Assembly: GCA_012729055.1 (NCBI GenBank)
Contig: JAAYDW010000099.1
Location: forward strand, 1 to 64,000
Source: Deltaproteobacteria bacterium
Lineage (GTDB): Bacteria; Desulfobacterota; Syntrophia; Syntrophales; Smithellaceae
DNA length: 64,000 nucleotides
Reading direction: 5' to 3'
The position numbers and the translations under genes were made by a program. Shown one piece after another: positions 1 through 64,000 of the stretch (positions within the stretch are counted from its first letter, which is position 1; each line of letters opens with the position of its first letter). A model generated the notes under the pieces. That model ran no database searches. It had not been told where the DNA came from and worked only from the letters and a program-made list of their open reading frames with translations.

Positions 1-1955
1 AGGACCGGACATTCTTTCTGTCGTTTTCACCGGACGGGAAGCAACTGCTGACGGGAGGGCCTGCCGCGGGACTTCTGGTCAGCACGCCGCCGAATTTGAA
101 AATCTTCGACGTCGCCACAGGCCGGCAAATTCAAAACTTTGCGCTCAAGGAGCATTTTGTCTGGTCCGGTGTTTTTTATCCGGACGCCCGGCACGTCGTC
201 ACCGCGGGCAGCCAGGGGGAGATGCGTCTGTGGGACGCCGTCACGGGAAAAGTTGTCCGCTCGGTCAAAGGGTCCGACGACCTGATGGATCCGCGGGTGA
301 ACGTTGTGGCTTTGTCGTCCGACGGCGATTATCTTGTTACCGGCAGCTCGGACAAGAGCACGCGGATTTGGAATGCGAAGACGTTAAGCCCGCTCAAAAA
401 ATTTGTCGGCCACGACCGCATCGGCGGCGTCATGTCCGCCGCCTTTTCGCCGGACGGGCGCTACGCCGTGTCCGGCGGCAATGAAGGCAGAGTCGTGATC
501 TGGGATCTGGCCGCGGGCGCGCCATGGAAGGTGCTTTCCGGCCACGCCGACTGGGTGGCCGGCGCATCGGCCAGATTTACGCCGGACGGCAAGTACGTCT
601 TGTCCGCGGGAGATGCCTCCACACGGATCTGGGATGCCGTCACCGGCGAAGAAATCGCGTCGATGATTGCCTTTGAAGACGGAGAATGGATCATCACCAC
701 CGCAAACGGCTATTACGCCTCGTCGCCGAAGGGCGATCAGTACCTTCAGGTGAAAGTCGCGGGCAAGGAATACAACACGGAACAGTTGCGGGAGAGCTTT
801 TATCGGCCCGATCTGGTACGGCTCGCGCTTTCCGGCGGGTCGCTCAAGGATCTTAAAAAAGTGGCGGACGTCAAGCCGCCGCCGCAGGTGGCCATTGTCG
901 AAACGCCCAGAAACGTCGGCCGGAACGAGGCGACGGTGACGCTGCAAATTACCGACGCCGGCGGCGGCGTGGGCGATATCCGCCTGTATCTCAACGGCTC
1001 CGCCGTCATGCTGGACTCCGCCCGCGGCGTGGGCGTGGTTTCGAAAACGCCGGGGGAAATCCGCAAGAGCTACGCGCTCAAGCTTGTGAGCGGCGTCAAT
1101 ATCGTTAAGGCCGTCGCTTTCAACGCGGACAACACCATGCAGAGTTCGGAAGCCGTTTATGAAATTGCGGCGGCTTTCAAAGCCGAAAGCAAACCGTCGC
1201 TTTCCGCCCTGGTCATCGGCATCAACGCGTATAAAAACCCGAAGCTGCAGTTGAATTTCGCAGCGGCCGACGCGCAGCTCTTCGCGCGGACGCTGCGCGA
1301 GAGCGCCGCGCCGCTTTTTGAAAAGACGACCATCAAAATGCTTTCCACGCAGGATGAGACAACAAGGGAAAATATCCTCCGGGAGCTTGAGTCAATGAAG
1401 TCGCTCAATCCCGACGACCTTTTCGTCTTTTACGTGGCGAGCCACGGCACGGTGGACGAAGGGGAGTATTTTCTCATCACGTCCAACGTGGGCTCGCTGA
1501 GAACCGAGAAACTCAGGACGGACGCGATCAGCCAGAACACGCTCAAGGAGCTCATCGCCAACATTCCGGCCACCAAGAAACTGATCATCATCGATACGTG
1601 CAACGCCGGCAAACTGGGCGACGTGATTCAGACGGCGATGCTCACCCGCGGCATGAGCGAGGACACGGCGTTTAAGATTTTAAGCCGCGCCGTGGGCTCG
1701 ACCGTCCTGTCCGCCTCCACGTCGCTGCAGGAAGCGCTGGAAGGATATCAGGGGCACGGCCTTTTCACGTATGTGCTGGCCGAAGGCCTCAGGGGCAAGG
1801 CGGACAAGGGCAAGTCCGGCTATATCCGAACCACGGAGCTGGCCGATTACGTGGACAACGAAGTGCCGCTGCTCGCGGAAAAGGTGTTCAGGCGCGCGCA
1901 GTATCCGACGATTTCCATCAGCGGCCAGGCGTTTCCAATCGGGAAGGTGAGGTAG
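1..1955 (+). CDS. WD40-repeat protein with C-terminal caspase-like (peptidase C14) domain, 5' partial
   Basis: The reading frame is already open at base 3 and encodes a WD40 motif (FLSFSPDGKQLLTGG) before any start codon, so the gene begins left of the window; a TTG at 96 is internal. About five WD40 blades are visible, each with an SPDG-like strand and a WD or WN ending (for example RLWDAVTGK, RIWNAKTL, VIWDLAAG). An Ig-like linker follows, then a caspase fold beginning near ALVIGINAYKNP (about base 1207). The catalytic dyad is present: His in FYVASHG (codon 1443-1445) and Cys in IIIDTCNAGKL (codon 1599-1601). Bacterial caspase homologues with WD40 propellers are known; the propeller probably senses a partner and the protease cleaves a target. 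Substrate and role are unknown. Localisation cannot be judged because the N-terminus is missing. Confidence 0.9.
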   Translation, partial: DRTFFLSFSPDGKQLLTGGPAAGLLVSTPPNLKIFDVATGRQIQNFALKEHFVWSGVFYPDARHVVTAGSQGEMRLWDAVTGKVVRSVKGSDDLMDPRVNVVALSSDGDYLVTGSSDKSTRIWNAKTLSPLKKFVGHDRIGGVMSAAFSPDGRYAVSGGNEGRVVIWDLAAGAPWKVLSGHADWVAGASARFTPDGKYVLSAGDASTRIWDAVTGEEIASMIAFEDGEWIITTANGYYASSPKGDQYLQVKVAGKEYNTEQLRESFYRPDLVRLALSGGSLKDLKKVADVKPPPQVAIVETPRNVGRNEATVTLQITDAGGGVGDIRLYLNGSAVMLDSARGVGVVSKTPGEIRKSYALKLVSGVNIVKAVAFNADNTMQSSEAVYEIAAAFKAESKPSLSALVIGINAYKNPKLQLNFAAADAQLFARTLRESAAPLFEKTTIKMLSTQDETTRENILRELESMKSLNPDDLFVFYVASHGTVDEGEYFLITSNVGSLRTEKLRTDAISQNTLKELIANIPATKKLIIIDTCNAGKLGDVIQTAMLTRGMSEDTAFKILSRAVGSTVLSASTSLQEALEGYQGHGLFTYVLAEGLRGKADKGKSGYIRTTELADYVDNEVPLLAEKVFRRAQYPTISISGQAFPIGKVR

Positions 1956-2004
1956 TGGATGGTGGATGGTGAATGGTGAATGGTAGATGGTGGATAGTGA
2001 ATGG
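1956..2004. repeat. Tandem heptamer repeat, consensus TGRATGG, seven copies
   Basis: Seven consecutive 7-base units follow the caspase stop codon directly: TGGATGG twice, TGAATGG twice, then TAGATGG, TGGATAG and TGAATGG. A related array lies at 8639-8694. The unit length of seven means it is not coding-phased, and its position is intergenic. It resembles the short tandem intergenic repeats found in several bacterial genomes. Function is unknown. Confidence 0.85.
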
Positions 2005-2093
2005 CGCGCTCAAAAATACGGGGATAGTTGAGCTTAATTCGTCAATTTCAAAAACGGCGGTATGGTGAGACGCGTCAAAGGGAATCTTTTTTG

Positions 2094-3464
2094 ATGCATA
2101 GCCTTGGCCGCAAAAAGATTGGATCTGAATTCGCGATGAATGAAAAGCCTCTTAAAAAAAACAAAGAACGGGCCAAAAGGAAACGGGTTGTATCGGCCCG
2201 GAGGCCGGCGCAGAGCAGGAAGGTCCAGGTCGATGAGATGTTTCAGAACCCGGCCGAGATCACCCGCCTGATGCTGGAGAACGCCAACGATGCGATCTAC
2301 GTCGTTCAGGACGGGCTGCTCAAATTTGCCAATGTTAAGACGCTGGATATCTTCCAGCGGCCCCGTAAGGCCCTGGTGTCCAAACCTTTCATAGCGCACG
2401 TCCATGCCAACGACCGCGCGATCATCCGCGAGCGGCATAAGAGGCGTCTCCGGGGCGAAGAAATCCCCGACATGTTTCCCTTCCGGATCATCGACGGACG
2501 CGGCCGCACCCGATGGATTGAGGTGAACAATGTCCTGATCTCCTGGCAGGGGCAGTCGGCGACGTTGTGCTTCATGCGCGATACAACCGAAAAGAAAATG
2601 GCGGAGGACGCGCTCAAGCAGTCGGAGCGGCTTCTGGCAGACATCATTGACTTTCTTCCCGATCCCACTTTTGCGATCGATGCCGGCGGAGCCGTGATTG
2701 CCTGGAATCACGCCATTGAGAGGCTGACGGGCATACCCTCCGGCGCAATCATCGGGAAGGGCCGTTACGAGTACGCAAAGGCGCTCTACGGCAGGCGCAG
2801 GCCGATGCTGATTGACAAGGTGCTCGAGCCCGCGCTTGCGGTTGTGGAAGAGCACGTTATCCAGGGTGAGCAGAATTCCCTGCTGGCTGAGACGGGACTT
2901 CCCGGCAAAGGGGAGGAAGTCACGTTCTGGTGCAAGGCGGGGCCGATGTACGATCATCACGAGCGGATCGTCGGCGCGATTGAATCCCTCCGTGACATAA
3001 CCGAACTGAAGCAGGCCGAAAGCGAGCTGAAGGCGAGAACCCGGACCTTGAAAGAGACCAACACGGCTTTGAAGGTTTTGCTCAGGCAGCGGGAGCAGGA
3101 TACTCTGGAAATCGAAGAACGGTTCATCCTCAACATCAAGAAGCTGGTGCTGCCTTATGTCCTGCGCCTCAAGACCGCGCGGATCGATCCGGGGCTTGCC
3201 TCCAACGTGGACATCATCGAAAATCATTTGAATGAGATCATTTCGCCCTTCCTTTCCAAGCTGACATCCACCTACTCGCAGCTGACTCCCCGCGAAATTC
3301 AGGTGGCCAGCCTGATCAAAGACGGTCTGACGACGAAGGACATTGCGAAGGTGCTGAATCTCTCCACGAACTCCATCGATATCCACCGGCAGAACATCCG
3401 CCGGAAAAGCGGCCTTTTGAATCAAAAAACCAATCTGAGAACCTTTTTTTCCTCATTCAGATAA
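2094..3464 (+). CDS. PAS-domain LuxR-type transcriptional regulator
   Basis: A cytoplasmic regulator of about 456 residues. Two PAS domains (roughly residues 55-175 and 180-310) each end in a typical PAC segment (RDTTEKKMAEDAL and RDITELKQAESEL). A coiled-coil stretch follows, and then a C-terminal LuxR helix-turn-helix (LTPREIQVASLIKDGLTTKD) near residues 395-450. There is no receiver or kinase domain, so it probably binds a small ligand directly. The ATG at 2094 was chosen because AAAGGGA lies about ten bases upstream; the frame extends to a TTG at 2028, and an ATG at 2136 is also possible. It lies just upstream of, and codirectional with, the tct/CoA-transferase genes, so it is the likely regulator of that operon (inference). 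Confidence 0.85.
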   Translation: MHSLGRKKIGSEFAMNEKPLKKNKERAKRKRVVSARRPAQSRKVQVDEMFQNPAEITRLMLENANDAIYVVQDGLLKFANVKTLDIFQRPRKALVSKPFIAHVHANDRAIIRERHKRRLRGEEIPDMFPFRIIDGRGRTRWIEVNNVLISWQGQSATLCFMRDTTEKKMAEDALKQSERLLADIIDFLPDPTFAIDAGGAVIAWNHAIERLTGIPSGAIIGKGRYEYAKALYGRRRPMLIDKVLEPALAVVEEHVIQGEQNSLLAETGLPGKGEEVTFWCKAGPMYDHHERIVGAIESLRDITELKQAESELKARTRTLKETNTALKVLLRQREQDTLEIEERFILNIKKLVLPYVLRLKTARIDPGLASNVDIIENHLNEIISPFLSKLTSTYSQLTPREIQVASLIKDGLTTKDIAKVLNLSTNSIDIHRQNIRRKSGLLNQKTNLRTFFSSFR

Positions 3465-3467
3465 ATA

Positions 3468-3502
3468 ACTAAATGCCCTAGTCATTATTTAGTACTTTTT
3501 TT
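3468..3502 (+). promoter_or_regulatory. Inverted repeat with T-run: weak terminator or operator ahead of tctB
   Basis: The arms ACTAAAT (3468-3474) and ATTTAGT (3487-3493) are perfect inverted copies 12 bases apart, followed by a T-run at 3496-3502. An imperfect direct repeat is superimposed: TGCCCTAGTCATTA (3474-3487) and TGCCTTAGTCTATA (3520-3533). It may be a weak terminator for the PAS-LuxR gene, a binding site for that regulator, or both. The AT-rich 7-bp stem is too weak to call it a terminator with confidence. Confidence 0.4.
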
Positions 3503-3572
3503 GTCATATTCTACCCGTGTGCCTTAGTCTATAAGTTACTCGGACTCCATCAACCCAAGGAGGAGAGAAGAA

Positions 3573-4067
3573 ATGCTGCGATGGGCAAGAGATCTGATCA
3601 GCGGAATCGTCGTGCTGATCGTGGGCGTCTTGGGCTACGTGTACAGTTTCGACGTGGACGATGGGGGCGTGCAGGACCCCTTGGCGGGCGCCGGCGCCTA
3701 CATAAGGCTCTGGATGGTCATCCTGTCCGTTCTCGCGGTCATTCTCATCATCAAGTCCATCTACAGGCGGTCAGCGGAAAGGGCGCCCGCCGTCATGTAT
3801 CCTCTTATCTACATTACGCTCGCGGCTGTCGTGTTCTATGTCGGATTCATTTCGTTCATCGGTTACAGTATTGCGACGATTCTCTTTCTTGCCGCCCTCA
3901 TGACCGTTTATGATTTTTACCCCAGAAAAGGCTCGTTTACAAAAAAGGATTTATTGAAGGGCAGCGCAAAATATCTGGTTTTGTCGGTGGTGATGACGGT
4001 TGTGGTAGCGCAGATTTTCACGAAATTGCTCGCGGTTATTCTGCCTGCCGGCTCGCTGTTCGGATAA
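3573..4067 (+). CDS. tctB: TctB-family small membrane subunit of tripartite tricarboxylate transporter
   Basis: 164 residues with four predicted hydrophobic segments (about residues 7-26, 44-64, 78-115 with a break, and 132-158), which is the usual size and topology of TctB. It is the small inner-membrane subunit of a secondary carboxylate transporter that uses a periplasmic binding protein. A strong ribosome-binding site (AAGGAGGAG) precedes the ATG. It is first in a run of tctB, tctC, tctA and two CoA-transferase genes. Sequence similarity within TctB is always low, so the call leans on topology and the neighbouring TctC and TctA. Confidence 0.85.
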   Translation: MLRWARDLISGIVVLIVGVLGYVYSFDVDDGGVQDPLAGAGAYIRLWMVILSVLAVILIIKSIYRRSAERAPAVMYPLIYITLAAVVFYVGFISFIGYSIATILFLAALMTVYDFYPRKGSFTKKDLLKGSAKYLVLSVVMTVVVAQIFTKLLAVILPAGSLFG

Positions 4068-4116
4068 TATTCAATTTTGCCTGCGGACCAAACCGCAGGC
4101 CGGAGGAGGATAAAAA

Positions 4117-5100
4117 ATGAAAAAAGCTCTATGGATTTCAGCAGTGCTGGTGCTGGCGTTGGCGGTCATCCCGCTTGCGGGAGGTTTCGCGCAGGATGCC
4201 AAATATCCGAACAAGCCGGTCAAGATGATCGTTCCCTTCGGCGCCGGCGGCGGGACCGATACCATGGTCCGCGCCTATCAGAAGTACATCGATCTGGGCG
4301 GCCAGCCGATGGTGGTCGTCAATATCGCGGGCGGCGCCGGTTCCATCGGGGTCATGGAAACGTACTACGCCAAGCCGGACGGGTATACGATCGTCTGCAC
4401 CGGATGGCAGAGCATGTTGTCCTATTATGTTTCGAATTACGTCAAGGATCCCGTCGCGGAGGAAATGATTCCGATCGCGACGACCGTCAGCGATCCCGAT
4501 GTTATCGCCGTCGTCAAGAATTCTCCTTTCAAAGATGTGAACGCTCTGGTCAAGTACGCCAAGGCAAACCCCGGCAAGCTGAAATGGGGCAGCGTCGGGG
4601 CCGTCGGGTCCAACTATGCGGCTTCCATGCTGGTCTGGAGAGCGCTCGGCATCAACGTGACCTATGTGCCCTTTGACAGCGCGGCGAAATCGCGCGCCGC
4701 TCTGCTGGGCGGGCATATCGACGTTTTGCTTTGCCAGGTTTCCGAGATCAATCCCGTTGCCCAGTCGGGCGATGCCCTGCCGATCCTGGTCACCACCAGA
4801 AAGCGCAGCGAGTTCCTTCCCAACTGCCCCTCCATGGGCGACATCAAAGCCAAGGAGGAATTCACGCTGTACCGCGGCTTCTGGGCTCCGCCGAAAACTC
4901 CCAAACCGATCATCGACTATCTTGAAAAGGCGTTTTCGAAGGTCCACGAAAATCCTGAATTTCGCAAGTTCATCATGAACGACCTTAAGTACTCCCTGAT
5001 GTTCGCGGGATCGAAAGAGACGCGCGATATTCTGAACCGGGAAACGCCCGAGTTGACCATCCTCTATAAAGAGGCTTTGAAAAACAAGGCGCAGAAATAA
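4117..5100 (+). CDS. tctC: TctC-family periplasmic substrate-binding protein
   Basis: 327 residues with a clear Sec signal peptide (KKALW then a hydrophobic core, probable cleavage after GGFA). The mature part opens with YPNKPVKMIVPFGAGGGTD, the hallmark start of the TctC/Bug family, and continues with the GAGSIG and PDGYT family motifs. The protein should capture an organic acid in the periplasm and deliver it to TctAB. A GGAGGA ribosome-binding site lies upstream. The substrate is not readable from sequence; the adjacent CoA-transferase suggests a carboxylate that is then activated to its CoA thioester. Confidence 0.93.
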   Translation: MKKALWISAVLVLALAVIPLAGGFAQDAKYPNKPVKMIVPFGAGGGTDTMVRAYQKYIDLGGQPMVVVNIAGGAGSIGVMETYYAKPDGYTIVCTGWQSMLSYYVSNYVKDPVAEEMIPIATTVSDPDVIAVVKNSPFKDVNALVKYAKANPGKLKWGSVGAVGSNYAASMLVWRALGINVTYVPFDSAAKSRAALLGGHIDVLLCQVSEINPVAQSGDALPILVTTRKRSEFLPNCPSMGDIKAKEEFTLYRGFWAPPKTPKPIIDYLEKAFSKVHENPEFRKFIMNDLKYSLMFAGSKETRDILNRETPELTILYKEALKNKAQK

Positions 5101-5161
5101 ATTCCATGCCGCGGCGGAGGACGATCCGCCGCGGCTCGATGCACAAAGCCAAAGGTATTTT

Positions 5162-6664
5162 ATGGAAACGCTTCTTACCGGGACCATCGGCCTTCTCGGC
5201 GACCCTTATTCGCTTCTCATCCTGGCGTTCGGCGTGCTTTTCGGCCAGATCTTCGGCGCCATTCCGGGGCTTACCGCCGCTTTGGGCGTTTCTCTCCTGC
5301 TCCCCTTCACCTTCGCCATGACGCCGGTCCAGGGCATCGCCATGCTGATCGGAATTTACGTGGGCGGTATCTCGGGCGGGCTTTACGCCGCCATGCTCCT
5401 CAACATTCCGGGAACGCCCTCCTCTCTCGTCACCTGCTTTGACGGCTATCCCATGGCGAAGAAGGGGCAGGGTGGCCTCGCCCTGAGTCTGGGAATCTTT
5501 TCATCTTTTGTCGGGGGGATCATCAGCCTTTTTGCCCTGGTGCTGATCGCGCCGCAGCTGGCGAAGATCGGGCTCATGTTCGGGCCCTGGGAGTATTTCT
5601 CCATGGGCGTGATGGGCCTCGGAGTGGTGGTCAGCCTCTGCAGCAAGGATATTGTCAAGGGCCTCATCGCGGCCATCCTCGGCATGCTGTTGGGGATGGT
5701 CGGCATGGATCCCGTCATGGGGGTCAACCGCTTTACGTTCGGCGCCTGGCAGCTGAGCAGCGGCCTGCCCAGCCTGGCGACCCTGATGGGTTTCTTCGCC
5801 CTCTGCGAGATCATGACCCAGCTCCGGTCCGTTGGTGTGAAAACGGAGATCATTGCCGTCAGCAAGGTTCCGCTTTTTCCCCCCCTGAAGATGATCATTC
5901 GCAACATCAAGGGATTCAGCCTGGGCTCTTTCATCGGCGTGATTATCGGCATTCTCCCGGGAGTGGGGCAGGTGACCGCATCGCTTCTTTCCTATAACCA
6001 GTTAAGACAGATCTCGAAAACACCCGAAAAATTCGGCACGGGACACGAGGAAGGAGTCGTCGCTTCTGAAACGGCCAACAATGCGGTCTGCGGCGGCGCC
6101 CTCATTCCGATGAGCACCCTGGGAATTCCCGGCGACCTGGTCACCTCCATTTTGCTGGGCGGCCTGATCATCCATGGACTCCAGCCGGGGCCTCTTCTTT
6201 TCAAAACGAACGCGGACATCGTCGGTTCCATCTTCGGCGGCTACCTGATCTCCAATCTCATCTCCTTTCTGATGGCCCTTTTCCTGGTCCGGATTTTCAT
6301 AAAGCTTCTGAAGGTGCCGATGCATTTCCTCTTCCCGGTCATTCTCGTCATGTGCGTGATCGGGGCCTTCACAATCAACAACCGGATGTTTGACGTCTGG
6401 GTGCTCGTCGGAACGGGATTCGTGGGGTATCTTCTCACACAGAATGGATTTTCGCTGCCCCCCATCATTCTGGGATATATTCTGGGACCCATTATCGAGT
6501 CCAATTACAGAACAGCGATTCTGGCGTCCAGAGGCAATTTCCTGGATGTCTTTACCCGCCCCATTTCAGTATTCCTGCTGATTCTGGGACTGCTGTTTCT
6601 GCTTTGGCCCTTCATCAATATTCTGCGGGGCAAGAAAGCCGATGCCGGCGCCAGGGGATTCTAG
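5162..6664 (+). CDS. tctA: TctA-family large membrane subunit of tripartite tricarboxylate transporter
   Basis: 500 residues, strongly hydrophobic throughout with about ten to twelve membrane segments, the normal length for TctA. Family motifs are visible: FGAIPGLTAALGVSLLLPFT near residues 23-42, the GGISGGLYAAMLLNIPGTP stretch, and a repeated version in the second half (GILPGVGQ, then ALIPMSTLGIPGD). This internal repeat is typical of the two-fold architecture of TctA. It forms the translocation pore with TctB and is fed by TctC. It is the last transporter gene, and the CoA-transferase genes begin 36 bases later. Confidence 0.95.
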   Translation: METLLTGTIGLLGDPYSLLILAFGVLFGQIFGAIPGLTAALGVSLLLPFTFAMTPVQGIAMLIGIYVGGISGGLYAAMLLNIPGTPSSLVTCFDGYPMAKKGQGGLALSLGIFSSFVGGIISLFALVLIAPQLAKIGLMFGPWEYFSMGVMGLGVVVSLCSKDIVKGLIAAILGMLLGMVGMDPVMGVNRFTFGAWQLSSGLPSLATLMGFFALCEIMTQLRSVGVKTEIIAVSKVPLFPPLKMIIRNIKGFSLGSFIGVIIGILPGVGQVTASLLSYNQLRQISKTPEKFGTGHEEGVVASETANNAVCGGALIPMSTLGIPGDLVTSILLGGLIIHGLQPGPLLFKTNADIVGSIFGGYLISNLISFLMALFLVRIFIKLLKVPMHFLFPVILVMCVIGAFTINNRMFDVWVLVGTGFVGYLLTQNGFSLPPIILGYILGPIIESNYRTAILASRGNFLDVFTRPISVFLLILGLLFLLWPFINILRGKKADAGARGF

Positions 6665-6700
6665 CGATATGATTTTTCAGGGAAGTATGGAGTAAACGAT

Positions 6701-7747
6701 ATGTCCAAAAACAAAGATAAAAGGATGAGCGCCGCCGAGGCGATCGCAAAATTCGTCCATGACGGGGACCAGTTGATTATCGGAAACTACACCCTCGGCA
6801 TGGCCTGCGGGCTTATCTATGAGATCGTTCGCCAGGGGAAAAAGGGGCTCACCCACTGCTCCCAGTCGGGGCACGTCATCGACGAGGTGCTGGTGGCGGG
6901 AGGCTGCGTTGACCGACTGGTGACGGCGTTTGTCCTGAATGCAGGCGGTTCCGAAGGCGGCTCCGCCGTGGGACGCGCCTGGAAGCAGGGCAGGCTCCAG
7001 ATCGAAGACTACACGAATTATAATTACAACGCCCGGCTCATGGCCGGCATGCACGGCTTCGCCTTCATGCCCGTGTTCGAGGGGATTCTTCATACGGACC
7101 TCTTCAAAAAACGCAGTTTCATGGGGGAGGACAAGTACCGGGTCATCAAATGCCCGTTTACGGGAAGAGATACGGTTCTCGTTCCCGCTCTGAATCCCGA
7201 TGTCTGTGTGATCCACGTCCAGCGGGCGGACAAATTCGGCAACGCCCAGTACTGGGGCGCCATGGGGAGCGTTCAGGCAGCGGCCCTGGCCAGCAAGCGG
7301 ATCATCATTTCCTGCGAGGAGATCGTGGAGCATGATGTCGTCCAGGCGAGCCCCCATTTCACCATCATCCCCGCTTTCCGGGTGGACGCGGTTGTTGAGA
7401 TGCCCTGGGGGGCGCATCCGTCGGACGTCCTGGGATACTATAACCGTGACCGGATGGCCCTGGCTATTTTCATGAACGCCCTGAAGTCGGAGGCGGGCAC
7501 CCGGGCGTGGATGGACGAATGGATCTACGGCTGCCGGGACCACAACGACTACCTCGGGCATTACGTCGAACGCTTCGGTCTGGAATCCCTTCACGCCATC
7601 AAGGCGCGCGCCTTCTACTCCGCGCCGGCGAATTACGGAGCGGCCTATACGTCGGTCTGGGATGAAGAGGGTCGCGAGCGTTCCATCGGCCTGACCCCTG
7701 AAGAGCTGGAGACGTTCATGAAAGAAAAGGGGGTGCTCCATGACTAA
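6701..7747 (+). CDS. Family I CoA-transferase, subunit A (glutaconate CoA-transferase-like)
   Basis: 348 residues resembling the alpha subunit of family I CoA-transferases such as glutaconate or 3-oxoacid CoA-transferase. It starts in the usual way with a disruption of helix and Gly-rich segments (AEAIAKFVHDGDQLIIGNY), and the conserved VHVQRADKFGNAQYWG stretch typical of the family is seen near residues 168-183. With the beta subunit it would transfer CoA between an acyl-CoA and a free carboxylate in the cytoplasm. GGAG lies upstream of the ATG. Placement after tctBCA suggests it activates the imported acid. Exact substrate cannot be assigned. Confidence 0.88.
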   Translation: MSKNKDKRMSAAEAIAKFVHDGDQLIIGNYTLGMACGLIYEIVRQGKKGLTHCSQSGHVIDEVLVAGGCVDRLVTAFVLNAGGSEGGSAVGRAWKQGRLQIEDYTNYNYNARLMAGMHGFAFMPVFEGILHTDLFKKRSFMGEDKYRVIKCPFTGRDTVLVPALNPDVCVIHVQRADKFGNAQYWGAMGSVQAAALASKRIIISCEEIVEHDVVQASPHFTIIPAFRVDAVVEMPWGAHPSDVLGYYNRDRMALAIFMNALKSEAGTRAWMDEWIYGCRDHNDYLGHYVERFGLESLHAIKARAFYSAPANYGAAYTSVWDEEGRERSIGLTPEELETFMKEKGVLHD

Positions 7748-8561
7748 GCCTTACACGCTCAACGAGCTCCTGATTATCGCCATCGCGAAGGAGATACACG
7801 ATCACGAGAATATTGTTCTCGGGGTGGGAATCCCGATGACATCGGGCGCCCTGGCCAAGGCGCTGTATGCTCCGAACGCGACGCTGATGATGGAATCGGG
7901 AATCATCGATTTCGAGCCGACGGTTCCCCTGAACCATATCGCGGACTGCCTGTCCTGCCGGGGCTTTTCGTTTGCAACCGATCTGTTCAGCGCCTTTACC
8001 ATGACCTACCGGGGTTTCGTCGACGTCTGCTTCCTCGGCGTGGCGCAGGTGGACAAATACGGGAACCTCAATACGACCGTGATAGGCGATTACGACCGGC
8101 CGGAACTGAGACTGCCCGGCTCGGGCGGCGCCGCGGATTTTATTTCTTATTCGAAAAAGACGGTTCTGACCATGCGCGGCGGCGAATTTGTCGAGAAGCT
8201 CTCCTACATGACCTCGCCGGGATACCTGGACGGCGGCGACAGCCGTGACCGGTCCGGACATTTTCCGAAAGGAACCGGCCCGACCAAGCTGATCAGCACC
8301 AAAGGCGTTTTCGAATTCGATCCGATTACGAAAGAAATGTTCCTGGCGCAGGTGCACCCGGGTGTCGACATCTCCGAGATCCGGAAAAAAATTCCCTGGG
8401 ATCTGAAGATTTCTTCCAATCTGACCGAAACGGCGCGCCCCACGGATGAAGAAATTGATTTTGTAAGGCGCTTCGCCCCGACCGAATCCCTCGGAAAGAA
8501 TCTCGCAAATCAACTGGTCATCGCCAACCGGGCCGGGCGCGCCGCGCGAGACAAAACCTGA
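7740..8561 (+). CDS. Family I CoA-transferase, subunit B
   Basis: 273 residues. The start overlaps the end of subunit A by eight bases, which indicates translational coupling and 1:1 assembly. The glutamate E52 in LMMESGIID sits where the catalytic, CoA-thioester-forming glutamate of beta subunits is expected (inference from position). Further family features are VGIPMTSGALAKAL near residue 30, FLGVAQVDKYGNLNTT and LPGSGGAADF. The VDKYGNLN motif parallels that of GctB. The protein acts in the cytoplasm with subunit A. It is the last gene of the unit and is followed by a strong terminator. Confidence 0.88.
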   Translation: MTKPYTLNELLIIAIAKEIHDHENIVLGVGIPMTSGALAKALYAPNATLMMESGIIDFEPTVPLNHIADCLSCRGFSFATDLFSAFTMTYRGFVDVCFLGVAQVDKYGNLNTTVIGDYDRPELRLPGSGGAADFISYSKKTVLTMRGGEFVEKLSYMTSPGYLDGGDSRDRSGHFPKGTGPTKLISTKGVFEFDPITKEMFLAQVHPGVDISEIRKKIPWDLKISSNLTETARPTDEEIDFVRRFAPTESLGKNLANQLVIANRAGRAARDKT

Positions 8562-8585
8562 AACGAATTCTCCCCCTTCCCACGG

Positions 8586-8625
8586 AAAAGCCGGACCGGA
8601 ATGCGCAAGGTCCGGCTTTTCTCAT
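8586..8625 (+). terminator. Rho-independent terminator after the CoA-transferase operon
   Basis: A perfect 12-bp stem (AAAAGCCGGACC at 8586-8597 with GGTCCGGCTTTT at 8609-8620) encloses an 11-base loop and ends in a T-run, 25 bases after the subunit B stop. Confidence 0.9.
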
Positions 8626-8638
8626 CTGTAGGGGGTGG

Positions 8639-8730
8639 TGGATGGTGAATGGCGGGTGGTGGATGGTGAATAGGGGATGGTGGATAGGGGATGGTGAGCC
8701 ATTTGGGGGCTCATAGCTCATGGCTCATGG
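8639..8730. repeat. Tandem heptamer repeats of two types
   Basis: Eight 7-base units related to TGGATGG/TGAATGG fill 8639-8694, the same family as at 1956-2004. After 15 bases a second heptamer type follows (GCTCATA, GCTCATG, GCTCATG; 8709-8729). The array is intergenic, just beyond the terminator of the CoA-transferase operon. Function is unknown. Confidence 0.8.
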
Positions 8731-9018
8731 TGAGAAGAGAGCAGAACGGATATTGCCGGAAGTAAATCAGTTGTCCGCGGACGTGAGATTATCAAGCAGA
8801 AAAGGGTTTGTCTGATCTAAAGCTAAAAGTTAACACGCCCCTTTGCATTTGTGTCTTGCCTGAAGAAAGTGAACCCCTTATCTTAATCAATGCCTTGACT
8901 GCCTTGGCGAAGCATCCCTTTTTCCTGCCGGAAAAAAACACTTGTGGAATCGGGCAATGAGGGGTATTCGCCCATCAGCCGATCAGGCCATATTTTAATG
9001 AAGGAAAAAGACGCGCCC
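8731..9018 (+). other. Intergenic region and leader of the DEAD-box helicase gene
   Basis: No gene is convincing here. The helicase frame is open from a GTG at 8944, but the codons before 9019 do not look like helicase sequence. Transcripts of cold-shock helicases often have long leaders, so part of this may be a 5' untranslated region; no clear promoter hexamers or structure were identified. Confidence 0.4.
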
Positions 9019-10743
9019 ATGACAGAAAAAATGATGACATTTCAAGAGTCGGATATCGACAAAAACATTCTAAAAGCCCTCTCGGAAATGGGTTTTGCGG
9101 CGCCCATGCCGATTCAACAGGAAGTCATCCCCTTCGTGCTTCATCAAACACGCGATCTCGTGGCGCTGGCGCACACGGGCACCGGTAAAACGGCCGCCTT
9201 CGGAATTCCGATTCTCTCGAGAATCAATTCGGCATCCGGCCGCACCCAGGCGCTGATCCTTGCCCCCACCCGGGAACTGTGCCTCCAGATCACCGACGAT
9301 CTTACGCAAATGTCAAAGTACATTCGCAACCTCAACATCGTTCCCATTTACGGGGGCGCCAACATCGTCACCCAGATCCGGCAGGTTGCCGCCGGCGCGC
9401 AGATTGTCGTGGCCACGCCGGGGCGGATGCTCGACATGCTCACCCGCAGGAAAGTTGATGTCAGCGCCATTTCCTGGCTGGTCCTTGACGAGGCCGATGA
9501 AATGCTCAACATGGGATTTCAGGAAGAACTGAACGCCGTTTTGGCCTCGACCCCCGAGGACAAGCGCGTCCTGCTGTTTTCCGCCACCATGCCGCGCGCC
9601 ATTGAGGCCATCGCCAGAAGCTACATGAAAAAACCCGCCGAAATCACCGTCGGCGGGCGAAACACCGGCGCGGCCGGCGTAAATCATCAATACGTCGTCG
9701 CGCACGCCAAAGACCGGTATCTCGCGCTCAAGCGCCTCGTCGATTACCATCCGGATATCTACGCTATTGTCTTTTGCCGTACGCGCACCGAAACTCAGGA
9801 GGTGGCCGACCGGCTCATGAAAGACGGATACAACGCCGATGCCCTGCACGGCGATCTCTCCCAGGCGCAGCGCGATTCGGTCATGAACCGCTTTCGGTCC
9901 CGAAATCTGCAACTCCTCGTTGCGACCGACGTCGCCGCCCGCGGGATCGACGTCAGCGACCTGACCCACATCATCAACTACAACCTGCCCGATGACGCGG
10001 AAAACTACACGCACCGCTCCGGCCGGACGGGCCGCGCCGGGAAGTCCGGCGTGTCGATTGTCATTGTCAACATCAAGGAAGCTTACCGGATCGGCCAAAT
10101 CGAAAAGCAGGTCGGCAAAAAATTTCAGCAGATCAGCGTCCCCACCGGACCGGAAGTCTGTGAAAGGCAACTGCTGCACATGGTGGAGCGCCTGAAAAAC
10201 ACCGAAGTCCCGCACGAGGACATCGCCCGGTTTCTGCCCGCCGCCTGTGACCGGCTCGCCTCGCTCAGTAAGGAAGACATCATTGCAAAATTCGTGTCGG
10301 CCCAGTTCAACCGGTTCCTGGCGTATTACCGGGACGCGGCAGACATCAACGTCACGCATAAAAAAGATAACCGAAGCGCAGGACTCCGGGCTACCCCGCA
10401 ACGCGGATTGGCGCGCCTGACGGTGAACCTCGGCAAAATGGAAAAATTCAACATCAAGAAAATGACCGCCTACCTGCTGGAAACCGCCGGCATCGCCCAT
10501 CTGCGCTTATCCAACGTGGATGTCGAACTGTGCAACACCTACTTTGAAGTGGACCCGCAATTTGCCGATGTGCTGATGGCCCGTTTCGCCAAGGAAAAAT
10601 ACATGAAGCGGCGCGTGCGGATCGACTACGCCGATCGGGGCGGCCGGGGCAGCATGCAGGGCAAACGCTACGCCGGCGGCGCGAAAACCCGAGAGGCCTT
10701 TTTCTTCAATAAACGCAAAAAAAGTCCCCGGAAGAAATATTAA
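9019..10743 (+). CDS. deaD: DEAD-box ATP-dependent RNA helicase (CsdA/DeaD type)
   Basis: 574 residues from the chosen ATG. All helicase motifs are visible: Q motif (GFAAPMPIQ), Walker A (AHTGTGKT), PTREL, TPGR, DEAD (VLDEADEML), SAT, ARGID and HRSGRTGRAGKSG. After the helicase core, a DbpA-like RNA-binding fold (LARLTVNLGKMEKFNIKKM to NTYFEV) is followed by a basic, Gly/Arg/Lys-rich tail. It remodels RNA in the cytoplasm, probably in ribosome assembly and mRNA turnover. The start was set at 9019 because it begins right before the Q-motif helix and has AAGGA 13 bases upstream; ATG 8998 and GTG 8944 are in-frame alternatives. Confidence 0.95.
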   Translation: MTEKMMTFQESDIDKNILKALSEMGFAAPMPIQQEVIPFVLHQTRDLVALAHTGTGKTAAFGIPILSRINSASGRTQALILAPTRELCLQITDDLTQMSKYIRNLNIVPIYGGANIVTQIRQVAAGAQIVVATPGRMLDMLTRRKVDVSAISWLVLDEADEMLNMGFQEELNAVLASTPEDKRVLLFSATMPRAIEAIARSYMKKPAEITVGGRNTGAAGVNHQYVVAHAKDRYLALKRLVDYHPDIYAIVFCRTRTETQEVADRLMKDGYNADALHGDLSQAQRDSVMNRFRSRNLQLLVATDVAARGIDVSDLTHIINYNLPDDAENYTHRSGRTGRAGKSGVSIVIVNIKEAYRIGQIEKQVGKKFQQISVPTGPEVCERQLLHMVERLKNTEVPHEDIARFLPAACDRLASLSKEDIIAKFVSAQFNRFLAYYRDAADINVTHKKDNRSAGLRATPQRGLARLTVNLGKMEKFNIKKMTAYLLETAGIAHLRLSNVDVELCNTYFEVDPQFADVLMARFAKEKYMKRRVRIDYADRGGRGSMQGKRYAGGAKTREAFFFNKRKKSPRKKY

Positions 10744-11032
10744 CGTCAGACGACCGCTGTTGATCACCTCGGTCAATAGTTGATCCGCTGCTTTCAAATC
10801 ACTTTTCGTGTCAAAGAAATGAACTTCGATGTTTTTTGTTTCCTCCCGGCCAAGCTCCATGGCTTGTTTGGTTTCTATGCCAAATTGACTGTAGTGACCT
10901 GAAAAATCAAGCAGTGCGGCCGCTTTGACTTTGTTTCCTGATGAATATGCCGGTTTGAGCATTGCTGATGAACACAAAGGTCAGCGCCGCTAAGAACAAC
11001 GCCGAAAATGGTCTTAGGCATCCCTTTCCCAT
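10744..11032 (-). pseudogene. Remnant of a branched-chain amino-acid-type ABC substrate-binding protein gene
   Basis: On the minus strand, an ATG at 11032 opens a frame coding for a signal peptide (PFSALFLAALTFVFISNAQ). The mature N-terminus continues in a different frame (NKVKAAALLDFSGHYSQFGI, then KQAMELGREETKNIEVHFFD and TKSDLKAADQLLTEVINSG). That is the typical beginning of periplasmic binding proteins of the LivK type (Peripla_BP_6). The gene therefore carries a frameshift after the signal peptide and is cut off after about 75 mature residues, at the 3' end of the helicase gene. More than three quarters of the protein is missing, so it cannot function. Confidence 0.7.
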
Positions 11033-11107
11033 AGAAAACTACCGCGAGATGATCGATCTCAATCTGCACAAATGCGCCGCCAGGATTCTTCGTAAACCAG
11101 CCATTCC

Positions 11108-11136
11108 TTGACATGTATCCCTGGAAAAGGCATATA
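11108..11136 (+). promoter_or_regulatory. Candidate sigma-70 promoter of the vapB remnant / BASS gene
   Basis: A consensus TTGACA (11108-11113) is separated by 17 bases from CATATA (11131-11136). It is followed by AGAGGAC and the ATG of the antitoxin remnant at 11155. It may now drive the transporter gene that starts at 11270. Confidence 0.5.
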
Positions 11137-11154
11137 AAGACATCAAAGAGGACA

Positions 11155-11273
11155 ATGCTGAGCATAGAAGATGGCTTAATCGACGAAGCGGTAAATTTTG
11201 CCGGAATCAAAGAAAGACATCCCTCGTTAAGCTGGGCTTGGAAACGCTGATTGAAAGAGGAGATTTGCCATGA
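11155..11273 (+). pseudogene. Frameshifted VapB-like antitoxin remnant
   Basis: The first frame reads MLSIEDGLIDEAVNFAGIKE, a typical VapB-family start (small ribbon-helix-helix-type antitoxin of a type II system). After about codon 21 the match jumps by one base into SLVKLGLETLIERGDLP and a TGA at 11271-11273, which is again VapB-like. One frameshift thus separates the two halves. No VapC follows; instead the stop overlaps the ATG of the transporter gene. A separate truncated VapC-like gene lies far away at 32976. Confidence 0.7.
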
Positions 11274-12667
11274 AGAGTCTGTCCCCCCGAATGATTGCCC
11301 GATGGAGATCAAAACTGATTTATTTGGCGCTCGCGGCCCTTATGATTTTCAACGCGACGGCCGTTTTTGCCGGAGAAGAACTTTACCGCAGTCTTTCTGC
11401 CGCCGGAAAAAACAAAGAATCAAGCCTTTTCATTGAGCTTTATCGCACCGGACAAAATCAGAACTGGCAAGCGGCCAAGGAGTTTCAGTTTGAAGGGAAT
11501 CTCCGTTTTCTTGAAAGGGATGCCGCTGCCCGAGACAAGCTTCCCGGTATTTTTTTGGTGAGGAGCCTCGAAGGTGAACTCTATATCGTATCGATCCCTC
11601 CGGATGATGAATTAAAAAGAACCGGCGCTGAAGGATACTATTCTAACCTTAAAGCAATGCTCGGAAACAAACTTGTTTTTCGTGCTCTGCTCACCGAAGG
11701 CGTTTTAGGCGGTCAAAAATATACATTTATCCGGTTTCTTCATCCGCCGGCCCAGCTTATGCTGGACAAAATTTTTAAGATTGCAATTATTTTTATGTTC
11801 TTTTTCGTTATGCTCGGAATGGGACTAAACCTTACGCTCAAGGATTTCAAGCTTGTTTTGCAAAAGCCAAAAGGGATTGTGATCGGAATTATTTTTCAAT
11901 GGTTCCTCATGCCGCTCTTGGCTCTCGGAATGGCCTGGGCCCTGGGGTTTTACCACAAATTTCCGTTTATTTATGCCGGGATGGTTTTGATCTGCGCCTG
12001 TCCGGGCGGAGTCACTTCAAATCTTATGACCTACTACGCGAAGGGAGATCTTGCCCTTTCGGTCTCCTTAACCTCTGTTTCAACTTTTCTGGCGCTTTTT
12101 TTCACTCCCCTGATTCTTACCGTGTTGTGCGCAAATATACCTGATATCACCATACCGACAGGCCTGATTGCACAGACCATCATCGGTCTTGTCATCGTGC
12201 CTCTCATCATCGGGATGTCCATCCGGCAGAAATGGCTTAATTTCGCGGTAAAGGCCACACCGTTCTTTTCGGCCCTCGGAGTATTCGCGCTCCTTATGGT
12301 CATCGGAGTAGGCGTTTACACAAACGTTGAAAAATTCGCCGACACCCAGCGTTACAGTCTGACTTTCTACATCATGGTGGTATCTCTTTCCATTCTGGGC
12401 ATGCTGCTGGCGGCGTTTTTTCCGAAAATGTTCCGCATTGAGAATTATCAAACCAGAGCCATCTCAATGGAGGTTGGGCTGCGCAATTCAACTCTGGCGG
12501 TAACCATTGCCTTGTTAATCCAGGACCTCATGGGCGATTTTTACAGCTCCATGTTCGTAACCACAGCCATCTATGGCATTACGATGTATGTCACAGGGTT
12601 CCTGATGATTCTTTTGTATAAGAAAATTCTGCCTCTGGAGAATCAAGGGATACCCTCAAGTAATTAA
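11270..12667 (+). CDS. Bile acid:sodium symporter family (BASS) transporter with N-terminal periplasmic domain
   Basis: 465 residues. The C-terminal 300 or so residues form a BASS-type membrane domain of about nine to ten helices (MLGMGLNLTLKDFKLVLQKP, LICACPGGVTSNLMTYYAKG and EVGLRNSTLAVTIALL are family-typical, including the CPGG/SN sodium-site region). Unusually, residues 15-35 form a signal peptide or anchor (cleavage probably after VFA), and residues 36-160 are a soluble domain that should sit outside the inner membrane. Most BASS proteins lack such a domain. The RBS AGAGGAG lies within the 3' end of the antitoxin remnant. The substrate may be an organic anion; it cannot be read from sequence. 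Confidence 0.88.
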   Translation: MKSLSPRMIARWRSKLIYLALAALMIFNATAVFAGEELYRSLSAAGKNKESSLFIELYRTGQNQNWQAAKEFQFEGNLRFLERDAAARDKLPGIFLVRSLEGELYIVSIPPDDELKRTGAEGYYSNLKAMLGNKLVFRALLTEGVLGGQKYTFIRFLHPPAQLMLDKIFKIAIIFMFFFVMLGMGLNLTLKDFKLVLQKPKGIVIGIIFQWFLMPLLALGMAWALGFYHKFPFIYAGMVLICACPGGVTSNLMTYYAKGDLALSVSLTSVSTFLALFFTPLILTVLCANIPDITIPTGLIAQTIIGLVIVPLIIGMSIRQKWLNFAVKATPFFSALGVFALLMVIGVGVYTNVEKFADTQRYSLTFYIMVVSLSILGMLLAAFFPKMFRIENYQTRAISMEVGLRNSTLAVTIALLIQDLMGDFYSSMFVTTAIYGITMYVTGFLMILLYKKILPLENQGIPSSN

Positions 12668-12703
12668 GTATCAGAGAGAGAAAGGGCGTCGCTGTCTGGA
12701 TAG

Positions 12704-14419
12704 TTAAAATGTTGACAGCGTACCTTCGGCGCCTTCCGGATCCTGCGCTTCCGGATCCTGCCGGAAGTACGCCTTGAGCTTCTGCCGGACGGATTCGGGA
12801 AGGCTGATGCCGATTTCCCGGATCCGGCTTTCATACTTTTTGAACGAGCGGGTGTGTTCTCCGGTGTTGATGAAGATCCGGAAATAGGAGCGGATGCTGC
12901 CTTCGAGTTCCGCGCGGTACTCCATGTCCTCGTTGAGCAGGTCTTCCACCGGGGCGATAAAACGGTAGTTGATGGGCCGGCAGATCGCGCGGTACGCCAC
13001 AAAACGCATGGCCATTTCACTTTCGTAATCCTTTTCCCGGATGGCTTTTTCCACGAGGTTCAAATCCAGCGTGTCCATGATGTGAAAAGCATACTTGGGC
13101 GCGAGGACCGCCTCGATGATTTTCTCCGCGCTCTGATACTGCGAACAGGCCGATATGTCCCCGGCGAAGGCCTGGTCGCAGCGCACATAAACGACAAAAT
13201 CGATGTCCGATGTGGTTTCGGCAAGTCCCATGTTGGTGGAGCCCATGACGTCCATCGCGATATCGCCCTGGACGTTTTCTTCAATGAGCCTGGTGATCTC
13301 TTCGAGCTTTTCCAGGCGTTCTTCTGTCGCCTGGGTCTGGAAGGTGCGGTAAAATTGCTTGATCTCGTTGTAGAGTTGCACCTCCGGGATGTGGGAGTAT
13401 TTCGATTCCTTCATGTCGTAATTGCGGCCCGCCCGGAGAGCGTCATAACGCTCGGCGTCGACGAGCGTTTCCTTCCACCGGCCGTTTTGCGGATAGTAAT
13501 CGGCAATGTCATGGATGCGGTCGCCGACGAGTTTGTGAAAGACGACTTTTTCGACCTCGCGGCCGTCGACTTCGATGGTATAGAAAAAGCCGCCCTCGGC
13601 GACGCCGCCGGTCAGCGTGGTCACTTCCCCGAAATTGGAGGGATTGAGGTAGATCGTGTTTTCGCTTAACTGAAATCCCCAGTCCATGTGCACATGGCCC
13701 GTGAGGCACATGAGCACCGGATGGTTGTCGCAGTAATGCCTGAGCGCCGGCGATCCGGACGTGCCGAACTGGTTGACCCGGTCGTGAACGCCGTGTGCGG
13801 GCTGATGGGCGACGATAAGATCGGGCTTGACGGCCTTGAAGAAATTGTACATTTCGTTGCGGCCGCCTTCGAAGGGCAGGTTTCCCTGATAGCGGACGAC
13901 GTAGCGCTCCGGAATGCCCGGCGTCCAGATATTCGCCCCTCCGTATCCGGCGATCTTCAGGTCTTTCATGGTGTGCCAGTGCAGATGCAGGTCGCGTTCA
14001 TGCAGCGCGGTGTACTTCAGGTCCATGTCGTAATTGCCGGGCAGGGCGAACACTTGCGACTTCTGCTTCATCGCCAGAATGTTCTCCAGAACCTTGTATT
14101 TCTGCTGCAGGACCCGGCGGGCCCGAATGGTGTATTGCTGATACCGCGTTCCTTTCTCTTCAATTTCCGTCTCCGTATTCGGCTGGTCGAGCAGATCGTC
14201 CACAAAGTCCTCGACGGTCATCGTCTCCCTGTGCATGCGGACGCGCAGGCCGTGGAAATAGGATTGCAGTTCATGGTAATGGATGGCGGTATGCATGTTG
14301 TAGAACGGAATATCGATCAGATCTCCGGCGATGATGTAAACGTCGGCCATCGTTTCGGACAGAAGTTGTTTGACGCGGTCAAAGGCGCCGTGAATGTCTG
14401 CCACATAAATAATCTTCAA
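12704..14419 (-). CDS. Calcineurin-like metallophosphoesterase fused to a nucleotidyltransferase domain
   Basis: About 571 residues from a TTG start at 14419, chosen because GGAGG lies eight bases upstream and the protein then begins KIIYVADIHG, the first metal-binding motif. The phosphoesterase part shows D8/H10 (ADIHG), GDLID near residue 33, GNYD near 128 (in place of GNHD), an H in VAHQPAHG and GHVHMDWG near 240. After a linker, a polymerase-beta-type nucleotidyltransferase motif is seen near 392-407 (GSTNMGLAETTSDIDFVVYV), with both metal-binding Asp residues. The C-terminal 150 residues are helical. It is a cytoplasmic two-domain enzyme of unknown substrate. It may make and break a nucleotidyl-type modification (inference). 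Confidence 0.85.
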   Translation of the reverse strand: MKIIYVADIHGAFDRVKQLLSETMADVYIIAGDLIDIPFYNMHTAIHYHELQSYFHGLRVRMHRETMTVEDFVDDLLDQPNTETEIEEKGTRYQQYTIRARRVLQQKYKVLENILAMKQKSQVFALPGNYDMDLKYTALHERDLHLHWHTMKDLKIAGYGGANIWTPGIPERYVVRYQGNLPFEGGRNEMYNFFKAVKPDLIVAHQPAHGVHDRVNQFGTSGSPALRHYCDNHPVLMCLTGHVHMDWGFQLSENTIYLNPSNFGEVTTLTGGVAEGGFFYTIEVDGREVEKVVFHKLVGDRIHDIADYYPQNGRWKETLVDAERYDALRAGRNYDMKESKYSHIPEVQLYNEIKQFYRTFQTQATEERLEKLEEITRLIEENVQGDIAMDVMGSTNMGLAETTSDIDFVVYVRCDQAFAGDISACSQYQSAEKIIEAVLAPKYAFHIMDTLDLNLVEKAIREKDYESEMAMRFVAYRAICRPINYRFIAPVEDLLNEDMEYRAELEGSIRSYFRIFINTGEHTRSFKKYESRIREIGISLPESVRQKLKAYFRQDPEAQDPEGAEGTLSTF

Positions 14420-14588
14420 AAAGGCATCCTCCCTGTTGAAAATAGCCTCTTGCAGACGTGCATCGGGGCCCGTCTCAGAACAGAGGTTACTATAGCCTGT
14501 CGCTTGGCGGAATGCAACCTCCGGAGCAATCACCTCCGGAGCAATCATCGGGTCTTGCATTGTGCAAGCTTTGCAAGCCTGCCGTGAA

Positions 14589-15698
14589 CTACACCTTGAT
14601 GAAAATCCTGTGCCGGTAAAGCAGGTATCCGACAAACCCAAACAGGGCGACGTGCGCCAGCGCAAACATAAACGAACCGCCGGCGGGGCCGGCCAGCGGG
14701 ACGAAGAGCTGTGAGTACAGCCATGCGCCGGCGTTTATTGACTGGCCGTCGCCGGTCGGTATGCGGACCAGCAGGCGCAGGGTTTTGCCCCAGACGATGG
14801 AGAGGACAAACAAAAAAAGCGGATTGCAGCCGAAGACCGAAAAGAGGATGGTCCATTTCTGAGGGCGCCGTCCGTCGATGACGTACATGAGGAAGGCAAA
14901 GACAAGGAAGGCGAGGCCGGCGGTGTAAAGAACGTAGGAACCCGTCCACAGCGGCTTGTTGAGCGGCAGAATCAGGCTCCAGAACAGGCCGGCGGCGGTA
15001 AGGGCCGCGCCCCAGGCGGCGAGTTTGATTGTGCCGCCGTGTCCTTCCGAAGAAGGGATCAGACCGCCCGCCAGATAGCCGGCCAGCACCGTGACCGCCG
15101 CGGGCAGGGTGCCGAACAAGCCTTCGGGATCGAAGGGAATGCCGAAGCCGCGGTAAAGATGGCTTTCGCCCAGGAGGAAGCTGTCGACGGGAATCGCTGC
15201 GTTTTGCGCGAGGCTGTATGGATCCGCGCCGCCGCAGAAGTAAAGAATGCCCCAGTAGGCCAGAAGCACAAACACGCCGCCGGCGGGCAGCCACCGGCGG
15301 CGTCCGTACAGAATCAGCAGCGCGGCCAGGCCGTAGGCCAGCGCGATGCGCTGCAGCACGCCCAGGATCCTGATCTGTGAATTCTCGGCGAGCCACTGCG
15401 GATACGTGTTGAGAAAGAGGCCCAGAAGAAAAATGACGGCTACTCTTTTTCCCACTTTTATAAGGACGCTCACGGCCGGTCTGTCCGCCTGGCGGGACAG
15501 GGAGAAAAAAAGCGAGACGCCCATGACGAAAAGAAAAAAGGGAAAGACCAGATCCGCAAGCGTGCAGCCGTGCCACGACGCATGGCGAAGCGGCGGCAAG
15601 ACGTGGTTCCAGCTTCCCGGCGTGTTGACCAGGATCATCAGCGCCACCGTGACGCCGCGCAGCACGTCGAGTGCCGGATTTCGTCCGGTTGCTTCCAT
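14589..15698 (-). CDS. Membrane acyltransferase, heparan-alpha-glucosaminide N-acetyltransferase-like (NagX/DUF5009 type)
   Basis: 369 residues with about ten membrane segments. It begins NPALDVLRGVTVALMILVN, and the His of RHASWHGCTLADLVFPFFLF is the conserved family position. This family comprises the HGSNAT catalytic domain and bacterial NagX, which acetylate amino sugars across the membrane. The following gene on the strand, ferredoxin-nitroreductase, ends only six bases upstream of its start codon, so the two are probably cotranscribed from the nitroreductase side. The role here, perhaps cell-wall sugar handling, is inferred from the family only. Confidence 0.85.
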   Translation of the reverse strand: MEATGRNPALDVLRGVTVALMILVNTPGSWNHVLPPLRHASWHGCTLADLVFPFFLFVMGVSLFFSLSRQADRPAVSVLIKVGKRVAVIFLLGLFLNTYPQWLAENSQIRILGVLQRIALAYGLAALLILYGRRRWLPAGGVFVLLAYWGILYFCGGADPYSLAQNAAIPVDSFLLGESHLYRGFGIPFDPEGLFGTLPAAVTVLAGYLAGGLIPSSEGHGGTIKLAAWGAALTAAGLFWSLILPLNKPLWTGSYVLYTAGLAFLVFAFLMYVIDGRRPQKWTILFSVFGCNPLFLFVLSIVWGKTLRLLVRIPTGDGQSINAGAWLYSQLFVPLAGPAGGSFMFALAHVALFGFVGYLLYRHRIFIKV

Positions 15699-15704
15699 GA
15701 AGGA

Positions 15705-16535
15705 TCAGATTTTCTCTAAGCGCGCTTTCTTGCGGTTGACGGTGCGCAGATACTTCACTTTCGGATGTCCGAACACCATCATGAAAATCACGGCTTCGCC
15801 TTCGGCAAGGCCGACCCGCAGGCGCAGTTCGGGCGACATGGCAAAGGCCATCGTGCCGAATCCCATCATGCAGGCGCCCAGTCCCAGCGCATTGATCATC
15901 AGCTCCAGGTGGCCCGCGTTGAAGCAGCCGTCCACTTCGTTTCCCGTCCGGCTGACGATCAAGAGGGCGTTGGGCGCGCCGTGGAACAGCAGATCCCTTT
16001 TCTTTTTCTGATAGACCGAGTGCCAGTTGATCCAGATGGATTGGAAATCGAGGTACTGCGGCGGCAGGCGCAGCGCTTTTCTGTCCACGCTTTTCACGTC
16101 CAGCTCCGCAAGCGTTTTGAGCGCAATCGGCGTGATTTCGCTGAGCGTGTCGCGGGTGAGTACGATGTAGCGGATCGGCTGCATATTTGCGCCGGTCTGT
16201 GTGTAGCGGCCCATCTCCACAATTTTTGCGATGTCCGCGTCGCCGACCGGCTCGTCGGTGTACTGGCGGACGCTGCGGCGGAACCGGACAAAGTTCAAAA
16301 GCTGTTCGGGCGCGATGGTGATCTTTTGCGGATCGTCCACTTCGAGCAGTTCGGCCGGATCGTAGTCGCCGCCGAAGACGACGGCATTTTGCGGACAGAC
16401 GGCCGCGCAGTGGCCGCATTCCAGGCACCAGCGGCCGTGCACGGCTTTGACGTCCGTGATCGTGATATTGGCGGTCGGACAATCCGCCTTACAGGTTCCG
16501 CATCCGATGCATTTTTCTCCATCGACGGTGATCAT
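15705..16535 (-). CDS. Ferredoxin-nitroreductase fusion protein
   Basis: 276 residues. The N-terminal 55 residues carry two [4Fe-4S] motifs (CIGCGTCKADCP and CLECGHCAAVCP) of bacterial ferredoxin type. From about residue 80 a nitroreductase fold follows (FVRFRRSVRQYTDEPVGDAD, then NALGLGACMMGFG and the C-terminal VFGHPKVKY). This architecture is common in strict anaerobes, where iron-sulfur clusters pass electrons to the FMN in the nitroreductase domain. The physiological acceptor is unknown. A cytoplasmic location is expected. Confidence 0.93.
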   Translation of the reverse strand: MITVDGEKCIGCGTCKADCPTANITITDVKAVHGRWCLECGHCAAVCPQNAVVFGGDYDPAELLEVDDPQKITIAPEQLLNFVRFRRSVRQYTDEPVGDADIAKIVEMGRYTQTGANMQPIRYIVLTRDTLSEITPIALKTLAELDVKSVDRKALRLPPQYLDFQSIWINWHSVYQKKKRDLLFHGAPNALLIVSRTGNEVDGCFNAGHLELMINALGLGACMMGFGTMAFAMSPELRLRVGLAEGEAVIFMMVFGHPKVKYLRTVNRKKARLEKI

Positions 16536-16636
16536 AACGCCTCCTCATTGCACTTCAGAATTCGATTCATTTTCATTTTCCGGAAATAGGCTTTCTCTTC
16601 GTCTTGGCCGGGAAAGGCCCACTGTGTCCGGAGCGG

Positions 16637-16807
16637 CTACATTTTTAAATATTCGAGCAGCTTGTACATCAGGAAAGCGGGCCAGAAAAGAGCTTTGATG
16701 ACGCCCAGGACGCCCGACCAGAAACCGGAGGCGTGCTGCACGAAATAAATCAGCGCGCCGATAAAAGCCATGCCGTAAACGCCGCCGAAAAATCCATGTT
16801 CCTTCAT
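16637..16807 (-). CDS. Small membrane protein, 56 residues
   Basis: A short frame starting at the ATG at 16807, preceded by AAAGGAGA at good spacing. The product opens MKEHGFFGGVYGMAFIGALI, continues with an amphipathic segment and a second hydrophobic stretch (VLGVIKALFWPAFLMYKLL), and ends in EYLKM. Two membrane helices are likely. Similar small proteins exist in anaerobic bacteria, but the family has no function I can name. It sits between redox genes on the same strand. Confidence 0.65.
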   Translation of the reverse strand: MKEHGFFGGVYGMAFIGALIYFVQHASGFWSGVLGVIKALFWPAFLMYKLLEYLKM

Positions 16808-16861
16808 AAGATTTCTCCTTTACACCCAGGTGAAAAAGTTTCTGTCTCCGATTGCCTCTTT

Positions 16862-17134
16862 CTAGGAATCCACGCGCTCCAGACCGAAGATGACCGCGTT
16901 GTCGTTGTCCGGGCACTGAAGCTCCTTTTTATCGTTGATCCAGTCTTCGGGCGGCGTTTCGCGGCAGTAGGCGGTGAGGTAAGGAATCAGCGCCGGAAGC
17001 GCGAAGACGCACAACCCCGCGGGTTTTCCCGGTTCGATCACCACGCCGTCGCGAAGCAGAAAATAGTCTCCGACCTTGTAACCGGCCGAACAATAGCCTT
17101 TCACGGATTTGACGGTTACTTTCACGTTCGACAT
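16862..17134 (-). CDS. TIGR04076-family small protein
   Basis: 90 residues. The start at 17134 has AGGAGG just upstream. The protein begins VKVTVKSVKGYCSAGYKVGD, ends in a CPDNDNAVIFGLERV segment and has a central FALPALIPYLTAYCRE helix, the pattern of the TIGR04076 family of uncharacterised proteins with conserved cysteines. The family is frequent in anaerobes. Function is unknown; neighbours suggest a link with redox or flavin metabolism. Confidence 0.75.
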   Translation of the reverse strand: MSNVKVTVKSVKGYCSAGYKVGDYFLLRDGVVIEPGKPAGLCVFALPALIPYLTAYCRETPPEDWINDKKELQCPDNDNAVIFGLERVDS

Positions 17135-17235
17135 GCTGCACCTCCTGCGGTTGTTTATTTTTCGATGGAGACGGGTTGCCGTCGGATACGGGCATCCGAA
17201 GGGCCGTTTCGCTGCCGGCAGCCGCCCGGCGGCGT

Positions 17236-17691
17236 TCAATAAATCCCCATGGCGCAGCCGCCGGCCAGCGTGCCGCCCAGTTCGCGGCACTGCTCAAGCA
17301 CCGCTTCGGTGATGTCCCCTTTGGCGATGACCGGCGTAAAAACGGTTTTGAACTTGTAGCCCAGGGCGATGCGTTCGATGGCGCGGAGCGCACCCGAGCC
17401 GTCGTTGCCGGCGCTGATGAAAACGACGAACGGTTTGCGGAACACTTTGTCCTCGGCGCCGGCGTAAGTCCGGTCGAAAAAGTCCTTGAGCATGCCCGAC
17501 ATGTAGCCGAAGTTTTCCGGTGTGCCGACGGCCAGGCCGTCGCAGGCCAAAAGGTCGTCGAGTGTGGCCTCGCCCGCTTTTTTTAAAATCACCTCGACCT
17601 GGTCGATGGCCTTCGCCCCCTCGCAAACGGCCCTGGCCATTTGTCCGGTGTGTCCCGTCTGGGAATGGTAAACGATTAAAATTCTGGTCAT
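17236..17691 (-). CDS. Flavodoxin-like NAD(P)H-dependent oxidoreductase
   Basis: 151 residues with a flavodoxin fold. The FMN phosphate loop is HSQTGHTGQMA near residues 9-19, and a second flavin loop is GTPENFGYMSGMLKDFFDR near residues 56-74. There are no iron-sulfur cysteines, unlike the flavoprotein at 32309. It probably carries out two-electron transfer in the cytoplasm. It is the first gene of the run of small redox genes transcribed leftwards. Confidence 0.88.
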   Translation of the reverse strand: MTRILIVYHSQTGHTGQMARAVCEGAKAIDQVEVILKKAGEATLDDLLACDGLAVGTPENFGYMSGMLKDFFDRTYAGAEDKVFRKPFVVFISAGNDGSGALRAIERIALGYKFKTVFTPVIAKGDITEAVLEQCRELGGTLAGGCAMGIY

Positions 17692-17702
17692 AGATGTTTA
17701 CG

Positions 17703-17748
17703 GCAGGGAACGGCTGCGATACCCTGAAGGCCACAGGCCGTTCCCTGC
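17703..17748. repeat. Inverted repeat between tpiA and the flavodoxin gene
   Basis: Perfect 12-bp arms (GCAGGGAACGGC at 17703-17714 and GCCGTTCCCTGC at 17737-17748) enclose 22 bases. No T-run follows on either strand, so it is not a standard terminator, though it could act as an mRNA 3'-end stabiliser for the gap-pgk-tpiA transcript. Confidence 0.6.
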
Positions 17749-17775
17749 GGATTGCTTCTAAAAAAGAAACGGTTC

Positions 17776-18522
17776 TTACGGCATTTGCGCGATGATGCTC
17801 AAAAAACCGTCCGGTTTAAGCGATGCGCCGCCGACCAGCGCTCCGTCGATGTCGGCCATGGCGGCCAGTTCCGCGACATTTTCCTTTGTGACGCTGCCGC
17901 CGTAGAGAATGCGCAGCTCATCGGCCGCCGCCCCGTAGAGCTTTCGGATCAGGCTGCGGACGAAAGCATGCACCTCCTCGGCCTGCGCGGAGGTGGCGAC
18001 TTTGCCCGTGCCGATGGCCCAGACCGGTTCGTAGGCGATGACGACGTCGGCCAGCGTTTCCACGCCCGCCAGCGCGCCCTGCACCTGGCGGCCGACGACG
18101 GACTCGGTCACGCCCTGAATCCTTTCCTCATCCGTTTCGCCCACACAGACGATCGGCTTCAGGCCTGAGGCGAGCGCTTTTTTCACTTTCCGGTTGACGC
18201 CGTCGTCCGTTTCGGAAAAGTATTTGCGCCGTTCCGAATGACCGATAAGGACGTAAGCGCAGCCGGCGTCTTTGAGCATGACGGGAGAAATTTCACCCGT
18301 GAAGGCGCCCTTGTCTTCGCTGTACATGTTTTGCGCGGCCAGCTGCACCGCCCCGCCCCGGAGGGTTTCGGCCACTGCGGTAAGCGCGGTAAACGGCGGA
18401 GCCACCACGACTTCGCCGCTTGCCGAACCGGAAAGTCCGCCCTTAATCGCGCGGGCCAGGGCAACGGATTCGCTGATGGTGTTGTGCATCTTCCAGTTGC
18501 CGGCAACAATCCATTTTCTCAT
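17776..18522 (-). CDS. tpiA: Triosephosphate isomerase
   Basis: 248 residues, normal for the family. It interconverts glyceraldehyde 3-phosphate and dihydroxyacetone phosphate. The start at 18522 gives MRKWIVAGNWKMHN with N and K of the active site, preceded by GGAGG; an upstream in-frame ATG would add six residues. The catalytic His lies in LIGHSERR and the catalytic Glu in AYEPVWAIGTGK, the second being the complete signature. The phosphate-binding YGGSV and GGASL segments are present. It is last in the gap-pgk-tpiA order, starting 15 bases after the pgk stop. Confidence 0.97.
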   Translation of the reverse strand: MRKWIVAGNWKMHNTISESVALARAIKGGLSGSASGEVVVAPPFTALTAVAETLRGGAVQLAAQNMYSEDKGAFTGEISPVMLKDAGCAYVLIGHSERRKYFSETDDGVNRKVKKALASGLKPIVCVGETDEERIQGVTESVVGRQVQGALAGVETLADVVIAYEPVWAIGTGKVATSAQAEEVHAFVRSLIRKLYGAAADELRILYGGSVTKENVAELAAMADIDGALVGGASLKPDGFLSIIAQMP

Positions 18523-18536
18523 GAGGATCCTCCGCA

Positions 18537-19712
18537 TCAACCCAGCGCCGCGACTGCGGGCAGGGTCTTGCCTTCGAGCAGCTCGAGAAACGCGCCGCCG
18601 CCGGTGGAGATGTAGGAGATCTTGTCGCTTTTTCCCGTCTTGTGAATGGCCGTGTCCGTATCGCCGCCGCCCACGATCGTGAGCGCGCCGGACGCCACCG
18701 CCGCGTCCACCAGTGAAAAAGTGCCTTTGGCGAAGGGCGCCAGTTCAAACATGCCCAGCGGTCCGTTCCAGACAATCGTCTTGGCGGACTTCACCGCGTC
18801 GGAAAACGCCGCAATCGTGGCGGGGCCGATGTCGAGGCCCATCCAGTCGTCGGGAATATTCTTCGCGTCCACGACCTTGACTTCCGCATCCGCCGCCGGC
18901 GTCTGGGCGATGACCGCATCGACCGGCAGGAGGAACTGCACGTTTTTGGCTTTGGCTTTCTCCAGAATCGTTCTGGCCAGATCCAGCATGTCCGTTTCAC
19001 ACAGAGACTTGCCGACATTGTACCCCTGGGCTTTCAGGAACGTGAACGCCATGCCGCCGCCGACGACCAGACGGTCGACTTTGTCGATGACGTTTTCCAG
19101 AACCTTGATTTTGTCGGAAACCTTGGCGCCGCCGATGATGGCGGCAAGCGGCCGGGCCGGATTTCCCATGGCTTTGTTGAAATACTCGATTTCGTTTTTG
19201 AGCAAAAAGCCCGCGGCGCAGACGGGGACGAATTTCGTGATGGCGGTGTTGGAAGCCGCCGCGCGGTGCGAAACGGCAAACGCGTCGTTGATGTACACGT
19301 CGCAGAGCTTGGCCAGTTCCTGGGCAAACGCGTCGTCGTTTTTGTCTTCGCCCGGATAAAACCGCAGATTCTCGAGCAGGATTACGTCGCCCGCCTGCAT
19401 GGCGGCCACGGCCTCAAGCACTTTTTCACCGATGCAGTCGTCGATGAAGGGCACGTCCTTTTTCAGCAGGGACGAAAAAACCGGCGCGACCGGTTTCAGA
19501 GAAAATTCTTCCACTTTCTTGCCCTTGGGACGGCCCAGGTGGGACGCCACGATCACACGGGCGCCTTTTTCGCGAATGTAATTGATGGTGGTTAAACTCG
19601 CCTTGACGCGGGTATCGTCTTTGACCTGCCCGGACTTGTCCATCGGCACGTTGAAGTCCACCCGCACAAAAACCCTCTTTCCGCTGACATCAATCGAATC
19701 TAAGTACTTCAT
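18537..19712 (-). CDS. pgk: Phosphoglycerate kinase
   Basis: 391 residues, the usual bacterial length. The start at 19712 gives MKYLDSIDVSGKRVFVRVDF, containing the signature RVDFNVP, with AGAGAGG upstream. ATP-domain motifs are present: GGAKVSDKI, NGPLGMFE and the C-terminal VGGGDTDTAI. It makes ATP from 1,3-bisphosphoglycerate in glycolysis, or works in reverse in gluconeogenesis. It lies between gap and tpiA. Confidence 0.97.
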   Translation of the reverse strand: MKYLDSIDVSGKRVFVRVDFNVPMDKSGQVKDDTRVKASLTTINYIREKGARVIVASHLGRPKGKKVEEFSLKPVAPVFSSLLKKDVPFIDDCIGEKVLEAVAAMQAGDVILLENLRFYPGEDKNDDAFAQELAKLCDVYINDAFAVSHRAAASNTAITKFVPVCAAGFLLKNEIEYFNKAMGNPARPLAAIIGGAKVSDKIKVLENVIDKVDRLVVGGGMAFTFLKAQGYNVGKSLCETDMLDLARTILEKAKAKNVQFLLPVDAVIAQTPAADAEVKVVDAKNIPDDWMGLDIGPATIAAFSDAVKSAKTIVWNGPLGMFELAPFAKGTFSLVDAAVASGALTIVGGGDTDTAIHKTGKSDKISYISTGGGAFLELLEGKTLPAVAALG

Positions 19713-19849
19713 GCGTTCTACCTCTCTGGAATATTTTGAATTGCCCTTCCGGCGCGAAATCCGCACGGCGCTAAACGCGTCTTGCGGATTTATCGACCGG
19801 AATGACAAAGACATTGTGGATCAGTGATCCGGCGCATTCGATGTTCGTC

Positions 19850-20848
19850 TCATTTCATGATAAACGACAGCAGTTCCAGCATCCGGTTGGAGAAGCCCCA
19901 CTCATTGTCGTACCAGGAGAGGATTTTCACCATCTTGCCGCCGATGACGGTGGTGTTGGGCAGATCCACAATCGACGAATGCGGATTGCCGCTGAAATCC
20001 TTGGAGACCAGTTCTTCTTCCGAGCAGAACAAAATGCCCTTCATGGCCCGCTCGGCGTATTGCTTGAGCTTGGCGTTCACTTCCTGCCTGTTGGTTTCGC
20101 GCGCGAGCGTCGCCACGAAATCGACCAGCGAAACATTGGGCGTGGGCACGCGGATCGCGAGGCCGTCGAGACGGCCTTTCATTTCCGGAATGACTTCGGC
20201 AATTGCGCGGGCCGCGCCGGTGGTCGTGGGAATCATCGAGAGCGCGGACGCGCGCGCGCGCCTAAGGTCCTTATGCGGTTCGTCGATGACCACCTGGTCG
20301 TTGGTGTACGAATGGATCGTCGTCATCAGCCCGTGCTCGATCCCGAATTCCTCATGCAGGATTTTCACGATCGGCGCCAGGCAGTTGGTGGTGCAGGACC
20401 CCATCGAAATAATGTGGTGTTTGGTTTTGTCGTAAACTTCCGCGTTGACGCCGAAAACGAACGTCACGTCCGGCCCCTTGGCCGGAGCGGAAATGACGAC
20501 CTTCCTGGCTCCGGCTTTCAGGTGTTTCTCCGCGCCGTCGCGGTCGGTAAATCTTCCCGTGCTTTCCAGAACAACATCCACCCCCAGGTCTCTCCAGGGC
20601 AGCATTTCCGGATCGCGGACGGCGAAAGCCTTGATTTCGCGGCCGTCAACGATGATGCCGTTGGACGCGGCTTTCACTTCCGCGTCGAGTGTCCCATGAA
20701 TCGAATCATATTTCAAAAGATGAGCGAGTGTTTTGGCGTCGGCAAGATCATTGACTGCAACGAATTCGACTTCCTTGCTGCGAAAACCGGCCCGAAACAC
20801 CAGACGGCCGATCCTCCCGAATCCGTTAATTGCAATCTTTACAGCCAT
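19850..20848 (-). CDS. gapA: Glyceraldehyde-3-phosphate dehydrogenase, type I
   Basis: 332 residues. The Rossmann start is MAVKIAINGFGRIGRLVFRA; the active-site Cys lies in SMGSCTTNCLAP near residue 152, and the downstream His segment is EHGLMTTIHSYTNDQ. The NAD-binding loop has VAVND, consistent with NAD use. AGGAGG precedes the ATG. It is the first gene of the leftward gap-pgk-tpiA unit. Confidence 0.97.
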   Translation of the reverse strand: MAVKIAINGFGRIGRLVFRAGFRSKEVEFVAVNDLADAKTLAHLLKYDSIHGTLDAEVKAASNGIIVDGREIKAFAVRDPEMLPWRDLGVDVVLESTGRFTDRDGAEKHLKAGARKVVISAPAKGPDVTFVFGVNAEVYDKTKHHIISMGSCTTNCLAPIVKILHEEFGIEHGLMTTIHSYTNDQVVIDEPHKDLRRARASALSMIPTTTGAARAIAEVIPEMKGRLDGLAIRVPTPNVSLVDFVATLARETNRQEVNAKLKQYAERAMKGILFCSEEELVSKDFSGNPHSSIVDLPNTTVIGGKMVKILSWYDNEWGFSNRMLELLSFIMK

Positions 20849-20876
20849 AGTTGCCTCCTAAATTTGTAGATGGGAA

Positions 20877-20905
20877 AGACTAAACAAAAGGCCGGGTCTT
20901 GTCAA
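20877..20905 (-). promoter_or_regulatory. Candidate sigma-70 promoter for gapA-pgk-tpiA
   Basis: On the minus strand TTGACA (20905-20900) is followed after 17 bases by TAGTCT (20882-20877). The site lies about 30-55 bases upstream of the gapA ATG. The -35 box is perfect and the -10 box is weak. Confidence 0.5.
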
Positions 20906-21150
20906 CCCATTTCTCTGTAACGACAACGGTTTAGGGCAGATAGGGAAAGGCCTGCCGCCGCCTGTGCCCGTGCGAATGCCTTGAAGTTCCCCGGTGAATC
21001 TGTTAACAAAAGCACGGCCGGTCCATGCCGCCCGTCGGGCAGTGACCGTTTTTCAAATCAGCGGGCTGATGCCGGAGGGCGCAGTGCATCCACCATTTTA
21101 ATCCGCCGGCCGGAGACCCTGAAGCCCATGTCCCCTCAAGGAAGGCGCTT
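20906..21150. other. Intergenic region between divergent gapA and pyk
   Basis: Apart from the gapA promoter just to its left and a ribosome-binding site (AAGGAAGG) before pyk, I see no gene or structured RNA here. The pyk promoter should lie in this stretch but no clear hexamers were found. Confidence 0.5.
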
Positions 21151-22575
<1,425 letters not shown>

Positions 22576-22622
22576 AAAAAAAGTCCGGAGAGCGAATATT
22601 CATTTTCGATGAGGAGTTTTGT

Positions 22623-22880
22623 ATGCAGATTTTAGCGTTCAACGGTTCTCCCCGCCCCCAGGGCAACACATCCGCCGTTTTGGCCGCCATGCTCGAAGGC
22701 GCGCGGTCGCGCGGCGCCGAGGCGGTGGAAATCCGCCTGCACGACAGTGACTTCAAAGGCGGCCTGGGCTTCGAAGGGGTCGGCCGCATTCTGCACACCC
22801 AGAGCGCGGATAAGCCCGCCGCATCCGACCGGGCGCTTCTGGAACGGGCCTTCGACATCGGCCGGAAGATGGTCCGGTGA
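22623..22880 (+). pseudogene. Flavodoxin-family reductase gene with an internal deletion
   Basis: 85 residues from the ATG at 22623 (GAGGAG upstream). The N-terminus, MQILAFNGSPRPQGNTSAVL, is a full FMN-loop start of the NADPH-dependent FMN reductase / iron-sulfur flavoprotein type. After DSDFKG the protein jumps to a segment resembling the C-terminal end of such proteins (DRALLERAFDIGRKMV). The middle, with the cysteine cluster and second flavin loop, about 100 residues, is absent. It is either a decayed gene with an in-frame deletion or a short product. Its stop overlaps the GTG start of the next gene. Confidence 0.65.
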
Positions 22881-24106
22881 AAATCCTTATGAGCGACGAC
22901 AAGCTGTATATTGTTTTGATGGGACTGCCGGCCCGCGGCAAATCCACGCTGGCGGTCCGCCTGCGCGACGCGTTCCGGAAGGACGGAATCGCCACGCGCA
23001 TCTTCAACAACGGCAATCTGCGCCGGATTTACCGGCCGCTGGCGGAAACCTCGTCGGCCGAGTTTTATTCGCCCGGCAACGCCGCCGCCGTGGAGATGCG
23101 CAAAACCTTTGCCCGCATGAACATGGAGCGCGCCAAAGCCTATCTGCGCAACGCCGGGCAGGTGGCGATTCTCGATGCGACCAACGCCGGCCGGGAGCGC
23201 CGGGCAATGCTGGAAGCGTATCTCGACGATCACCCGCTGCTTTTCATCGAATGCGCGAACGACGACGAGGACATTCTGGCGCTGAGCATCCGGGAAAAGA
23301 CAAAGCTGCCGGAATTTCGCCATCTGGGCGGCGACAAAGCCCGGGAGGAGTTTTTAAAGCGCATCGCCTACTACAGGATGATCTACAGTCCGCTGGGGCC
23401 CGAAAGAAACTTTGTGCGCCTGGAGTCGCTGCAAAACAAAATTCTCGAGGAAAAGCACACCGATGCGATCGGGCTGTACGTCCAGTTGCGCGATTATCTG
23501 GTGACGGACGAGGTGAAAAACCTGTTTCTCATCCGCCACACCCAGACGGAATACAACCTCGAAGACCGCATCGGCGGCGATCCGGAGCTCACCGCCCGGG
23601 GAAAAGAGCAGGCCGAAGCGCTGGGACAGTTTTTCAGCGCAAAGAAGATCTCCTACATTTTTACCAGCAGCAAACGGAGGACCCGCAAAACGGCGGAGGC
23701 GATCGCGGCCCGGCAGACGGACTGCCGGATCATCGCGCTCAAAGAGTTTGATGAAATTCACGCCGGTATCTGCGAGGGCATGACCTACGCCGAAATTGAA
23801 AAAAACCTGCCGCAGATCTTCCTCGAGCGGGAGGCGCACAAATACGACTACGTCTATCCCGAGGGCGAAAGCTACGCGCTCATGAAGCTGCGGGTTGAAG
23901 CCGGCATCAAGAAGTCCTTTTTCCTCAACCGGCGCTCCAGCAACATTATGATTGTCGGCCACCAGGCGGTCAACCGGATGATCCTGTCGCATTTCCTGTA
24001 CCGCCGCGAAGAGGACGTTCCGTACATTTACGTTCCCCAGGACCGTTTTTACCATATCGTTTCCACGCAGCATAAGAAGCTGTTTGAACTCAAACGCTAT
24101 GACTGA
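22877..24106 (+). CDS. Bifunctional 6-phosphofructo-2-kinase/fructose-2,6-bisphosphatase homologue
   Basis: 409 residues from GTG 22877 (overlapping the previous stop by four bases); ATG 22889 is an alternative start. Residues 10-200 match PFK-2: Walker A VLMGLPARGKSTL near 13-25, VAILDATNAGRERRAML near 96-110, and REEFLKRIAYYRMIYSPLGP, a counterpart of the conserved FLKRIE.YE..YQPL stretch of eukaryotic enzymes. Residues 215-400 match FBPase-2, a histidine phosphatase: LIRHTQTEYN (catalytic His about 220), IGGDPELTARGKEQAEALG, EIHAGICEGMTYAEIE (catalytic Glu) and VGHQAVNRMILSHF (second His). Domain order and motifs are those of PFKFB. It would make and break fructose 2,6-bisphosphate. One deviation is RHT instead of RHG in the phosphatase motif. 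The neighbours are pyk and the triose genes. Confidence 0.88.
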   Translation: MKILMSDDKLYIVLMGLPARGKSTLAVRLRDAFRKDGIATRIFNNGNLRRIYRPLAETSSAEFYSPGNAAAVEMRKTFARMNMERAKAYLRNAGQVAILDATNAGRERRAMLEAYLDDHPLLFIECANDDEDILALSIREKTKLPEFRHLGGDKAREEFLKRIAYYRMIYSPLGPERNFVRLESLQNKILEEKHTDAIGLYVQLRDYLVTDEVKNLFLIRHTQTEYNLEDRIGGDPELTARGKEQAEALGQFFSAKKISYIFTSSKRRTRKTAEAIAARQTDCRIIALKEFDEIHAGICEGMTYAEIEKNLPQIFLEREAHKYDYVYPEGESYALMKLRVEAGIKKSFFLNRRSSNIMIVGHQAVNRMILSHFLYRREEDVPYIYVPQDRFYHIVSTQHKKLFELKRYD

Positions 24107-24121
24107 GGGCCATTTTTCCCC

Positions 24122-24150
24122 TTGCGCTTGACCCTCATTGCTCATATACT
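24122..24150 (+). promoter_or_regulatory. Candidate promoter for the DUF2147 gene
   Basis: TTGCGC (24122-24127), 17 bases, then TATACT (24145-24150). The -10 box is good and the -35 box is partial. It lies about 50 bases upstream of the ATG at 24200. Confidence 0.4.
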
Positions 24151-24199
24151 TGCAACCGTGCCGCAGATTTCCGCTTACGGGAGGTTGCAGGAAAAGATG

Positions 24200-24643
24200 A
24201 TGAAAAAGACAGTTGCAGTTCTGCTTACGGTTGTTGTGCTATTCGTGTTTACAGGGCTCGCGCAGGCGGCGGAATCATCCATTGCCGGTGTCTGGTCCGT
24301 TCCGCTGCTAAAGGGAAAGGACAAGGGCAAGGAAGGATCGCATGTCGAGATTTTCGAGAAAGACGGAGTTTACTACGGGAAAATCGTCAAACTGACCACG
24401 GCGCCGGCCGACGCCCTGTGCACGACCTGCAACAAAGAACGCAAGGACAAACCGCTTCTGGGCATGCTGATTTTGTGGGGCTTCAAGAAGGAAGCCGGGC
24501 GTTACGTGGACGGCAAGGTGTACGCGGTGGAGGTGGGCAAAGAATACAACTGCACGCTTACGCTGTTGTCGCCGGATAAATTGAAGGTTACGGCCAGAGT
24601 CTTGTTTCTCAGTGAGAGTCACTACTGGACGCGGGTAAAATGA
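24200..24643 (+). CDS. DUF2147 secreted protein
   Basis: 147 residues with a Sec signal peptide (KKTVAVLLTVVVLFVFTGLA, cleavage likely after AQA). The mature part follows the DUF2147 pattern: IAGVWSVP, VEIFEKDGVYYGKIVKL, DKPLLGMLILWGFKKE, a turn at YVDGKVYAVEVGKEY, KLKVTARVLFL and terminal YWTRV. DUF2147 members are small periplasmic beta-rich proteins of unknown function, often found in Gram-negative bacteria. CTTC-type cysteines near residue 75 (CTTC) could form a disulfide or bind a metal. It forms a pair with the next gene, 23 bases downstream. Confidence 0.85.
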   Translation: MKKTVAVLLTVVVLFVFTGLAQAAESSIAGVWSVPLLKGKDKGKEGSHVEIFEKDGVYYGKIVKLTTAPADALCTTCNKERKDKPLLGMLILWGFKKEAGRYVDGKVYAVEVGKEYNCTLTLLSPDKLKVTARVLFLSESHYWTRVK

Positions 24644-24666
24644 ACCATTAAAAAGGAGGATAAGGT

Positions 24667-25227
24667 ATGAGTCGATCGTTTTTGCGGAAAAGTCTTTTTG
24701 TCGTCGTCGGATGTGCCATGCTCGTTTTTGCTTCGGGATTCGGCCTTGTCAACGCCGCCTCGGTGGGACAGGAATTGACCAATCCTCAGCTGCGGGATGC
24801 GGATGACAATCCGGCCAGTATCCCTGATTTCGGAACCCATGTCATCACGCTGACCTACGCCGACTCCAGTGTGTCGGATCTGGGCGATCCGATAAACGAT
24901 GCGGTCAAGGCCAAAAAATACCCCAAAGATGTTTACCGGGGGCTGGGCGTCGCCAACATGAAGGACTCCACCGCGCCCAATTTCCTGATCCGGAAAATGG
25001 TGAAAAGCAAAATTGAAAAATACAAAAGCACCATCCTGACCGATCCCGAGTTGATTCTGGCCAAGACCTGGAATCTGGGCAACTGCAAGGGAAAGTCCGT
25101 GTTCTTTCTCATCGGCAAGGACAAGAAGATCAAATACATCCGCTACACCGACAAAAACCGTCCCTGGACCAAGGCGGACATCGATACGGTTCTGAAAATG
25201 ATGGATGAACTGATCCTGAAAAAATAA
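24667..25227 (+). CDS. YtfJ-like periplasmic thioredoxin-fold protein
   Basis: 186 residues with a signal peptide (RKSLFVVVGCAMLVFASGFG, cleavage after VNA). The mature part resembles YtfJ-family proteins: SIPDFGTHVITLTYADSSVSD, YRGLGVANMKDSTAPN and a C-terminal FFLIGKDKKIKYIRYT strand. The fold is thioredoxin-like, but no CxxC redox motif is present, so a disulfide role is unlikely. AAGGAGG precedes the start. It is cotranscribed with the DUF2147 gene and ends in a terminator. Confidence 0.8.
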   Translation: MSRSFLRKSLFVVVGCAMLVFASGFGLVNAASVGQELTNPQLRDADDNPASIPDFGTHVITLTYADSSVSDLGDPINDAVKAKKYPKDVYRGLGVANMKDSTAPNFLIRKMVKSKIEKYKSTILTDPELILAKTWNLGNCKGKSVFFLIGKDKKIKYIRYTDKNRPWTKADIDTVLKMMDELILKK

Positions 25228-25247
25228 ACGGGAAACATTCCGGGAAG

Positions 25248-25281
25248 AACCCTCAGTCGTCCTGCGGCTGAGGGTTTTTTT
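25248..25281 (+). terminator. Rho-independent terminator
   Basis: AACCCTCAG (25248-25256) pairs with CTGAGGGTT (25268-25276) and is followed by a T-run to 25281. It closes the DUF2147/YtfJ-like pair. Confidence 0.9.
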
Positions 25282-25407
25282 GTCCGGGAATTTGCGGGCC
25301 GTCCGGGCGGCGCTTGATCGGATGGCGGAAATGGGATAAAAGATTCAGCATCAAACAAAAGCCGGCGGACGGTTTCAAGCCGCGCCGTCTCTGAAAGGAT
25401 AAAAGCG

Positions 25408-25776
25408 ATGATGTTTACGAAACAAAGTCATGACGGGTATTTTTCCCGGATTTCCGGAATTGATCAAAAGACGCTGGCCCACGGCGAGCGCACGCTTCTT
25501 GCGGAATTCCGGCTGGCCAAGGGCAGTCTCCTGCCCGCACATTCCCATCCGAACGAGCAGACCGGCTACCTGATCAGCGGCCGCATGATTTTCATCGCGG
25601 AAGGCAGGCGCTACGACGCGCACCCCGGCGACGCCTGGTGCATCGCGGCGGGTGTGGAGCACAGCGCCGAGATTCTCGAGGATTCGGTGGCGGTCGAAGT
25701 CTTTTCTCCCGTGCGGGAGGATTATCTGCCGGATAAAAAGGAACAGCCGACCGGGAAAAAGGAGGAAACCGCATGA
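25408..25776 (+). CDS. Cupin-domain protein
   Basis: 122 residues forming a single conserved cupin barrel. Metal-binding motifs are seen: PAHSHPNEQTGYLISGRM (motif 1: H, H and E) and HPGDAWCIAAGVEHSAEIL (motif 2, with the final His). It probably binds a metal and a small ligand. AAAGGAT lies upstream. Its stop overlaps the next start in an ATGA, so the two products are probably functionally linked. The ligand is unknown. Confidence 0.9.
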   Translation: MMFTKQSHDGYFSRISGIDQKTLAHGERTLLAEFRLAKGSLLPAHSHPNEQTGYLISGRMIFIAEGRRYDAHPGDAWCIAAGVEHSAEILEDSVAVEVFSPVREDYLPDKKEQPTGKKEETA

Positions 25777-26540
25777 AACAGTTTGTGCTTACGCCGGCCG
25801 CCGGAAAGCGCCTCATCGCCAAAGCCGTCGCCCGCCATCCGCAGGTGCAGTCCGCGCTGGAAAAGAAGACCGTTGTCGTGGTCGCCGGGACGACCAACGG
25901 CTACGTGGCCGAGGAACTCCTGGCGTGCGTCGGGCAGGGCGGAGAATTCCGGAAGGATCGTTTTTTCCGCGGCATTATTCTGCCGCCGCACCGTCCCCAG
26001 CGGGAAGACGGCCGCTTTCCTGATGAAAGCGGTTTTCCGGGAGACGTCGTGATCCGGGAGGGCGTGTGGCTTCAGGGGAAAACCATTTTCGACGTTGCGG
26101 CCGATTTGCGGGCCGAGGACGTGGTGATCAAAGGCGCCAACGCGCTTGATCTCGCGAACCGCCGGGCGGCGATTCTGATCGGCCATCCGCAGGCCGGCAC
26201 CGTCGGTGCGATCCTTCCCGCGCACTATGGAAGGCGCGTGCGCGTCATCCTGCCGGTCGGCCTCGAAAAACGCGTTTCCGGCAGCCTCGACGACCTGGCG
26301 GCCCGGATCAACGCGCCGGGCGTTCCCGGTCCCCGCCTGCTGCCCGTGCCGGGAGAAGTCATCACGGAACTGGACGCGATTGCCCTGCTCACGGGCGCGA
26401 AGGCGCAACTGGCGGCGGCCGGAGGCGTGGGCGGCGCGGAGGGCAGCGTCTGGCTCCTCATCGACGGCGACCCGGCCGAAGAAAAGGAAGCCCTCGCCCT
26501 CTTACAATCGATAGCTTGCGAACCGGCCTTTACCGTTTAG
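25773..26540 (+). CDS. Conserved hypothetical protein, 255 residues
   Basis: I do not recognise a named family. The protein is soluble, without a signal peptide or membrane segments. Visible features are a VVVVAGTTNGYVAEELLACV strand-loop-helix near residues 34-53, a Rossmann-like impression; an EDVVIKGANALDLANRRAAI segment near 113-132, and a GHPQAGTVGAILPAHYGRRV stretch. A Gly/Ala-rich segment (AAAGGVGGAEGSVWLLIDGD) near the C-terminus resembles a nucleotide-binding loop. It is translationally coupled (ATGA) to the cupin gene and followed by a strong terminator, forming a two-gene unit. Confidence 0.8.
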   Translation: MKQFVLTPAAGKRLIAKAVARHPQVQSALEKKTVVVVAGTTNGYVAEELLACVGQGGEFRKDRFFRGIILPPHRPQREDGRFPDESGFPGDVVIREGVWLQGKTIFDVAADLRAEDVVIKGANALDLANRRAAILIGHPQAGTVGAILPAHYGRRVRVILPVGLEKRVSGSLDDLAARINAPGVPGPRLLPVPGEVITELDAIALLTGAKAQLAAAGGVGGAEGSVWLLIDGDPAEEKEALALLQSIACEPAFTV

Positions 26541-26585
26541 AAAAAAACGTCCGGTCGCCGGGTTCTCCCGGGACGCTGTCAGCCG

Positions 26586-26624
26586 CTGTGCCGCGATCTT
26601 TCGACGATCGCGGCACAGTTTTTT
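26586..26624 (+). terminator. Rho-independent terminator after the cupin unit
   Basis: A perfect 13-bp stem (CTGTGCCGCGATC 26586-26598 with GATCGCGGCACAG 26606-26618), a 7-base loop and six T. It ends against the stop codon of nrfA, which comes from the opposite strand. Confidence 0.93.
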
Positions 26625-27904
26625 CAGCGGGTCGCGCCGGAGGCCCGGTCGGCCGCGGCAATCGCCTGATGCGCGAGATCGATGGACTGTCCCAGCGTGT
26701 TGAGCGTCTGATCGGGATTATGAAAGCCCATCGAGTTTTCCGCGGCAATGAAATCCCAGTACCACTGCGCCCGGCGCACCAGCTCGCGCGCCCGGTTAAG
26801 TTCGTCCGGTCTGGTCTTGGAAACTTTGCCCGCCTGGCCGATGGCTTCGTGCGCCCGGGCGATCGTCTGCCCGGCTGTCTGCTGGAGCTGGAAAACATGA
26901 TGTTGCGTGGTCTTGACGCGGTCGAGCAGCCACGCTTCCGACTGGGTATGGCAGGTGCGGCAGGACGCCTGGATATGTTTCATCGGGCTTGTGACCCAGT
27001 GTGAGGAATACTTGCGGCCGCTGTCGCGCAGGTACGGCATGTGGCAGTCGGCGCAGGCGACGCCGGACTGGGCGTGCACGCCTGAGCTTGAAAGCTCGAA
27101 ATCCGGATGCTGCGCTTTGAGCATTTTTGCCTGGGAATCCGGATGCTGCCAGTCCATGTCGAAGCCGAATGGCAGCTCCTGGTAGTAGGCGTACATATCC
27201 TGCGGTTTGAGGCCCTTGTCCCAGGGGAACACGACCCGTTTGCTTTCCGGTTCGAAATAATATTCCGCGTGGCACTGCCCGCAAACGTAGCTGCGCATTT
27301 CCTTGCGCGATGCTTTTTGAACGTCGATTCCCCTTCGGGCCAGAGCTTCGATGAATGCGGGATTCGGCACGCGTAGTTGCATCGTTTGCGGATCGTGGCA
27401 ACTGGCGCAGACGATCGGATGTTTCAGCAGGGGCAAAAGCTCGGCAAGCGGGGTTTTGGCGTAGGCCCATCCCTTTGCCTTGTAAATGTCTCGCAGGTGA
27501 GCGGTCTTGCAGGTCATGCAGGCGCCGGGCGTCGTCGGGCCGATGCGCCTGGTTTCCTTCAGATCCTCCAGAGCGTAGGGATGGCCGCGGTCTTCCGTGT
27601 AGTCCTTGCTGAAGGCCATGCCCGTGAAGTTCGTCAGAATCTCCGGTTCCTTGACGGATTTCTGCTCCTTGACGGAGCCGCCGAAGCCGGTGGGGGAGGG
27701 CGCCATTCCCTTGTTTTTCAGATAACTCTGGTATTCCAGCGGATAATGTTTTCCCCACACGGCTGCGTCGTATTCCGTCTCGGAGAGAGGTACCCGTTTG
27801 ACCGAATCCTCCGGCGTCAGGAAAAAGACGCGGAGCAGAAGAACAATGACGAGGATCAAAACGATGCCCAGCAGGGCACTCAGAATGATATTTTTACTTT
27901 TCAA
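26624..27904 (-). CDS. nrfA: Ammonia-forming cytochrome c nitrite reductase NrfA
   Basis: 426 residues from a TTG start at 27904 (GGAGGA upstream). The N-terminus carries a hydrophobic segment (NIILSALLGIVLILVIVLLL) that acts as signal or anchor. Five heme sites are visible: the catalytic CMTCK with Lys ligand near residue 120, then CASCH, CGQCH, CADCH and CRTCH. It reduces nitrite to ammonium with six electrons in the periplasm, fed by NrfH. Its start overlaps the end of nrfH by 11 bases, so both are made together. The Lys-type first heme is diagnostic for NrfA rather than other multiheme cytochromes. Confidence 0.96.
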   Translation of the reverse strand: MKSKNIILSALLGIVLILVIVLLLRVFFLTPEDSVKRVPLSETEYDAAVWGKHYPLEYQSYLKNKGMAPSPTGFGGSVKEQKSVKEPEILTNFTGMAFSKDYTEDRGHPYALEDLKETRRIGPTTPGACMTCKTAHLRDIYKAKGWAYAKTPLAELLPLLKHPIVCASCHDPQTMQLRVPNPAFIEALARRGIDVQKASRKEMRSYVCGQCHAEYYFEPESKRVVFPWDKGLKPQDMYAYYQELPFGFDMDWQHPDSQAKMLKAQHPDFELSSSGVHAQSGVACADCHMPYLRDSGRKYSSHWVTSPMKHIQASCRTCHTQSEAWLLDRVKTTQHHVFQLQQTAGQTIARAHEAIGQAGKVSKTRPDELNRARELVRRAQWYWDFIAAENSMGFHNPDQTLNTLGQSIDLAHQAIAAADRASGATR

Positions 27905-28370
27905 CGGAAATTCCTCCGAAGTCTTGGCCTCTGCCGTGAACCAGGTAACGGTGGCACTGCAAGCAGTCGCCGCCGCCTTGCGCCATCGGCGTTGCGATGA
28001 CGGTTGAGGCGTGGCAGCGCAGGCAGTTGCCGTTGACGATCCGCCGGCCGCGGTCGGAAAGGCCGATGGCCGCCGGGTAATCGCGCGCCGTTTCATAGAT
28101 CAGGTCGTGAAGGCCGGCCTGGGTTTTATAGAGAACCTTGCCGGGCAGATGGGTGTCCGGCAAATGGCATTCGGTGCAGGTGTACTGACGGTGGTTGGAC
28201 TGGCGCCACTGATCGCTGACGGGATTCATGCTGTGGCAGGAACCGCAAACCCTGGCGTCGCCCGACTGATGGTAGGCGCCGACAGCGAGCGCCGTGAGCA
28301 AAACGCCGGCCAGGACGCCGAGGGCGAGAAGCTTGAGTCCGGGCGGCCGTGTCGCTCGTTCAAGAATCAT
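27894..28370 (-). CDS. nrfH: NrfH tetraheme quinol dehydrogenase
   Basis: 158 residues with a single N-terminal membrane helix (LKLLALGVLAGVLLTALAVG) and four heme motifs: CGSCH, CTECH, CLRCH and CLQCH. This is the size and layout of NrfH of the NapC/NirT family. It takes electrons from menaquinol and passes them to NrfA. It is encoded just upstream of nrfA in the standard NrfHA order. A Met near the first heme (CGSCHSM), the known unusual axial ligand of NrfH, is present. Confidence 0.95.
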   Translation of the reverse strand: MILERATRPPGLKLLALGVLAGVLLTALAVGAYHQSGDARVCGSCHSMNPVSDQWRQSNHRQYTCTECHLPDTHLPGKVLYKTQAGLHDLIYETARDYPAAIGLSDRGRRIVNGNCLRCHASTVIATPMAQGGGDCLQCHRYLVHGRGQDFGGISVEK

Positions 28371-28408
28371 GGGGGATGCCCCGCATCGCGTTAAGGGTTC
28401 AGGAAATA

Positions 28409-28414
28409 ATTATA
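28409..28414 (-). promoter_or_regulatory. -10 box of a candidate nrfHA promoter
   Basis: A perfect TATAAT on the minus strand lies 39 bases upstream of the nrfH ATG. No good -35 hexamer is at 16-18 bases, so activation by a regulator is possible. No clear FNR or NarL site was recognised. Confidence 0.4.
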
Positions 28415-28470
28415 CCGCGTTTGCGCGTTGGAATTCTTGACGAAAATTTTATCGGCAAACGGTGGACAAG

Positions 28471-30195
28471 TCAATCAAAACATCGCGCCGCGCTTGTCAG
28501 GCGGGAAATTCGTGTAAAAAAAGAACTCTCCGCGTCATAGGTTCCGATCAGAACGAGTTCGTCGTCTTTGTCAATCAGATGTGTCGGTTCCGGATTAATC
28601 GACGTTTCGCCCCTGTGCTGAATCGCCACCACTGTGCAGCCGGTTTTTTCCCGGATGCCGGACTGCGCCAGCGACCGGCCGACCAGCGTCCGGGGCGCCT
28701 GCAGGTGGAAGAAGGTCAGCCCCTCCGCCAGCAGCAGCGTTTCCTCGTTCATCAGGAAATTGAAGATGGCGTTGGCCCCGAGCGACGCATAGGACATGAC
28801 GAAGTCGGCGCCGGCGCGGTGCAGCGTAGAAACGTTGCGGTCCTCGCTGGCCCGGCTCAGGATCTGCATATCCGGCCGCAGGCTGCGCAGATACTTGGTG
28901 AGATAAATGTTGGTCGCGTCGTCATGCGATGTGATCAGCGCCGCGGGCGCCTTTTCGAACCAGGCTTTTTGCAGCGTGTGCAGGTCCGCCGCGTCGCCGT
29001 AGACAAAATGTTCGTCTTCCGCGCTGCGCTTTTTTGCCCTTTCGATGATCAGGTAGGGAATGTCCGCCTTCGCAAAGCGTTCTGCGATGGCATGGCCGAC
29101 GCGTCCGCCGCCGATGATGATCACCGGGTCGCCCGCCACCTTGCAAATCTGGTAGAAGGAGTAAACTTCGTCGTAGGCGGCCACGGCGGCTTCCGTGCCG
29201 GCGAACACCAGAACGCTGGTGCGGTCGATGACGGTGTCCGGCCGGGGAATGAGGAAGTTGCCCCGCTCCCAGATGCCCACCACCGTGAGGCCGAACGTTT
29301 CGCGGATCTGGCTTCGGGCCAGCGTCTGCCCGACCAGCGGTGTGCCGATGACGGGCGTCTGGGTGAGTACCAAATCCTCATAGCGGCCGATGACGTTGGA
29401 CTTGCAGTCTCCCGCGATCGTCCAGGCGGCAAGCGATCCGCCCAGCAAATCGTAAAGCTGCAGCACGCGCGAACTGCCCGCCAGCTGCAGAATATCGACG
29501 GAATGCGGAGACTCCGCCGTGGTAACGATGGGCAGGTGCTCGAAGTCCTCCCGCAGCGTGAGCGTGATGTTGGTGTTCATCTGGTCGCTGTTGGTGGCTA
29601 CGACCAGCGCGGCGTTTTGCGCGCGCAGCCGGGTGTAGGTTTTGGGATCGTCGATGTTGCCGACGGCCACGCGGATGTTTTTGTCGTAGAGCTCCAGCGC
29701 CCGCTGGAGTTCCTCCACCACGACAACGTAGTCTTTCTTGTAGCTCGTCAGTTTTTCGATCAGCGACGAGGTGACGGGATCATAGCCGGTGATGATGACG
29801 TGATTGCGCGTGTCGGTCGGAAGCTCGCGCGGGGCGCGGCTTCTGGCCTGCGCGTCCATCCAGGGCGCAAAGAAAAACTTGATGAAGATGAACGGCAGAA
29901 GAATCAGGAGAAGAATCACGCCGGACAGCAGTACAACGATGGAAAATACCCGGCCGATATCGCTGGTGAAGGTGATATCGCCGAAGCCCAGCGTGGACAT
30001 GACCACCATGGTCCAGTAGATGCCCGTCACCCAGGAATGCTCCTGGCCTTCCAGGTCCATGAGATAGTGAAAAAGGACGCTGTAGGCGGCGATGAGCGCG
30101 ATAATGGCCAGCAGGTATTTGACCAGCAGGCTGATGTTGGCCTTGATGATCTTGCTGTCCGATAACGACGTAATGATGGCCGGTAAAAATTTCAT
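28471..30195 (-). CDS. Potassium channel with two tandem RCK (TrkA-N/C) units, GsuK-like
   Basis: 574 residues. Two membrane helices (about residues 25-45 and 80-105) flank a pore loop with selectivity filter TLGFGD near residues 68-73. The first RCK domain starts RNHVIITGYDPVTSSLIEK near residue 132. A TrkA-C segment follows near 250-325, then a second RCK (DPVIIIGGGRVGHAIAERF near residue 340, with an intact GxGxxG) and a second TrkA-C to the end. The arrangement is that of GsuK/MthK-type ligand-gated K+ channels. The first RCK motif, TGYDPV, lacks the Gly-rich loop of a nucleotide site. The end of the protein lies near nrfH without obvious coupling. Confidence 0.92.
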   Translation of the reverse strand: MKFLPAIITSLSDSKIIKANISLLVKYLLAIIALIAAYSVLFHYLMDLEGQEHSWVTGIYWTMVVMSTLGFGDITFTSDIGRVFSIVVLLSGVILLLILLPFIFIKFFFAPWMDAQARSRAPRELPTDTRNHVIITGYDPVTSSLIEKLTSYKKDYVVVVEELQRALELYDKNIRVAVGNIDDPKTYTRLRAQNAALVVATNSDQMNTNITLTLREDFEHLPIVTTAESPHSVDILQLAGSSRVLQLYDLLGGSLAAWTIAGDCKSNVIGRYEDLVLTQTPVIGTPLVGQTLARSQIRETFGLTVVGIWERGNFLIPRPDTVIDRTSVLVFAGTEAAVAAYDEVYSFYQICKVAGDPVIIIGGGRVGHAIAERFAKADIPYLIIERAKKRSAEDEHFVYGDAADLHTLQKAWFEKAPAALITSHDDATNIYLTKYLRSLRPDMQILSRASEDRNVSTLHRAGADFVMSYASLGANAIFNFLMNEETLLLAEGLTFFHLQAPRTLVGRSLAQSGIREKTGCTVVAIQHRGETSINPEPTHLIDKDDELVLIGTYDAESSFFTRISRLTSAARCFD

Positions 30196-30324
30196 CAGAA
30201 ATCTGCCCTGAATTGAAGGCCGGACGAGGGTGAATTCTATTCCTCCGGCGCTCGTCCAGTATAGGAAGAAGCGCCATGCCTGTCAATCGAATTTCGTGTC
30301 GCCGGTGAAAGCGCCGGGCTGCGT

Positions 30325-31230
30325 TTACGGTGCGAGTATGCTGCGAAGCGCGTCTTCGATATCCGGATGGGAAAAGGAAAAGCCCGCGTCCAGCAGACGG
30401 CGGGGGATGACCCGCTGCCCCTTGAGCAGGACGGAGCCGAACTCGCCTAAAATAATCCGGATCATAAAACCGGGTGCGGGCAGGAAGGACGGGCGGTGAA
30501 GGACGCGGCCGATGGCTTTTCCCAAATCCCTGTTGCGCACGGGCCGGGGCGAACACGCGTTCACCGGTCCGGATATTTCCGGATGCGCCAGAAGAAAGAT
30601 AAACGCCGCGAGGAGATCTTCCATGTGCACCCAGGAAAACCACTGCCGGCCCGAGCCGAGCGGACCGCCCAGGAAAAATTTAAACAGGGGAATCATCTGC
30701 CCCAGCGCGCCGCCGCCGGGACCCAGCACAATGCCGAAACGGGTGATGACCACTCGCGCGCCCTTGTCTTTGGCGCAGAGCGCCTCCTGCTCCCAGTCGA
30801 AAGCCAGCTGCGCCAGAAAATCGTTGCCTGCGGGCGCGTCTTCGGCAAGCTCCTCGTCTTCGTGGAATCCGTAATAGCCGACGGCGGACGTGCTCAGAAG
30901 CGTGATGTGCCGGGCGTCGTCCGGCAGGGCTTCCACCAGATGCCGCGTCGTATTGATGCGGCTGGCGCGCAGGATTTTCTTCTGCTCGTCCGTCCAGCGG
31001 CTGAAGATGGAGGCGCCGGCCAGATTGATGATGACGTCGTGTCCGCCCACGGCGCTTTGCCACTCTCCCCGGACGTTGGGATCGCCGATCAGCCAGGAGC
31101 GTCCGGGCAGAACGGATTCCGAACCGGCCGGGGCATGGGTAAGGACCGTCACGGTGTGACCCTGGCCGATCAGCTGCCGGGTGAGAGACGTCCCGACAAA
31201 TCCCGTGCCGCCTGTCATGAAAACTTTCAT
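30325..31230 (-). CDS. TIGR01777-family NAD(P)-binding epimerase-like protein
   Basis: 301 residues with a Rossmann start (MKVFMTGGTGFVGTSLTRQL) of the extended SDR type. The family-typical VINLAGASIFSRWTDEQKK near residues 70-88 and STSAVGYYG are visible. The C-terminal DUF1731 extension is also recognised (a PGFMIRIILGEFGSVLLKGQ helix and a PRRLLDAGFSFSHPDIEDAL motif). The family includes YfcH of E. coli, whose substrate is unknown. It is a cytoplasmic protein that should bind NAD(P). Confidence 0.93.
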   Translation of the reverse strand: MKVFMTGGTGFVGTSLTRQLIGQGHTVTVLTHAPAGSESVLPGRSWLIGDPNVRGEWQSAVGGHDVIINLAGASIFSRWTDEQKKILRASRINTTRHLVEALPDDARHITLLSTSAVGYYGFHEDEELAEDAPAGNDFLAQLAFDWEQEALCAKDKGARVVITRFGIVLGPGGGALGQMIPLFKFFLGGPLGSGRQWFSWVHMEDLLAAFIFLLAHPEISGPVNACSPRPVRNRDLGKAIGRVLHRPSFLPAPGFMIRIILGEFGSVLLKGQRVIPRRLLDAGFSFSHPDIEDALRSILAP

Positions 31231-31321
31231 GGTGGGAACCCCCTTCGGATGGTTGGGCCGTTTTTCAGACCGGCCGGATGTTATTTTTTAGGACGCAGTT
31301 TACCCGACAAACAAAAAAGGG

Positions 31322-31705
31322 CTACGCGCCGCCGCTGGTCAGGGGCAACACCTCGTCGACGCGGAAGTAAACGAGAAATTTCGACTCGGTGCCGGTCTGG
31401 CCTGCCGGGTCTTTGCTTTTGTGCCGGCGGATTTCGCTGATGAGCGGGGAATCCTTTTCCTCGCGGGCTTTGGTGAGGTACAGTCTTTTGCCTTTGTAGG
31501 AGCCTTCTTCCTTGAACAGAAAAACGGCCGACGGATTGGACTGCAGATTGGCGTGCGTCAGGCGGTCGGCCATGATGAAAGCGATAGTGCCGTCATCCAT
31601 AAAATGCGGCCGGCCGTAAATGGCCGCATTGACCCTGCCTGAAGCATCGGCGGTGCTGAGAACGCCCACGCCCCGGGTCTTTTCAAAATATTCGTCAAGC
31701 TGCAT
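31322..31705 (-). CDS. Pyridoxamine 5'-phosphate oxidase-like flavin-binding protein
   Basis: 127 residues in a split-barrel FMN-binding fold: GVGVLSTADASGRVNAAIYG near residues 12-31, FIMADRLTHANLQSNPSAVF, and a C-terminal strand ending in LVYFRVDEVLPL. The family comprises general FMN or F420 redox proteins, so the substrate is open. An AGGAGG lies before the start. It is divergent from the lipocalin gene. Confidence 0.85.
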   Translation of the reverse strand: MQLDEYFEKTRGVGVLSTADASGRVNAAIYGRPHFMDDGTIAFIMADRLTHANLQSNPSAVFLFKEEGSYKGKRLYLTKAREEKDSPLISEIRRHKSKDPAGQTGTESKFLVYFRVDEVLPLTSGGA

Positions 31706-31776
31706 GATTCCTCCTTTGATTTTATACCGGTTTGAAGTAAGTTAAATCATCCGCAGCGCAATGTAAAGGATGGGAT

Positions 31777-32295
31777 ATGAAAAAAATGGTTCTGCTGTCG
31801 GTCCTGCTTCTTGCCGGGTGCGTCCGGCTTCCCGCCGGCGTTGTGCCCGTGGAAAACTTCCGGCTGGAGCGGTATCTGGGCAAATGGTACGAAATCGCCC
31901 GTCTGGACCATTCCTTCGAGCGGGGCTTGACCCGGGTGAGCGCCGAATATCGCCTGCGGCCGGACGGGGGCGTCCTGGTCCTCAACCGGGGCTACTCAGC
32001 GGCGGAGGGCAGATGGAAGGAAGCGGAGGGCAAAGCGTATTTTGTAAACCGCGCCGATCAGGGATTTCTGAAAGTTTCCTTCTTCGGCCCGTTTTACGGA
32101 GCCTACGGCATTCTGGCGCTGGATCAGGAAAACTATTCCTGGGCGCTCGTTTGCGGCCCCAATCGTTCGTACCTGTGGATTCTGGCCCGCCGTTCCGTCC
32201 TGGATGAAGCGGTGCTCCGGCGCCTGACCGGTCAGGCCCGGGCGGCGGGATTTGCGACGGAAAAGCTGATCTTCGTGCGGCACGACGCACAATAA
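31777..32295 (+). CDS. blc: Outer-membrane lipocalin (Blc-like lipoprotein)
   Basis: 172 residues with a lipoprotein signal ending in LLLAGC, so the mature Cys is lipidated. The lipocalin motif LERYLGKWYEIARLDHSFER near residues 29-48 has the invariant GxW. A second family motif, YGAYGILALDQENYSWALVC, resembles the TDY strand region, and the last part reads YLWILARR. Bacterial lipocalins bind lipids or hydrophobic compounds at the outer membrane. An AAGGAT-like RBS precedes the ATG. Confidence 0.92.
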   Translation: MKKMVLLSVLLLAGCVRLPAGVVPVENFRLERYLGKWYEIARLDHSFERGLTRVSAEYRLRPDGGVLVLNRGYSAAEGRWKEAEGKAYFVNRADQGFLKVSFFGPFYGAYGILALDQENYSWALVCGPNRSYLWILARRSVLDEAVLRRLTGQARAAGFATEKLIFVRHDAQ

Positions 32296-32308
32296 AGGGC
32301 GGTTCATC

Positions 32309-32956
32309 ATGACATATAAAATTCTGGGCATTTCCGGTTCGCCGGTTAAGCAAGGCAATGTGGAAACCCTTTTAAACCGCGCGCTCGACGGCCTGCCGGG
32401 GCGGGAAATCGAACGGGAAGCCGTTCACCTTTCGAAGTTGAAAATACGCGACTGCATCCACTGCAACTTCTGTCTGACCGGACAAACGCCGGGCCATTAC
32501 TGTTTTCTCAAGGACGATGCGCAGGCGGTTTTCGAAAAGGCCGAGGCGGCGGACATCATTGTTCTGGCGAGCCCCGTCTACTTCATGCGGTCGTCCGCCA
32601 GGATGGCGGCCCTGATCGACCGCTTCCGCGTTTTTGTCTTCGGCAATCTCGCCGGTGGACGGATGAAGAACAAGATCGGGGTGAGTCTGGCCGTCTCCTG
32701 GCTGCGCCAGGGCGGCCTCGAACTGACGCACCTGTCGCACATCACCGCCTTTCTGACGCTGGAAATGATTCCGGCAAGCGTCCACCAGGGGATAAGCCCC
32801 CTGGGCGCGTCCGCTTACGCAAGCCAGGGCGGATCGGGCGACTTCGATCCGGCTGTCCGGCTCGGCATCGAAAACGACGCAGCCGGTCTGCAGTCGGCAA
32901 GGCTGATTATGAGAAGGGCGCTGGAACTGGCTCGACTAATGAAAAAAAACAACTAA
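32309..32956 (+). CDS. NADPH-dependent FMN reductase / iron-sulfur flavoprotein
   Basis: 215 residues. It begins YKILGISGSPVKQGNVETLL, an FMN phosphate-binding loop. Cysteines in RDCIHCNFCLTGQTPGHYC near residues 49-67 form the close cluster typical of iron-sulfur flavoproteins. A second flavin loop reads ASPVYFMRSSARMAALIDRF. It transfers electrons between iron-sulfur cluster and FMN in the cytoplasm; the partner is unknown. It lies 13 bases after the lipocalin gene. A similar gene, but with its middle deleted, is at 22623. Confidence 0.9.
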   Translation: MTYKILGISGSPVKQGNVETLLNRALDGLPGREIEREAVHLSKLKIRDCIHCNFCLTGQTPGHYCFLKDDAQAVFEKAEAADIIVLASPVYFMRSSARMAALIDRFRVFVFGNLAGGRMKNKIGVSLAVSWLRQGGLELTHLSHITAFLTLEMIPASVHQGISPLGASAYASQGGSGDFDPAVRLGIENDAAGLQSARLIMRRALELARLMKKNN

Positions 32957-32975
32957 TGGCCTTAGGGAAGCAGCC

Positions 32976-33272
32976 ATGGAGTCATTGCTGCATTGTTCCG
33001 CCGTTACGATCGGCGAGATTTACGCCGGCATGAAGGAAGACGAACGGGAAAAGACAGAGAAGCTTCTGGACAGCATGGTAGTGATTGATGTCGACAGAAG
33101 CATTGCAGCTTTGGCTGGAAATTACCGCCGAACCGTCAAAAGCCATCAGCTGGAACTGGATGACTGCCTTATTGCCGCAACATGCGCTGTCCGAAAGGCG
33201 ACATTGATTACCTGCAACGTCAAGCATTATCCCATGACGGATTTTGAGAAAAAAGCAGTCAAGATTGCATAA
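32976..33272 (+). pseudogene. Truncated VapC-like PIN-domain toxin
   Basis: 98 residues; the N-terminal beta strand with the first catalytic Asp of the PIN domain is absent. What remains matches VapC: SAVTIGEIYAGMKEDER with the conserved Glu, a central IDVDRSIAALAGNYRR helix, LELDDCLIAATCAVRKATLI with the conserved Asp pair, and TCNVKHYPM. No antitoxin gene is adjacent. The frame stays open upstream to within the previous gene's end, so a short leader could be included but would not restore the missing strand. Toxicity is unlikely. Confidence 0.75.
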
Positions 33273-33389
33273 GATTCAGAGAATTCCGCCGGTATGGTTG
33301 AATCATTGTTCTTGAAATCTTTTGCAGCGACCGCTCGCAGATCGATTTGTTTCAAGCCGGCCTGACAGAATAAAGCCTGCCGTCTGTTT

Positions 33390-33941
33390 TCACGTTTTTT
33401 CGAAATGGTGATAATCCTTCGGCTGTTCGAAATTGCCGCCCCAGTGCCAGCCGCGTTTGAGGAATTCCCGGACGACCGGATGCGCGGCGGAAAAAGCGCC
33501 TTTGTTTTGCGGGCGGTAAACCGCGCCGGCGGGGGCGATGAGCCCCGCAGGGTAGATCACCGGGTTCTGCACGGGATTGATATCGAGCGCCCGGCCGAAC
33601 GAGTGCAGTGAAAGTTTGTTGGTGCCGGCGATGACGCGGTAGTTGAAGGCGGACGAATTGTTGTCGGCCATGGAGTTTTCGTCTTCCCAAGCGTAGGCGA
33701 CGATGGGTACGGCCTTGCCGACGGGGAATTTCAGTTTTTCGATCAGTTCGAAAATGTCGTAGACGTCGTCTTCCAGCCTCGCGTCCACAACGATCTGCCC
33801 CGCGTGCCGGCGGCCGTCAAAAGAATAGTAACTCACATCGACCATCGACAGGGAATCGAGAATCTCCAGCGGCGCGGCGCTGCCTTCGACAGCTTCGGCA
33901 AAGCTCATGGCGCTGTCGATGATAAGGGTTTGATCAGGCAT
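33390..33941 (-). CDS. M15-family D-alanyl-D-alanine carboxypeptidase-like metallopeptidase
   Basis: 183 residues from the ATG at 33941, with AAAGGA upstream; the start overlaps the preceding gene's stop by eight bases. Zinc ligands of M15 peptidases are visible: His and Asp in [13 protein letters not shown] and the last His in DYHHFE at the C-terminus. These enzymes cleave peptidoglycan stem peptides. No signal peptide is seen, which is odd for a wall enzyme. It ends a long minus-strand gene array with envelope functions. Confidence 0.85.
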
Positions 33942-36342
33942 GGGCAAGAATCCTTTGCAGTGTTTTTTCGTCCGGCGACACCTCCCGGTAGATGTCCCGG
34001 ACGGCGTCCGCGGTAAGGCGCTCGAAATCCGCCGGGCGCGGTGTGATGATGACGCCGGCCATGTCGATGGCGCCGGGAGAAACGAAGAGCCGCTTTTTCC
34101 CTGCGGCAAAATACGCGTCCGGGCGGTGCTTGCCGCGCAGGAAAACCGTCAGGCGAAACCGGTTTGGCCCGGCCTGGCAAAAGACGTTTACCGGCGGCTC
34201 GTGCGCGGTTCCGGAAACCGTTTGCAATGCTTTGACGAGCCGCAGAAACGCGTCTTTGAGGACGTCCGGTTTTTCCGACTCCAGAACGGCAACGGCCCGG
34301 TCGCAATAAAAGCCTGCCGCGCCGCCCAGCGCCGGAACAAAAAGGGCCGGCGGCAGATCCGCCAGACGGCGCAAAAAGGGCAGGGCCGGGGCGGGGATCA
34401 TCTGAAAGTGCAGGTGATCGGGCGCGGATGCGCCGCAGGCCGGGCCGTTGTAAAAGACGGTGTACTCCGGGCCGGCATCGGCCGCGATGAGAAACAGCCG
34501 CCCAAGCGAAGAGGCGATGTCCTGGGGGGTGTGCGCAATGCTTGCCACGGTGAAGTGCCGGTCGAAAATCGGCGTGGGATTGCACAGAATCAGATAATCG
34601 CCGCGGTGGAGGATGGCGCTCTGGCCGGCCGGCCGGTTGGCCGCGCACAAAAAGCAGGGGCGTTTGCGGATCGATTCCGGATCGACCGCCGCGCCGCCGC
34701 TTACCGCCCGGGCGGGATTGTACTGCAGGGTCACATCATAGTCTCCGCAGGACAAAGTCCTCGTTCTGACCGCAGCCAGATCACGGCAGGCCGCCGCGAA
34801 GTCAGGCCAGCTTTTCTTTTGCGCTGCGAATAATTCGACGCACAGGTCGGACAGGGAGGCTCTCTCCTTCCCCCGAAAGTCGGCAAAAATTTGATCCGGT
34901 TTTGCAGGGGCCGGTCGCGACCGTTTTCTGCAAAGATGCTGTCTGGCTTTGATTTCGATGGTTCTCAGCCGGTCCTTGTAAAAATCGTTGCGGTTTTTTT
35001 TGTCCACGGACAGATCGGCGTCGGTGTTGTCCTTCCAGCGGCGGCACCAGTAGAGGCTTTCATAAATCCGGCCGACGGCATAGTCGCGCGAAAGTCTGAG
35101 GGCGACGGCATAGTCCTCGCCGTAGCTCACGTTGGGAAAACCGACGGCGCGCAAAACCGTCGTGTCGAAGGCGCGCGGCGCGCCCATGCCGTTCACGCGC
35201 AGCAGATTGTTGTGGCCGTTTTTCCGCGTCCACTCCCGGTGGTCGATAAGCCCCGGCGGAAGGGGGCGCAGCTTTTCGTCGACCAGCGTGTAGGCGCCGA
35301 CCGCCATCGCGTACGGTCCCCGGCGCAGCAGGTTCACCATTTTCTGCAGGGTCTGCGGCGAGCTGTATAGATCGTCGGAATCGAGCTGCACCGCGTAGCG
35401 CCCGCAGGCGGCAGAGGCGATCGCTTCGTTCCAGCAGCCGCCGATGCCCAGATCGCGGCGGGACGGAATCAGGTGATGCACGTGCGGATGCCGGGCGGCA
35501 AACTTCTTTAAAATTTCCGTAGTGCCGTCGGTCGAATGATTGTCGACGACAAGAATGTTGAACGGAAAGTCCGTTTCCTGGGCCAGCGCGCTTTTTACGG
35601 CGTCCGCGATCGTTTTGCGGCGGTTGAGGACGGGGATGACGACGCTGGCTTTCCACTGTGTCTCCGCGGAATCTGAGAGAGGCCTTTTTTCGCTGGGCGG
35701 CAGCCAGGCGCCGATGCGCTTCAGATGCTTCGTTGCGATTTTTTCAAGCTTTTTCTGCCGGGCGGCGCCGGCCTTCGCCGCATAGTCGAACTGCGGCTCA
35801 GTCAAAACGCTGCGCAGCTTAGTCGCCGGCGTCCTGGGGACCAAGACGGTGTAAAGAAACTCCGGCAAATGGAAAAACGCGCCCTCCTGCGAAAGCTTCA
35901 GGCGCAAATCGTAAAAAGCGAGGTCGGGGTCCCGGGGCAGCGCTTTAGAGCGGCCGAGCGCTTCAGCAACCGCCGCCGCGGAAAGCAAAAAAAGCGGCCC
36001 GAAGGAAAAATCGTCGCGGATCGCGCCTTCGGAATAGTCGATAAGCGGGCGGTTCGCGAGTTGGCGTCCGTCGGATGCCCGATAATCGGAATAGACCAGA
36101 GCCGCTCCCGTATCGGCCGCAACGGCAAAAAGCCTCGCCAGCGCGGCAGGCGCGCAGGAAATTTCCACCGTCGCATCGATGAACAGAAGAAAACCGGAGC
36201 GGGCTTTTTTAAAAAACGGCCCCGGCCTGGCGATTTTCCGCGCCGCGGCGTCCGGCGCAAAAGGCCGGGCGTCGGCCGCGTGCCGGGCATCCGCCGCCGG
36301 CAGGAGCCGGTAACCCCCGAAGGAATAAATGGATGGTTTCAT
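33934..36342 (-). CDS. Family 2 glycosyltransferase fused to a HIT-like (DUF4922) phosphorylase domain
   Basis: 802 residues. Residues 1-200 form a divergent, GT-A-like region ([20 protein letters not shown]) without a complete motif. Residues 235-470 are a regular GT2 domain: [35 protein letters not shown], the DxD-like LDSDDLYSS, and a GED acceptor site (VSYGEDYA). From about residue 560 a HIT/GalT-type domain follows: [13 protein letters not shown] (zinc-type Cys pair), [20 protein letters not shown], and the HxHxQ-type [11 protein letters not shown] with the nucleophile region. The enzyme may pair nucleotide-sugar cleavage or formation with sugar transfer. Both acceptor and donor are unknown. 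Confidence 0.85.
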
Positions 36343-36365
36343 GAACCCTCGCGCGCCGGGAGCCG

Positions 36366-36902
36366 TTAAAAGTTGGACATCATGAGGTTCAGGGCCTTTT
36401 CCGCCGTGTCGCGCGACAGCTTGGTAAGCGCTCTTTTCCGCGTGGCGGGCAGCAGGTTGATGTCGTCCTGCAACTCGTAGTCAACGTAGCCCGTGACGCC
36501 GCGCGACGCCCAGAGGATCTTGCCGCCGGCCTTTTCGCGCAGCGAGGTCTCGAGGGTGATCATCATTCTTTCCTCGGCGGCGAGAATCGATTTCCGGTAG
36601 GAGATCGCAAGCGTATTGATCGCCAGGATGTTGCCGCTCACGACGGCATCCGCCTGTTCCAGCTCCGGCACGACCCGGAAGCGGGTGTTCTGGATCACCT
36701 GATCGATAAATGCCGTTCGCACCAGGTTTTCCGCTTCCGCCTGCGCGGTCTTGTTGCCGAAGGGTTCGACATAAATCGTCCGGATGCTGCGGTCGATGTA
36801 ATCGCCCTGCGGGGCGAAGGCGTAGCCGCACCCCAGGACGACCGACAAAAGGGCCGCGAGAAGCAAGAGGTTCCGCAGGAAAATGGCGCCGTGTCTTTTC
36901 AT
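36366..36902 (-). CDS. lptE: LPS-assembly lipoprotein LptE
   Basis: 178 residues. A lipoprotein signal ends in [12 protein letters not shown] with the GCGY motif typical of LptE. Beyond the Cys the pattern [18 protein letters not shown], a central [20 protein letters not shown] and a C-terminal helix ([11 protein letters not shown]) fit the family. LptE plugs LptD in the outer membrane during lipopolysaccharide insertion. It lies 11 bases after leuS, the standard Gram-negative order, and upstream of the glycosyltransferase gene. Confidence 0.9.
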
Positions 36903-36913
36903 GATTTTCCCCG

Positions 36914-39493
36914 CTACTGTGCGACGACGATGTTGACCAGTTTTTTGGGAACGTAAATCACTTTCTGAATGTTGTTGCCCGCGATGAACGAGACAATTTT
37001 TTCATCCGCCAGCGCGTCGGCTTTGATCTTTTCCGCGTCGCAATCGACCGGCACCGTCATCCGGCTGCGGAGCTTGCCGTTGATCTGGATGACGACGGTC
37101 ATTTCTTCCTCGGTGGCGCAGGCCGGATCGAAGTCGGGCCAGGGCATATCGACCACGGCCTTGTTCTTGCCCAGGAGCTGCCAGAGTTCTTCCGTGATGT
37201 GCGGGACGATGGGCGCCAGAAGCAGGATGGCTGTCTCCAGCGCTTCGCGGACGACGGCGAGAGCCGTTTTATCATTCGGGGATGGGCGCTTGACGCCGTA
37301 AAGGGCGTTCACCAGCTCCATCACGGCGCTGATGGCCGTGTTGAAGTGGAAGCGGTCCTCAATGTCCTGCGAAACCTTGCGGATGGTCTGGTGCGTTTTT
37401 CGCCTGAGCGCCTTGAGGTCGTCCGCAAGCTCAAGCGTTCCTGCGGCGGGCGCGACGCTTTTGATGTCTTCGTAATAATCGTCAAAGATGCGCCACAGGC
37501 GGCTCAAAAAGCGGAAAGAGCCTTCCACGCCCTGTTCGCTCCATTCCAGGTCTTTTTCGGGCGGCGCGGCGAACAGGCAGAAGATGCGGGCCGTGTCAGC
37601 GCCGTAGGTTTTCACCAGGAAATCCGGGTCGATGACGTTTTTGAGCGACTTGGACATTTTTTCCGTCTTGCCGACGATGACGTCCTTGCCGCAGATCGCG
37701 CACTTGCCGCCGGCCGCCTGTTCGGGGAAGAGGTAGCCGTGCTCGGGGCACTTTGTCGTTTCCTTGCAGACCATGCCCTGGGTGAGCAGATTGCTGAAAG
37801 GTTCGTCCACGCCGATCACGCCGAAATCGCGCAGGACCTTGGTGTAGAACCGCGCGTAAAGCAGATGCAGGATGGCGTGCTCGATGCCGCCGATGTACTG
37901 GTCCACCGGCATCCAGTAGTCGAGCGCCTCGCGGTCGAGGCCGGGTTTCACGTCGCAGTGGGGCGAGCAATAGCGGTCGAAGTACCATGACGATTCGACG
38001 AAGGTGTCCATGGTGTCGGTTTCGCGCGCGGCGGGGCCGCCGCATTGCGGGCAGGTGGTGTTCACAAAGTCCGGAAGCGCGGCCAGAGGCGAGCCGCCCT
38101 CGGAACTGAAGACGACGTTTTCGGGCAGAATAACCGGCAGGTCTTTTTCCGGCACCGGCACAATGCCGCATTTGGCGCAGGTGATCATGGGAATCGGCGC
38201 GCCCCAGTAGCGCTGGCGGGAAATGCCCCAGTCGCGCAGGCGGTACTGAATCGTCCTCTTGCCTTTGCCTTCTTTTTCCAGGTAATCGGCGATGGCTTCC
38301 AGCACCTTCGTGTTTTCCATGCCGTTGAAAGGACCGGAGTTGACCAGCACGCCTTCATCGACGTAGGCCTCGGTCATGGTCGCCGGATCGAGCGTCCGGT
38401 CTTTGGGAGAAATGACGACGATCAGCTCCAGATTGAATTTCTTCGCGAATTCGAAGTCGCGCTGGTCGTGCGTGGGCACGGCCATGACGCAGCCGGTGCC
38501 GTAGTCGGCCAGAACGAAGTTGGCCGCGTAAATCGGCATTTTATATCCCGTGAGCGGATTGAGGCAGTAGGAATCGAGAAAGAGGCCCTCTTTTTCGTAA
38601 TACTCGGAAGTCCGCATGAGCTTGTCCTGTTTTTTCACTTTTTCGACAAACGCCTGCACGTCTTTTTCGCAGGGTTTGCCCTTGGCCAGCTCGGTCACCA
38701 GCGGATGCTCGGCCGCCACCAGCATGAAGGTTGCGCCGAAAAGCGTATCCTGGCGGGTGGTGAAAACCTGAACGGCGCCCTTGCCTTCCGCCATCGGAAA
38801 ATCGACCAGGCAGCCGTAGCTTTTGCCGATCCAGTTTTTCTGCATCGTTAAGACGCGTTCGGGCCAGCCGGGAAGCTTGTCGCAGAATTCCAGGAGCTCC
38901 TCGGTGTAGGCGGTGATTTTGAAGAACCACTGGTCGAGCGTTTTTTCCGTAACTTCCGTGCCGCAGCGCCAGCACAGGCCTCCTTCGACCTGTTCGTTGG
39001 CGAGCACCGTGTCGCACTTTTTGCAGAAGTTGACGCTGGAGCGTTTCTTGTAAGCCAGGCCTTTTTCAACCATCCAGATGAAGAAAAGCTGTTCCCAACG
39101 GTAGTATTTCGGTTCGCAGGTGGCGATTTCCCGGTCCCAGTCGTAGCTGAAGCCCATCCGCTGGAGCTGCTTTTTCATGTGCGCGATGTTTTCATGCGTC
39201 CACTTGGCCGGATGAATCTTGTGCTCGATGGCGGCGTTTTCCGCGGGCATCCCGAAGGCGTCCCACCCGATGGGATGAAGAACGTTAAATCCTTTCATGC
39301 GTTTGTAGCGGGCGACGACATCTCCGATGGTGTAATTACGGACATGGCCGATGTGGATTTTGCCCGACGGATAGGGGAACATTTCCAGGAGATAGTATTT
39401 CTTTTTATTCGGATCTTCCGTGACTTTAAAGATGTTTTCTTCTTCCCATTTCTTTTGCCATTTTTCTTCAATGGCGATCGGATCGTACTTCAT
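36914..39493 (-). CDS. leuS: Leucyl-tRNA synthetase
   Basis: 859 residues, full length. The HIGH motif is seen in [19 protein letters not shown] near residues 41-59, the CP1 editing domain in the middle (including the [15 protein letters not shown] region), and the second signature in [15 protein letters not shown] near 620-635. Cys pairs (CKKCD, CWRCG) mark the zinc ribbons. It loads leucine onto tRNA-Leu. It is followed by lptE. Confidence 0.98.
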
Positions 39494-39583
39494 AACGGTG
39501 GTTTTCTCCCAAAAGAGTTAAATAATCGGGGATTTGCTTAACATATCAGAGGGGGGCTTGCAACGGGTTTGTGCGGCGACGGC

Positions 39584-40615
39584 CTACCTCCGGCCGTCGT
39601 CGGCCGTCTCGCTTTGCAACTTGTCGAGGCTGCCCAGGCAGTTGCGCGCCAGGCCGTTGAGCACGGGCAGCGTGTCGGTAAGCGAAGTGACGGTGACCAG
39701 ATTTTTCACGCCGTTGGGAATGTGGCCCAGAAAATCCCGCTTGTTTTTCACAAGCCCCAGAAAGCCGTAGGCGCCCAGCGCCTGCATCAGCCGCTGGGCC
39801 GCCCCTTCCCAGAAGTAATCGGTAAACTGGTCCAGGCTGTAGGAAGGCTCCAGGATCCGGTAATAAAAGGCGATCAGTTCGCTTCTTTCCTCCGGGCCGA
39901 TCACGACGTAGGGATCGCAGATGAGCGATCCCAGATCGTAAAACAGATTGCCCGTTCTCATGCCCTGAAAATCGATGAACACCGGCCGGTCGTTTTTGAT
40001 CATGATGTTCTGGGATTGAAAATCCCGGTGAATCAGGCAGGGCGGGAAGGCCGCGAGGTGGTCGATGAGCGCGTCGGACTCCTCCTTCCAGTCCCGGATA
40101 AAGGCGTCGGAGAGTTCCAGACGGCAGACCGCTTCGACGAAGTATTCCCGGAAATAGTTATGCTCCCAGGCGTAGAGGGACCGGTCGTAGCCTTTCACGA
40201 GCTTCAGGCCGGCCGGCAGGTCCGCCAGGGGGAAGCGGTGCAGCCGGTGAATTTCGGACAGGACCTTGAGGTAGTAATGACGCCGCTTGTGCCAGGGCAG
40301 GGCGCGCAGCGAATACAAATCGACGCCGCCCAGATCTTCGAGCAGGAGAAAGCGCCGGCGGGAATCGAAGGCGATGATCCGCGGCGTCGTCATGCCGATG
40401 TCGGTCAGAAAGCGGTTGATTTCGGCCCAGTAAGCGTTTTCCTCAATGTCGGTTCCGTATTCCATGAAAATGAACGTCGCGCCGCCGGGCAGGCGGACCC
40501 GGTAAAACCGGCGGTCCGAGCCGCCTTTGGTGATCGGGTCGGTCGTGTAATCCACCATGCTCAAGTGATCGGTCAAAAACTTCCGGATGTCATCATTCAT
40601 AGGATCTGTCCGCAT
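39584..40615 (-). CDS. amgK: Aminoglycoside phosphotransferase-family kinase, AmgK-like cell-wall sugar kinase
   Basis: 343 residues with the APH kinase fold: catalytic loop PCLIHRDFQSQNIMIKND and metal-binding FIDFQGMRTGNLFYDLGSL, which resembles AmgK (DFQ...YDL). AmgK phosphorylates N-acetylmuramate or N-acetylglucosamine at the anomeric position in the recycling route. The frame starts at 40615 and overlaps murU by 19 bases; ATG 40600 is the alternative. The adjacent MurU-like gene and the AmpG-like permease support the call. A general APH kinase acting on another substrate cannot be excluded. Confidence 0.82.
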   Translation of the reverse strand: MRTDPMNDDIRKFLTDHLSMVDYTTDPITKGGSDRRFYRVRLPGGATFIFMEYGTDIEENAYWAEINRFLTDIGMTTPRIIAFDSRRRFLLLEDLGGVDLYSLRALPWHKRRHYYLKVLSEIHRLHRFPLADLPAGLKLVKGYDRSLYAWEHNYFREYFVEAVCRLELSDAFIRDWKEESDALIDHLAAFPPCLIHRDFQSQNIMIKNDRPVFIDFQGMRTGNLFYDLGSLICDPYVVIGPEERSELIAFYYRILEPSYSLDQFTDYFWEGAAQRLMQALGAYGFLGLVKNKRDFLGHIPNGVKNLVTVTSLTDTLPVLNGLARNCLGSLDKLQSETADDGRR

Positions 40616-41310
40616 AGCGTGTTGTATTCTTTTATCGTGCCGAGATCGTACCAGAAACCGTCGTCGATGACAATCCCGCCGATCGAGCGGGGATTTTCCC
40701 GGATGCTTGCGACCAGCGGCAGCACGATGGATTCGATTTTTCCCGCCGCAAGCCGCCTGAGAAAGGCGGTTTCCAGAAGATAAATGCCCGCAAAAAGGCA
40801 GCGCTGAACGCCGGGGGCGCCAAGCAGGTCTCTCATGTCGCAGATATATCCCGCGGCGTCGATCGTGACGTTTTTGAGCGCGCCGCGGCTGCGCAACGCA
40901 AGGGTGGCCTCGGTTCCCAGAGCGAAGTGGCGCGCGGCAAGCGGCGCCAGAGGCAGGTTCGAGAGGACGTCGCCATTGTAAATCCAGATGCGCTCTTCAT
41001 GGGCGATCAGGTCCTCGATATTCTTGAGGCCGCCCGCCGTATCGAGGAGCGCCGGTTCATGGCGAAAGATGACCGGCAGGCCCTGCCAGGTTCCGTCCGG
41101 AAAAGCTTCCGCGTATTTGTGCGCCGCGTGGTGCGTGTTGACGATGAACCGCCGGACGCCGGCGGCGCGCAGGTGCTCCATGGCATGCGTGATCATTGGG
41201 CGTCCGCCGATCGGCAAAAGCGGCTTGGGCATATTTTCGGTGAGCGGACGCAGCCTGGTTCCCAGTCCCGCGCCCAGAATGAAGGCGGTATCAATGTTTT
41301 TCGTCGGCAC
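40597..41310 (-). CDS. murU: Nucleotidyltransferase, MurU-like (N-acetylmuramate-1-phosphate uridylyltransferase)
   Basis: 237 residues. The N-terminal signature FILGAGLGTRLRPLTENMPK, with PLLPIGGRPMI, is that of sugar-1-phosphate nucleotidyltransferases. IYNGDVLSNLPL holds the metal Asp. The size fits MurU rather than the longer RfbA/GlmU. Overlap with the amgK-like gene is a common arrangement of the MurU-AmgK pair. The pair would rebuild UDP-MurNAc from recycled wall sugar without MurQ. Confidence 0.85.
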   Translation of the reverse strand: MPTKNIDTAFILGAGLGTRLRPLTENMPKPLLPIGGRPMITHAMEHLRAAGVRRFIVNTHHAAHKYAEAFPDGTWQGLPVIFRHEPALLDTAGGLKNIEDLIAHEERIWIYNGDVLSNLPLAPLAARHFALGTEATLALRSRGALKNVTIDAAGYICDMRDLLGAPGVQRCLFAGIYLLETAFLRRLAAGKIESIVLPLVASIRENPRSIGGIVIDDGFWYDLGTIKEYNTLCGQIL

Positions 41311-41522
41311 GCCGTTTTTCTCTTCCCGCCGCCCGGACAGAACATTTCGTCTCGTCCTGAGGGGGCTTTCGCTTACAGGTCAGAAGTTGTCAAATGTCTT
41401 TTACAACGATATCCGCGTCGATTGCAAGCAAGAGCCGCTTGCTGTCGGCGTAGGTCGTTGCGTCGTCGCAGGCCCGCCGTGTGCGGGGCGACAGCCGGTC
41501 CCGGATCTTTTCTGCCTGCAGT

Positions 41523-42815
41523 CTATTTCTTCTTTCCGTACTCCGGATCGATCTTTATGAGCGCCGTCACAACAAAGCCCGGAATCGTCGTGAGCAGAAT
41601 CCAGTAGTAGAAGTTGATGTAGCCCAGGTGTTCCTGAATCCAGCCGCTCATCATGGCGGGCAGCATCATGCCCAGGGCCATGATGCCCGTGCCGATGGCG
41701 TAAAAGACGGTTTTGTATTCTCCCTGCGACACCATGATCATAACCATCGTGTAGGCGGTAAAGCCGAAGCCGTAGCCGAACTGTTCAAAGGCCACGGCCG
41801 AGCCGATAAGCCAGATGTTTTGCGGCTGCGCGTGCGACAGATACACGAAAATGAGATCCGGGATGTGCATGATGATCACCATCGGCCACAGCCAGAATTT
41901 GAGGCCGTTGCGGTAAATCACGTAGCCGCCCAGAAGCCCGCCCAGCATGAGCGCCACGACGCCCACCGTGCCGTAAATCCAGCCGACCTCGGCGGTTGAA
42001 AGGCCCAGGCCGCCTTCGGCTTGCGGGTCGAGCAGAAAGGGCGCGACCATCTTGACGAGCTGCGCTTCCGCAAAGCGGTAGAATAAAAAAAAGCAGATGA
42101 CGACGACAATGTCTTTTTGCCGGAAGAAGAGCGTGATGATCCGGAAGTATTCCGATACCAGGCTCTTTCCCTTTTCCAAAGGCGCGCTGCGGTCGGATGG
42201 GGGATACGGCAGAATGAAAAAATGGTAGAGGCACAGGGCCAGAAAAAATGCGCCGACGACAAGGAAGGTGATCGACCAGGCCGAAGCCACCGGATAGCCG
42301 CGCGTCTGCAGCGTGCCGGCCAGGACGACCAGACCGCCCTTGGAGGCGATGGTGGCGACGCGGTAAAAGACGGTGCGGACGCCGACGAAGGCGGCCTGCT
42401 CGGGCGTCGAAAGCCCCAGCATGTAAAAGCCGTCGGCGGCGATGTCGTGCGTGGCGGAGGAGAAGGCCATGATCCAGAGGATGGCCAGTGTATAGCGCAC
42501 AAGATCCGTTGCGGGCAGCGTCAGCGCCACGCAGGCAAACGAGGCCCCGATGGCGAGCTGCATGACGATGATCCAGAAACGCTTGGTGCGGAACAGATCG
42601 ACAAAGGGGCTCCACAGCGGCTTGATGACCCAGGGCAGGTAGAGCCAGCTCGTGTAAAGCGCGATGTCGGTGTTGGACAGTCCGAGGTTCTTGTACATCA
42701 CGACGCTGACGGTCATGACGATCATGTAGGGAATGCCTTCGGCGATGTAGGTGGAAGGGACCCACAGCCAGGGATTGCGCGTTGCCGTTTTTATTTTGTT
42801 TCGTTCTGTTGACAT
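41523..42815 (-). CDS. MFS permease, AmpG-like muropeptide transporter
   Basis: 430 residues with about 12 membrane helices. The N-terminus NPWLWVPSTYIAEGIPYMIVM and the loop PWVIKPLWSPFVDLFRTKR match AmpG-type PG permeases (typical: LKFLWAPLVDR). A matching second-half region is SHATHDIAADGFYMLGL-like (SSATHDIAADGFYMLGL), a strong AmpG-type motif. It should import anhydro-muropeptides or related sugars. The neighbouring amgK-murU pair supports a recycling role, but the substrate remains inferred. Confidence 0.85.
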   Translation of the reverse strand: MSTERNKIKTATRNPWLWVPSTYIAEGIPYMIVMTVSVVMYKNLGLSNTDIALYTSWLYLPWVIKPLWSPFVDLFRTKRFWIIVMQLAIGASFACVALTLPATDLVRYTLAILWIMAFSSATHDIAADGFYMLGLSTPEQAAFVGVRTVFYRVATIASKGGLVVLAGTLQTRGYPVASAWSITFLVVGAFFLALCLYHFFILPYPPSDRSAPLEKGKSLVSEYFRIITLFFRQKDIVVVICFFLFYRFAEAQLVKMVAPFLLDPQAEGGLGLSTAEVGWIYGTVGVVALMLGGLLGGYVIYRNGLKFWLWPMVIIMHIPDLIFVYLSHAQPQNIWLIGSAVAFEQFGYGFGFTAYTMVMIMVSQGEYKTVFYAIGTGIMALGMMLPAMMSGWIQEHLGYINFYYWILLTTIPGFVVTALIKIDPEYGKKK

Positions 42816-42891
42816 GGCAGTGATCCGAATGTGGTGATGCCGCCTCGTCTGCGGTTGGCGCGGGACCGTGCGGCCGGTGTTTTGCGGGCGG

Positions 42892-43053
42892 TTACGGCCG
42901 CTTTCTTTCCGCCTTCTCCAGTTCCCCGTTGATGAACCAGACCTGAATTTTGTAGCGTTCGCACAGTTTTCCGGCGCAGGCGCATGTTAAAAAAAGCAGG
43001 GCCGCGATGACCGGCGCGGCGGCGATTCGGGTAATGATGTGTCGGCGGGCCAT
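42892..43053 (-). CDS. Small membrane-anchored or secreted protein, 53 residues
   Basis: A short frame starting with ATG two bases after the SpoIID stop (TGA-CG-ATG), which suggests reinitiation. The product has a positively charged N-terminus and a hydrophobic helix (AAPVIAALLFLTCACA), then a short polar tail (LCERYKIQVWFINGELEKAE). It looks like a small secreted or lipid-anchored protein; the lipobox is not canonical. No homologue is recognised. It lies between the SpoIID and MFS genes. Confidence 0.5.
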   Translation of the reverse strand: MARRHIITRIAAAPVIAALLFLTCACAGKLCERYKIQVWFINGELEKAERKRP

Positions 43054-43055
43054 CG

Positions 43056-44375
43056 TCAGTAAAGTTTCCGCAGCTTTGCGCCGCCGAAATAATGCGCCAG
43101 GATTTCTTCCGCCCTGAATCCTTTGGCGGCCATGACGGCTGCGCCGATCTGGCACAGACCCACGCCGTGCCCCCAGCCGCCGCCTTGCAGCGTGAAGCGC
43201 CGGACGCCGCCTGACGCGTCGCGCTCGGCGGAGACGACAAACGCGCTGGAGTAAAGATGGCTTTCAGACAGCCAGCGGCGGATCTCCAGCTCCCGGCCCA
43301 CCACCAGCGTTTTTTTGCTGCCGACGATTTTCAGCCGACGGATTCTTCCCGAGGGGCCGCGCTCCAGGGCGGTAAGGTGCTGAAGTTCGCCGAAATCGAA
43401 GCCCGATTTTCTTTTGAGCAGGTCTTCCAGCTCCTCGCGCGCGTAGGACACCTGCCAGCGGTAAAAATGCGGCGTCTCCTGATCGAATGCGGGCAGAATC
43501 CGGGCCAGAAGTTCCCTGTCCCCGGTGTTGCACCAGGCGGAAGGCGAAGCGGCAAGCCAGTCGGCCGCTTCCGCTTCCGACAAAACGGGCGGATGCGGCG
43601 TTTTCCCGTCGGCGACGCTTTGCAGATAGGGGAAGGACCTGTCCTCCCAGGCGGTGGAAAAGACGTCCGTCCGCCCGCCGCAGCACTTGTAGTAGCGCGC
43701 GTCGCAAATTTCGCTTCCATGGACCAGAAAGATGCCGCGCGTCGCGTCGATCGCCCGGGCGACGTTTTCCGAAATGATGCGCGTGATGCCCTGGTAGCGC
43801 TGGCAGTGGTCGTCGGCGCAGACGTCGAAACCTTCGTGGTCGTTCGCGTCCTGCCAGACGGCGATTTCATCGTCCGTCCGGATCTGCGCCGCCCGCGGCG
43901 CTTTTTTGCGCTCGCGCATGGCCCAAAGCCAGCTCCGGGCCGTCACGGCCTGCGCCTTGAGAAATTCCAGCGGGGCGCCGGCCGCCATTTCCGATGAAAT
44001 CACCGACGCGAGATATTCCTCGAGCCCCACGACATTGATGGCGTGCAAGGCGTCGGCTTGCGCAAGGGAGAGCTTGAGCGATCCGCGAAAAGACTGTTCC
44101 TGCGTCCTCTGCCAGTGAAAGGCGATGCCGATGACGACGTCGTGGACGGTAAAAGACGCGTTGCGTCGACCCGGCAAAAGGTGAATGTCCCGGCCGCAAA
44201 ACATTTCCCGGCCCTCGCCGTCCAGAAGAAAAATCTGCCCGTTTGCCGCCCGGGCGCGAAGTTCGCCCGAGAAGGCGCGCCCGCCGGGGCCGGTAAACGG
44301 GCCGGTCAGTGAAAAGCCGGCCTGCGCCGTGTTTTGCAGTAGGGCCACTTGCAGGTTCGGTTCTGTGTCGATCAT
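43056..44375 (-). CDS. SpoIID/LytB domain protein
   Basis: 439 residues. The SpoIID core runs from about residue 100: INVVGLEEYLASVISSEMAA with the catalytic Glu of SpoIID lytic transglycosylases, LKAQAVTARSWLWAM, a Cys-containing region (DVCADDHCQRYQG), and a C-terminal GWGHGVGLCQIGAAVMAAKG. It cleaves or trims glycan strands, as in spore-cortex SpoIID. No signal peptide is apparent; the N-terminus before the core is a divergent beta-rich segment. It is the most upstream gene of the minus-strand wall recycling group. Confidence 0.9.
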   Translation of the reverse strand: MIDTEPNLQVALLQNTAQAGFSLTGPFTGPGGRAFSGELRARAANGQIFLLDGEGREMFCGRDIHLLPGRRNASFTVHDVVIGIAFHWQRTQEQSFRGSLKLSLAQADALHAINVVGLEEYLASVISSEMAAGAPLEFLKAQAVTARSWLWAMRERKKAPRAAQIRTDDEIAVWQDANDHEGFDVCADDHCQRYQGITRIISENVARAIDATRGIFLVHGSEICDARYYKCCGGRTDVFSTAWEDRSFPYLQSVADGKTPHPPVLSEAEAADWLAASPSAWCNTGDRELLARILPAFDQETPHFYRWQVSYAREELEDLLKRKSGFDFGELQHLTALERGPSGRIRRLKIVGSKKTLVVGRELEIRRWLSESHLYSSAFVVSAERDASGGVRRFTLQGGGWGHGVGLCQIGAAVMAAKGFRAEEILAHYFGGAKLRKLY

Positions 44376-44611
44376 ATCGTTCTCCGCCGGCTTTTATGAA
44401 GTTCCCGGATTTTTAGAAGCAATGGGAGCATATGTCAAGAAAGTTGTTGTCTCTTCCGATTTTTTCCCGTCGCCGGCGCCGCGGCGCGGCGCGGCGAAAA
44501 TTTTCCAGCTGATGGGTTTTATGCGGCAAAAAAACCGGCCGGTTGATTTTATCGCTTGAATATTAATAATTTATCATGTATAAACCGTACCAAAAAGTCT
44601 ACGGATGGCTT
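44376..44611. other. Intergenic region between divergent SpoIID and ParA-like genes
   Basis: A GC-rich inverted stretch (cgccggcgccgcggcgcggc region near 44471-44492) and a candidate promoter for the rightward gene: TTGATT (44543-44548), 16 bases, AATAAT (44565-44570). No gene is seen. Confidence 0.5.
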
Positions 44612-45532
44612 ATGGCGCATCTTTGGCCCATTGGAGGGGGAAAAGGCGGTTCAGGAAAAAGTTTTTTGACCAGTTCGCTGGGCAGGCTTTCCGCGGAACT
44701 GGGCAAGAAGACCCTGGTGATTGATCTGGATCTGGGTTCGGCAAATCTGCACACCCTGGTCGGCGTTCCCTATCCGCAAAAAGGCCTCTCCGATTTTATC
44801 CGCAAGAAAATTTCCCGCCTGGAAGACGCGGTGGTGGAAACGCCGCAGGCCAACCTCTTTCTGATCAGCGGCGCCCACGATAATTTTGACATTGCCAATC
44901 TTCCTTACGAACAGAAAATAAAAACCCTGCGCGCCATTACAAAGCTCAAGTACGAACGGATCCTGCTGGATCTGGGCGCAGGCACGTCGTTCAATACCCT
45001 GGACTTTTTTTTGATTTCACAAAACGGCATTTTCATCACCACGCCGGAACCGACGTCCGTCGAAAACGTCTACCGCCTCATCCGCGCCATTTATTTCCGC
45101 CGCATCCGCTACTGTTTCAACGCAAGCCAATTCAAGGCTCTGGAGTCGGAAACGGACCGCCAGTTCGGCAACGGCGCCATGAACAAACCGATCTACATGA
45201 TGAAAATGATCGCCAAAACGGATGTGGAAAAGTACCGCCAGCTCCAGGAGGAGTTCGGCGCTTATCGGTTCAAGCTGGTGATCAATCAGGTGCGCAAACA
45301 TGACAATACCGCGCTTGGACTGCAAATGAGCCGGATGATGGAAAGACATCTGGGCCTGCATGTTGAGTTTGCGGGCAACGTGGCGTACGACGACCATGTC
45401 CACGACGCCATTTGCCAGCAGGTATGTTTTCTGGAGCGCTACTCCTACACCAAAACCGCCGGTGATCTGCGCGAAGTCGGCAAGCAGGTTGTTCACGCGA
45501 CGGGCAGGCAACTGATGCTCCATTACATGTAG
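44612..45532 (+). CDS. MinD/ParA-type P-loop ATPase
   Basis: 306 residues from the ATG at 44612, which gives a normal ParA start before the P loop and has GGATGG upstream; the frame begins at ATG 44576, which has no RBS. The deviant Walker A is GGGKGGSGKS, followed by KTLVIDLDLGSANLHTLVG and a Walker-B-like ERILLDLGAGTSFNTLD. This is a FlhG/MinD-type fold. Further on, KLVINQVRKHDNTALGLQMS and AGNVAYDDHVHDAICQQ are typical of this subgroup. It probably positions or regulates a cell structure. It is paired with the next gene. Confidence 0.88.
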   Translation: MAHLWPIGGGKGGSGKSFLTSSLGRLSAELGKKTLVIDLDLGSANLHTLVGVPYPQKGLSDFIRKKISRLEDAVVETPQANLFLISGAHDNFDIANLPYEQKIKTLRAITKLKYERILLDLGAGTSFNTLDFFLISQNGIFITTPEPTSVENVYRLIRAIYFRRIRYCFNASQFKALESETDRQFGNGAMNKPIYMMKMIAKTDVEKYRQLQEEFGAYRFKLVINQVRKHDNTALGLQMSRMMERHLGLHVEFAGNVAYDDHVHDAICQQVCFLERYSYTKTAGDLREVGKQVVHATGRQLMLHYM

Positions 45533-45571
45533 TCGGCGGCATTGCCGCCGGGCGGAACAAGGGGGTCTACC

Positions 45572-46231
45572 ATGCAAAAGGGTTTTGATCAGCTCACCTA
45601 TTATGAAATGCTGGACATCCGGCCCGACGCCGCGCCTTTCGAGGTGCGTCATGCCTATAACGCCGCGCTGTCGATGTATCAGCCGGGCGCCCTGGCCAGT
45701 TATTCATTCTTTTCCGAAGAGGAAAGGCAGGAGATTCTGTCGCTCATCGAAACGGCCTACCGGACGCTCATCAGCGATCAGGCAAGAAGGGAATACGACG
45801 AGGAACTGATCCGCCGGGGCGAACTCGACGTCCGGCCCGAAGCTCCGCCTCCTCCGAAGAAAACGGCGCCGTGCTTTGATATCAGCCGCGCGCCGGTTGT
45901 GAAAGCGGTGTTCAATCCTTTGCCGGACTACCGGGACAGAATTCGCCAAAGCGAGCTCATCGGCGGAATCCTGGCCAAAGGCGAGCTGCGCGGAGCCGAT
46001 TTGAAGCAGATCCGCACGGAGCTGGGGGTGGCGGTGGAGCAGATCGCAAAGGAAACGAAAATCCGCCGGGACCACCTGCTCAATATGGAGGAGGACCGGA
46101 TTGCGCGCCTGCCGGCGACAGTCTTTCTCAAGGGATTTGTCAAATCCTATCTGAAATGTCTGTGCGTGGAACCGGTGGAGGAGCTCAGCGCCCGCTACAT
46201 GAAAACCGTTTCGAGCCGGTCTCCGTCGTAA
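45572..46231 (+). CDS. J-domain-like protein with RodZ-type helix-turn-helix
   Basis: 219 residues from the ATG at 45572 (AAGGGGG upstream). Residues 8-75 resemble a J domain (YYEMLDIRPDAAPFEVRHAY, then the terminal YRTLISDQARREYDEEL), but the HPD tripeptide is lacking, so DnaK stimulation is unlikely. From about residue 140 an HTH of the RodZ/xre-like type follows (LKQIRTELGVAVEQIAKETK, IRRDHLLNMEEDRIARLPAT and VFLKGFVKSYLKCL). No membrane helix follows. It lies 39 bases after the ATPase gene and is likely its partner. Confidence 0.8.
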   Translation: MQKGFDQLTYYEMLDIRPDAAPFEVRHAYNAALSMYQPGALASYSFFSEEERQEILSLIETAYRTLISDQARREYDEELIRRGELDVRPEAPPPPKKTAPCFDISRAPVVKAVFNPLPDYRDRIRQSELIGGILAKGELRGADLKQIRTELGVAVEQIAKETKIRRDHLLNMEEDRIARLPATVFLKGFVKSYLKCLCVEPVEELSARYMKTVSSRSPS

Positions 46232-46363
46232 GCAGACATTTGCCTCCCGTTTCCCTTCGTGGTATGAAGATACAAACCGGATGCCTCACGCGCCGGAGGC
46301 GTTTTCCGAAGTCCGGGGGAACTTTCGCAGCCGTAAATCCGTGAACGAAAAAAGGAGGACGCT

Positions 46364-47029
46364 ATGCAGACCGATACGATCAAGACGTCTCAGGGAGATC
46401 TGGTCATCCATTTCCTTGGGCACAGTTCATTGATGTTTTCCTGGAACGGAAAAATTATCCATTCGGATCCCGTGTCGGGCGAAGCGGATTATCCTCGTCT
46501 GCCCAAAGCGGACATCCTGCTGGTGAGCCACGACCATTACGACCACCTGGACCTGAAAGCCGTGGAAATTCTGAAGACGCCCGCGACCAAGGTCGTCGGC
46601 AATGCGGATGTGGAAAAACAGATTCCCGGCGCGGTCGTTTTGGCAAACGGCCAGGCGCGGACGGTGGACGGCATTCCGATCGAAGCGGTTCCCGCTTACA
46701 ACATCGAACACATGATGGCGCCGGGCAAACCGTTTCATCCCAAAGGCGTCGGCAACGGCTATGTCGTCACGTTCGGCGACAAGCGGGTCTATCTGGCGGG
46801 CGATACGGAAAACATTCCGGAAATGAAAAACCTGCGCAACATCGACATCGCGTTTTTGCCGATGAACCTGCCGTACACGATGACGCCGGAAATGGCGGCG
46901 GACGCGGCGAAAATGTTTTTCCCGAAGATTCTGTACCCCTACCATCAGGGCGAAACGGACACGTCCCGGATTACGGCCCTCCTGCAAAACGAAAAGGGGA
47001 TCGAGGTCCGCATCCGGACCATGAAGTAA
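46364..47029 (+). CDS. UlaG-like metal-dependent hydrolase, beta-lactamase fold
   Basis: 221 residues. Zinc motif HxHxDH is in LVSHDHYDHLDLKAVEIL near residues 53-70, with further ligands likely in YLAGDTENIPEM and LYPYHQGETD near the C-terminus. The start FLGHSSLMFSWNGKIIHSDP is typical of UPF0173/UlaG-like proteins. AAAGGAGG precedes the ATG. The substrate is unknown; the family hydrolyses lactones or phosphodiesters. Confidence 0.92.
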   Translation: MQTDTIKTSQGDLVIHFLGHSSLMFSWNGKIIHSDPVSGEADYPRLPKADILLVSHDHYDHLDLKAVEILKTPATKVVGNADVEKQIPGAVVLANGQARTVDGIPIEAVPAYNIEHMMAPGKPFHPKGVGNGYVVTFGDKRVYLAGDTENIPEMKNLRNIDIAFLPMNLPYTMTPEMAADAAKMFFPKILYPYHQGETDTSRITALLQNEKGIEVRIRTMK

Positions 47030-47084
47030 GCCTGCCGCCCGGGCGCGCGGCCCGGAGGTTGCAAAACAAAAGCTTTTCGAAGCG

Positions 47085-47117
47085 CTTTATCCCGGACGGA
47101 AGCCGTCCGGGATAAAG
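47085..47117. terminator. Perfect 15-bp hairpin after the hydrolase gene
   Basis: CTTTATCCCGGACGG (47085-47099) pairs perfectly with CCGTCCGGGATAAAG (47103-47117) around a 3-base loop. No T-run follows on the plus strand, so it may be a 3' stabiliser or a partial terminator. Confidence 0.6.
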
Positions 47118-47351
47118 AAACGGCCGCGCCGTTTTCCCAATCCTTTCGACGGAGAGCAGGGCCGGCATCGTCAATCGCGGATTTCTCTTCAAGCAATCGA
47201 TTTAATTTGCCATTGACAGAAAATTCCCTTTTCCTGTAGGTAGATGACGTTTTTTGCCCAAACCGCCGCGGCGTTCAGCAGTTACCGAAAGCACGGTGCG
47301 GCGCGCAACGGCCGGAGCATCCGAAATTTCAGACAGTAAGGGACAGGCACG
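47118..47351 (+). other. Intergenic region before the CDF-like gene
   Basis: No gene, promoter or structured RNA was recognised in this stretch. Confidence 0.5.
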
Positions 47352-48269
47352 ATGAGCGAATTTTCCGCGGCAGTCTCCAACAAGACCAAGATCCGTTTGC
47401 TGGCGCTGATGATGGGAATGGAGATTTACACGCTCTTTGTTTCCGCCATCGGCATTATGACGTCCAATTCCATCGTCTTCGTGGCGAATTTTGTCATCGC
47501 CTTCACGGGCGCCCTGGCCTCGGGTCTGTCGCTCTACACCATCCGGCGGATGACGAGGGGGGCGGACCTGCTCAACACTTACGGCCTGGGGCGGATGGAG
47601 ACCGTATCCAGCATCGTGGTCGGCGTCACCATGCTGTTTGCCGCTTTGTTTGTCGGCTACGAGACGATCATGAAGATTCTGCATCCGGCTGAACAGCACG
47701 GGGGCCTCGCGGCCATGCTGCTTACCTTCGCGTCCTTCATCGCCTCGCTGTGGCTCTGGATCCGCAACTACCGTCTCAGCCAGAAGGAGCATTCCCCGAT
47801 TTTCAGCGCGATCTGGCGGATGGCCAGAATGGGGGCGCTGGAAGATCTGCTGATCATTCTCGCCGTGGGCATCGCGCTTGCTTTTCACGGCGCGGGCTGG
47901 ACGCGCTATCTGGATGTCCTGGCGACCTCGCTTCTGATGATCAGCATTGTCAAATCCATTTACGACGTCTTTTCCGGGTCCATCTCCGATCTGCTGGACC
48001 GCAGCCTTGACGAATATCATCTGCTCATCATCCTGCGCGAGCTGGTCGCGAATTTCGACGCGTACGACCAGGTTCACGGCTTCCGGACCCGCCGTTCGGG
48101 CAGCCAGACCTTCATCGAGCTGTTCATCGAATTCAACCCCGACGTGAAAATGTCGTCTGTCTATGAACTGGTGGAACGTCTGGAGGCGGAGCTCAAAAAG
48201 AATATCCCCAACGCGCAGGTGATGGTGATTCCCAGCCGTTCGCCGCGGCAAAACGCCGCCGCGGCCTGA
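47352..48269 (+). CDS. Cation diffusion facilitator-like membrane protein lacking canonical metal ligands
   Basis: 305 residues. The six-helix CDF layout and a C-terminal cytoplasmic domain (LIILRELVANFDAYDQVHGF then RTRRSGSQTFIELFIEFNPD) are present. YGLGRMETVSSIVVGV corresponds to the YGHGKxE motif of CDF transporters. However, the conserved metal ligands of helices 2 and 5 are missing: the helix-2 part reads IVFVANFVIAFTGALASG instead of a DxxHxxxD-type site, and helix 5 has only LEDLL. It is therefore a CDF fold protein that may not transport Zn or Fe in the classic way. Confidence 0.8.
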   Translation: MSEFSAAVSNKTKIRLLALMMGMEIYTLFVSAIGIMTSNSIVFVANFVIAFTGALASGLSLYTIRRMTRGADLLNTYGLGRMETVSSIVVGVTMLFAALFVGYETIMKILHPAEQHGGLAAMLLTFASFIASLWLWIRNYRLSQKEHSPIFSAIWRMARMGALEDLLIILAVGIALAFHGAGWTRYLDVLATSLLMISIVKSIYDVFSGSISDLLDRSLDEYHLLIILRELVANFDAYDQVHGFRTRRSGSQTFIELFIEFNPDVKMSSVYELVERLEAELKKNIPNAQVMVIPSRSPRQNAAAA

Positions 48270-48425
48270 TGCCGAACGGTCGTCGCCGCCGGGATCGCAG
48301 GGCCCCTCCGGATGCCCCAGAATTCGCCTTGACAGGGTTCTGCGACGCCGGTAAGATCCAATAAGAAAGGTCGGAGGGCGTCCGGGCGCCGCTTCGTCAA
48401 AAAAGTCCCAAGGCTGAAAAAATCC

Positions 48426-49724
48426 GTGATCAAAAAATTTCAGGAAATCATCAACTGGGGCATCCGGCAGTCCATTAACGATATCCACATCGCCGGCGGC
48501 CAGCCGCTGGTCTATCGCAAGGACGGCATCCTGCTTTCCGATCGCAGCAACGTGTGGCATCCCAAGGACATCGACACGCTGGTGGAAAGCCTGCTTTCGG
48601 AAAAGCAGCTTTTCAACCTGCGGAAAAGATGGTCCGTTGATTTCGCCCTGTCGGTCAACCGCGTCCGCATCCGGATCAACGTGTTTTACACGACGCGGGG
48701 ATTGAGCATGGCCATCCGCCTGCTGCCGGAAGTCATTCCGGATATCCGCCTTTTGAATCTCCATCCTTCCCTGGTGCAGATCGCCGAATTGAAATCCGGA
48801 CTGATCCTGGTCTGCGGCAGCACGGGGTCCGGTAAATCGACGACGATCGCCGCGATCCTCGAAGAGGTCAACCGCAACCGCGCCCTGCATATCATTACCC
48901 TGGAAGATCCCATCGAATACCGGTTCCGCTCCAAGAAATCCTTCATCGAGCAGCGGGAAGTCGGCATCCACGTGCCGAGCTTCAAGCAGGGGCTGCTCGA
49001 CGTGCTGCGGGAAAATCCGGACGTGATCGTGGTCGGCGAGCTTCGCGAACCGGAAACAATCCGCCTGGCCCTGAACGCCGCAGAGTCCGGCCATCTGGTG
49101 TTCGCCTCTCTGCACGCCAGCGACGCGGAGGACGCCATCTTCCGGATCAACAACGCCGCATCGGGGGAATCGGACGAAATCATCCGGTTCCAGTTCGCCT
49201 CCACGCTGCAGTGGCTGATCGTCCAGCAGCTGTACTTCATCGAACGCCTCGGCTTCCGGGTGCCGGCCCTGTCCATTTTACGGGGAACGACGTCGGTGCG
49301 GAGCATCATCCGCGAGAATCGCCTCTCCCAGATCGAATCGACGATCTTCACGAGCCGCAACGAAGGCATGTTCACGATGGACCGCTACATCAACGAATTC
49401 ATCAACGCGCAGAAAAACTTCACGCATCCCAACCGGATCTTTCAGATGGCGGAGGATCAGCCGGAAGAGCCGGTCTTCCAGTCATCGCTCATCGATCCCA
49501 ACGCGGTGCAGGATGTCGTGTACATGAGCACCGTCCAGGAAGAGATGGCGGGCGCCCGGAAAACCCGCCCGGTCGAAGACTACGATCAGCAGTACATCAT
49601 CGAAGAGGACGCGGACCTGAAATCGCTCATCGCCGAAATGGAAAAGAGAATGCCTTCCGCCGCCGGCGGCAGGGGAGTATCAAAGCCCCTCCCGCCCAAA
49701 GGCGCGCCGGTAAAAAAATTATAG
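48426..49724 (+). CDS. PilT/GspE-superfamily secretion ATPase, PilT/PilU-like
   Basis: 432 residues from GTG 48426. It has an N-terminal PilT-like fold (RQSINDIHIAGGQPLVYRKD), Walker A CGSTGSGKSTTIAAI near residues 134-148, the Asp box TLEDPIEYRF, Walker B PDVIVVGELREPETIRLA and the His box ASLHASDAEDAI. The C-terminal 80 residues are acidic and unusual. It is a hexameric cytoplasmic motor that retracts type IV pili or serves a pseudopilus system. It lies 2.7 kb before gspF without other pilus genes nearby, so the partner may be the T2SS or a distant pilus. Confidence 0.9.
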   Translation: MIKKFQEIINWGIRQSINDIHIAGGQPLVYRKDGILLSDRSNVWHPKDIDTLVESLLSEKQLFNLRKRWSVDFALSVNRVRIRINVFYTTRGLSMAIRLLPEVIPDIRLLNLHPSLVQIAELKSGLILVCGSTGSGKSTTIAAILEEVNRNRALHIITLEDPIEYRFRSKKSFIEQREVGIHVPSFKQGLLDVLRENPDVIVVGELREPETIRLALNAAESGHLVFASLHASDAEDAIFRINNAASGESDEIIRFQFASTLQWLIVQQLYFIERLGFRVPALSILRGTTSVRSIIRENRLSQIESTIFTSRNEGMFTMDRYINEFINAQKNFTHPNRIFQMAEDQPEEPVFQSSLIDPNAVQDVVYMSTVQEEMAGARKTRPVEDYDQQYIIEEDADLKSLIAEMEKRMPSAAGGRGVSKPLPPKGAPVKKL

Positions 49725-49784
49725 CGCGATTTTATAATCCGTTCGCTAACGCCGTCCGAAACGGTCTTCCCGACGCTGCCGCCG

Positions 49785-50267
49785 TTATTTCCGGCCGCCG
49801 AAAAAACCCTGCGGGGCGGGATGGGACTGGGAATTGTTTTCCAGCGTCCAGAAACTGAAAGTTCCGGAGGCGATGCGAAAGACGGCGATCATGGGATTGT
49901 CGGCGCCGTCCCCCAGGCGCATCAGCCAGGGGTGGACCGCAAACAGCCGCCGCCGGATTTCCCCGTCTTCCAGAAATTCGCATTGTCCGGCAATCCGCAG
50001 CAGCGTGCCGGTGCCCGGTACGGTTCCCAGCCCCGGCAGGGTTGCGACATCCCCCGGTCCGGGCGGCCGGAAAAAAGCGATTTCAACTTTGGGATGGCCC
50101 CGCAGCTGGCTGTACACCCGCTTGAATTTCGGCAGGTAAAAATAAAAGCCTGTTGCATCCGCCCGCCAGACCGTGAGCGGTCGGACGCGGGGCTGGTCGT
50201 TTTCGACGGTCGCCACAAAACCGTTGGGATAGGTCACTACAAAATCGATGCAGTCCTGAAAATTCAT
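49785..50267 (-). CDS. Pyridoxamine 5'-phosphate oxidase-like flavin-binding protein
   Basis: 160 residues with an FMN split-barrel fold: VVTYPNGFVATVENDQPRVR near residues 9-28, GFYFYLPKFKRVYSQLRGHP, and a final segment IAVFRIASGTFSFWTLENN with the typical WT end. Similar to the gene at 31322 but longer. Substrate unknown. It is divergent from gspF and convergent with the PilT-like gene. Confidence 0.85.
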   Translation of the reverse strand: MNFQDCIDFVVTYPNGFVATVENDQPRVRPLTVWRADATGFYFYLPKFKRVYSQLRGHPKVEIAFFRPPGPGDVATLPGLGTVPGTGTLLRIAGQCEFLEDGEIRRRLFAVHPWLMRLGDGADNPMIAVFRIASGTFSFWTLENNSQSHPAPQGFFGGRK

Positions 50268-50491
50268 ACGCTCACCTCGGCTTTCAGACGCGGATTTTTC
50301 CCGCGATGCGTTTGGAAGTCAAGGATTTTTCACGACCGTCGGACGGCCGCATCATCTCCGCTGCCCGTGACGAGACAGGGACGGCCGGCGGCGCCGCGGC
50401 GGTTTTCACATTTCGTTGAATCCTTCTCGAAAGTGTGTTAAGCCTTGTCGCCACAGGTAAATTTAATTGTTTTATCGCGGAGATCGGGCCG

Positions 50492-51718
50492 ATGAGTGTC
50501 TTTGAATATGTAGCGTTGGACGAAAGGGGACACGAGCGCAAGGGATTCGTGGACGCCTCCGGCGTCGCGGCGGCGCGCCAGCAGTTGCGCGAGACAGGCA
50601 TTTATCCCGTGGATATCCGGCCGGCCCGGGAGAAAAAAGCCTCGGCGCTGGCCGGCGCGCTCGAGGTCGGTTTTCTGCAGAAAGTGTCGCCCAAGGAGAT
50701 TTCCACGTTCACCCGCCAGCTTTCCACGCTTCTGGGCGCCGGCATTCCGCTGGTACCGTCCTTTACCGTTTTGCTGGCGCAGACCAAAAATCCGATGCTG
50801 CAGAAAATTCTGGCGCAGATCCGGGCCGATCTCAATGAAGGCAAAAGCCTGACGGCCGGCATGGAAAATTTTCCGCGCGTTTTTCCGCCGCTTTACATCA
50901 ACATGGTCAAGGCCGGCGAAGCGTCCGGCACCATCAACCTGGTGCTCGAGCGCCTGGCCGATTTCAGCGAGAACCAGCAGGAGCTCTTCAATAAGATCCG
51001 CTCGGCGCTGGCCTATCCGGTGATCATGCTGGCGGTCGGAACGCTGGTGATCTTTCTGCTCATGACGTTTGTCGTGCCCCGGATCACGGAAATTTTCGCC
51101 GACATGAAGCAGACGCTGCCCTGGATGACGATGGTTCTCATTGCGGTCAGCCATTTTCTGAAATCTTTCTGGTGGCTGATTTTGCTGGCTGCCGCGGCAG
51201 TCGTTGTCGCATTCCGGTATCTGACCGCGGGCACGGACGCCGGCCGGCGCTTCTGGGACTCGGTGCGCCTCCGGGCGCCGGTCTGGGGGGCGGTGAATCT
51301 GAAAATCGCCGTCGCGCGCTTTGCGCGGACGCTGGCGACGCTTTTGCAAAGCGGCGTCCCGCTTTTGACGGCCATGGAAATCGTCCGCAACGTGGTCAAC
51401 AACGTTTTCATCGGCGAAATCATCGCGCAGGCGGCGCGCGACGTGGAGGAAGGCCAGCCGTTGGCCCGGCCGCTGGCGGAAAGCGGTCTGTTTCCGCCGA
51501 TGGTGACGGAAATGATCGCCGTTGGAGAGCAGAGCGGCTCGCTCGAGAAAATGCTCAACCGCATTGCCGTGTCGTATGAAACGGAGGCGCAGTCCGATAT
51601 TCTGGTGATGACGTCGCTGCTCGAACCGCTCCTGATTCTCGCGATGGGATTGATGGTCGGCTTCATCGTTTTCTCGATACTGCTGCCGATCTTTGAAATG
51701 AATCAACTGGTCAAGTGA
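50492..51718 (+). CDS. gspF: Type II secretion inner-membrane platform protein GspF
   Basis: 408 residues from the ATG at 50492; the frame also holds an upstream ATG at 50435, which adds unconserved residues. Start MSVFEYVALDERGHERKGFV is typical. Two repeated GspF domains are seen: one with FTRQLSTLLGAGIPLVPSFT and KAGEASGTINLVLERLADF, one with FARTLATLLQSGVPLLTAME and IAVGEQSGSLEKMLNRIA. Three membrane segments are present. It is the platform that GspE drives. It opens the gsp operon. Confidence 0.96.
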   Translation: MSVFEYVALDERGHERKGFVDASGVAAARQQLRETGIYPVDIRPAREKKASALAGALEVGFLQKVSPKEISTFTRQLSTLLGAGIPLVPSFTVLLAQTKNPMLQKILAQIRADLNEGKSLTAGMENFPRVFPPLYINMVKAGEASGTINLVLERLADFSENQQELFNKIRSALAYPVIMLAVGTLVIFLLMTFVVPRITEIFADMKQTLPWMTMVLIAVSHFLKSFWWLILLAAAAVVVAFRYLTAGTDAGRRFWDSVRLRAPVWGAVNLKIAVARFARTLATLLQSGVPLLTAMEIVRNVVNNVFIGEIIAQAARDVEEGQPLARPLAESGLFPPMVTEMIAVGEQSGSLEKMLNRIAVSYETEAQSDILVMTSLLEPLLILAMGLMVGFIVFSILLPIFEMNQLVK

Positions 51719-51853
51719 CGATAACCTAAAACAGCAGCTGCCGCGTCGTGCGGCGACTGGAAGGCATTCAGGCGCGCGGGACAAGGCAGCGCGCGCGTTT
51801 CTTGCCTGCGGCTTTTTAGCAAGCCGCCACAAACCGCGATAAGAAGAGGGGGG

Positions 51854-52309
51854 ATGATGAAAAACGAAAGAAAAGTACCGAATCGGGAAGCCGGCTTTAC
51901 ACTGATTGAACTGATGGTGGTGATCGTGATTCTGGGATTGCTTGCCGGTCTGATCCTTCCGCGCTTCATCGGGGAATCGGACAAGGCCAAGCAGCAGACC
52001 GCCCGGACGCAGATCGCCATTCTTGAAACCGCGCTCAAGATGTACAAACTCGACAACGGCAGCTATCCGACGACGGAGCAGGGCCTGAAAGCGCTGGTGG
52101 AGCCGCCCACGGCCGGCAATCTGCCGAAAAACTGGCGCAAGGGCGGCTATCTGGAAAAAGGCAAGGTGCCCAAGGACCCCTGGAAAAATGAATTCATTTA
52201 CGTGTGTCCCGGAAGCCACAGCGACTTTGACATCACATCCCTGGGCGCGGACGGAGAAGCGGGCGGTGAAGACTTCGACAAGGACATCAACAACTGGGAT
52301 GTTGACTAG
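51854..52309 (+). CDS. gspG: Major pseudopilin GspG
   Basis: 151 residues. A prepilin leader ends in REAG, followed by FTLIELMVVIVILGLLAGLI, the standard type III signal with Glu at +5 and cut after G. The mature part has GKVPKDPWKNEFIYVCPG and the C-terminal Ca-binding acidic segment (GADGEAGGEDFDKDINNWD), which marks GspG. It polymerises into the pseudopilus. AGAGGGGG lies before the ATG. The next gene starts within its last codons. Confidence 0.97.
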   Translation: MMKNERKVPNREAGFTLIELMVVIVILGLLAGLILPRFIGESDKAKQQTARTQIAILETALKMYKLDNGSYPTTEQGLKALVEPPTAGNLPKNWRKGGYLEKGKVPKDPWKNEFIYVCPGSHSDFDITSLGADGEAGGEDFDKDINNWDVD

Positions 52310-52829
52310 CAGAGGCTTCACGCTCGTCGAGCTGCTCGTGGTCATCGCGCTTATCGGCGTGGTGCTGGCGCTGGCTGTGCCGACCACGCGCGAAGCCCTG
52401 AGCGTCAACGACATCAAAAAGGCCTCGCGCCGGTTCATCGGCCTGACGCGCCAGCTTCAGGCCGACGCCGTCCGCGATTCGATCGACTACATTTTGATTT
52501 TGAAGATCCCCGAGGGCAGCTACCGCGTGGTTTCGCCGGACATGACTCCGGAAAAGCTTCTCGAAGTGGAAAAAACCCGGACGCGGAAGCTCGCCCAGGG
52601 CGTGCTGGTCCTGGATATCGTCAACCACCGCAATGAAAAAATTGCGAAAGAGGAGGTCCGTCTCCGCTTCGGCAAGAACAATATCGGCACGCCGGCGGTG
52701 ATTCACCTGGCCGAAGCCGAAGAACGGATGACGCTGGTGCTGAACCCCTATCTGGGAGTAACGGGCATTTACAACCACTATGCGGATATTGCCGCAAACG
52801 ATGGTCTGGGCCGCGCCGCGGCCCGGTAA
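52299..52829 (+). CDS. gspH: Minor pseudopilin GspH
   Basis: 176 residues from the ATG at 52299, which overlaps gspG by 11 bases. A short leader MLTSRG is followed by FTLVELLVVIALIGVVLALA, the prepilin helix. The remainder, with a GMLVL-like beta region (LAQGVLVLDIVNH), fits the minor pseudopilin of the GspH type. It is weakly conserved, so the call depends also on gene order. Confidence 0.88.
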   Translation: MLTSRGFTLVELLVVIALIGVVLALAVPTTREALSVNDIKKASRRFIGLTRQLQADAVRDSIDYILILKIPEGSYRVVSPDMTPEKLLEVEKTRTRKLAQGVLVLDIVNHRNEKIAKEEVRLRFGKNNIGTPAVIHLAEAEERMTLVLNPYLGVTGIYNHYADIAANDGLGRAAAR

Positions 52830-52842
52830 CGGCGGAGGAAGC

Positions 52843-53211
52843 ATGCGCGCCGATCACAACGGTTTCACGCTTTTGGAGGTCATGGTCGCCATGTCGATTC
52901 TGGCGATGTCGCTCGTGGCTGTTTTTCACATGCAGTCGCAGAGCATCGCCATGTCCGCCGACGCGCGCTTCCGGACCACCGCGTCGCTTCTGGCGGCGGG
53001 CAAGATGGCCGATCTGGAAGGGGATCCCGGAGCGGCCCGGGAAGCGCAAAAGGGCGATTTTGCGCCGGACTATCCCGAATTTGCCTGGAGCGCCCGGGTG
53101 ACGGGCACGGGAATCGCCCGGCTGATGAAGATCGAAGTCACGGTCTTTTACAAGGGCGCTGAAGAACGCGACGTCTACCGGTTGGTCCTCTACAAAACCA
53201 GCGGAATGTAA
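52843..53211 (+). CDS. gspI: Minor pseudopilin GspI
   Basis: 122 residues from the ATG at 52843 (GGAGGA upstream; an ATG-like frame at 52780 adds unconserved codons). The leader MRADHNG precedes FTLLEVMVAMSILAMSLVAV. The short mature domain and LLAAGKMADLEGDP match GspI, the central minor pseudopilin of the tip complex. It lies two bases before gspJ. Confidence 0.9.
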   Translation: MRADHNGFTLLEVMVAMSILAMSLVAVFHMQSQSIAMSADARFRTTASLLAAGKMADLEGDPGAAREAQKGDFAPDYPEFAWSARVTGTGIARLMKIEVTVFYKGAEERDVYRLVLYKTSGM

Positions 53212-53213
53212 CC

Positions 53214-53876
53214 ATGGAAAAACGATTGAACCGTCCGCGCCGGGCCAAGGGATTTACACTGCTCGAACTCTTAATTGCCGTCTTTATCCTGGGGATCGTG
53301 CTGACGACGGTTTACGCGGCCTATAGCGGCATCCTCACATCGATCCGGGATCTGGACGACGACGCCCGCGCGTACCGGATGGCGCAGACGGCGCTTGACC
53401 GGCTCAGCCGGGATTTGTCTTCGCTCCAGCGTTTCGGGGACGCTTTTGTCCTGCGCGGCGGGGAGTCGGGCGCCGGCAGCCGTTCCTTCGGGTCGCTGGT
53501 TTTCTGGTCGGCTGCGCACCTGTCTTTTGATGAAAACGAGCCTTCCTGCGCGCCGGCGATGATCGCCTATTTCGTCCGGGAGGACACGGATGGCGGCTTT
53601 ACCCTCTGGCGTTCCGACGTCGCCTCCGCCGCGCCTCAGCCGGATGCCGACGCGGACGGCGGAGTGATTCTCTGCGAAAATGTTCAGGCGTTCCATCTGA
53701 AATATTTCGACGCGGAAGGCCGTGAATCCGAAACCTGGGACACCCAATCTTCCGCGGAGGGCCAAAAGGGCCGGCCGCCGCGGCGCATACAGATGGATTT
53801 GCTGCTGGTCAACAAAAACAATGCGGAAAAGCCCTACCGGTTTACCGCCCGGGTTTTTCTGCCGGTGAAGAAATGA
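53214..53876 (+). CDS. gspJ: Minor pseudopilin GspJ
   Basis: 220 residues. The leader RAKG precedes FTLLELLIAVFILGIVLTTV. The mature part is beta-rich with long loops, and the region ALDRLSRDLSSLQR matches GspJ. It forms the tip with GspI and GspK. It overlaps gspK by four bases (ATGA). Confidence 0.9.
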   Translation: MEKRLNRPRRAKGFTLLELLIAVFILGIVLTTVYAAYSGILTSIRDLDDDARAYRMAQTALDRLSRDLSSLQRFGDAFVLRGGESGAGSRSFGSLVFWSAAHLSFDENEPSCAPAMIAYFVREDTDGGFTLWRSDVASAAPQPDADADGGVILCENVQAFHLKYFDAEGRESETWDTQSSAEGQKGRPPRRIQMDLLLVNKNNAEKPYRFTARVFLPVKK

Positions 53877-54847
53877 AACGCTGGCGCACCCTTTTAAAAA
53901 ATCAATCGGGCGTGGCGCTCATCACCGTGATCCTGATCGTGGGCATCCTGGTGGCGGCCGCTCTGGAGTTCAACCGCTCGTCGCGCGCCGATGTGTATTT
54001 TGCGGCCAACGTGAGCGACGGGCTCAAGCTCGACTGCATCGCCAAATCGGGATTTTACGGCGCGGCGGCGCTTCTGGCCGCTTCTCAACATTCCTACGAA
54101 ACCCTGCGCGACGACTGGGCCGACGCCGAAGCCCTGTCCGCCCGGTCGCGGACGCTTTTTGCCGAGGGACGCTTTGTGGTCCGCATTGAGGATGAAACAG
54201 GGAAAATTCCGCTCAACAAGCTGGTGTCCGGCGGCGCGGTAAACGAAAACATCAAAGGAATGCTGCTCAGGCTGCTTTTGCTGCCGGAATTTGAGCTCGA
54301 CGAATACCGGGCGACCTCGATCGTGGACGCGCTCATCGACTGGATCGATGAAAATTCCGAGGTAACCGGCATGGGGGCGGAAAGCTCCTATTACGCGTCT
54401 TTGCCGGCTCCGTATTTTGCCAAAAACGCCCCCTTGGATTGCATTGAAGAATTGCTTATGGTAAGAGGCATCACGAATGAACTTTTTGCGGGAACCGGTA
54501 AAAAACCCGCGCTGGGCCGATTGGTGACCGTTTACGGCACGGGCGTGGTCAGTATCAACACGGCGCCGAAGATGGTTTTGCGGGCCCTTGCGCCCGAGAT
54601 CACGGCCGAGAGGGCCGACAGCATGGATGAGTACCGGAGAAACCCGATCAACAATCTTTCTTCCGCCGACTGGTATAAAAAAGTTTCCGGGATGGGGGCC
54701 GTCGCCATCAACCCGGAATTGATTGGGGTGGCCAAGAGCAATTTTTTCCGAATTCAGGCCGCCGGGGTGATGGATAAAATGGAGCGCAGCGTGGCCGGCG
54801 TCATCCAGCGCTCGCCCCTGCAAATTGTGAGCTGGAGGCAGGATTAA
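53873..54847 (+). CDS. gspK: Minor pseudopilin GspK
   Basis: 324 residues, the large tip pseudopilin. The leader NQSG precedes VALITVILIVGILVAAALEF; the normally conserved Glu at +5 of the mature part is absent, as is usual in GspK. RIEDETGKIPLNKLVSGGAV, LIDWIDENSEVTGMG and the helix-hairpin-helix-like FAGTGKKPALGRLVTVYGTG region are family features. It caps the pseudopilus. Confidence 0.95.
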   Translation: MKRWRTLLKNQSGVALITVILIVGILVAAALEFNRSSRADVYFAANVSDGLKLDCIAKSGFYGAAALLAASQHSYETLRDDWADAEALSARSRTLFAEGRFVVRIEDETGKIPLNKLVSGGAVNENIKGMLLRLLLLPEFELDEYRATSIVDALIDWIDENSEVTGMGAESSYYASLPAPYFAKNAPLDCIEELLMVRGITNELFAGTGKKPALGRLVTVYGTGVVSINTAPKMVLRALAPEITAERADSMDEYRRNPINNLSSADWYKKVSGMGAVAINPELIGVAKSNFFRIQAAGVMDKMERSVAGVIQRSPLQIVSWRQD

Positions 54848-56376
54848 TGCCGGAGACGATTCTCTGTCTGGATCTTGGAGCGCATGCCGTCAAAGCCCTG
54901 CTGGCCGAGTGTCGCGGGCGGACGGACCTCCGTGTCCTCGCGGTTAAGACCGTCGCCCGGGCCGACGGCGCGGATCTGGACGGAGCGCTCAAAGAACTTG
55001 CCTCCGGACTTCAGCCCCTCCTGCAGGCCCGGTTCCGAACCGCCGTGATGCTGCCGGCGTCCGAGGCCATGTTCCGTCTCGTCCGCCTGCCTTTCCGCGA
55101 CGAAGCCCGGATAAAAAAAACCCTGTCTTTCGAACTGGAGACGCTTTTGCCCCTTCCTCCCGAGGAGGTGGCGGCCGATTACCTGCTTCTGCCGGGCGGC
55201 GGTCTCCTGACCGCGGCTTTTGCCCGCAAGCGCCTCCGGAAAATTCTGGCCGATGTGGAGACGCATCTGGGCCCCGTGTGCGTCGTGGATATCGCTCCGG
55301 CGGCGCTGGCTCTGCCGGCGCTGGAGCAGAGAGTCTTTCCCGGCGCGGGCATCGTGCTGGATATCGGCCGGATGGAAAGCGCGGCTGTTTTCTGCGAGAA
55401 AAACGCGCCGCTGGCGATCCGCTCGTTTGCCGTGGGCGGAGAGGCAATCACCGGGGCGCTCGCCGAGGACTGGTCGTGCAGCCGGGAGGAGGCGGAAAAA
55501 ATCAAGATCGACGCCTCGTTTGGCGACCGCGCCGCCGGGGCGCTGGACGTCTGCCGCGACTTCTGCCGCAGTCTTGCCGGGACGGTTGAATTGCTGCGCC
55601 TCAACGGAACACTGTCGGGCGCGCCTGACCGGATTCTGCTTACCGGCGGCGGCTCGCAGTTTGGCCCGCTGCGCCAAGAACTGGCCCGGACTTTCGGCGC
55701 GGCGGTCGAAACGCTCGATGCCGCAAAACCCGGCGACCTGCGCCTGGACGCAGGAATGGCCGGCCGCTGGACGCCGCTGCCGATGGGCGTTGCCCTGGCC
55801 GGCGCCAGGCGGGTGCAGGCCACACGCAAGTCCTTCAACTTCCGCCAGGGAGAACCGGCGACCAAAAGCCTGACCGGCGATTTGAGGCGCCATTTGCGTC
55901 TGGGAGCGGTCCTGGCCGTCGTCATCCTCGCGCTTGCGGCGGCGGATGGATTTCTGGACTATCGCGTGCAGGTCCGGCAGGCCGACGACCTTAAAAGTTC
56001 GATCAGCCGCATTTTCAGAAAACATTTCCCCCCCTCGGCCGTCATGGTCAATCCGGTCATGCAGATGAAGTCCCGGCTGGCCGAAGATAAAAAAACCTAC
56101 GGGATCGCCGCCGGCGCTTCTCCGACGCCCGTCCTGGAGCTGCTGCGCGACATGTCGGGGCTGATTCCGCCCGCCCTCGATGTGGTGGTCACGCGCCTGC
56201 ACTGCGAAAACAATGTCGTTTTGCTGGCCGGCGAAACGCAAAAAGTCGACGACGTCACCCGCGTTAAAAACGCGCTGGCCAAATCGAAGTATTATAAAAC
56301 AGTCACGGTGAACAAGACGGCGCTCGGCCGCGACGGCGCCAAAGTGAACTTCGATTTGAGGATGGAACTGAAATGA
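54847..56376 (+). CDS. gspL: Type II secretion protein GspL
   Basis: 509 residues. Residues 1-330 have the ASKHA/PilM-like fold (ETILCLDLGAHAVKALLAE, GIVLDIGRMESAAVFCE, LTGGGSQFGPLRQELA). A membrane helix follows near 350-375 (LGAVLAVVILALAAADGFLD) and then a PilN-like periplasmic domain. The start overlaps gspK by one base. It links the GspE ATPase to the pseudopilus assembly platform. Confidence 0.9.
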   Translation: MPETILCLDLGAHAVKALLAECRGRTDLRVLAVKTVARADGADLDGALKELASGLQPLLQARFRTAVMLPASEAMFRLVRLPFRDEARIKKTLSFELETLLPLPPEEVAADYLLLPGGGLLTAAFARKRLRKILADVETHLGPVCVVDIAPAALALPALEQRVFPGAGIVLDIGRMESAAVFCEKNAPLAIRSFAVGGEAITGALAEDWSCSREEAEKIKIDASFGDRAAGALDVCRDFCRSLAGTVELLRLNGTLSGAPDRILLTGGGSQFGPLRQELARTFGAAVETLDAAKPGDLRLDAGMAGRWTPLPMGVALAGARRVQATRKSFNFRQGEPATKSLTGDLRRHLRLGAVLAVVILALAAADGFLDYRVQVRQADDLKSSISRIFRKHFPPSAVMVNPVMQMKSRLAEDKKTYGIAAGASPTPVLELLRDMSGLIPPALDVVVTRLHCENNVVLLAGETQKVDDVTRVKNALAKSKYYKTVTVNKTALGRDGAKVNFDLRMELK

Positions 56377-56933
56377 TCAAAGACTACTGGACACGACTCG
56401 ACGACCGGCAGCGCCGCCTCGCCGTTTTCGCGGCGGCGGGTCTGATCGTCTTTCTTCTCCTGGCGCTGGTGGTCTTCCCCCTGTGCGATGCGAAGGCCCG
56501 GATCCGGAAGTCCATCGCGGCGAACACAAAAAAATTTGAAGAGATGAAAGTTCTGGACGCGGAATTTGCCGCTTCCGACGCGCAGATTGCCCGCATTAAA
56601 AGGGCCGTCGCCTCGCGTCTTCCGGAATTCACCCTGTTTGGCCACCTGGAGAAAAAGGCGGCGGCGGCCGGCGTCAAGGGGGCCATCCGGCAGATGAATT
56701 CCCTGCCGGGCGTCCGGTCCGCCTCTTTCGAAGAAAGCCTCGTCGACCTGAAACTCGATAAAATCACGATTGCGCAACTGGCCGACTTCCTCTACCAGAT
56801 CGAGTCGCCCGAGGAGATGGTCGGCATCCGCAGAATTTCGGTGGAAAAAATGAAGGAAAGTCCGGAGTACCTGAGCGTACAGCTTCTGGTCGCCTCTTAC
56901 ACGCCGGTTCCGGCGGGAACGGGGGGGCCATGA
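56373..56933 (+). CDS. gspM: Type II secretion protein GspM
   Basis: 186 residues. One N-terminal membrane helix (LAVFAAAGLIVFLLLALVVF) precedes a PilO/GspM-like ferredoxin fold (ITIAQLADFLYQIESPEEMV). Gene order and length fit. It overlaps gspL and gspN by four bases each. Weak family conservation means the call leans on context. Confidence 0.85.
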   Translation: MIKDYWTRLDDRQRRLAVFAAAGLIVFLLLALVVFPLCDAKARIRKSIAANTKKFEEMKVLDAEFAASDAQIARIKRAVASRLPEFTLFGHLEKKAAAAGVKGAIRQMNSLPGVRSASFEESLVDLKLDKITIAQLADFLYQIESPEEMVGIRRISVEKMKESPEYLSVQLLVASYTPVPAGTGGP

Positions 56934-57757
56934 AGATTTCGCGCATTGTTCAAAATCGGGCGCTGTGGCTGGGAGTCTACGCCGTCTTCATCACGGGCGT
57001 CTTTTTGTACCTGCTGTTTCCCTCGGAGCTGGTCCTGAAACGGCTGGAAGCGTCGGCCGCGTCCGCCGGCTGGATGTTGCGGGCGGCGGCGCTCCGGCCG
57101 TCGCTGCCGACGGGGATAACGCTCAGCCAACCGAGGGTCAGCCGGGCCGAAGGCGCCCGGGAGTTCGTTTTCAGCGGCGATTCGCTGGACGTCCAGATCC
57201 GTCTCTTGAGCCTGCCGGCCAAAGTGAAGCGGATCGGTTTTTCCGGCCGGGCCTATGACGGCCGCTTTGACGGCAGCGCGGGATTCCGGATCTCGGGCGC
57301 GCCCGTCGAGGGCAGCGCAACCTTTGAAGACATCGACCTCGGCCGTCTCAACGCCGGCGGCCTTGCCGCTCTGCGGGGGCTTACCGGTCGGGTGCGCGGA
57401 TCCTTTTTTTATGCGCCGGAAAATCCGGTGGGCGGCGGTCCCGTGGGGAAGCTGTCCCTGTATTTGAGCCGGGGCGCCTACCCGTTGCCGGAGCCTTTTC
57501 TGGGAGTGAGCCGCATCGACTTCGACCACGGCACGATTTCGGCGCAATTGAAAAACAACCGGGTGACGCTGGAAAAACTGGAACTCTACGGCCGGCAGAT
57601 CAACTGCCTTTTAAACGGCACGATCCTTCCGGCCGAACGCGCGGAGGACAGCCTGCTGCAATTGAAGGGCGTAATCGAGATTGCCGGGAAAAGCAAAATC
57701 AAGATGAACGTGACGGTGGGCGGGACGCTGGGAAGCCCGGTCATGCGTTATATCTGA
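56930..57757 (+). CDS. gspN: Type II secretion protein GspN
   Basis: 275 residues. A membrane helix (LWLGVYAVFITGVFLYLLF) is followed by a beta-rich periplasmic domain with long strands (LSLPAKVKRIGFSGRAYDG and ISAQLKNNRVTLEKLELYG), as in GspN of deltaproteobacteria. Its role in T2SS is not settled; it may stabilise the envelope part. It lies between gspM and gspC. Confidence 0.85.
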   Translation: MKISRIVQNRALWLGVYAVFITGVFLYLLFPSELVLKRLEASAASAGWMLRAAALRPSLPTGITLSQPRVSRAEGAREFVFSGDSLDVQIRLLSLPAKVKRIGFSGRAYDGRFDGSAGFRISGAPVEGSATFEDIDLGRLNAGGLAALRGLTGRVRGSFFYAPENPVGGGPVGKLSLYLSRGAYPLPEPFLGVSRIDFDHGTISAQLKNNRVTLEKLELYGRQINCLLNGTILPAERAEDSLLQLKGVIEIAGKSKIKMNVTVGGTLGSPVMRYI

Positions 57758-57782
57758 AGGACAAAGCGGCCGGAAAAAGGAC

Positions 57783-58694
57783 ATGAAAGATTTTCTGACA
57801 GAGATGACCTTGCGCATACGGGCGGCCATGGACCGGATCGGCGGTCCGGCGTTCGACCGGGCAGCCCTTGCGGCGTGGGTCAAACCGCTTGCGCTGGTCC
57901 TGGCCGTGACGCTCATCTCTTTTCTGGCGGTGGATGTTTTTTACAAGCTGCTTTCCCTGCAGGTGTTGCGGACGCCCGCGACGGCGGCCGGCTCTCCTGC
58001 GCGAGCCGCCGCCGGAACTCTGCGCGAGCCGGCGGAGCGCTACGCCGTCATCGCCGAGCGCAACCTGTTTGCCACGACGCTCAAGGCTCTTCCGGATAAA
58101 AGCGCGTCAAGCGCTCTTCCCAGCGAGGAGTACACGGACTTCGACCTGAAAGGCACCATCGCGGTCGACGCTCGGACGGGCTATGCGATCGTGGAGGAAA
58201 AAGGCAAGGGCAAGCAGAAGCTCTACCGCCTCGGCGAAATGATCGGATCGGCGCGGCTCGTCCGCGTCACGCGCAACACGGCGGTTTTGCAAAGCGGCGG
58301 CCGGGAACTCATGATGAAAATCAAGGAAGCGGCCGACGCATCCGCGGCGGGGCGTTCGGCCGTCCCCTCCGGCGGCCGCAGCATTGCCGTGAGCCGCGAG
58401 GAGGTGACACAGAGCCTGGGCGATTTGAAATCCATCATGAGCCAGGCGGTCGTGCGTCCGTACATGATGGACGGCGCGCAGCAGGGATTTGTCATTTCCA
58501 ACATCGTGCCCGGCAGCCTGTATGCGCGGCTGGGCCTGCAAAACGGCGATGTCATCGTGGAGGTGAACAACAGCCGGCTGGAAGGGGCCGACGACGTTTT
58601 GCAACTGGTGGATGTGATGCAATCGGGAGGCAGCGTGACGGTCGGCCTGCTGCGCAACGGGCAGAACCAGACGCTGAATTATTCGTTTCAATGA
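57783..58694 (+). CDS. gspC: Type II secretion protein GspC with PDZ domain
   Basis: 303 residues. A helix near residues 38-56 (LALVLAVTLISFLAVDVFY) is followed by the HR domain, with the pilin-type AERNLFATTLKALPD and the RLGEMIGSARLVRVTRNTAV region. The C-terminal 90 residues form a PDZ domain (GFVISNIVPGSLYARLGLQN, then GDVIVEVNNSRL). GspC links the platform to the secretin GspD. It lies 25 bases after gspN. Confidence 0.93.
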   Translation: MKDFLTEMTLRIRAAMDRIGGPAFDRAALAAWVKPLALVLAVTLISFLAVDVFYKLLSLQVLRTPATAAGSPARAAAGTLREPAERYAVIAERNLFATTLKALPDKSASSALPSEEYTDFDLKGTIAVDARTGYAIVEEKGKGKQKLYRLGEMIGSARLVRVTRNTAVLQSGGRELMMKIKEAADASAAGRSAVPSGGRSIAVSREEVTQSLGDLKSIMSQAVVRPYMMDGAQQGFVISNIVPGSLYARLGLQNGDVIVEVNNSRLEGADDVLQLVDVMQSGGSVTVGLLRNGQNQTLNYSFQ

Positions 58695-58718
58695 GCGCGC
58701 GGAAAGTAGAGGCGGGTC

Positions 58719-59585
58719 ATGTATGCCGCATATTTCGGTCTTAAAGAAAATCCCTTCACGCTCTCGCCCCGGCCGGATTACCTGTTTTTGAGCGAGCAGC
58801 ATCGCGACGCGCTCAATTACCTGATTTACGGCATCGGCGAGAAGAAGGGCTTCGTGCTGATTTCCGGCGGCATCGGAACGGGCAAAACCACCCTTTGCCG
58901 CGCGCTGTTGGGCATGCTGGATTCCTCGGTGGAAACGGCGCTGATCTTCAACACGGCGGTTTCGGACGTCGAACTGCTCGAGACGGTCGTCCGGGAATTC
59001 GGCATTGCCGGGCTTGCCGCGCGCCAAAACAAAATGGACTACGTGGACGCCCTCAACGATTTTCTGCTCAGGAACTACGCCGCCGGAAAAAACGCGGTGC
59101 TTCTCATCGACGAGGCGCAGAATCTTTCGCACGGCGTTCTTGAACAGATCCGGATGCTTTCCAATCTGGAAACCGAGCGGGAAAAGCTTTTGCAGATCGT
59201 CCTGGTCGGCCAGCCGGAAATCAAGGCCGCCCTGGCGCTGCCGGCGCTTCGGCAGCTCAACGAACGGATCACCGTGCGTTACGACCTCGCGCCGCTTTCG
59301 GCAAGCGACGTGGCCGCCTACATCGACCACCGCCTGCGCGTGGCCGGCGGTCCCGGAGCGATCCGGCTGACGCGGGGCGCGTATCGCCTCGTCTATGATT
59401 TTTCCGAGGGGATTCCGCGCCGGATCAATGCGCTTTGCGACCGGGCGCTGCTTATTGCCTACGCCCGGAACTCGGCGAAAATCGACCGCCGGATCATCCG
59501 CCACGCGGCGCGGGACATCGGCCGGGAGTATTTTCAGAAAACGATGAGCGGCGCCAGAAAGTTGTGGCTGCGCCTGACATCGTAG
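58719..59585 (+). CDS. gspA: ExeA/GspA-like AAA ATPase
   Basis: 288 residues. It begins MYAAYFGLKENPFTLSPRPD, the typical ExeA start, with Walker A SGGIGTGKTT near residues 48-57 and Walker B LLIDEAQNLS near 129-138. A C-terminal AAA lid region reads GIPRRINALCDRALLIAYAR. ExeA with ExeB helps assemble the secretin through the peptidoglycan. The protein ends without the membrane and peptidoglycan-binding extension that full ExeA carries. Confidence 0.88.
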   Translation: MYAAYFGLKENPFTLSPRPDYLFLSEQHRDALNYLIYGIGEKKGFVLISGGIGTGKTTLCRALLGMLDSSVETALIFNTAVSDVELLETVVREFGIAGLAARQNKMDYVDALNDFLLRNYAAGKNAVLLIDEAQNLSHGVLEQIRMLSNLETEREKLLQIVLVGQPEIKAALALPALRQLNERITVRYDLAPLSASDVAAYIDHRLRVAGGPGAIRLTRGAYRLVYDFSEGIPRRINALCDRALLIAYARNSAKIDRRIIRHAARDIGREYFQKTMSGARKLWLRLTS

Positions 59586-59597
59586 CGCGGGGGATGC

Positions 59598-60407
59598 ATG
59601 AGTTATATCAATGACGCTCTGCACAAGGTTCAAAACGACAAAGAGGCGCCTTACGCGTCCTGGGCGCCTCCGGTTGCGGCCGGACCCCCGAAAAACCGGT
59701 CGGGGAGGACACCGGCGCTGATCGGGGCGTTCGTCGCGCTTCTGGTTTTGGCGGGCGGCCTGGCTCTGTGGTGGTCCACGCGGCCGGAAGCGCCGGCAGT
59801 CAGGCCGGCAAAAACCGTCCAGCGTCCGGTTGCCGCGGCAACCGATCCGGCGCCGGCCGCGCTTCCTGCGGCTCGTGAAGCAAAGCCGGCTGTGCCCGCG
59901 GCGGTTGTCGCATCGAATCCGGTTTTGCCTGGGCAGACGTCGGCTGTAAAAAAGGCAGCGGCAGCGCCGGTCCGCACCGGAGAGCCGCAGGCCGGGTCCG
60001 CCGCGCCGGAAGATGCGGAAAGCCTCTACGCGCTGGCGCTGGAAAAGCAGCGCGAAGGGCGTCTTCGGGAAGCGTCGCGTCTCTACCGGCGGGTCTTGAA
60101 AAAAGAGCCGCGCCATTTCCGGGCGCAAAACAATCTGGGCGTTGTGTATCTGCGTCTTGGAGAGGACCGGCGGGCGAGAATCTGCTTCAACGACGCGCTT
60201 CATATCCGCCGGGACTATGCGGACGCGCACTATAATCTGGCTTGTCTTTATGCGCAAAAAAATGATACGAAACAAAGTCTGTTTTATCTGAAAAACGCGG
60301 TGGATTTTAATCCGGATGTCAGGCAGTGGGCGGCCACGGACAAGGATTTGCGCAATATCGCCCATCTGCCCGAATTTCATTCCATAATACAGGCACGGGA
60401 TCGATAA
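59598..60407 (+). CDS. GspB-like membrane protein with TPR domain
   Basis: 269 residues. The first residues MSYINDALHKVQ match the start of GspB/ExeB (MSYILDALKK-type). A membrane helix (ALIGAFVALLVLAGGLALWW) lies near residues 38-57. A long Pro/Ala-rich periplasmic linker follows, then TPR repeats (SLYALALEKQREGRLREASR, NLGVVYLRLGEDRRARICF and DAHYNLACLYAQKND). The GspB C-terminal domain is replaced by TPRs, which may bind the secretin or peptidoglycan. It is coupled with the ExeA-like gene. Confidence 0.82.
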   Translation: MSYINDALHKVQNDKEAPYASWAPPVAAGPPKNRSGRTPALIGAFVALLVLAGGLALWWSTRPEAPAVRPAKTVQRPVAAATDPAPAALPAAREAKPAVPAAVVASNPVLPGQTSAVKKAAAAPVRTGEPQAGSAAPEDAESLYALALEKQREGRLREASRLYRRVLKKEPRHFRAQNNLGVVYLRLGEDRRARICFNDALHIRRDYADAHYNLACLYAQKNDTKQSLFYLKNAVDFNPDVRQWAATDKDLRNIAHLPEFHSIIQARDR

Positions 60408-60408
60408 C

Positions 60409-62613
60409 ATGACTTTTATAACAAAACGCATTGGACCAATGACCGTTTGGCTGGCGGCGCTGCTGCTGCTGGGGCTCGCAACGCAGGCGCCGGCCGCGCG
60501 GATCGATGACGGGGCGCCGGCGGCAAAGGCACAATCGGCCCACGAAACCAGGGAAAGTCTTCCCGCGGACAGCGCGGCTCTCCCCCTCCCGCCCGCCCCG
60601 CCCCGGGACGTCCCGCCGGTGAAAACCGCGCGGGAGGAGGCCCCGGCCGCTGTGAAAACGGAAACCGCGGTCGAAAAGCCGCCGGAAAAACCGTCCGCGG
60701 AAAAATCCCGTCCGGCGCCGGCGGTTCGTAAAACCGGCGACCGGTATGTGACGCTCGATTTCGACAACGTCAATATTGAAGTGTTCGTGAAATTCATAAG
60801 CGAACTGACCGGCAAGAATTTCATCATCGACGACAAGGTCAAGGGCAAGGTGACGATTCTTTCTCCCCGGAAAATTCCGCTTAGCGACGTGTACAAGGTT
60901 TTTCTTTCCGTGCTGGAGCTGAACGGCTACGCCACGGTGCCCGTCGGGGACCTGATCAAGATCGTACCCTCGGCCGCCGCGCGGGAAAAGAGCCTGGAGA
61001 CGCGGATCAAGAGGGACGGCGCCGAGTCGGAAGACCGGATGGTCACGCAGATTATCGCGCTCGACCGGGCCAATCCCGACGAAGTCAAGCGGGTCCTCGA
61101 TCCGATCATTCCCAAAACCAGTTCGGTGCTGTCCTATCCGCCGGCGGGGGTGCTGATCGTCACCGATTACCTGTCCAACATCCGCCGGCTGCTCGAGATC
61201 GTGAAGGCTCTGGACGTGGAGGGGGCGGGCGAGCAGATCACGTATCTGCCCCTGCAAAACGCCTCCGCGTCGGAAGTGGCCAAATCGCTTGCCACCGTGT
61301 TTCAGCAGCGCCGGCCCAATGTGACGCCGGTCCGGATCGTGGCGGATCCGCGAACCAATTCGCTCATCATCTTTGCCAGTGTGTCGGATACGGAAAACAT
61401 CCGCAAGCTCACGGGGCTCATGGATAAGGATGTGCCGCGCGGCGAATCCAACATCCAGGTTTACCGCCTGCAAAACAGCGTCGCCGAGGACCTGGCCAAA
61501 GTGCTGAACAGCATTGTCAAGGAAACGGGCGGAGCGGCTTCCGGCGCGGCGGGTGCGGCGGCGAGGGTGGCGACGCCGGTCGTTTCCAAAAATGTTCAGA
61601 TCGTGCCGGACAAGGCCACCAACACGCTGGTGATCATGGCGGAGCGCGAGGATTACAAAATTCTGGAAAGCATCATCAGGCAGCTCGACGTGCCGCGGCC
61701 TATGGTTTACATTGAAGCGCTGATCATGGAAGTCAACACCACGAAAGACTTCAGGCTGGGCGTGGAGTGGAGCGGCGTAAAGGACACCGGGCAGGTGAAC
61801 GGCATGACCGGCAGCGGGTCGGCCGCCTTTGTGAGCTCCGGCACCGGCGTGCTGTCGGGCCTGACCGCCACCCTGGACGCGGCCGGAAAGACGGTGCTGG
61901 GATTTCCCAGCGGCTTCTCCATGGGCATTCTCGGCGCGGGCATCAAGATCGGCGACGTCCTGTTTCCGACCATCGGCGCGATGGTGCAGGCCTACAAAAA
62001 CGATTCCGATGTGTCGATTCTGTCCACCCCCCAGATTCTGACGCTAGACAACGAAGAAGCGGAAATCAACGTCGGGTCCAACGTTCCCTACATCACGCGG
62101 CAGGAATCCACGACAACCTCCACCCTGGTCAATTACAACACCTACGAATACAAGGACGTCGGCGTGATCCTGAACATCACGCCGCACATCAATGAAGGCA
62201 ACTATGTCCGTCTGAAAATATCGCAGCAGGTCACCAAAGTGACTTCGGATGTGAAAAACACGACGCCGACGACGCTCAAGCGGACGGCCAAAACCACCGT
62301 GGTGGTCCGGGACAACGAAACGATCGTCATCGGCGGCCTGGTGGGGGACAGCACGGAGGACGGCACGAACCAGGTGCCCTGGCTGGGAAGCGTGCCGATT
62401 CTGGGCTGGCTGTTCAAGGCCAACCAGGTGAAAAGGGAAAAAACAAACCTGTATGTTTTTCTCACGCCGCACATCGTCCGCACTGAGCGGGAAGCGGCGG
62501 ACCTATACCAGAAGAAGAGAGAATCCATGGGCGAAGTGGTCGAAGGCATCATCCGGCTCAACGAGCGCAAGCAGGAATCCTATCCGCCGGCGCCCGCGGT
62601 TCCCGAAAAGTAA
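60409..62613 (+). CDS. gspD: Type II secretion outer-membrane secretin GspD
   Basis: 734 residues with a signal peptide (MTVWLAALLLLGLATQAPAA) and a Pro-rich linker. The N0 domain starts YVTLDFDNVNIEVFVKFISE; N1-N3 repeats follow (YKVFLSVLELNGYATVPVGD, ITYLPLQNASASEVAKSLAT, YRLQNSVAEDLAKVLNSIV). The secretin core shows VPYITRQ, YEYKDVGVILNITPHINEG and the final VIGGLVGDSTEDGTNQVPWLG stretch. It forms the exit pore. The C-terminal S-domain is short, so a pilotin may not be needed. Confidence 0.97.
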   Translation: MTFITKRIGPMTVWLAALLLLGLATQAPAARIDDGAPAAKAQSAHETRESLPADSAALPLPPAPPRDVPPVKTAREEAPAAVKTETAVEKPPEKPSAEKSRPAPAVRKTGDRYVTLDFDNVNIEVFVKFISELTGKNFIIDDKVKGKVTILSPRKIPLSDVYKVFLSVLELNGYATVPVGDLIKIVPSAAAREKSLETRIKRDGAESEDRMVTQIIALDRANPDEVKRVLDPIIPKTSSVLSYPPAGVLIVTDYLSNIRRLLEIVKALDVEGAGEQITYLPLQNASASEVAKSLATVFQQRRPNVTPVRIVADPRTNSLIIFASVSDTENIRKLTGLMDKDVPRGESNIQVYRLQNSVAEDLAKVLNSIVKETGGAASGAAGAAARVATPVVSKNVQIVPDKATNTLVIMAEREDYKILESIIRQLDVPRPMVYIEALIMEVNTTKDFRLGVEWSGVKDTGQVNGMTGSGSAAFVSSGTGVLSGLTATLDAAGKTVLGFPSGFSMGILGAGIKIGDVLFPTIGAMVQAYKNDSDVSILSTPQILTLDNEEAEINVGSNVPYITRQESTTTSTLVNYNTYEYKDVGVILNITPHINEGNYVRLKISQQVTKVTSDVKNTTPTTLKRTAKTTVVVRDNETIVIGGLVGDSTEDGTNQVPWLGSVPILGWLFKANQVKREKTNLYVFLTPHIVRTEREAADLYQKKRESMGEVVEGIIRLNERKQESYPPAPAVPEK

Positions 62614-62625
62614 GGGGCGGTTGTT

Positions 62626-64000
62626 ATGTCCACCATTCTTTCAGCACTGAATGCGTCGGCCGACCAGTCCCGCAGCGCCGCGGAAAGCAAGACGGCGTCG
62701 CTGGCCGACGGTCTGCTGGCCGCGGGCGTTGCCGCCGAAACGCTGGCCGAGGCGCGCGATGCGAAAAACAGAAACGGCGCGGGTTTGGTAGGCGAGCTGT
62801 TGCGCAGAAAAGCCATCGACGAGGTCCGGCTGCTCCGGCTCCTCGCGGAGCATTTTCACCTGCCCTTTCGGCGGGAACTGCCGATGGAGAGCATCAACAT
62901 CGATTTCACGCAAAGCGTGCCGATCGCCTATCTCAAGAAACACAAGATCGTGCCGGTGATCACCGCCGAAACGCGGGCGATCGCCATAAACGATCCGGCC
63001 AATTTTCAACCGGCCGACGATCTGCGCGTTCTTCTGGAAATGCCGGATTTGTCGCTGGTCCTAGCGCCGCAGGACGCCATCCTTGCCGCCATCAATCTGG
63101 CCTACGACATGAGCCGCGCCTCCGCCAAGGATTATTTCGACGAAATCAGCGAGGAGTCCGCCGACGATCTCATTTCGGAAATCAGCGAGACCGCCGACCT
63201 GCTCGACGAAACGAGCGACGCCCCGATCATCAAGCTGGTGAATCTGCTGGTGTCGGGGGCCATCAAGGACCGCGCGAGCGACATCCACGTCGAACCCTAT
63301 TCCGCCAATCTGAAAATCCGCTACCGGATCGACGGCATCCTTTACGATATTCTGAGCCTGCCCCGCCGGATCCAGTCGCCGCTGGTGAGCCGCATAAAAA
63401 TCATGGCGCGGCTCAACATCGCCGAAAAGCGCCTGCCGCAGGACGGACGGATCGAACTCAAAATCGCCGACCGCTTGGTCGATGTGCGCGTCTCGGTGCT
63501 GCCCACGGCCTTCGGCGAGCGGGTGGTGCTCCGCCTGCTCGACAAAACCTCGAGCATCCTGCGCCTTCGGGATCTGGGCATGCACGACGAGCGCATCCGG
63601 CTGCTCGAAAAGCTGATCAAGTCGCCTTACGGAATCATTCTGGTCACCGGCCCCACCGGCAGCGGCAAGACGACGACGCTCTACGCAGCGCTCTCCACGA
63701 TCAACCGCCCGGAAATCAACATCATCACGATCGAGGACCCGATCGAATACCAGATCGACGGTGTAGGACAGATTCAAGTCAATCCCAAGATCGATCTCAC
63801 CTTCGCCGCCGGCCTGCGCTCGATTGTGCGCCAGGACCCGGACGTGATCCTGGTGGGGGAAATCCGCGACCGGGAAACGGCTGAAATCGCCATTCAGTCG
63901 TCGCTCACCGGCCATCTGGTGTTTTCGACGCTGCACACCAACGACGCGGCGAGCGCCGTGACCCGCCTCATCGACATGGGCGTCGAACCGTTTCTGGTGA
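62626..64000 (+). CDS. gspE: Type II secretion ATPase GspE, 3' partial
   Basis: The frame is open from the ATG at 62626 to the window's right edge, about 458 residues visible. The N-terminal MshEN-like domain ([20 protein letters not shown], then [20 protein letters not shown]) binds GspL or a nucleotide signal. The ATPase core has [11 protein letters not shown], Walker [18 protein letters not shown], the Asp box [20 protein letters not shown], Walker [20 protein letters not shown] and the His box [19 protein letters not shown]. The end, with the tetra-Cys zinc site, lies beyond the window. It powers the pseudopilus and is the last gene seen. Confidence 0.97.

Follow-up and report, generated by a model that had tools for sequence, protein, structure and literature searches.

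A bacterial homologue of the bifunctional PFK-2/FBPase-2 enzyme in Smithellaceae and its predicted fructose 2,6-bisphosphate chemistry

Fructose 2,6-bisphosphate (F2,6BP) is a regulator of eukaryotic glycolysis and is taught as a eukaryotic one, and the PFK-2/FBPase-2 family is known mainly from eukaryotes. The described systems against which the present locus can be set are the vertebrate enzymes PFKFB1-4 and the plant F2KP/PPi-PFK system, in which F2KP carries a long N-terminal region and PFP belongs to a different PFK subgroup. The recent reviews consulted treat F2,6BP for animals, fungi and plants only, and an archaeal annotation paper gives the EC number to a Methanobrevibacter protein by annotation alone. 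We found no report of a characterised bacterial PFK-2/FBPase-2 in the open-access literature; earlier evolutionary papers may mention bacterial homologues. The family itself is well known; what is new here is the bacterial presence of the enzyme and its strict conservation, although genes of this kind may already have entries in protein databases.

The window, that is the whole stretch of 64,000 nucleotides of Smithellaceae contig JAAYDW010000099.1 that was analysed, contains an open reading frame at 22877-24106 on the plus strand. An earlier note had read it as a bacterial counterpart of PFKFB with both halves in the eukaryotic order, and the reading frame and the motifs quoted for it were all found in the sequence. 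Since the stop codon of the upstream reading frame overlaps with the GTG at 22877 and the homologues share the methionine encoded at 22889, the true start is probably the ATG, from which the residues below are numbered.

22889..24106, plus strand: PFK-2/FBPase-2 homologue (PFK2), 405 aa from the ATG; the alternative GTG at 22877 gives 409 aa
22892..23407, plus strand: 6-phosphofructo-2-kinase domain (6PF2K), with Walker A GLPARGKS, R45/R46, R71, D96, T98, R104, K137, R158 and Y162
23522..24070, plus strand: fructose-2,6-bisphosphatase domain (His_Phos_1), with R216-H217, N223, IGGD 228-231, R264, E289, Y300 and R314, and further K318, Y329, H358-Q359 and R363

In the Pfam search 6PF2K covers residues 6-177 (E 7.3e-36; 124 bits against a curated cut-off of 27) and His_Phos_1 covers residues 216-398 (E 7.4e-39), the histidine phosphatase domain being fused C-terminal to 6PF2K in a single chain as in PFKFB. 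The best PDB matches found by phmmer are human PFKFB2, PFKFB3 and PFKFB1, which align full-length and co-linearly over residues 5-394 (E 2.5e-64 and up), a similarity well past what chance would give. A search of the genome returned this single 6PF2K gene and no second copy. The claimed presence of both PFKFB halves in PFKFB order was borne out by the Pfam domains, the phmmer co-linearity, the residues and the modelled fold alike, and sequence and model give strong support to the protein's assignment as a bacterial PFK-2/FBPase-2 homologue that has both halves.

A reading as two unrelated kinase and phosphatase domains was also considered and fails. The profile of the kinase half found twelve PFKFB chains in the PDB (E 8e-40 to 8e-35) before the next protein, an APS kinase at 7.5e-4, and both modelled folds are those of PFKFB. 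APS kinase and gluconate kinase share the P-loop kinase core, but give a Z of about 15 compared with 28 for PFKFB, with a sequence match confined to the surroundings of the P-loop. The CobC/PhoE-type histidine phosphatases share the fold and the RHG/H catalytic residues of the second half, but are only 21-25% identical, have no kinase half and gave NCBIfam matches that were all below the cut-offs.

The kinase half as modelled by AlphaFold2 (pLDDT 90) superimposes on 1bif with a Z of 28 and an rmsd of 1.6 A over 198 residues. Across the PFKFB structures Z is 27-28 and the rmsd 1.6-2.0 A over ~199 residues, compared with a Z of 15.6 and 3.3 A for the next family. The PFKFB3 residues that hold F6P or pocket inhibitors, namely Arg74, Arg75, Arg98, Asp124, Thr126, Arg132, Arg189 and Tyr193 (PMC3177832), correspond here to R45, R46, R71, D96, T98, R104, R158 and Y162, and none of them is missing from the alignment. 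Across 60 bacterial homologues neither these residues nor Walker A K18 and K137 vary, except for the F6P-contacting Thr of the DATN motif, in place of which 14 of the sequences have Asn, Ala, Ser or Gly (e.g. L044, L049, L013 and L057). Substrate affinity may differ in these substituted homologues, and we count the variation against our main reading, although the window protein keeps the Thr.

The modelled phosphatase domain superimposes on the rat liver bisphosphatase 1fbt with a Z of 24 and an rmsd of 2.0 A. We take R259, H260, N266, G272, E329, Y340, R354, K358, Y369, H394, Q395 and R399 (liver-enzyme numbering) to be the catalytic and F2,6BP-binding residues, and the equivalents of all of these except Q395 are invariant in the 60 bacterial homologues; at position 395 the window protein has Gln, and the bacterial homologues have either Gln or Arg. 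The peripheral equivalents of Cys162 and Arg362 vary among the 60 and are Asn and Val here. At the position that is Ser in PFKFB3, a weak bisphosphatase with a kinase:phosphatase ratio of 740:1 (PMC6937325), all bacterial sequences have Arg.

The full-length model (pLDDT 86.6) gave structure alignments over residues 1-405 with a Z of about 30, and each of its best 27 structure matches is a PFKFB enzyme or the bisphosphatase domain of one. The whole-chain rmsd is 16-18 A compared with ~2 A per domain, meaning only that the domains are placed differently in the model, where their orientation is a predicted one. The window protein has ~5 residues ahead of its first kinase strand and no sequence beyond the phosphatase fold, and on comparison with the animal isoforms it lacks both the N-terminal autoregulatory extension, as described for PFKFB3 (PMC6937325), and the C-terminal regulatory tail. 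Extension and tail are features of the animal isoforms rather than core criteria of the PFK-2/FBPase-2 family. The protein thus resembles PFKFB1-4 in domain order, co-linearity, catalytic and substrate residues, kinase fold (1.6 A) and phosphatase fold (2.0 A), but differs in its identity to them of 31-38%, in having no N-terminal extension or long C-terminal tail, in the Asn and Val at the Cys162 and Arg362 equivalents and in its bacterial host. The plant system is alike in core enzyme type and in that the window's genome also has an FBPase and a PFK with PPi-type signatures, and unlike in the long N-terminal region of F2KP and the PFK subgroup of PFP.

The predicted F2,6BP chemistry is well supported by the residues and the modelled folds, and we consider it likely that the gene encodes a bifunctional PFK-2/FBPase-2 whose product, F2,6BP, sets the direction of the F6P/F1,6BP step via class I FBPase and possibly a PPi-type PFK. 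The N-terminal half would transfer the gamma-phosphate of ATP to O2 of fructose 6-phosphate, and the C-terminal half would take the phosphate off again via a phospho-histidine at H217, with E289 as acid/base, such that the level of F2,6BP would determine the direction. The most likely target would be class I fructose-1,6-bisphosphatase, which would be inhibited, while a second PFK with PPi-type signatures may be a further target, perhaps favoured by F2,6BP. Since the window protein has no N-terminal extension, its kinase:phosphatase balance is probably set by metabolites rather than by an animal-type autoregulatory hairpin or by phosphorylation.

Close homologues in public genomes come from Smithella, Smithellaceae, Syntrophaceae and other former Deltaproteobacteria. 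With a positive call set at E < 1e-29 (weaker matches resemble generic P-loop proteins), PFK2 was found in 57 genomes, spread over 10 families, out of 395 sampled from the phylum. Within the order it is present in 31 of 149 genomes, nearly all in the window's family, where genera are mixed and some members have PFK2 and others do not. In the gene tree, 58 of the 59 bacterial sequences form one clade that branches largely by family and is distant from PFKFB2/3, these two vertebrate sequences being the tree's only eukaryotic members. Since the gene occurs in so many genomes and families and its tree follows the families, its long residence within the phylum is supported, and by these sequence comparisons PFK2 is a long-resident bacterial gene and not a stray acquisition. 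Searches of plasmids and phages gave matches to the histidine-phosphatase half only, no relatives of the window protein were found on viral contigs, and none of the 14 control genomes from other phyla had a match above the 6PF2K cut-off.

Candidate partners of the proposed switch co-occur with PFK2. Class I FBPase was found in 57 of 57 PFK2-positive genomes compared with 172 of 338 PFK2-negative ones (Fisher p 2e-15, kinship ignored), and counted by family in 10 of 10 compared with 61 of 107 (p 0.003, kinship ignored). The class I FBPase of this genome (L066) matches PF00316 with 121 bits and PF18913 with 144 bits, both above cut-off. PFK was present in 56 of the 57 PFK2-positive genomes and in 294 of the 338 others; genome G229, which has PFK2 and class I FBPase and in which PF00365 phosphofructokinase was not detected at 95% completeness, stands against the main reading. 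Besides the ATP-type PFK L065, the window's genome encodes a second PFK, L064. The signature sought for PPi-dependence was Asp for Gly in GGD(D/G), plus PKTIDXD, and L064 carries GGED and PKTIDAD; its best NCBIfam models are mixed or ATP-type. An L064-type PFK is present within the order in 26 of 31 PFK2-positive and 31 of 118 PFK2-negative genomes (kinship ignored), and within the window's family in 23 of 28 and 6 of 17, respectively (p 0.003, kinship ignored). The characterised bacterial PPi-PFKs are all reported to be non-allosteric and the plant ones to respond to F2,6BP (PMC12203962); the former we counted against the main reading.

The neighbourhood of the gene in the window is as follows.

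17776..20848, minus strand: tpiA, pgk and gap, divergent from pyk; a block present in close relatives only
21151..22575, plus strand: pyruvate kinase gene (pyk), the upstream neighbour in close relatives only
22623..22880, plus strand: remnant of an NADPH-dependent FMN reductase gene, between pyk and PFK2, with an internal in-frame loss

The positions given earlier for the glycolytic genes hold, as pyk ends ~300 bases upstream of PFK2 and gap-pgk-tpiA lies near, on the opposite strand. The block tpiA-pgk-gap / pyk / FMN reductase / PFK2 is common to the close relatives L032, L034, L040 and L048, in which the FMN reductase is intact at 189 codons; the window's version has 85 codons, ~100 internal codons having gone in frame. 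Two further loci (L035 and L036) retain gap-pgk-tpiA, and the search for pyk was negative there. The glycolytic block is missing from the remaining loci with enough flank, several from Smithella included, and in other lineages PFK2 is found beside threonine synthase, DHQ synthase, GGDEF proteins and others. Since the pyk and gap-pgk-tpiA position is confined to close relatives it has little functional weight, and the glycolytic neighbourhood was rejected as functional evidence, being lost in other Smithella-group genomes and in other families.

The proximity of fbp carries more functional weight. Two other families have fbp on the same strand as PFK2 at a distance of 3-5 kb, in 10 of 14 genomes. 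At the loci inspected, genes for an AI-2E family transporter and a response regulator come with fbp, followed by as many as four opposite-strand genes and then by PFK2; the arrangement is one of proximity and not an operon. The opposite-strand genes of this conserved block (L067-L073) encode an HGD-D-like dehydratase, a metallophosphatase, a radical SAM protein and a Bax1-I membrane protein. In the window's own genome fbp is on another contig and not beside PFK2, which speaks against the main reading. The role in switching between glycolysis and gluconeogenesis that the earlier note had proposed remains plausible, with the FBPase co-occurrence and the fbp proximity as independent support, but the argument it had drawn from glycolytic neighbours is a weak one.

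Several other explanations have to be weighed against this. A true homologue could have shifted to another sugar phosphate, e.g. sedoheptulose 7-phosphate or another ketose phosphate, such that its product would not be F2,6BP. The identity to PFKFB of only 31-38% and the variable Thr in 14 of 60 homologues would fit such a shift, but the 60 sequences share every Arg, Lys and Tyr that holds F6P in PFKFB3 and, bar the one Gln/Arg position, all F2,6BP-binding residues of the phosphatase, and the constant partner is class I FBPase, making this reading unlikely. We regard it as improbable that the enzyme is effectively monofunctional, with a single dominant half (e.g. a bisphosphatase that disposes of an unwanted sugar bisphosphate) and without any F2,6BP cycle serving regulation. 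Family members in certain lineages of unicellular eukaryotes are known to have lost one of the two activities, and the Arg at the PFKFB3 Ser position predicts a strong phosphatase; nevertheless the constraint on Walker A, on D96 and on the F6P pocket is the same as that on the phosphatase site in 60 of 60 sequences.

F2,6BP might also be made but act on the neighbouring pyruvate kinase, as in trypanosomatids, whose pyruvate kinase is F2,6BP-activated. This precedent, and the fact that in the window and in several close relatives pyk lies 300 bases upstream of PFK2, are set against the absence of that neighbourhood in other Smithella-group genomes and other families. Furthermore, the C-terminal effector region of the pyruvate kinase, GHPIGVPGTTNTIQV, has no Trp/Arg loop, which we take to be the mark of sugar-bisphosphate-activated pyruvate kinases, and an action on this enzyme appears very improbable. 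A recent, non-functional import from a eukaryote, suggested by the mainly eukaryotic occurrence of the family, is hardly credible, being contradicted by the spread over 57 genomes and 10 families and by the conservation of the residues; the tree follows the families with the bacterial clade far from PFKFB, and the GC3 of the gene (0.776) lies within that of its neighbours (0.73-0.80).

The reading of PFK2 as a bifunctional enzyme acting through F2,6BP on class I FBPase suggests, from sequence comparison, that this control signal also operates in some bacteria. If so, it would work in anaerobic syntrophic and sulfate-reducing bacteria, F2,6BP-sensitive FBPase and PFK would be expected in them, and the finding would bear on the origin of the eukaryotic bifunctional enzyme. 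A wider proposal, put forward tentatively and with more doubt than belief, is that F2,6BP signalling on class I FBPase and PPi-type PFK is old and vertical in Desulfobacterota and independent of eukaryotes, this phylum possibly being the source lineage of the eukaryotic enzyme. Two homologues depart from the general pattern. In genome G518 (contig 33) the gene has two in-frame stops and represents a pseudogene or an assembly error. L002 (genome G359, family f63) is a divergent homologue that stands apart from the main bacterial clade in the tree; it shares 37-38% identity with PFKFB2/3 and 35% with the window protein, keeps the Cys162 and Arg362 of PFKFB and is possibly of separate origin.
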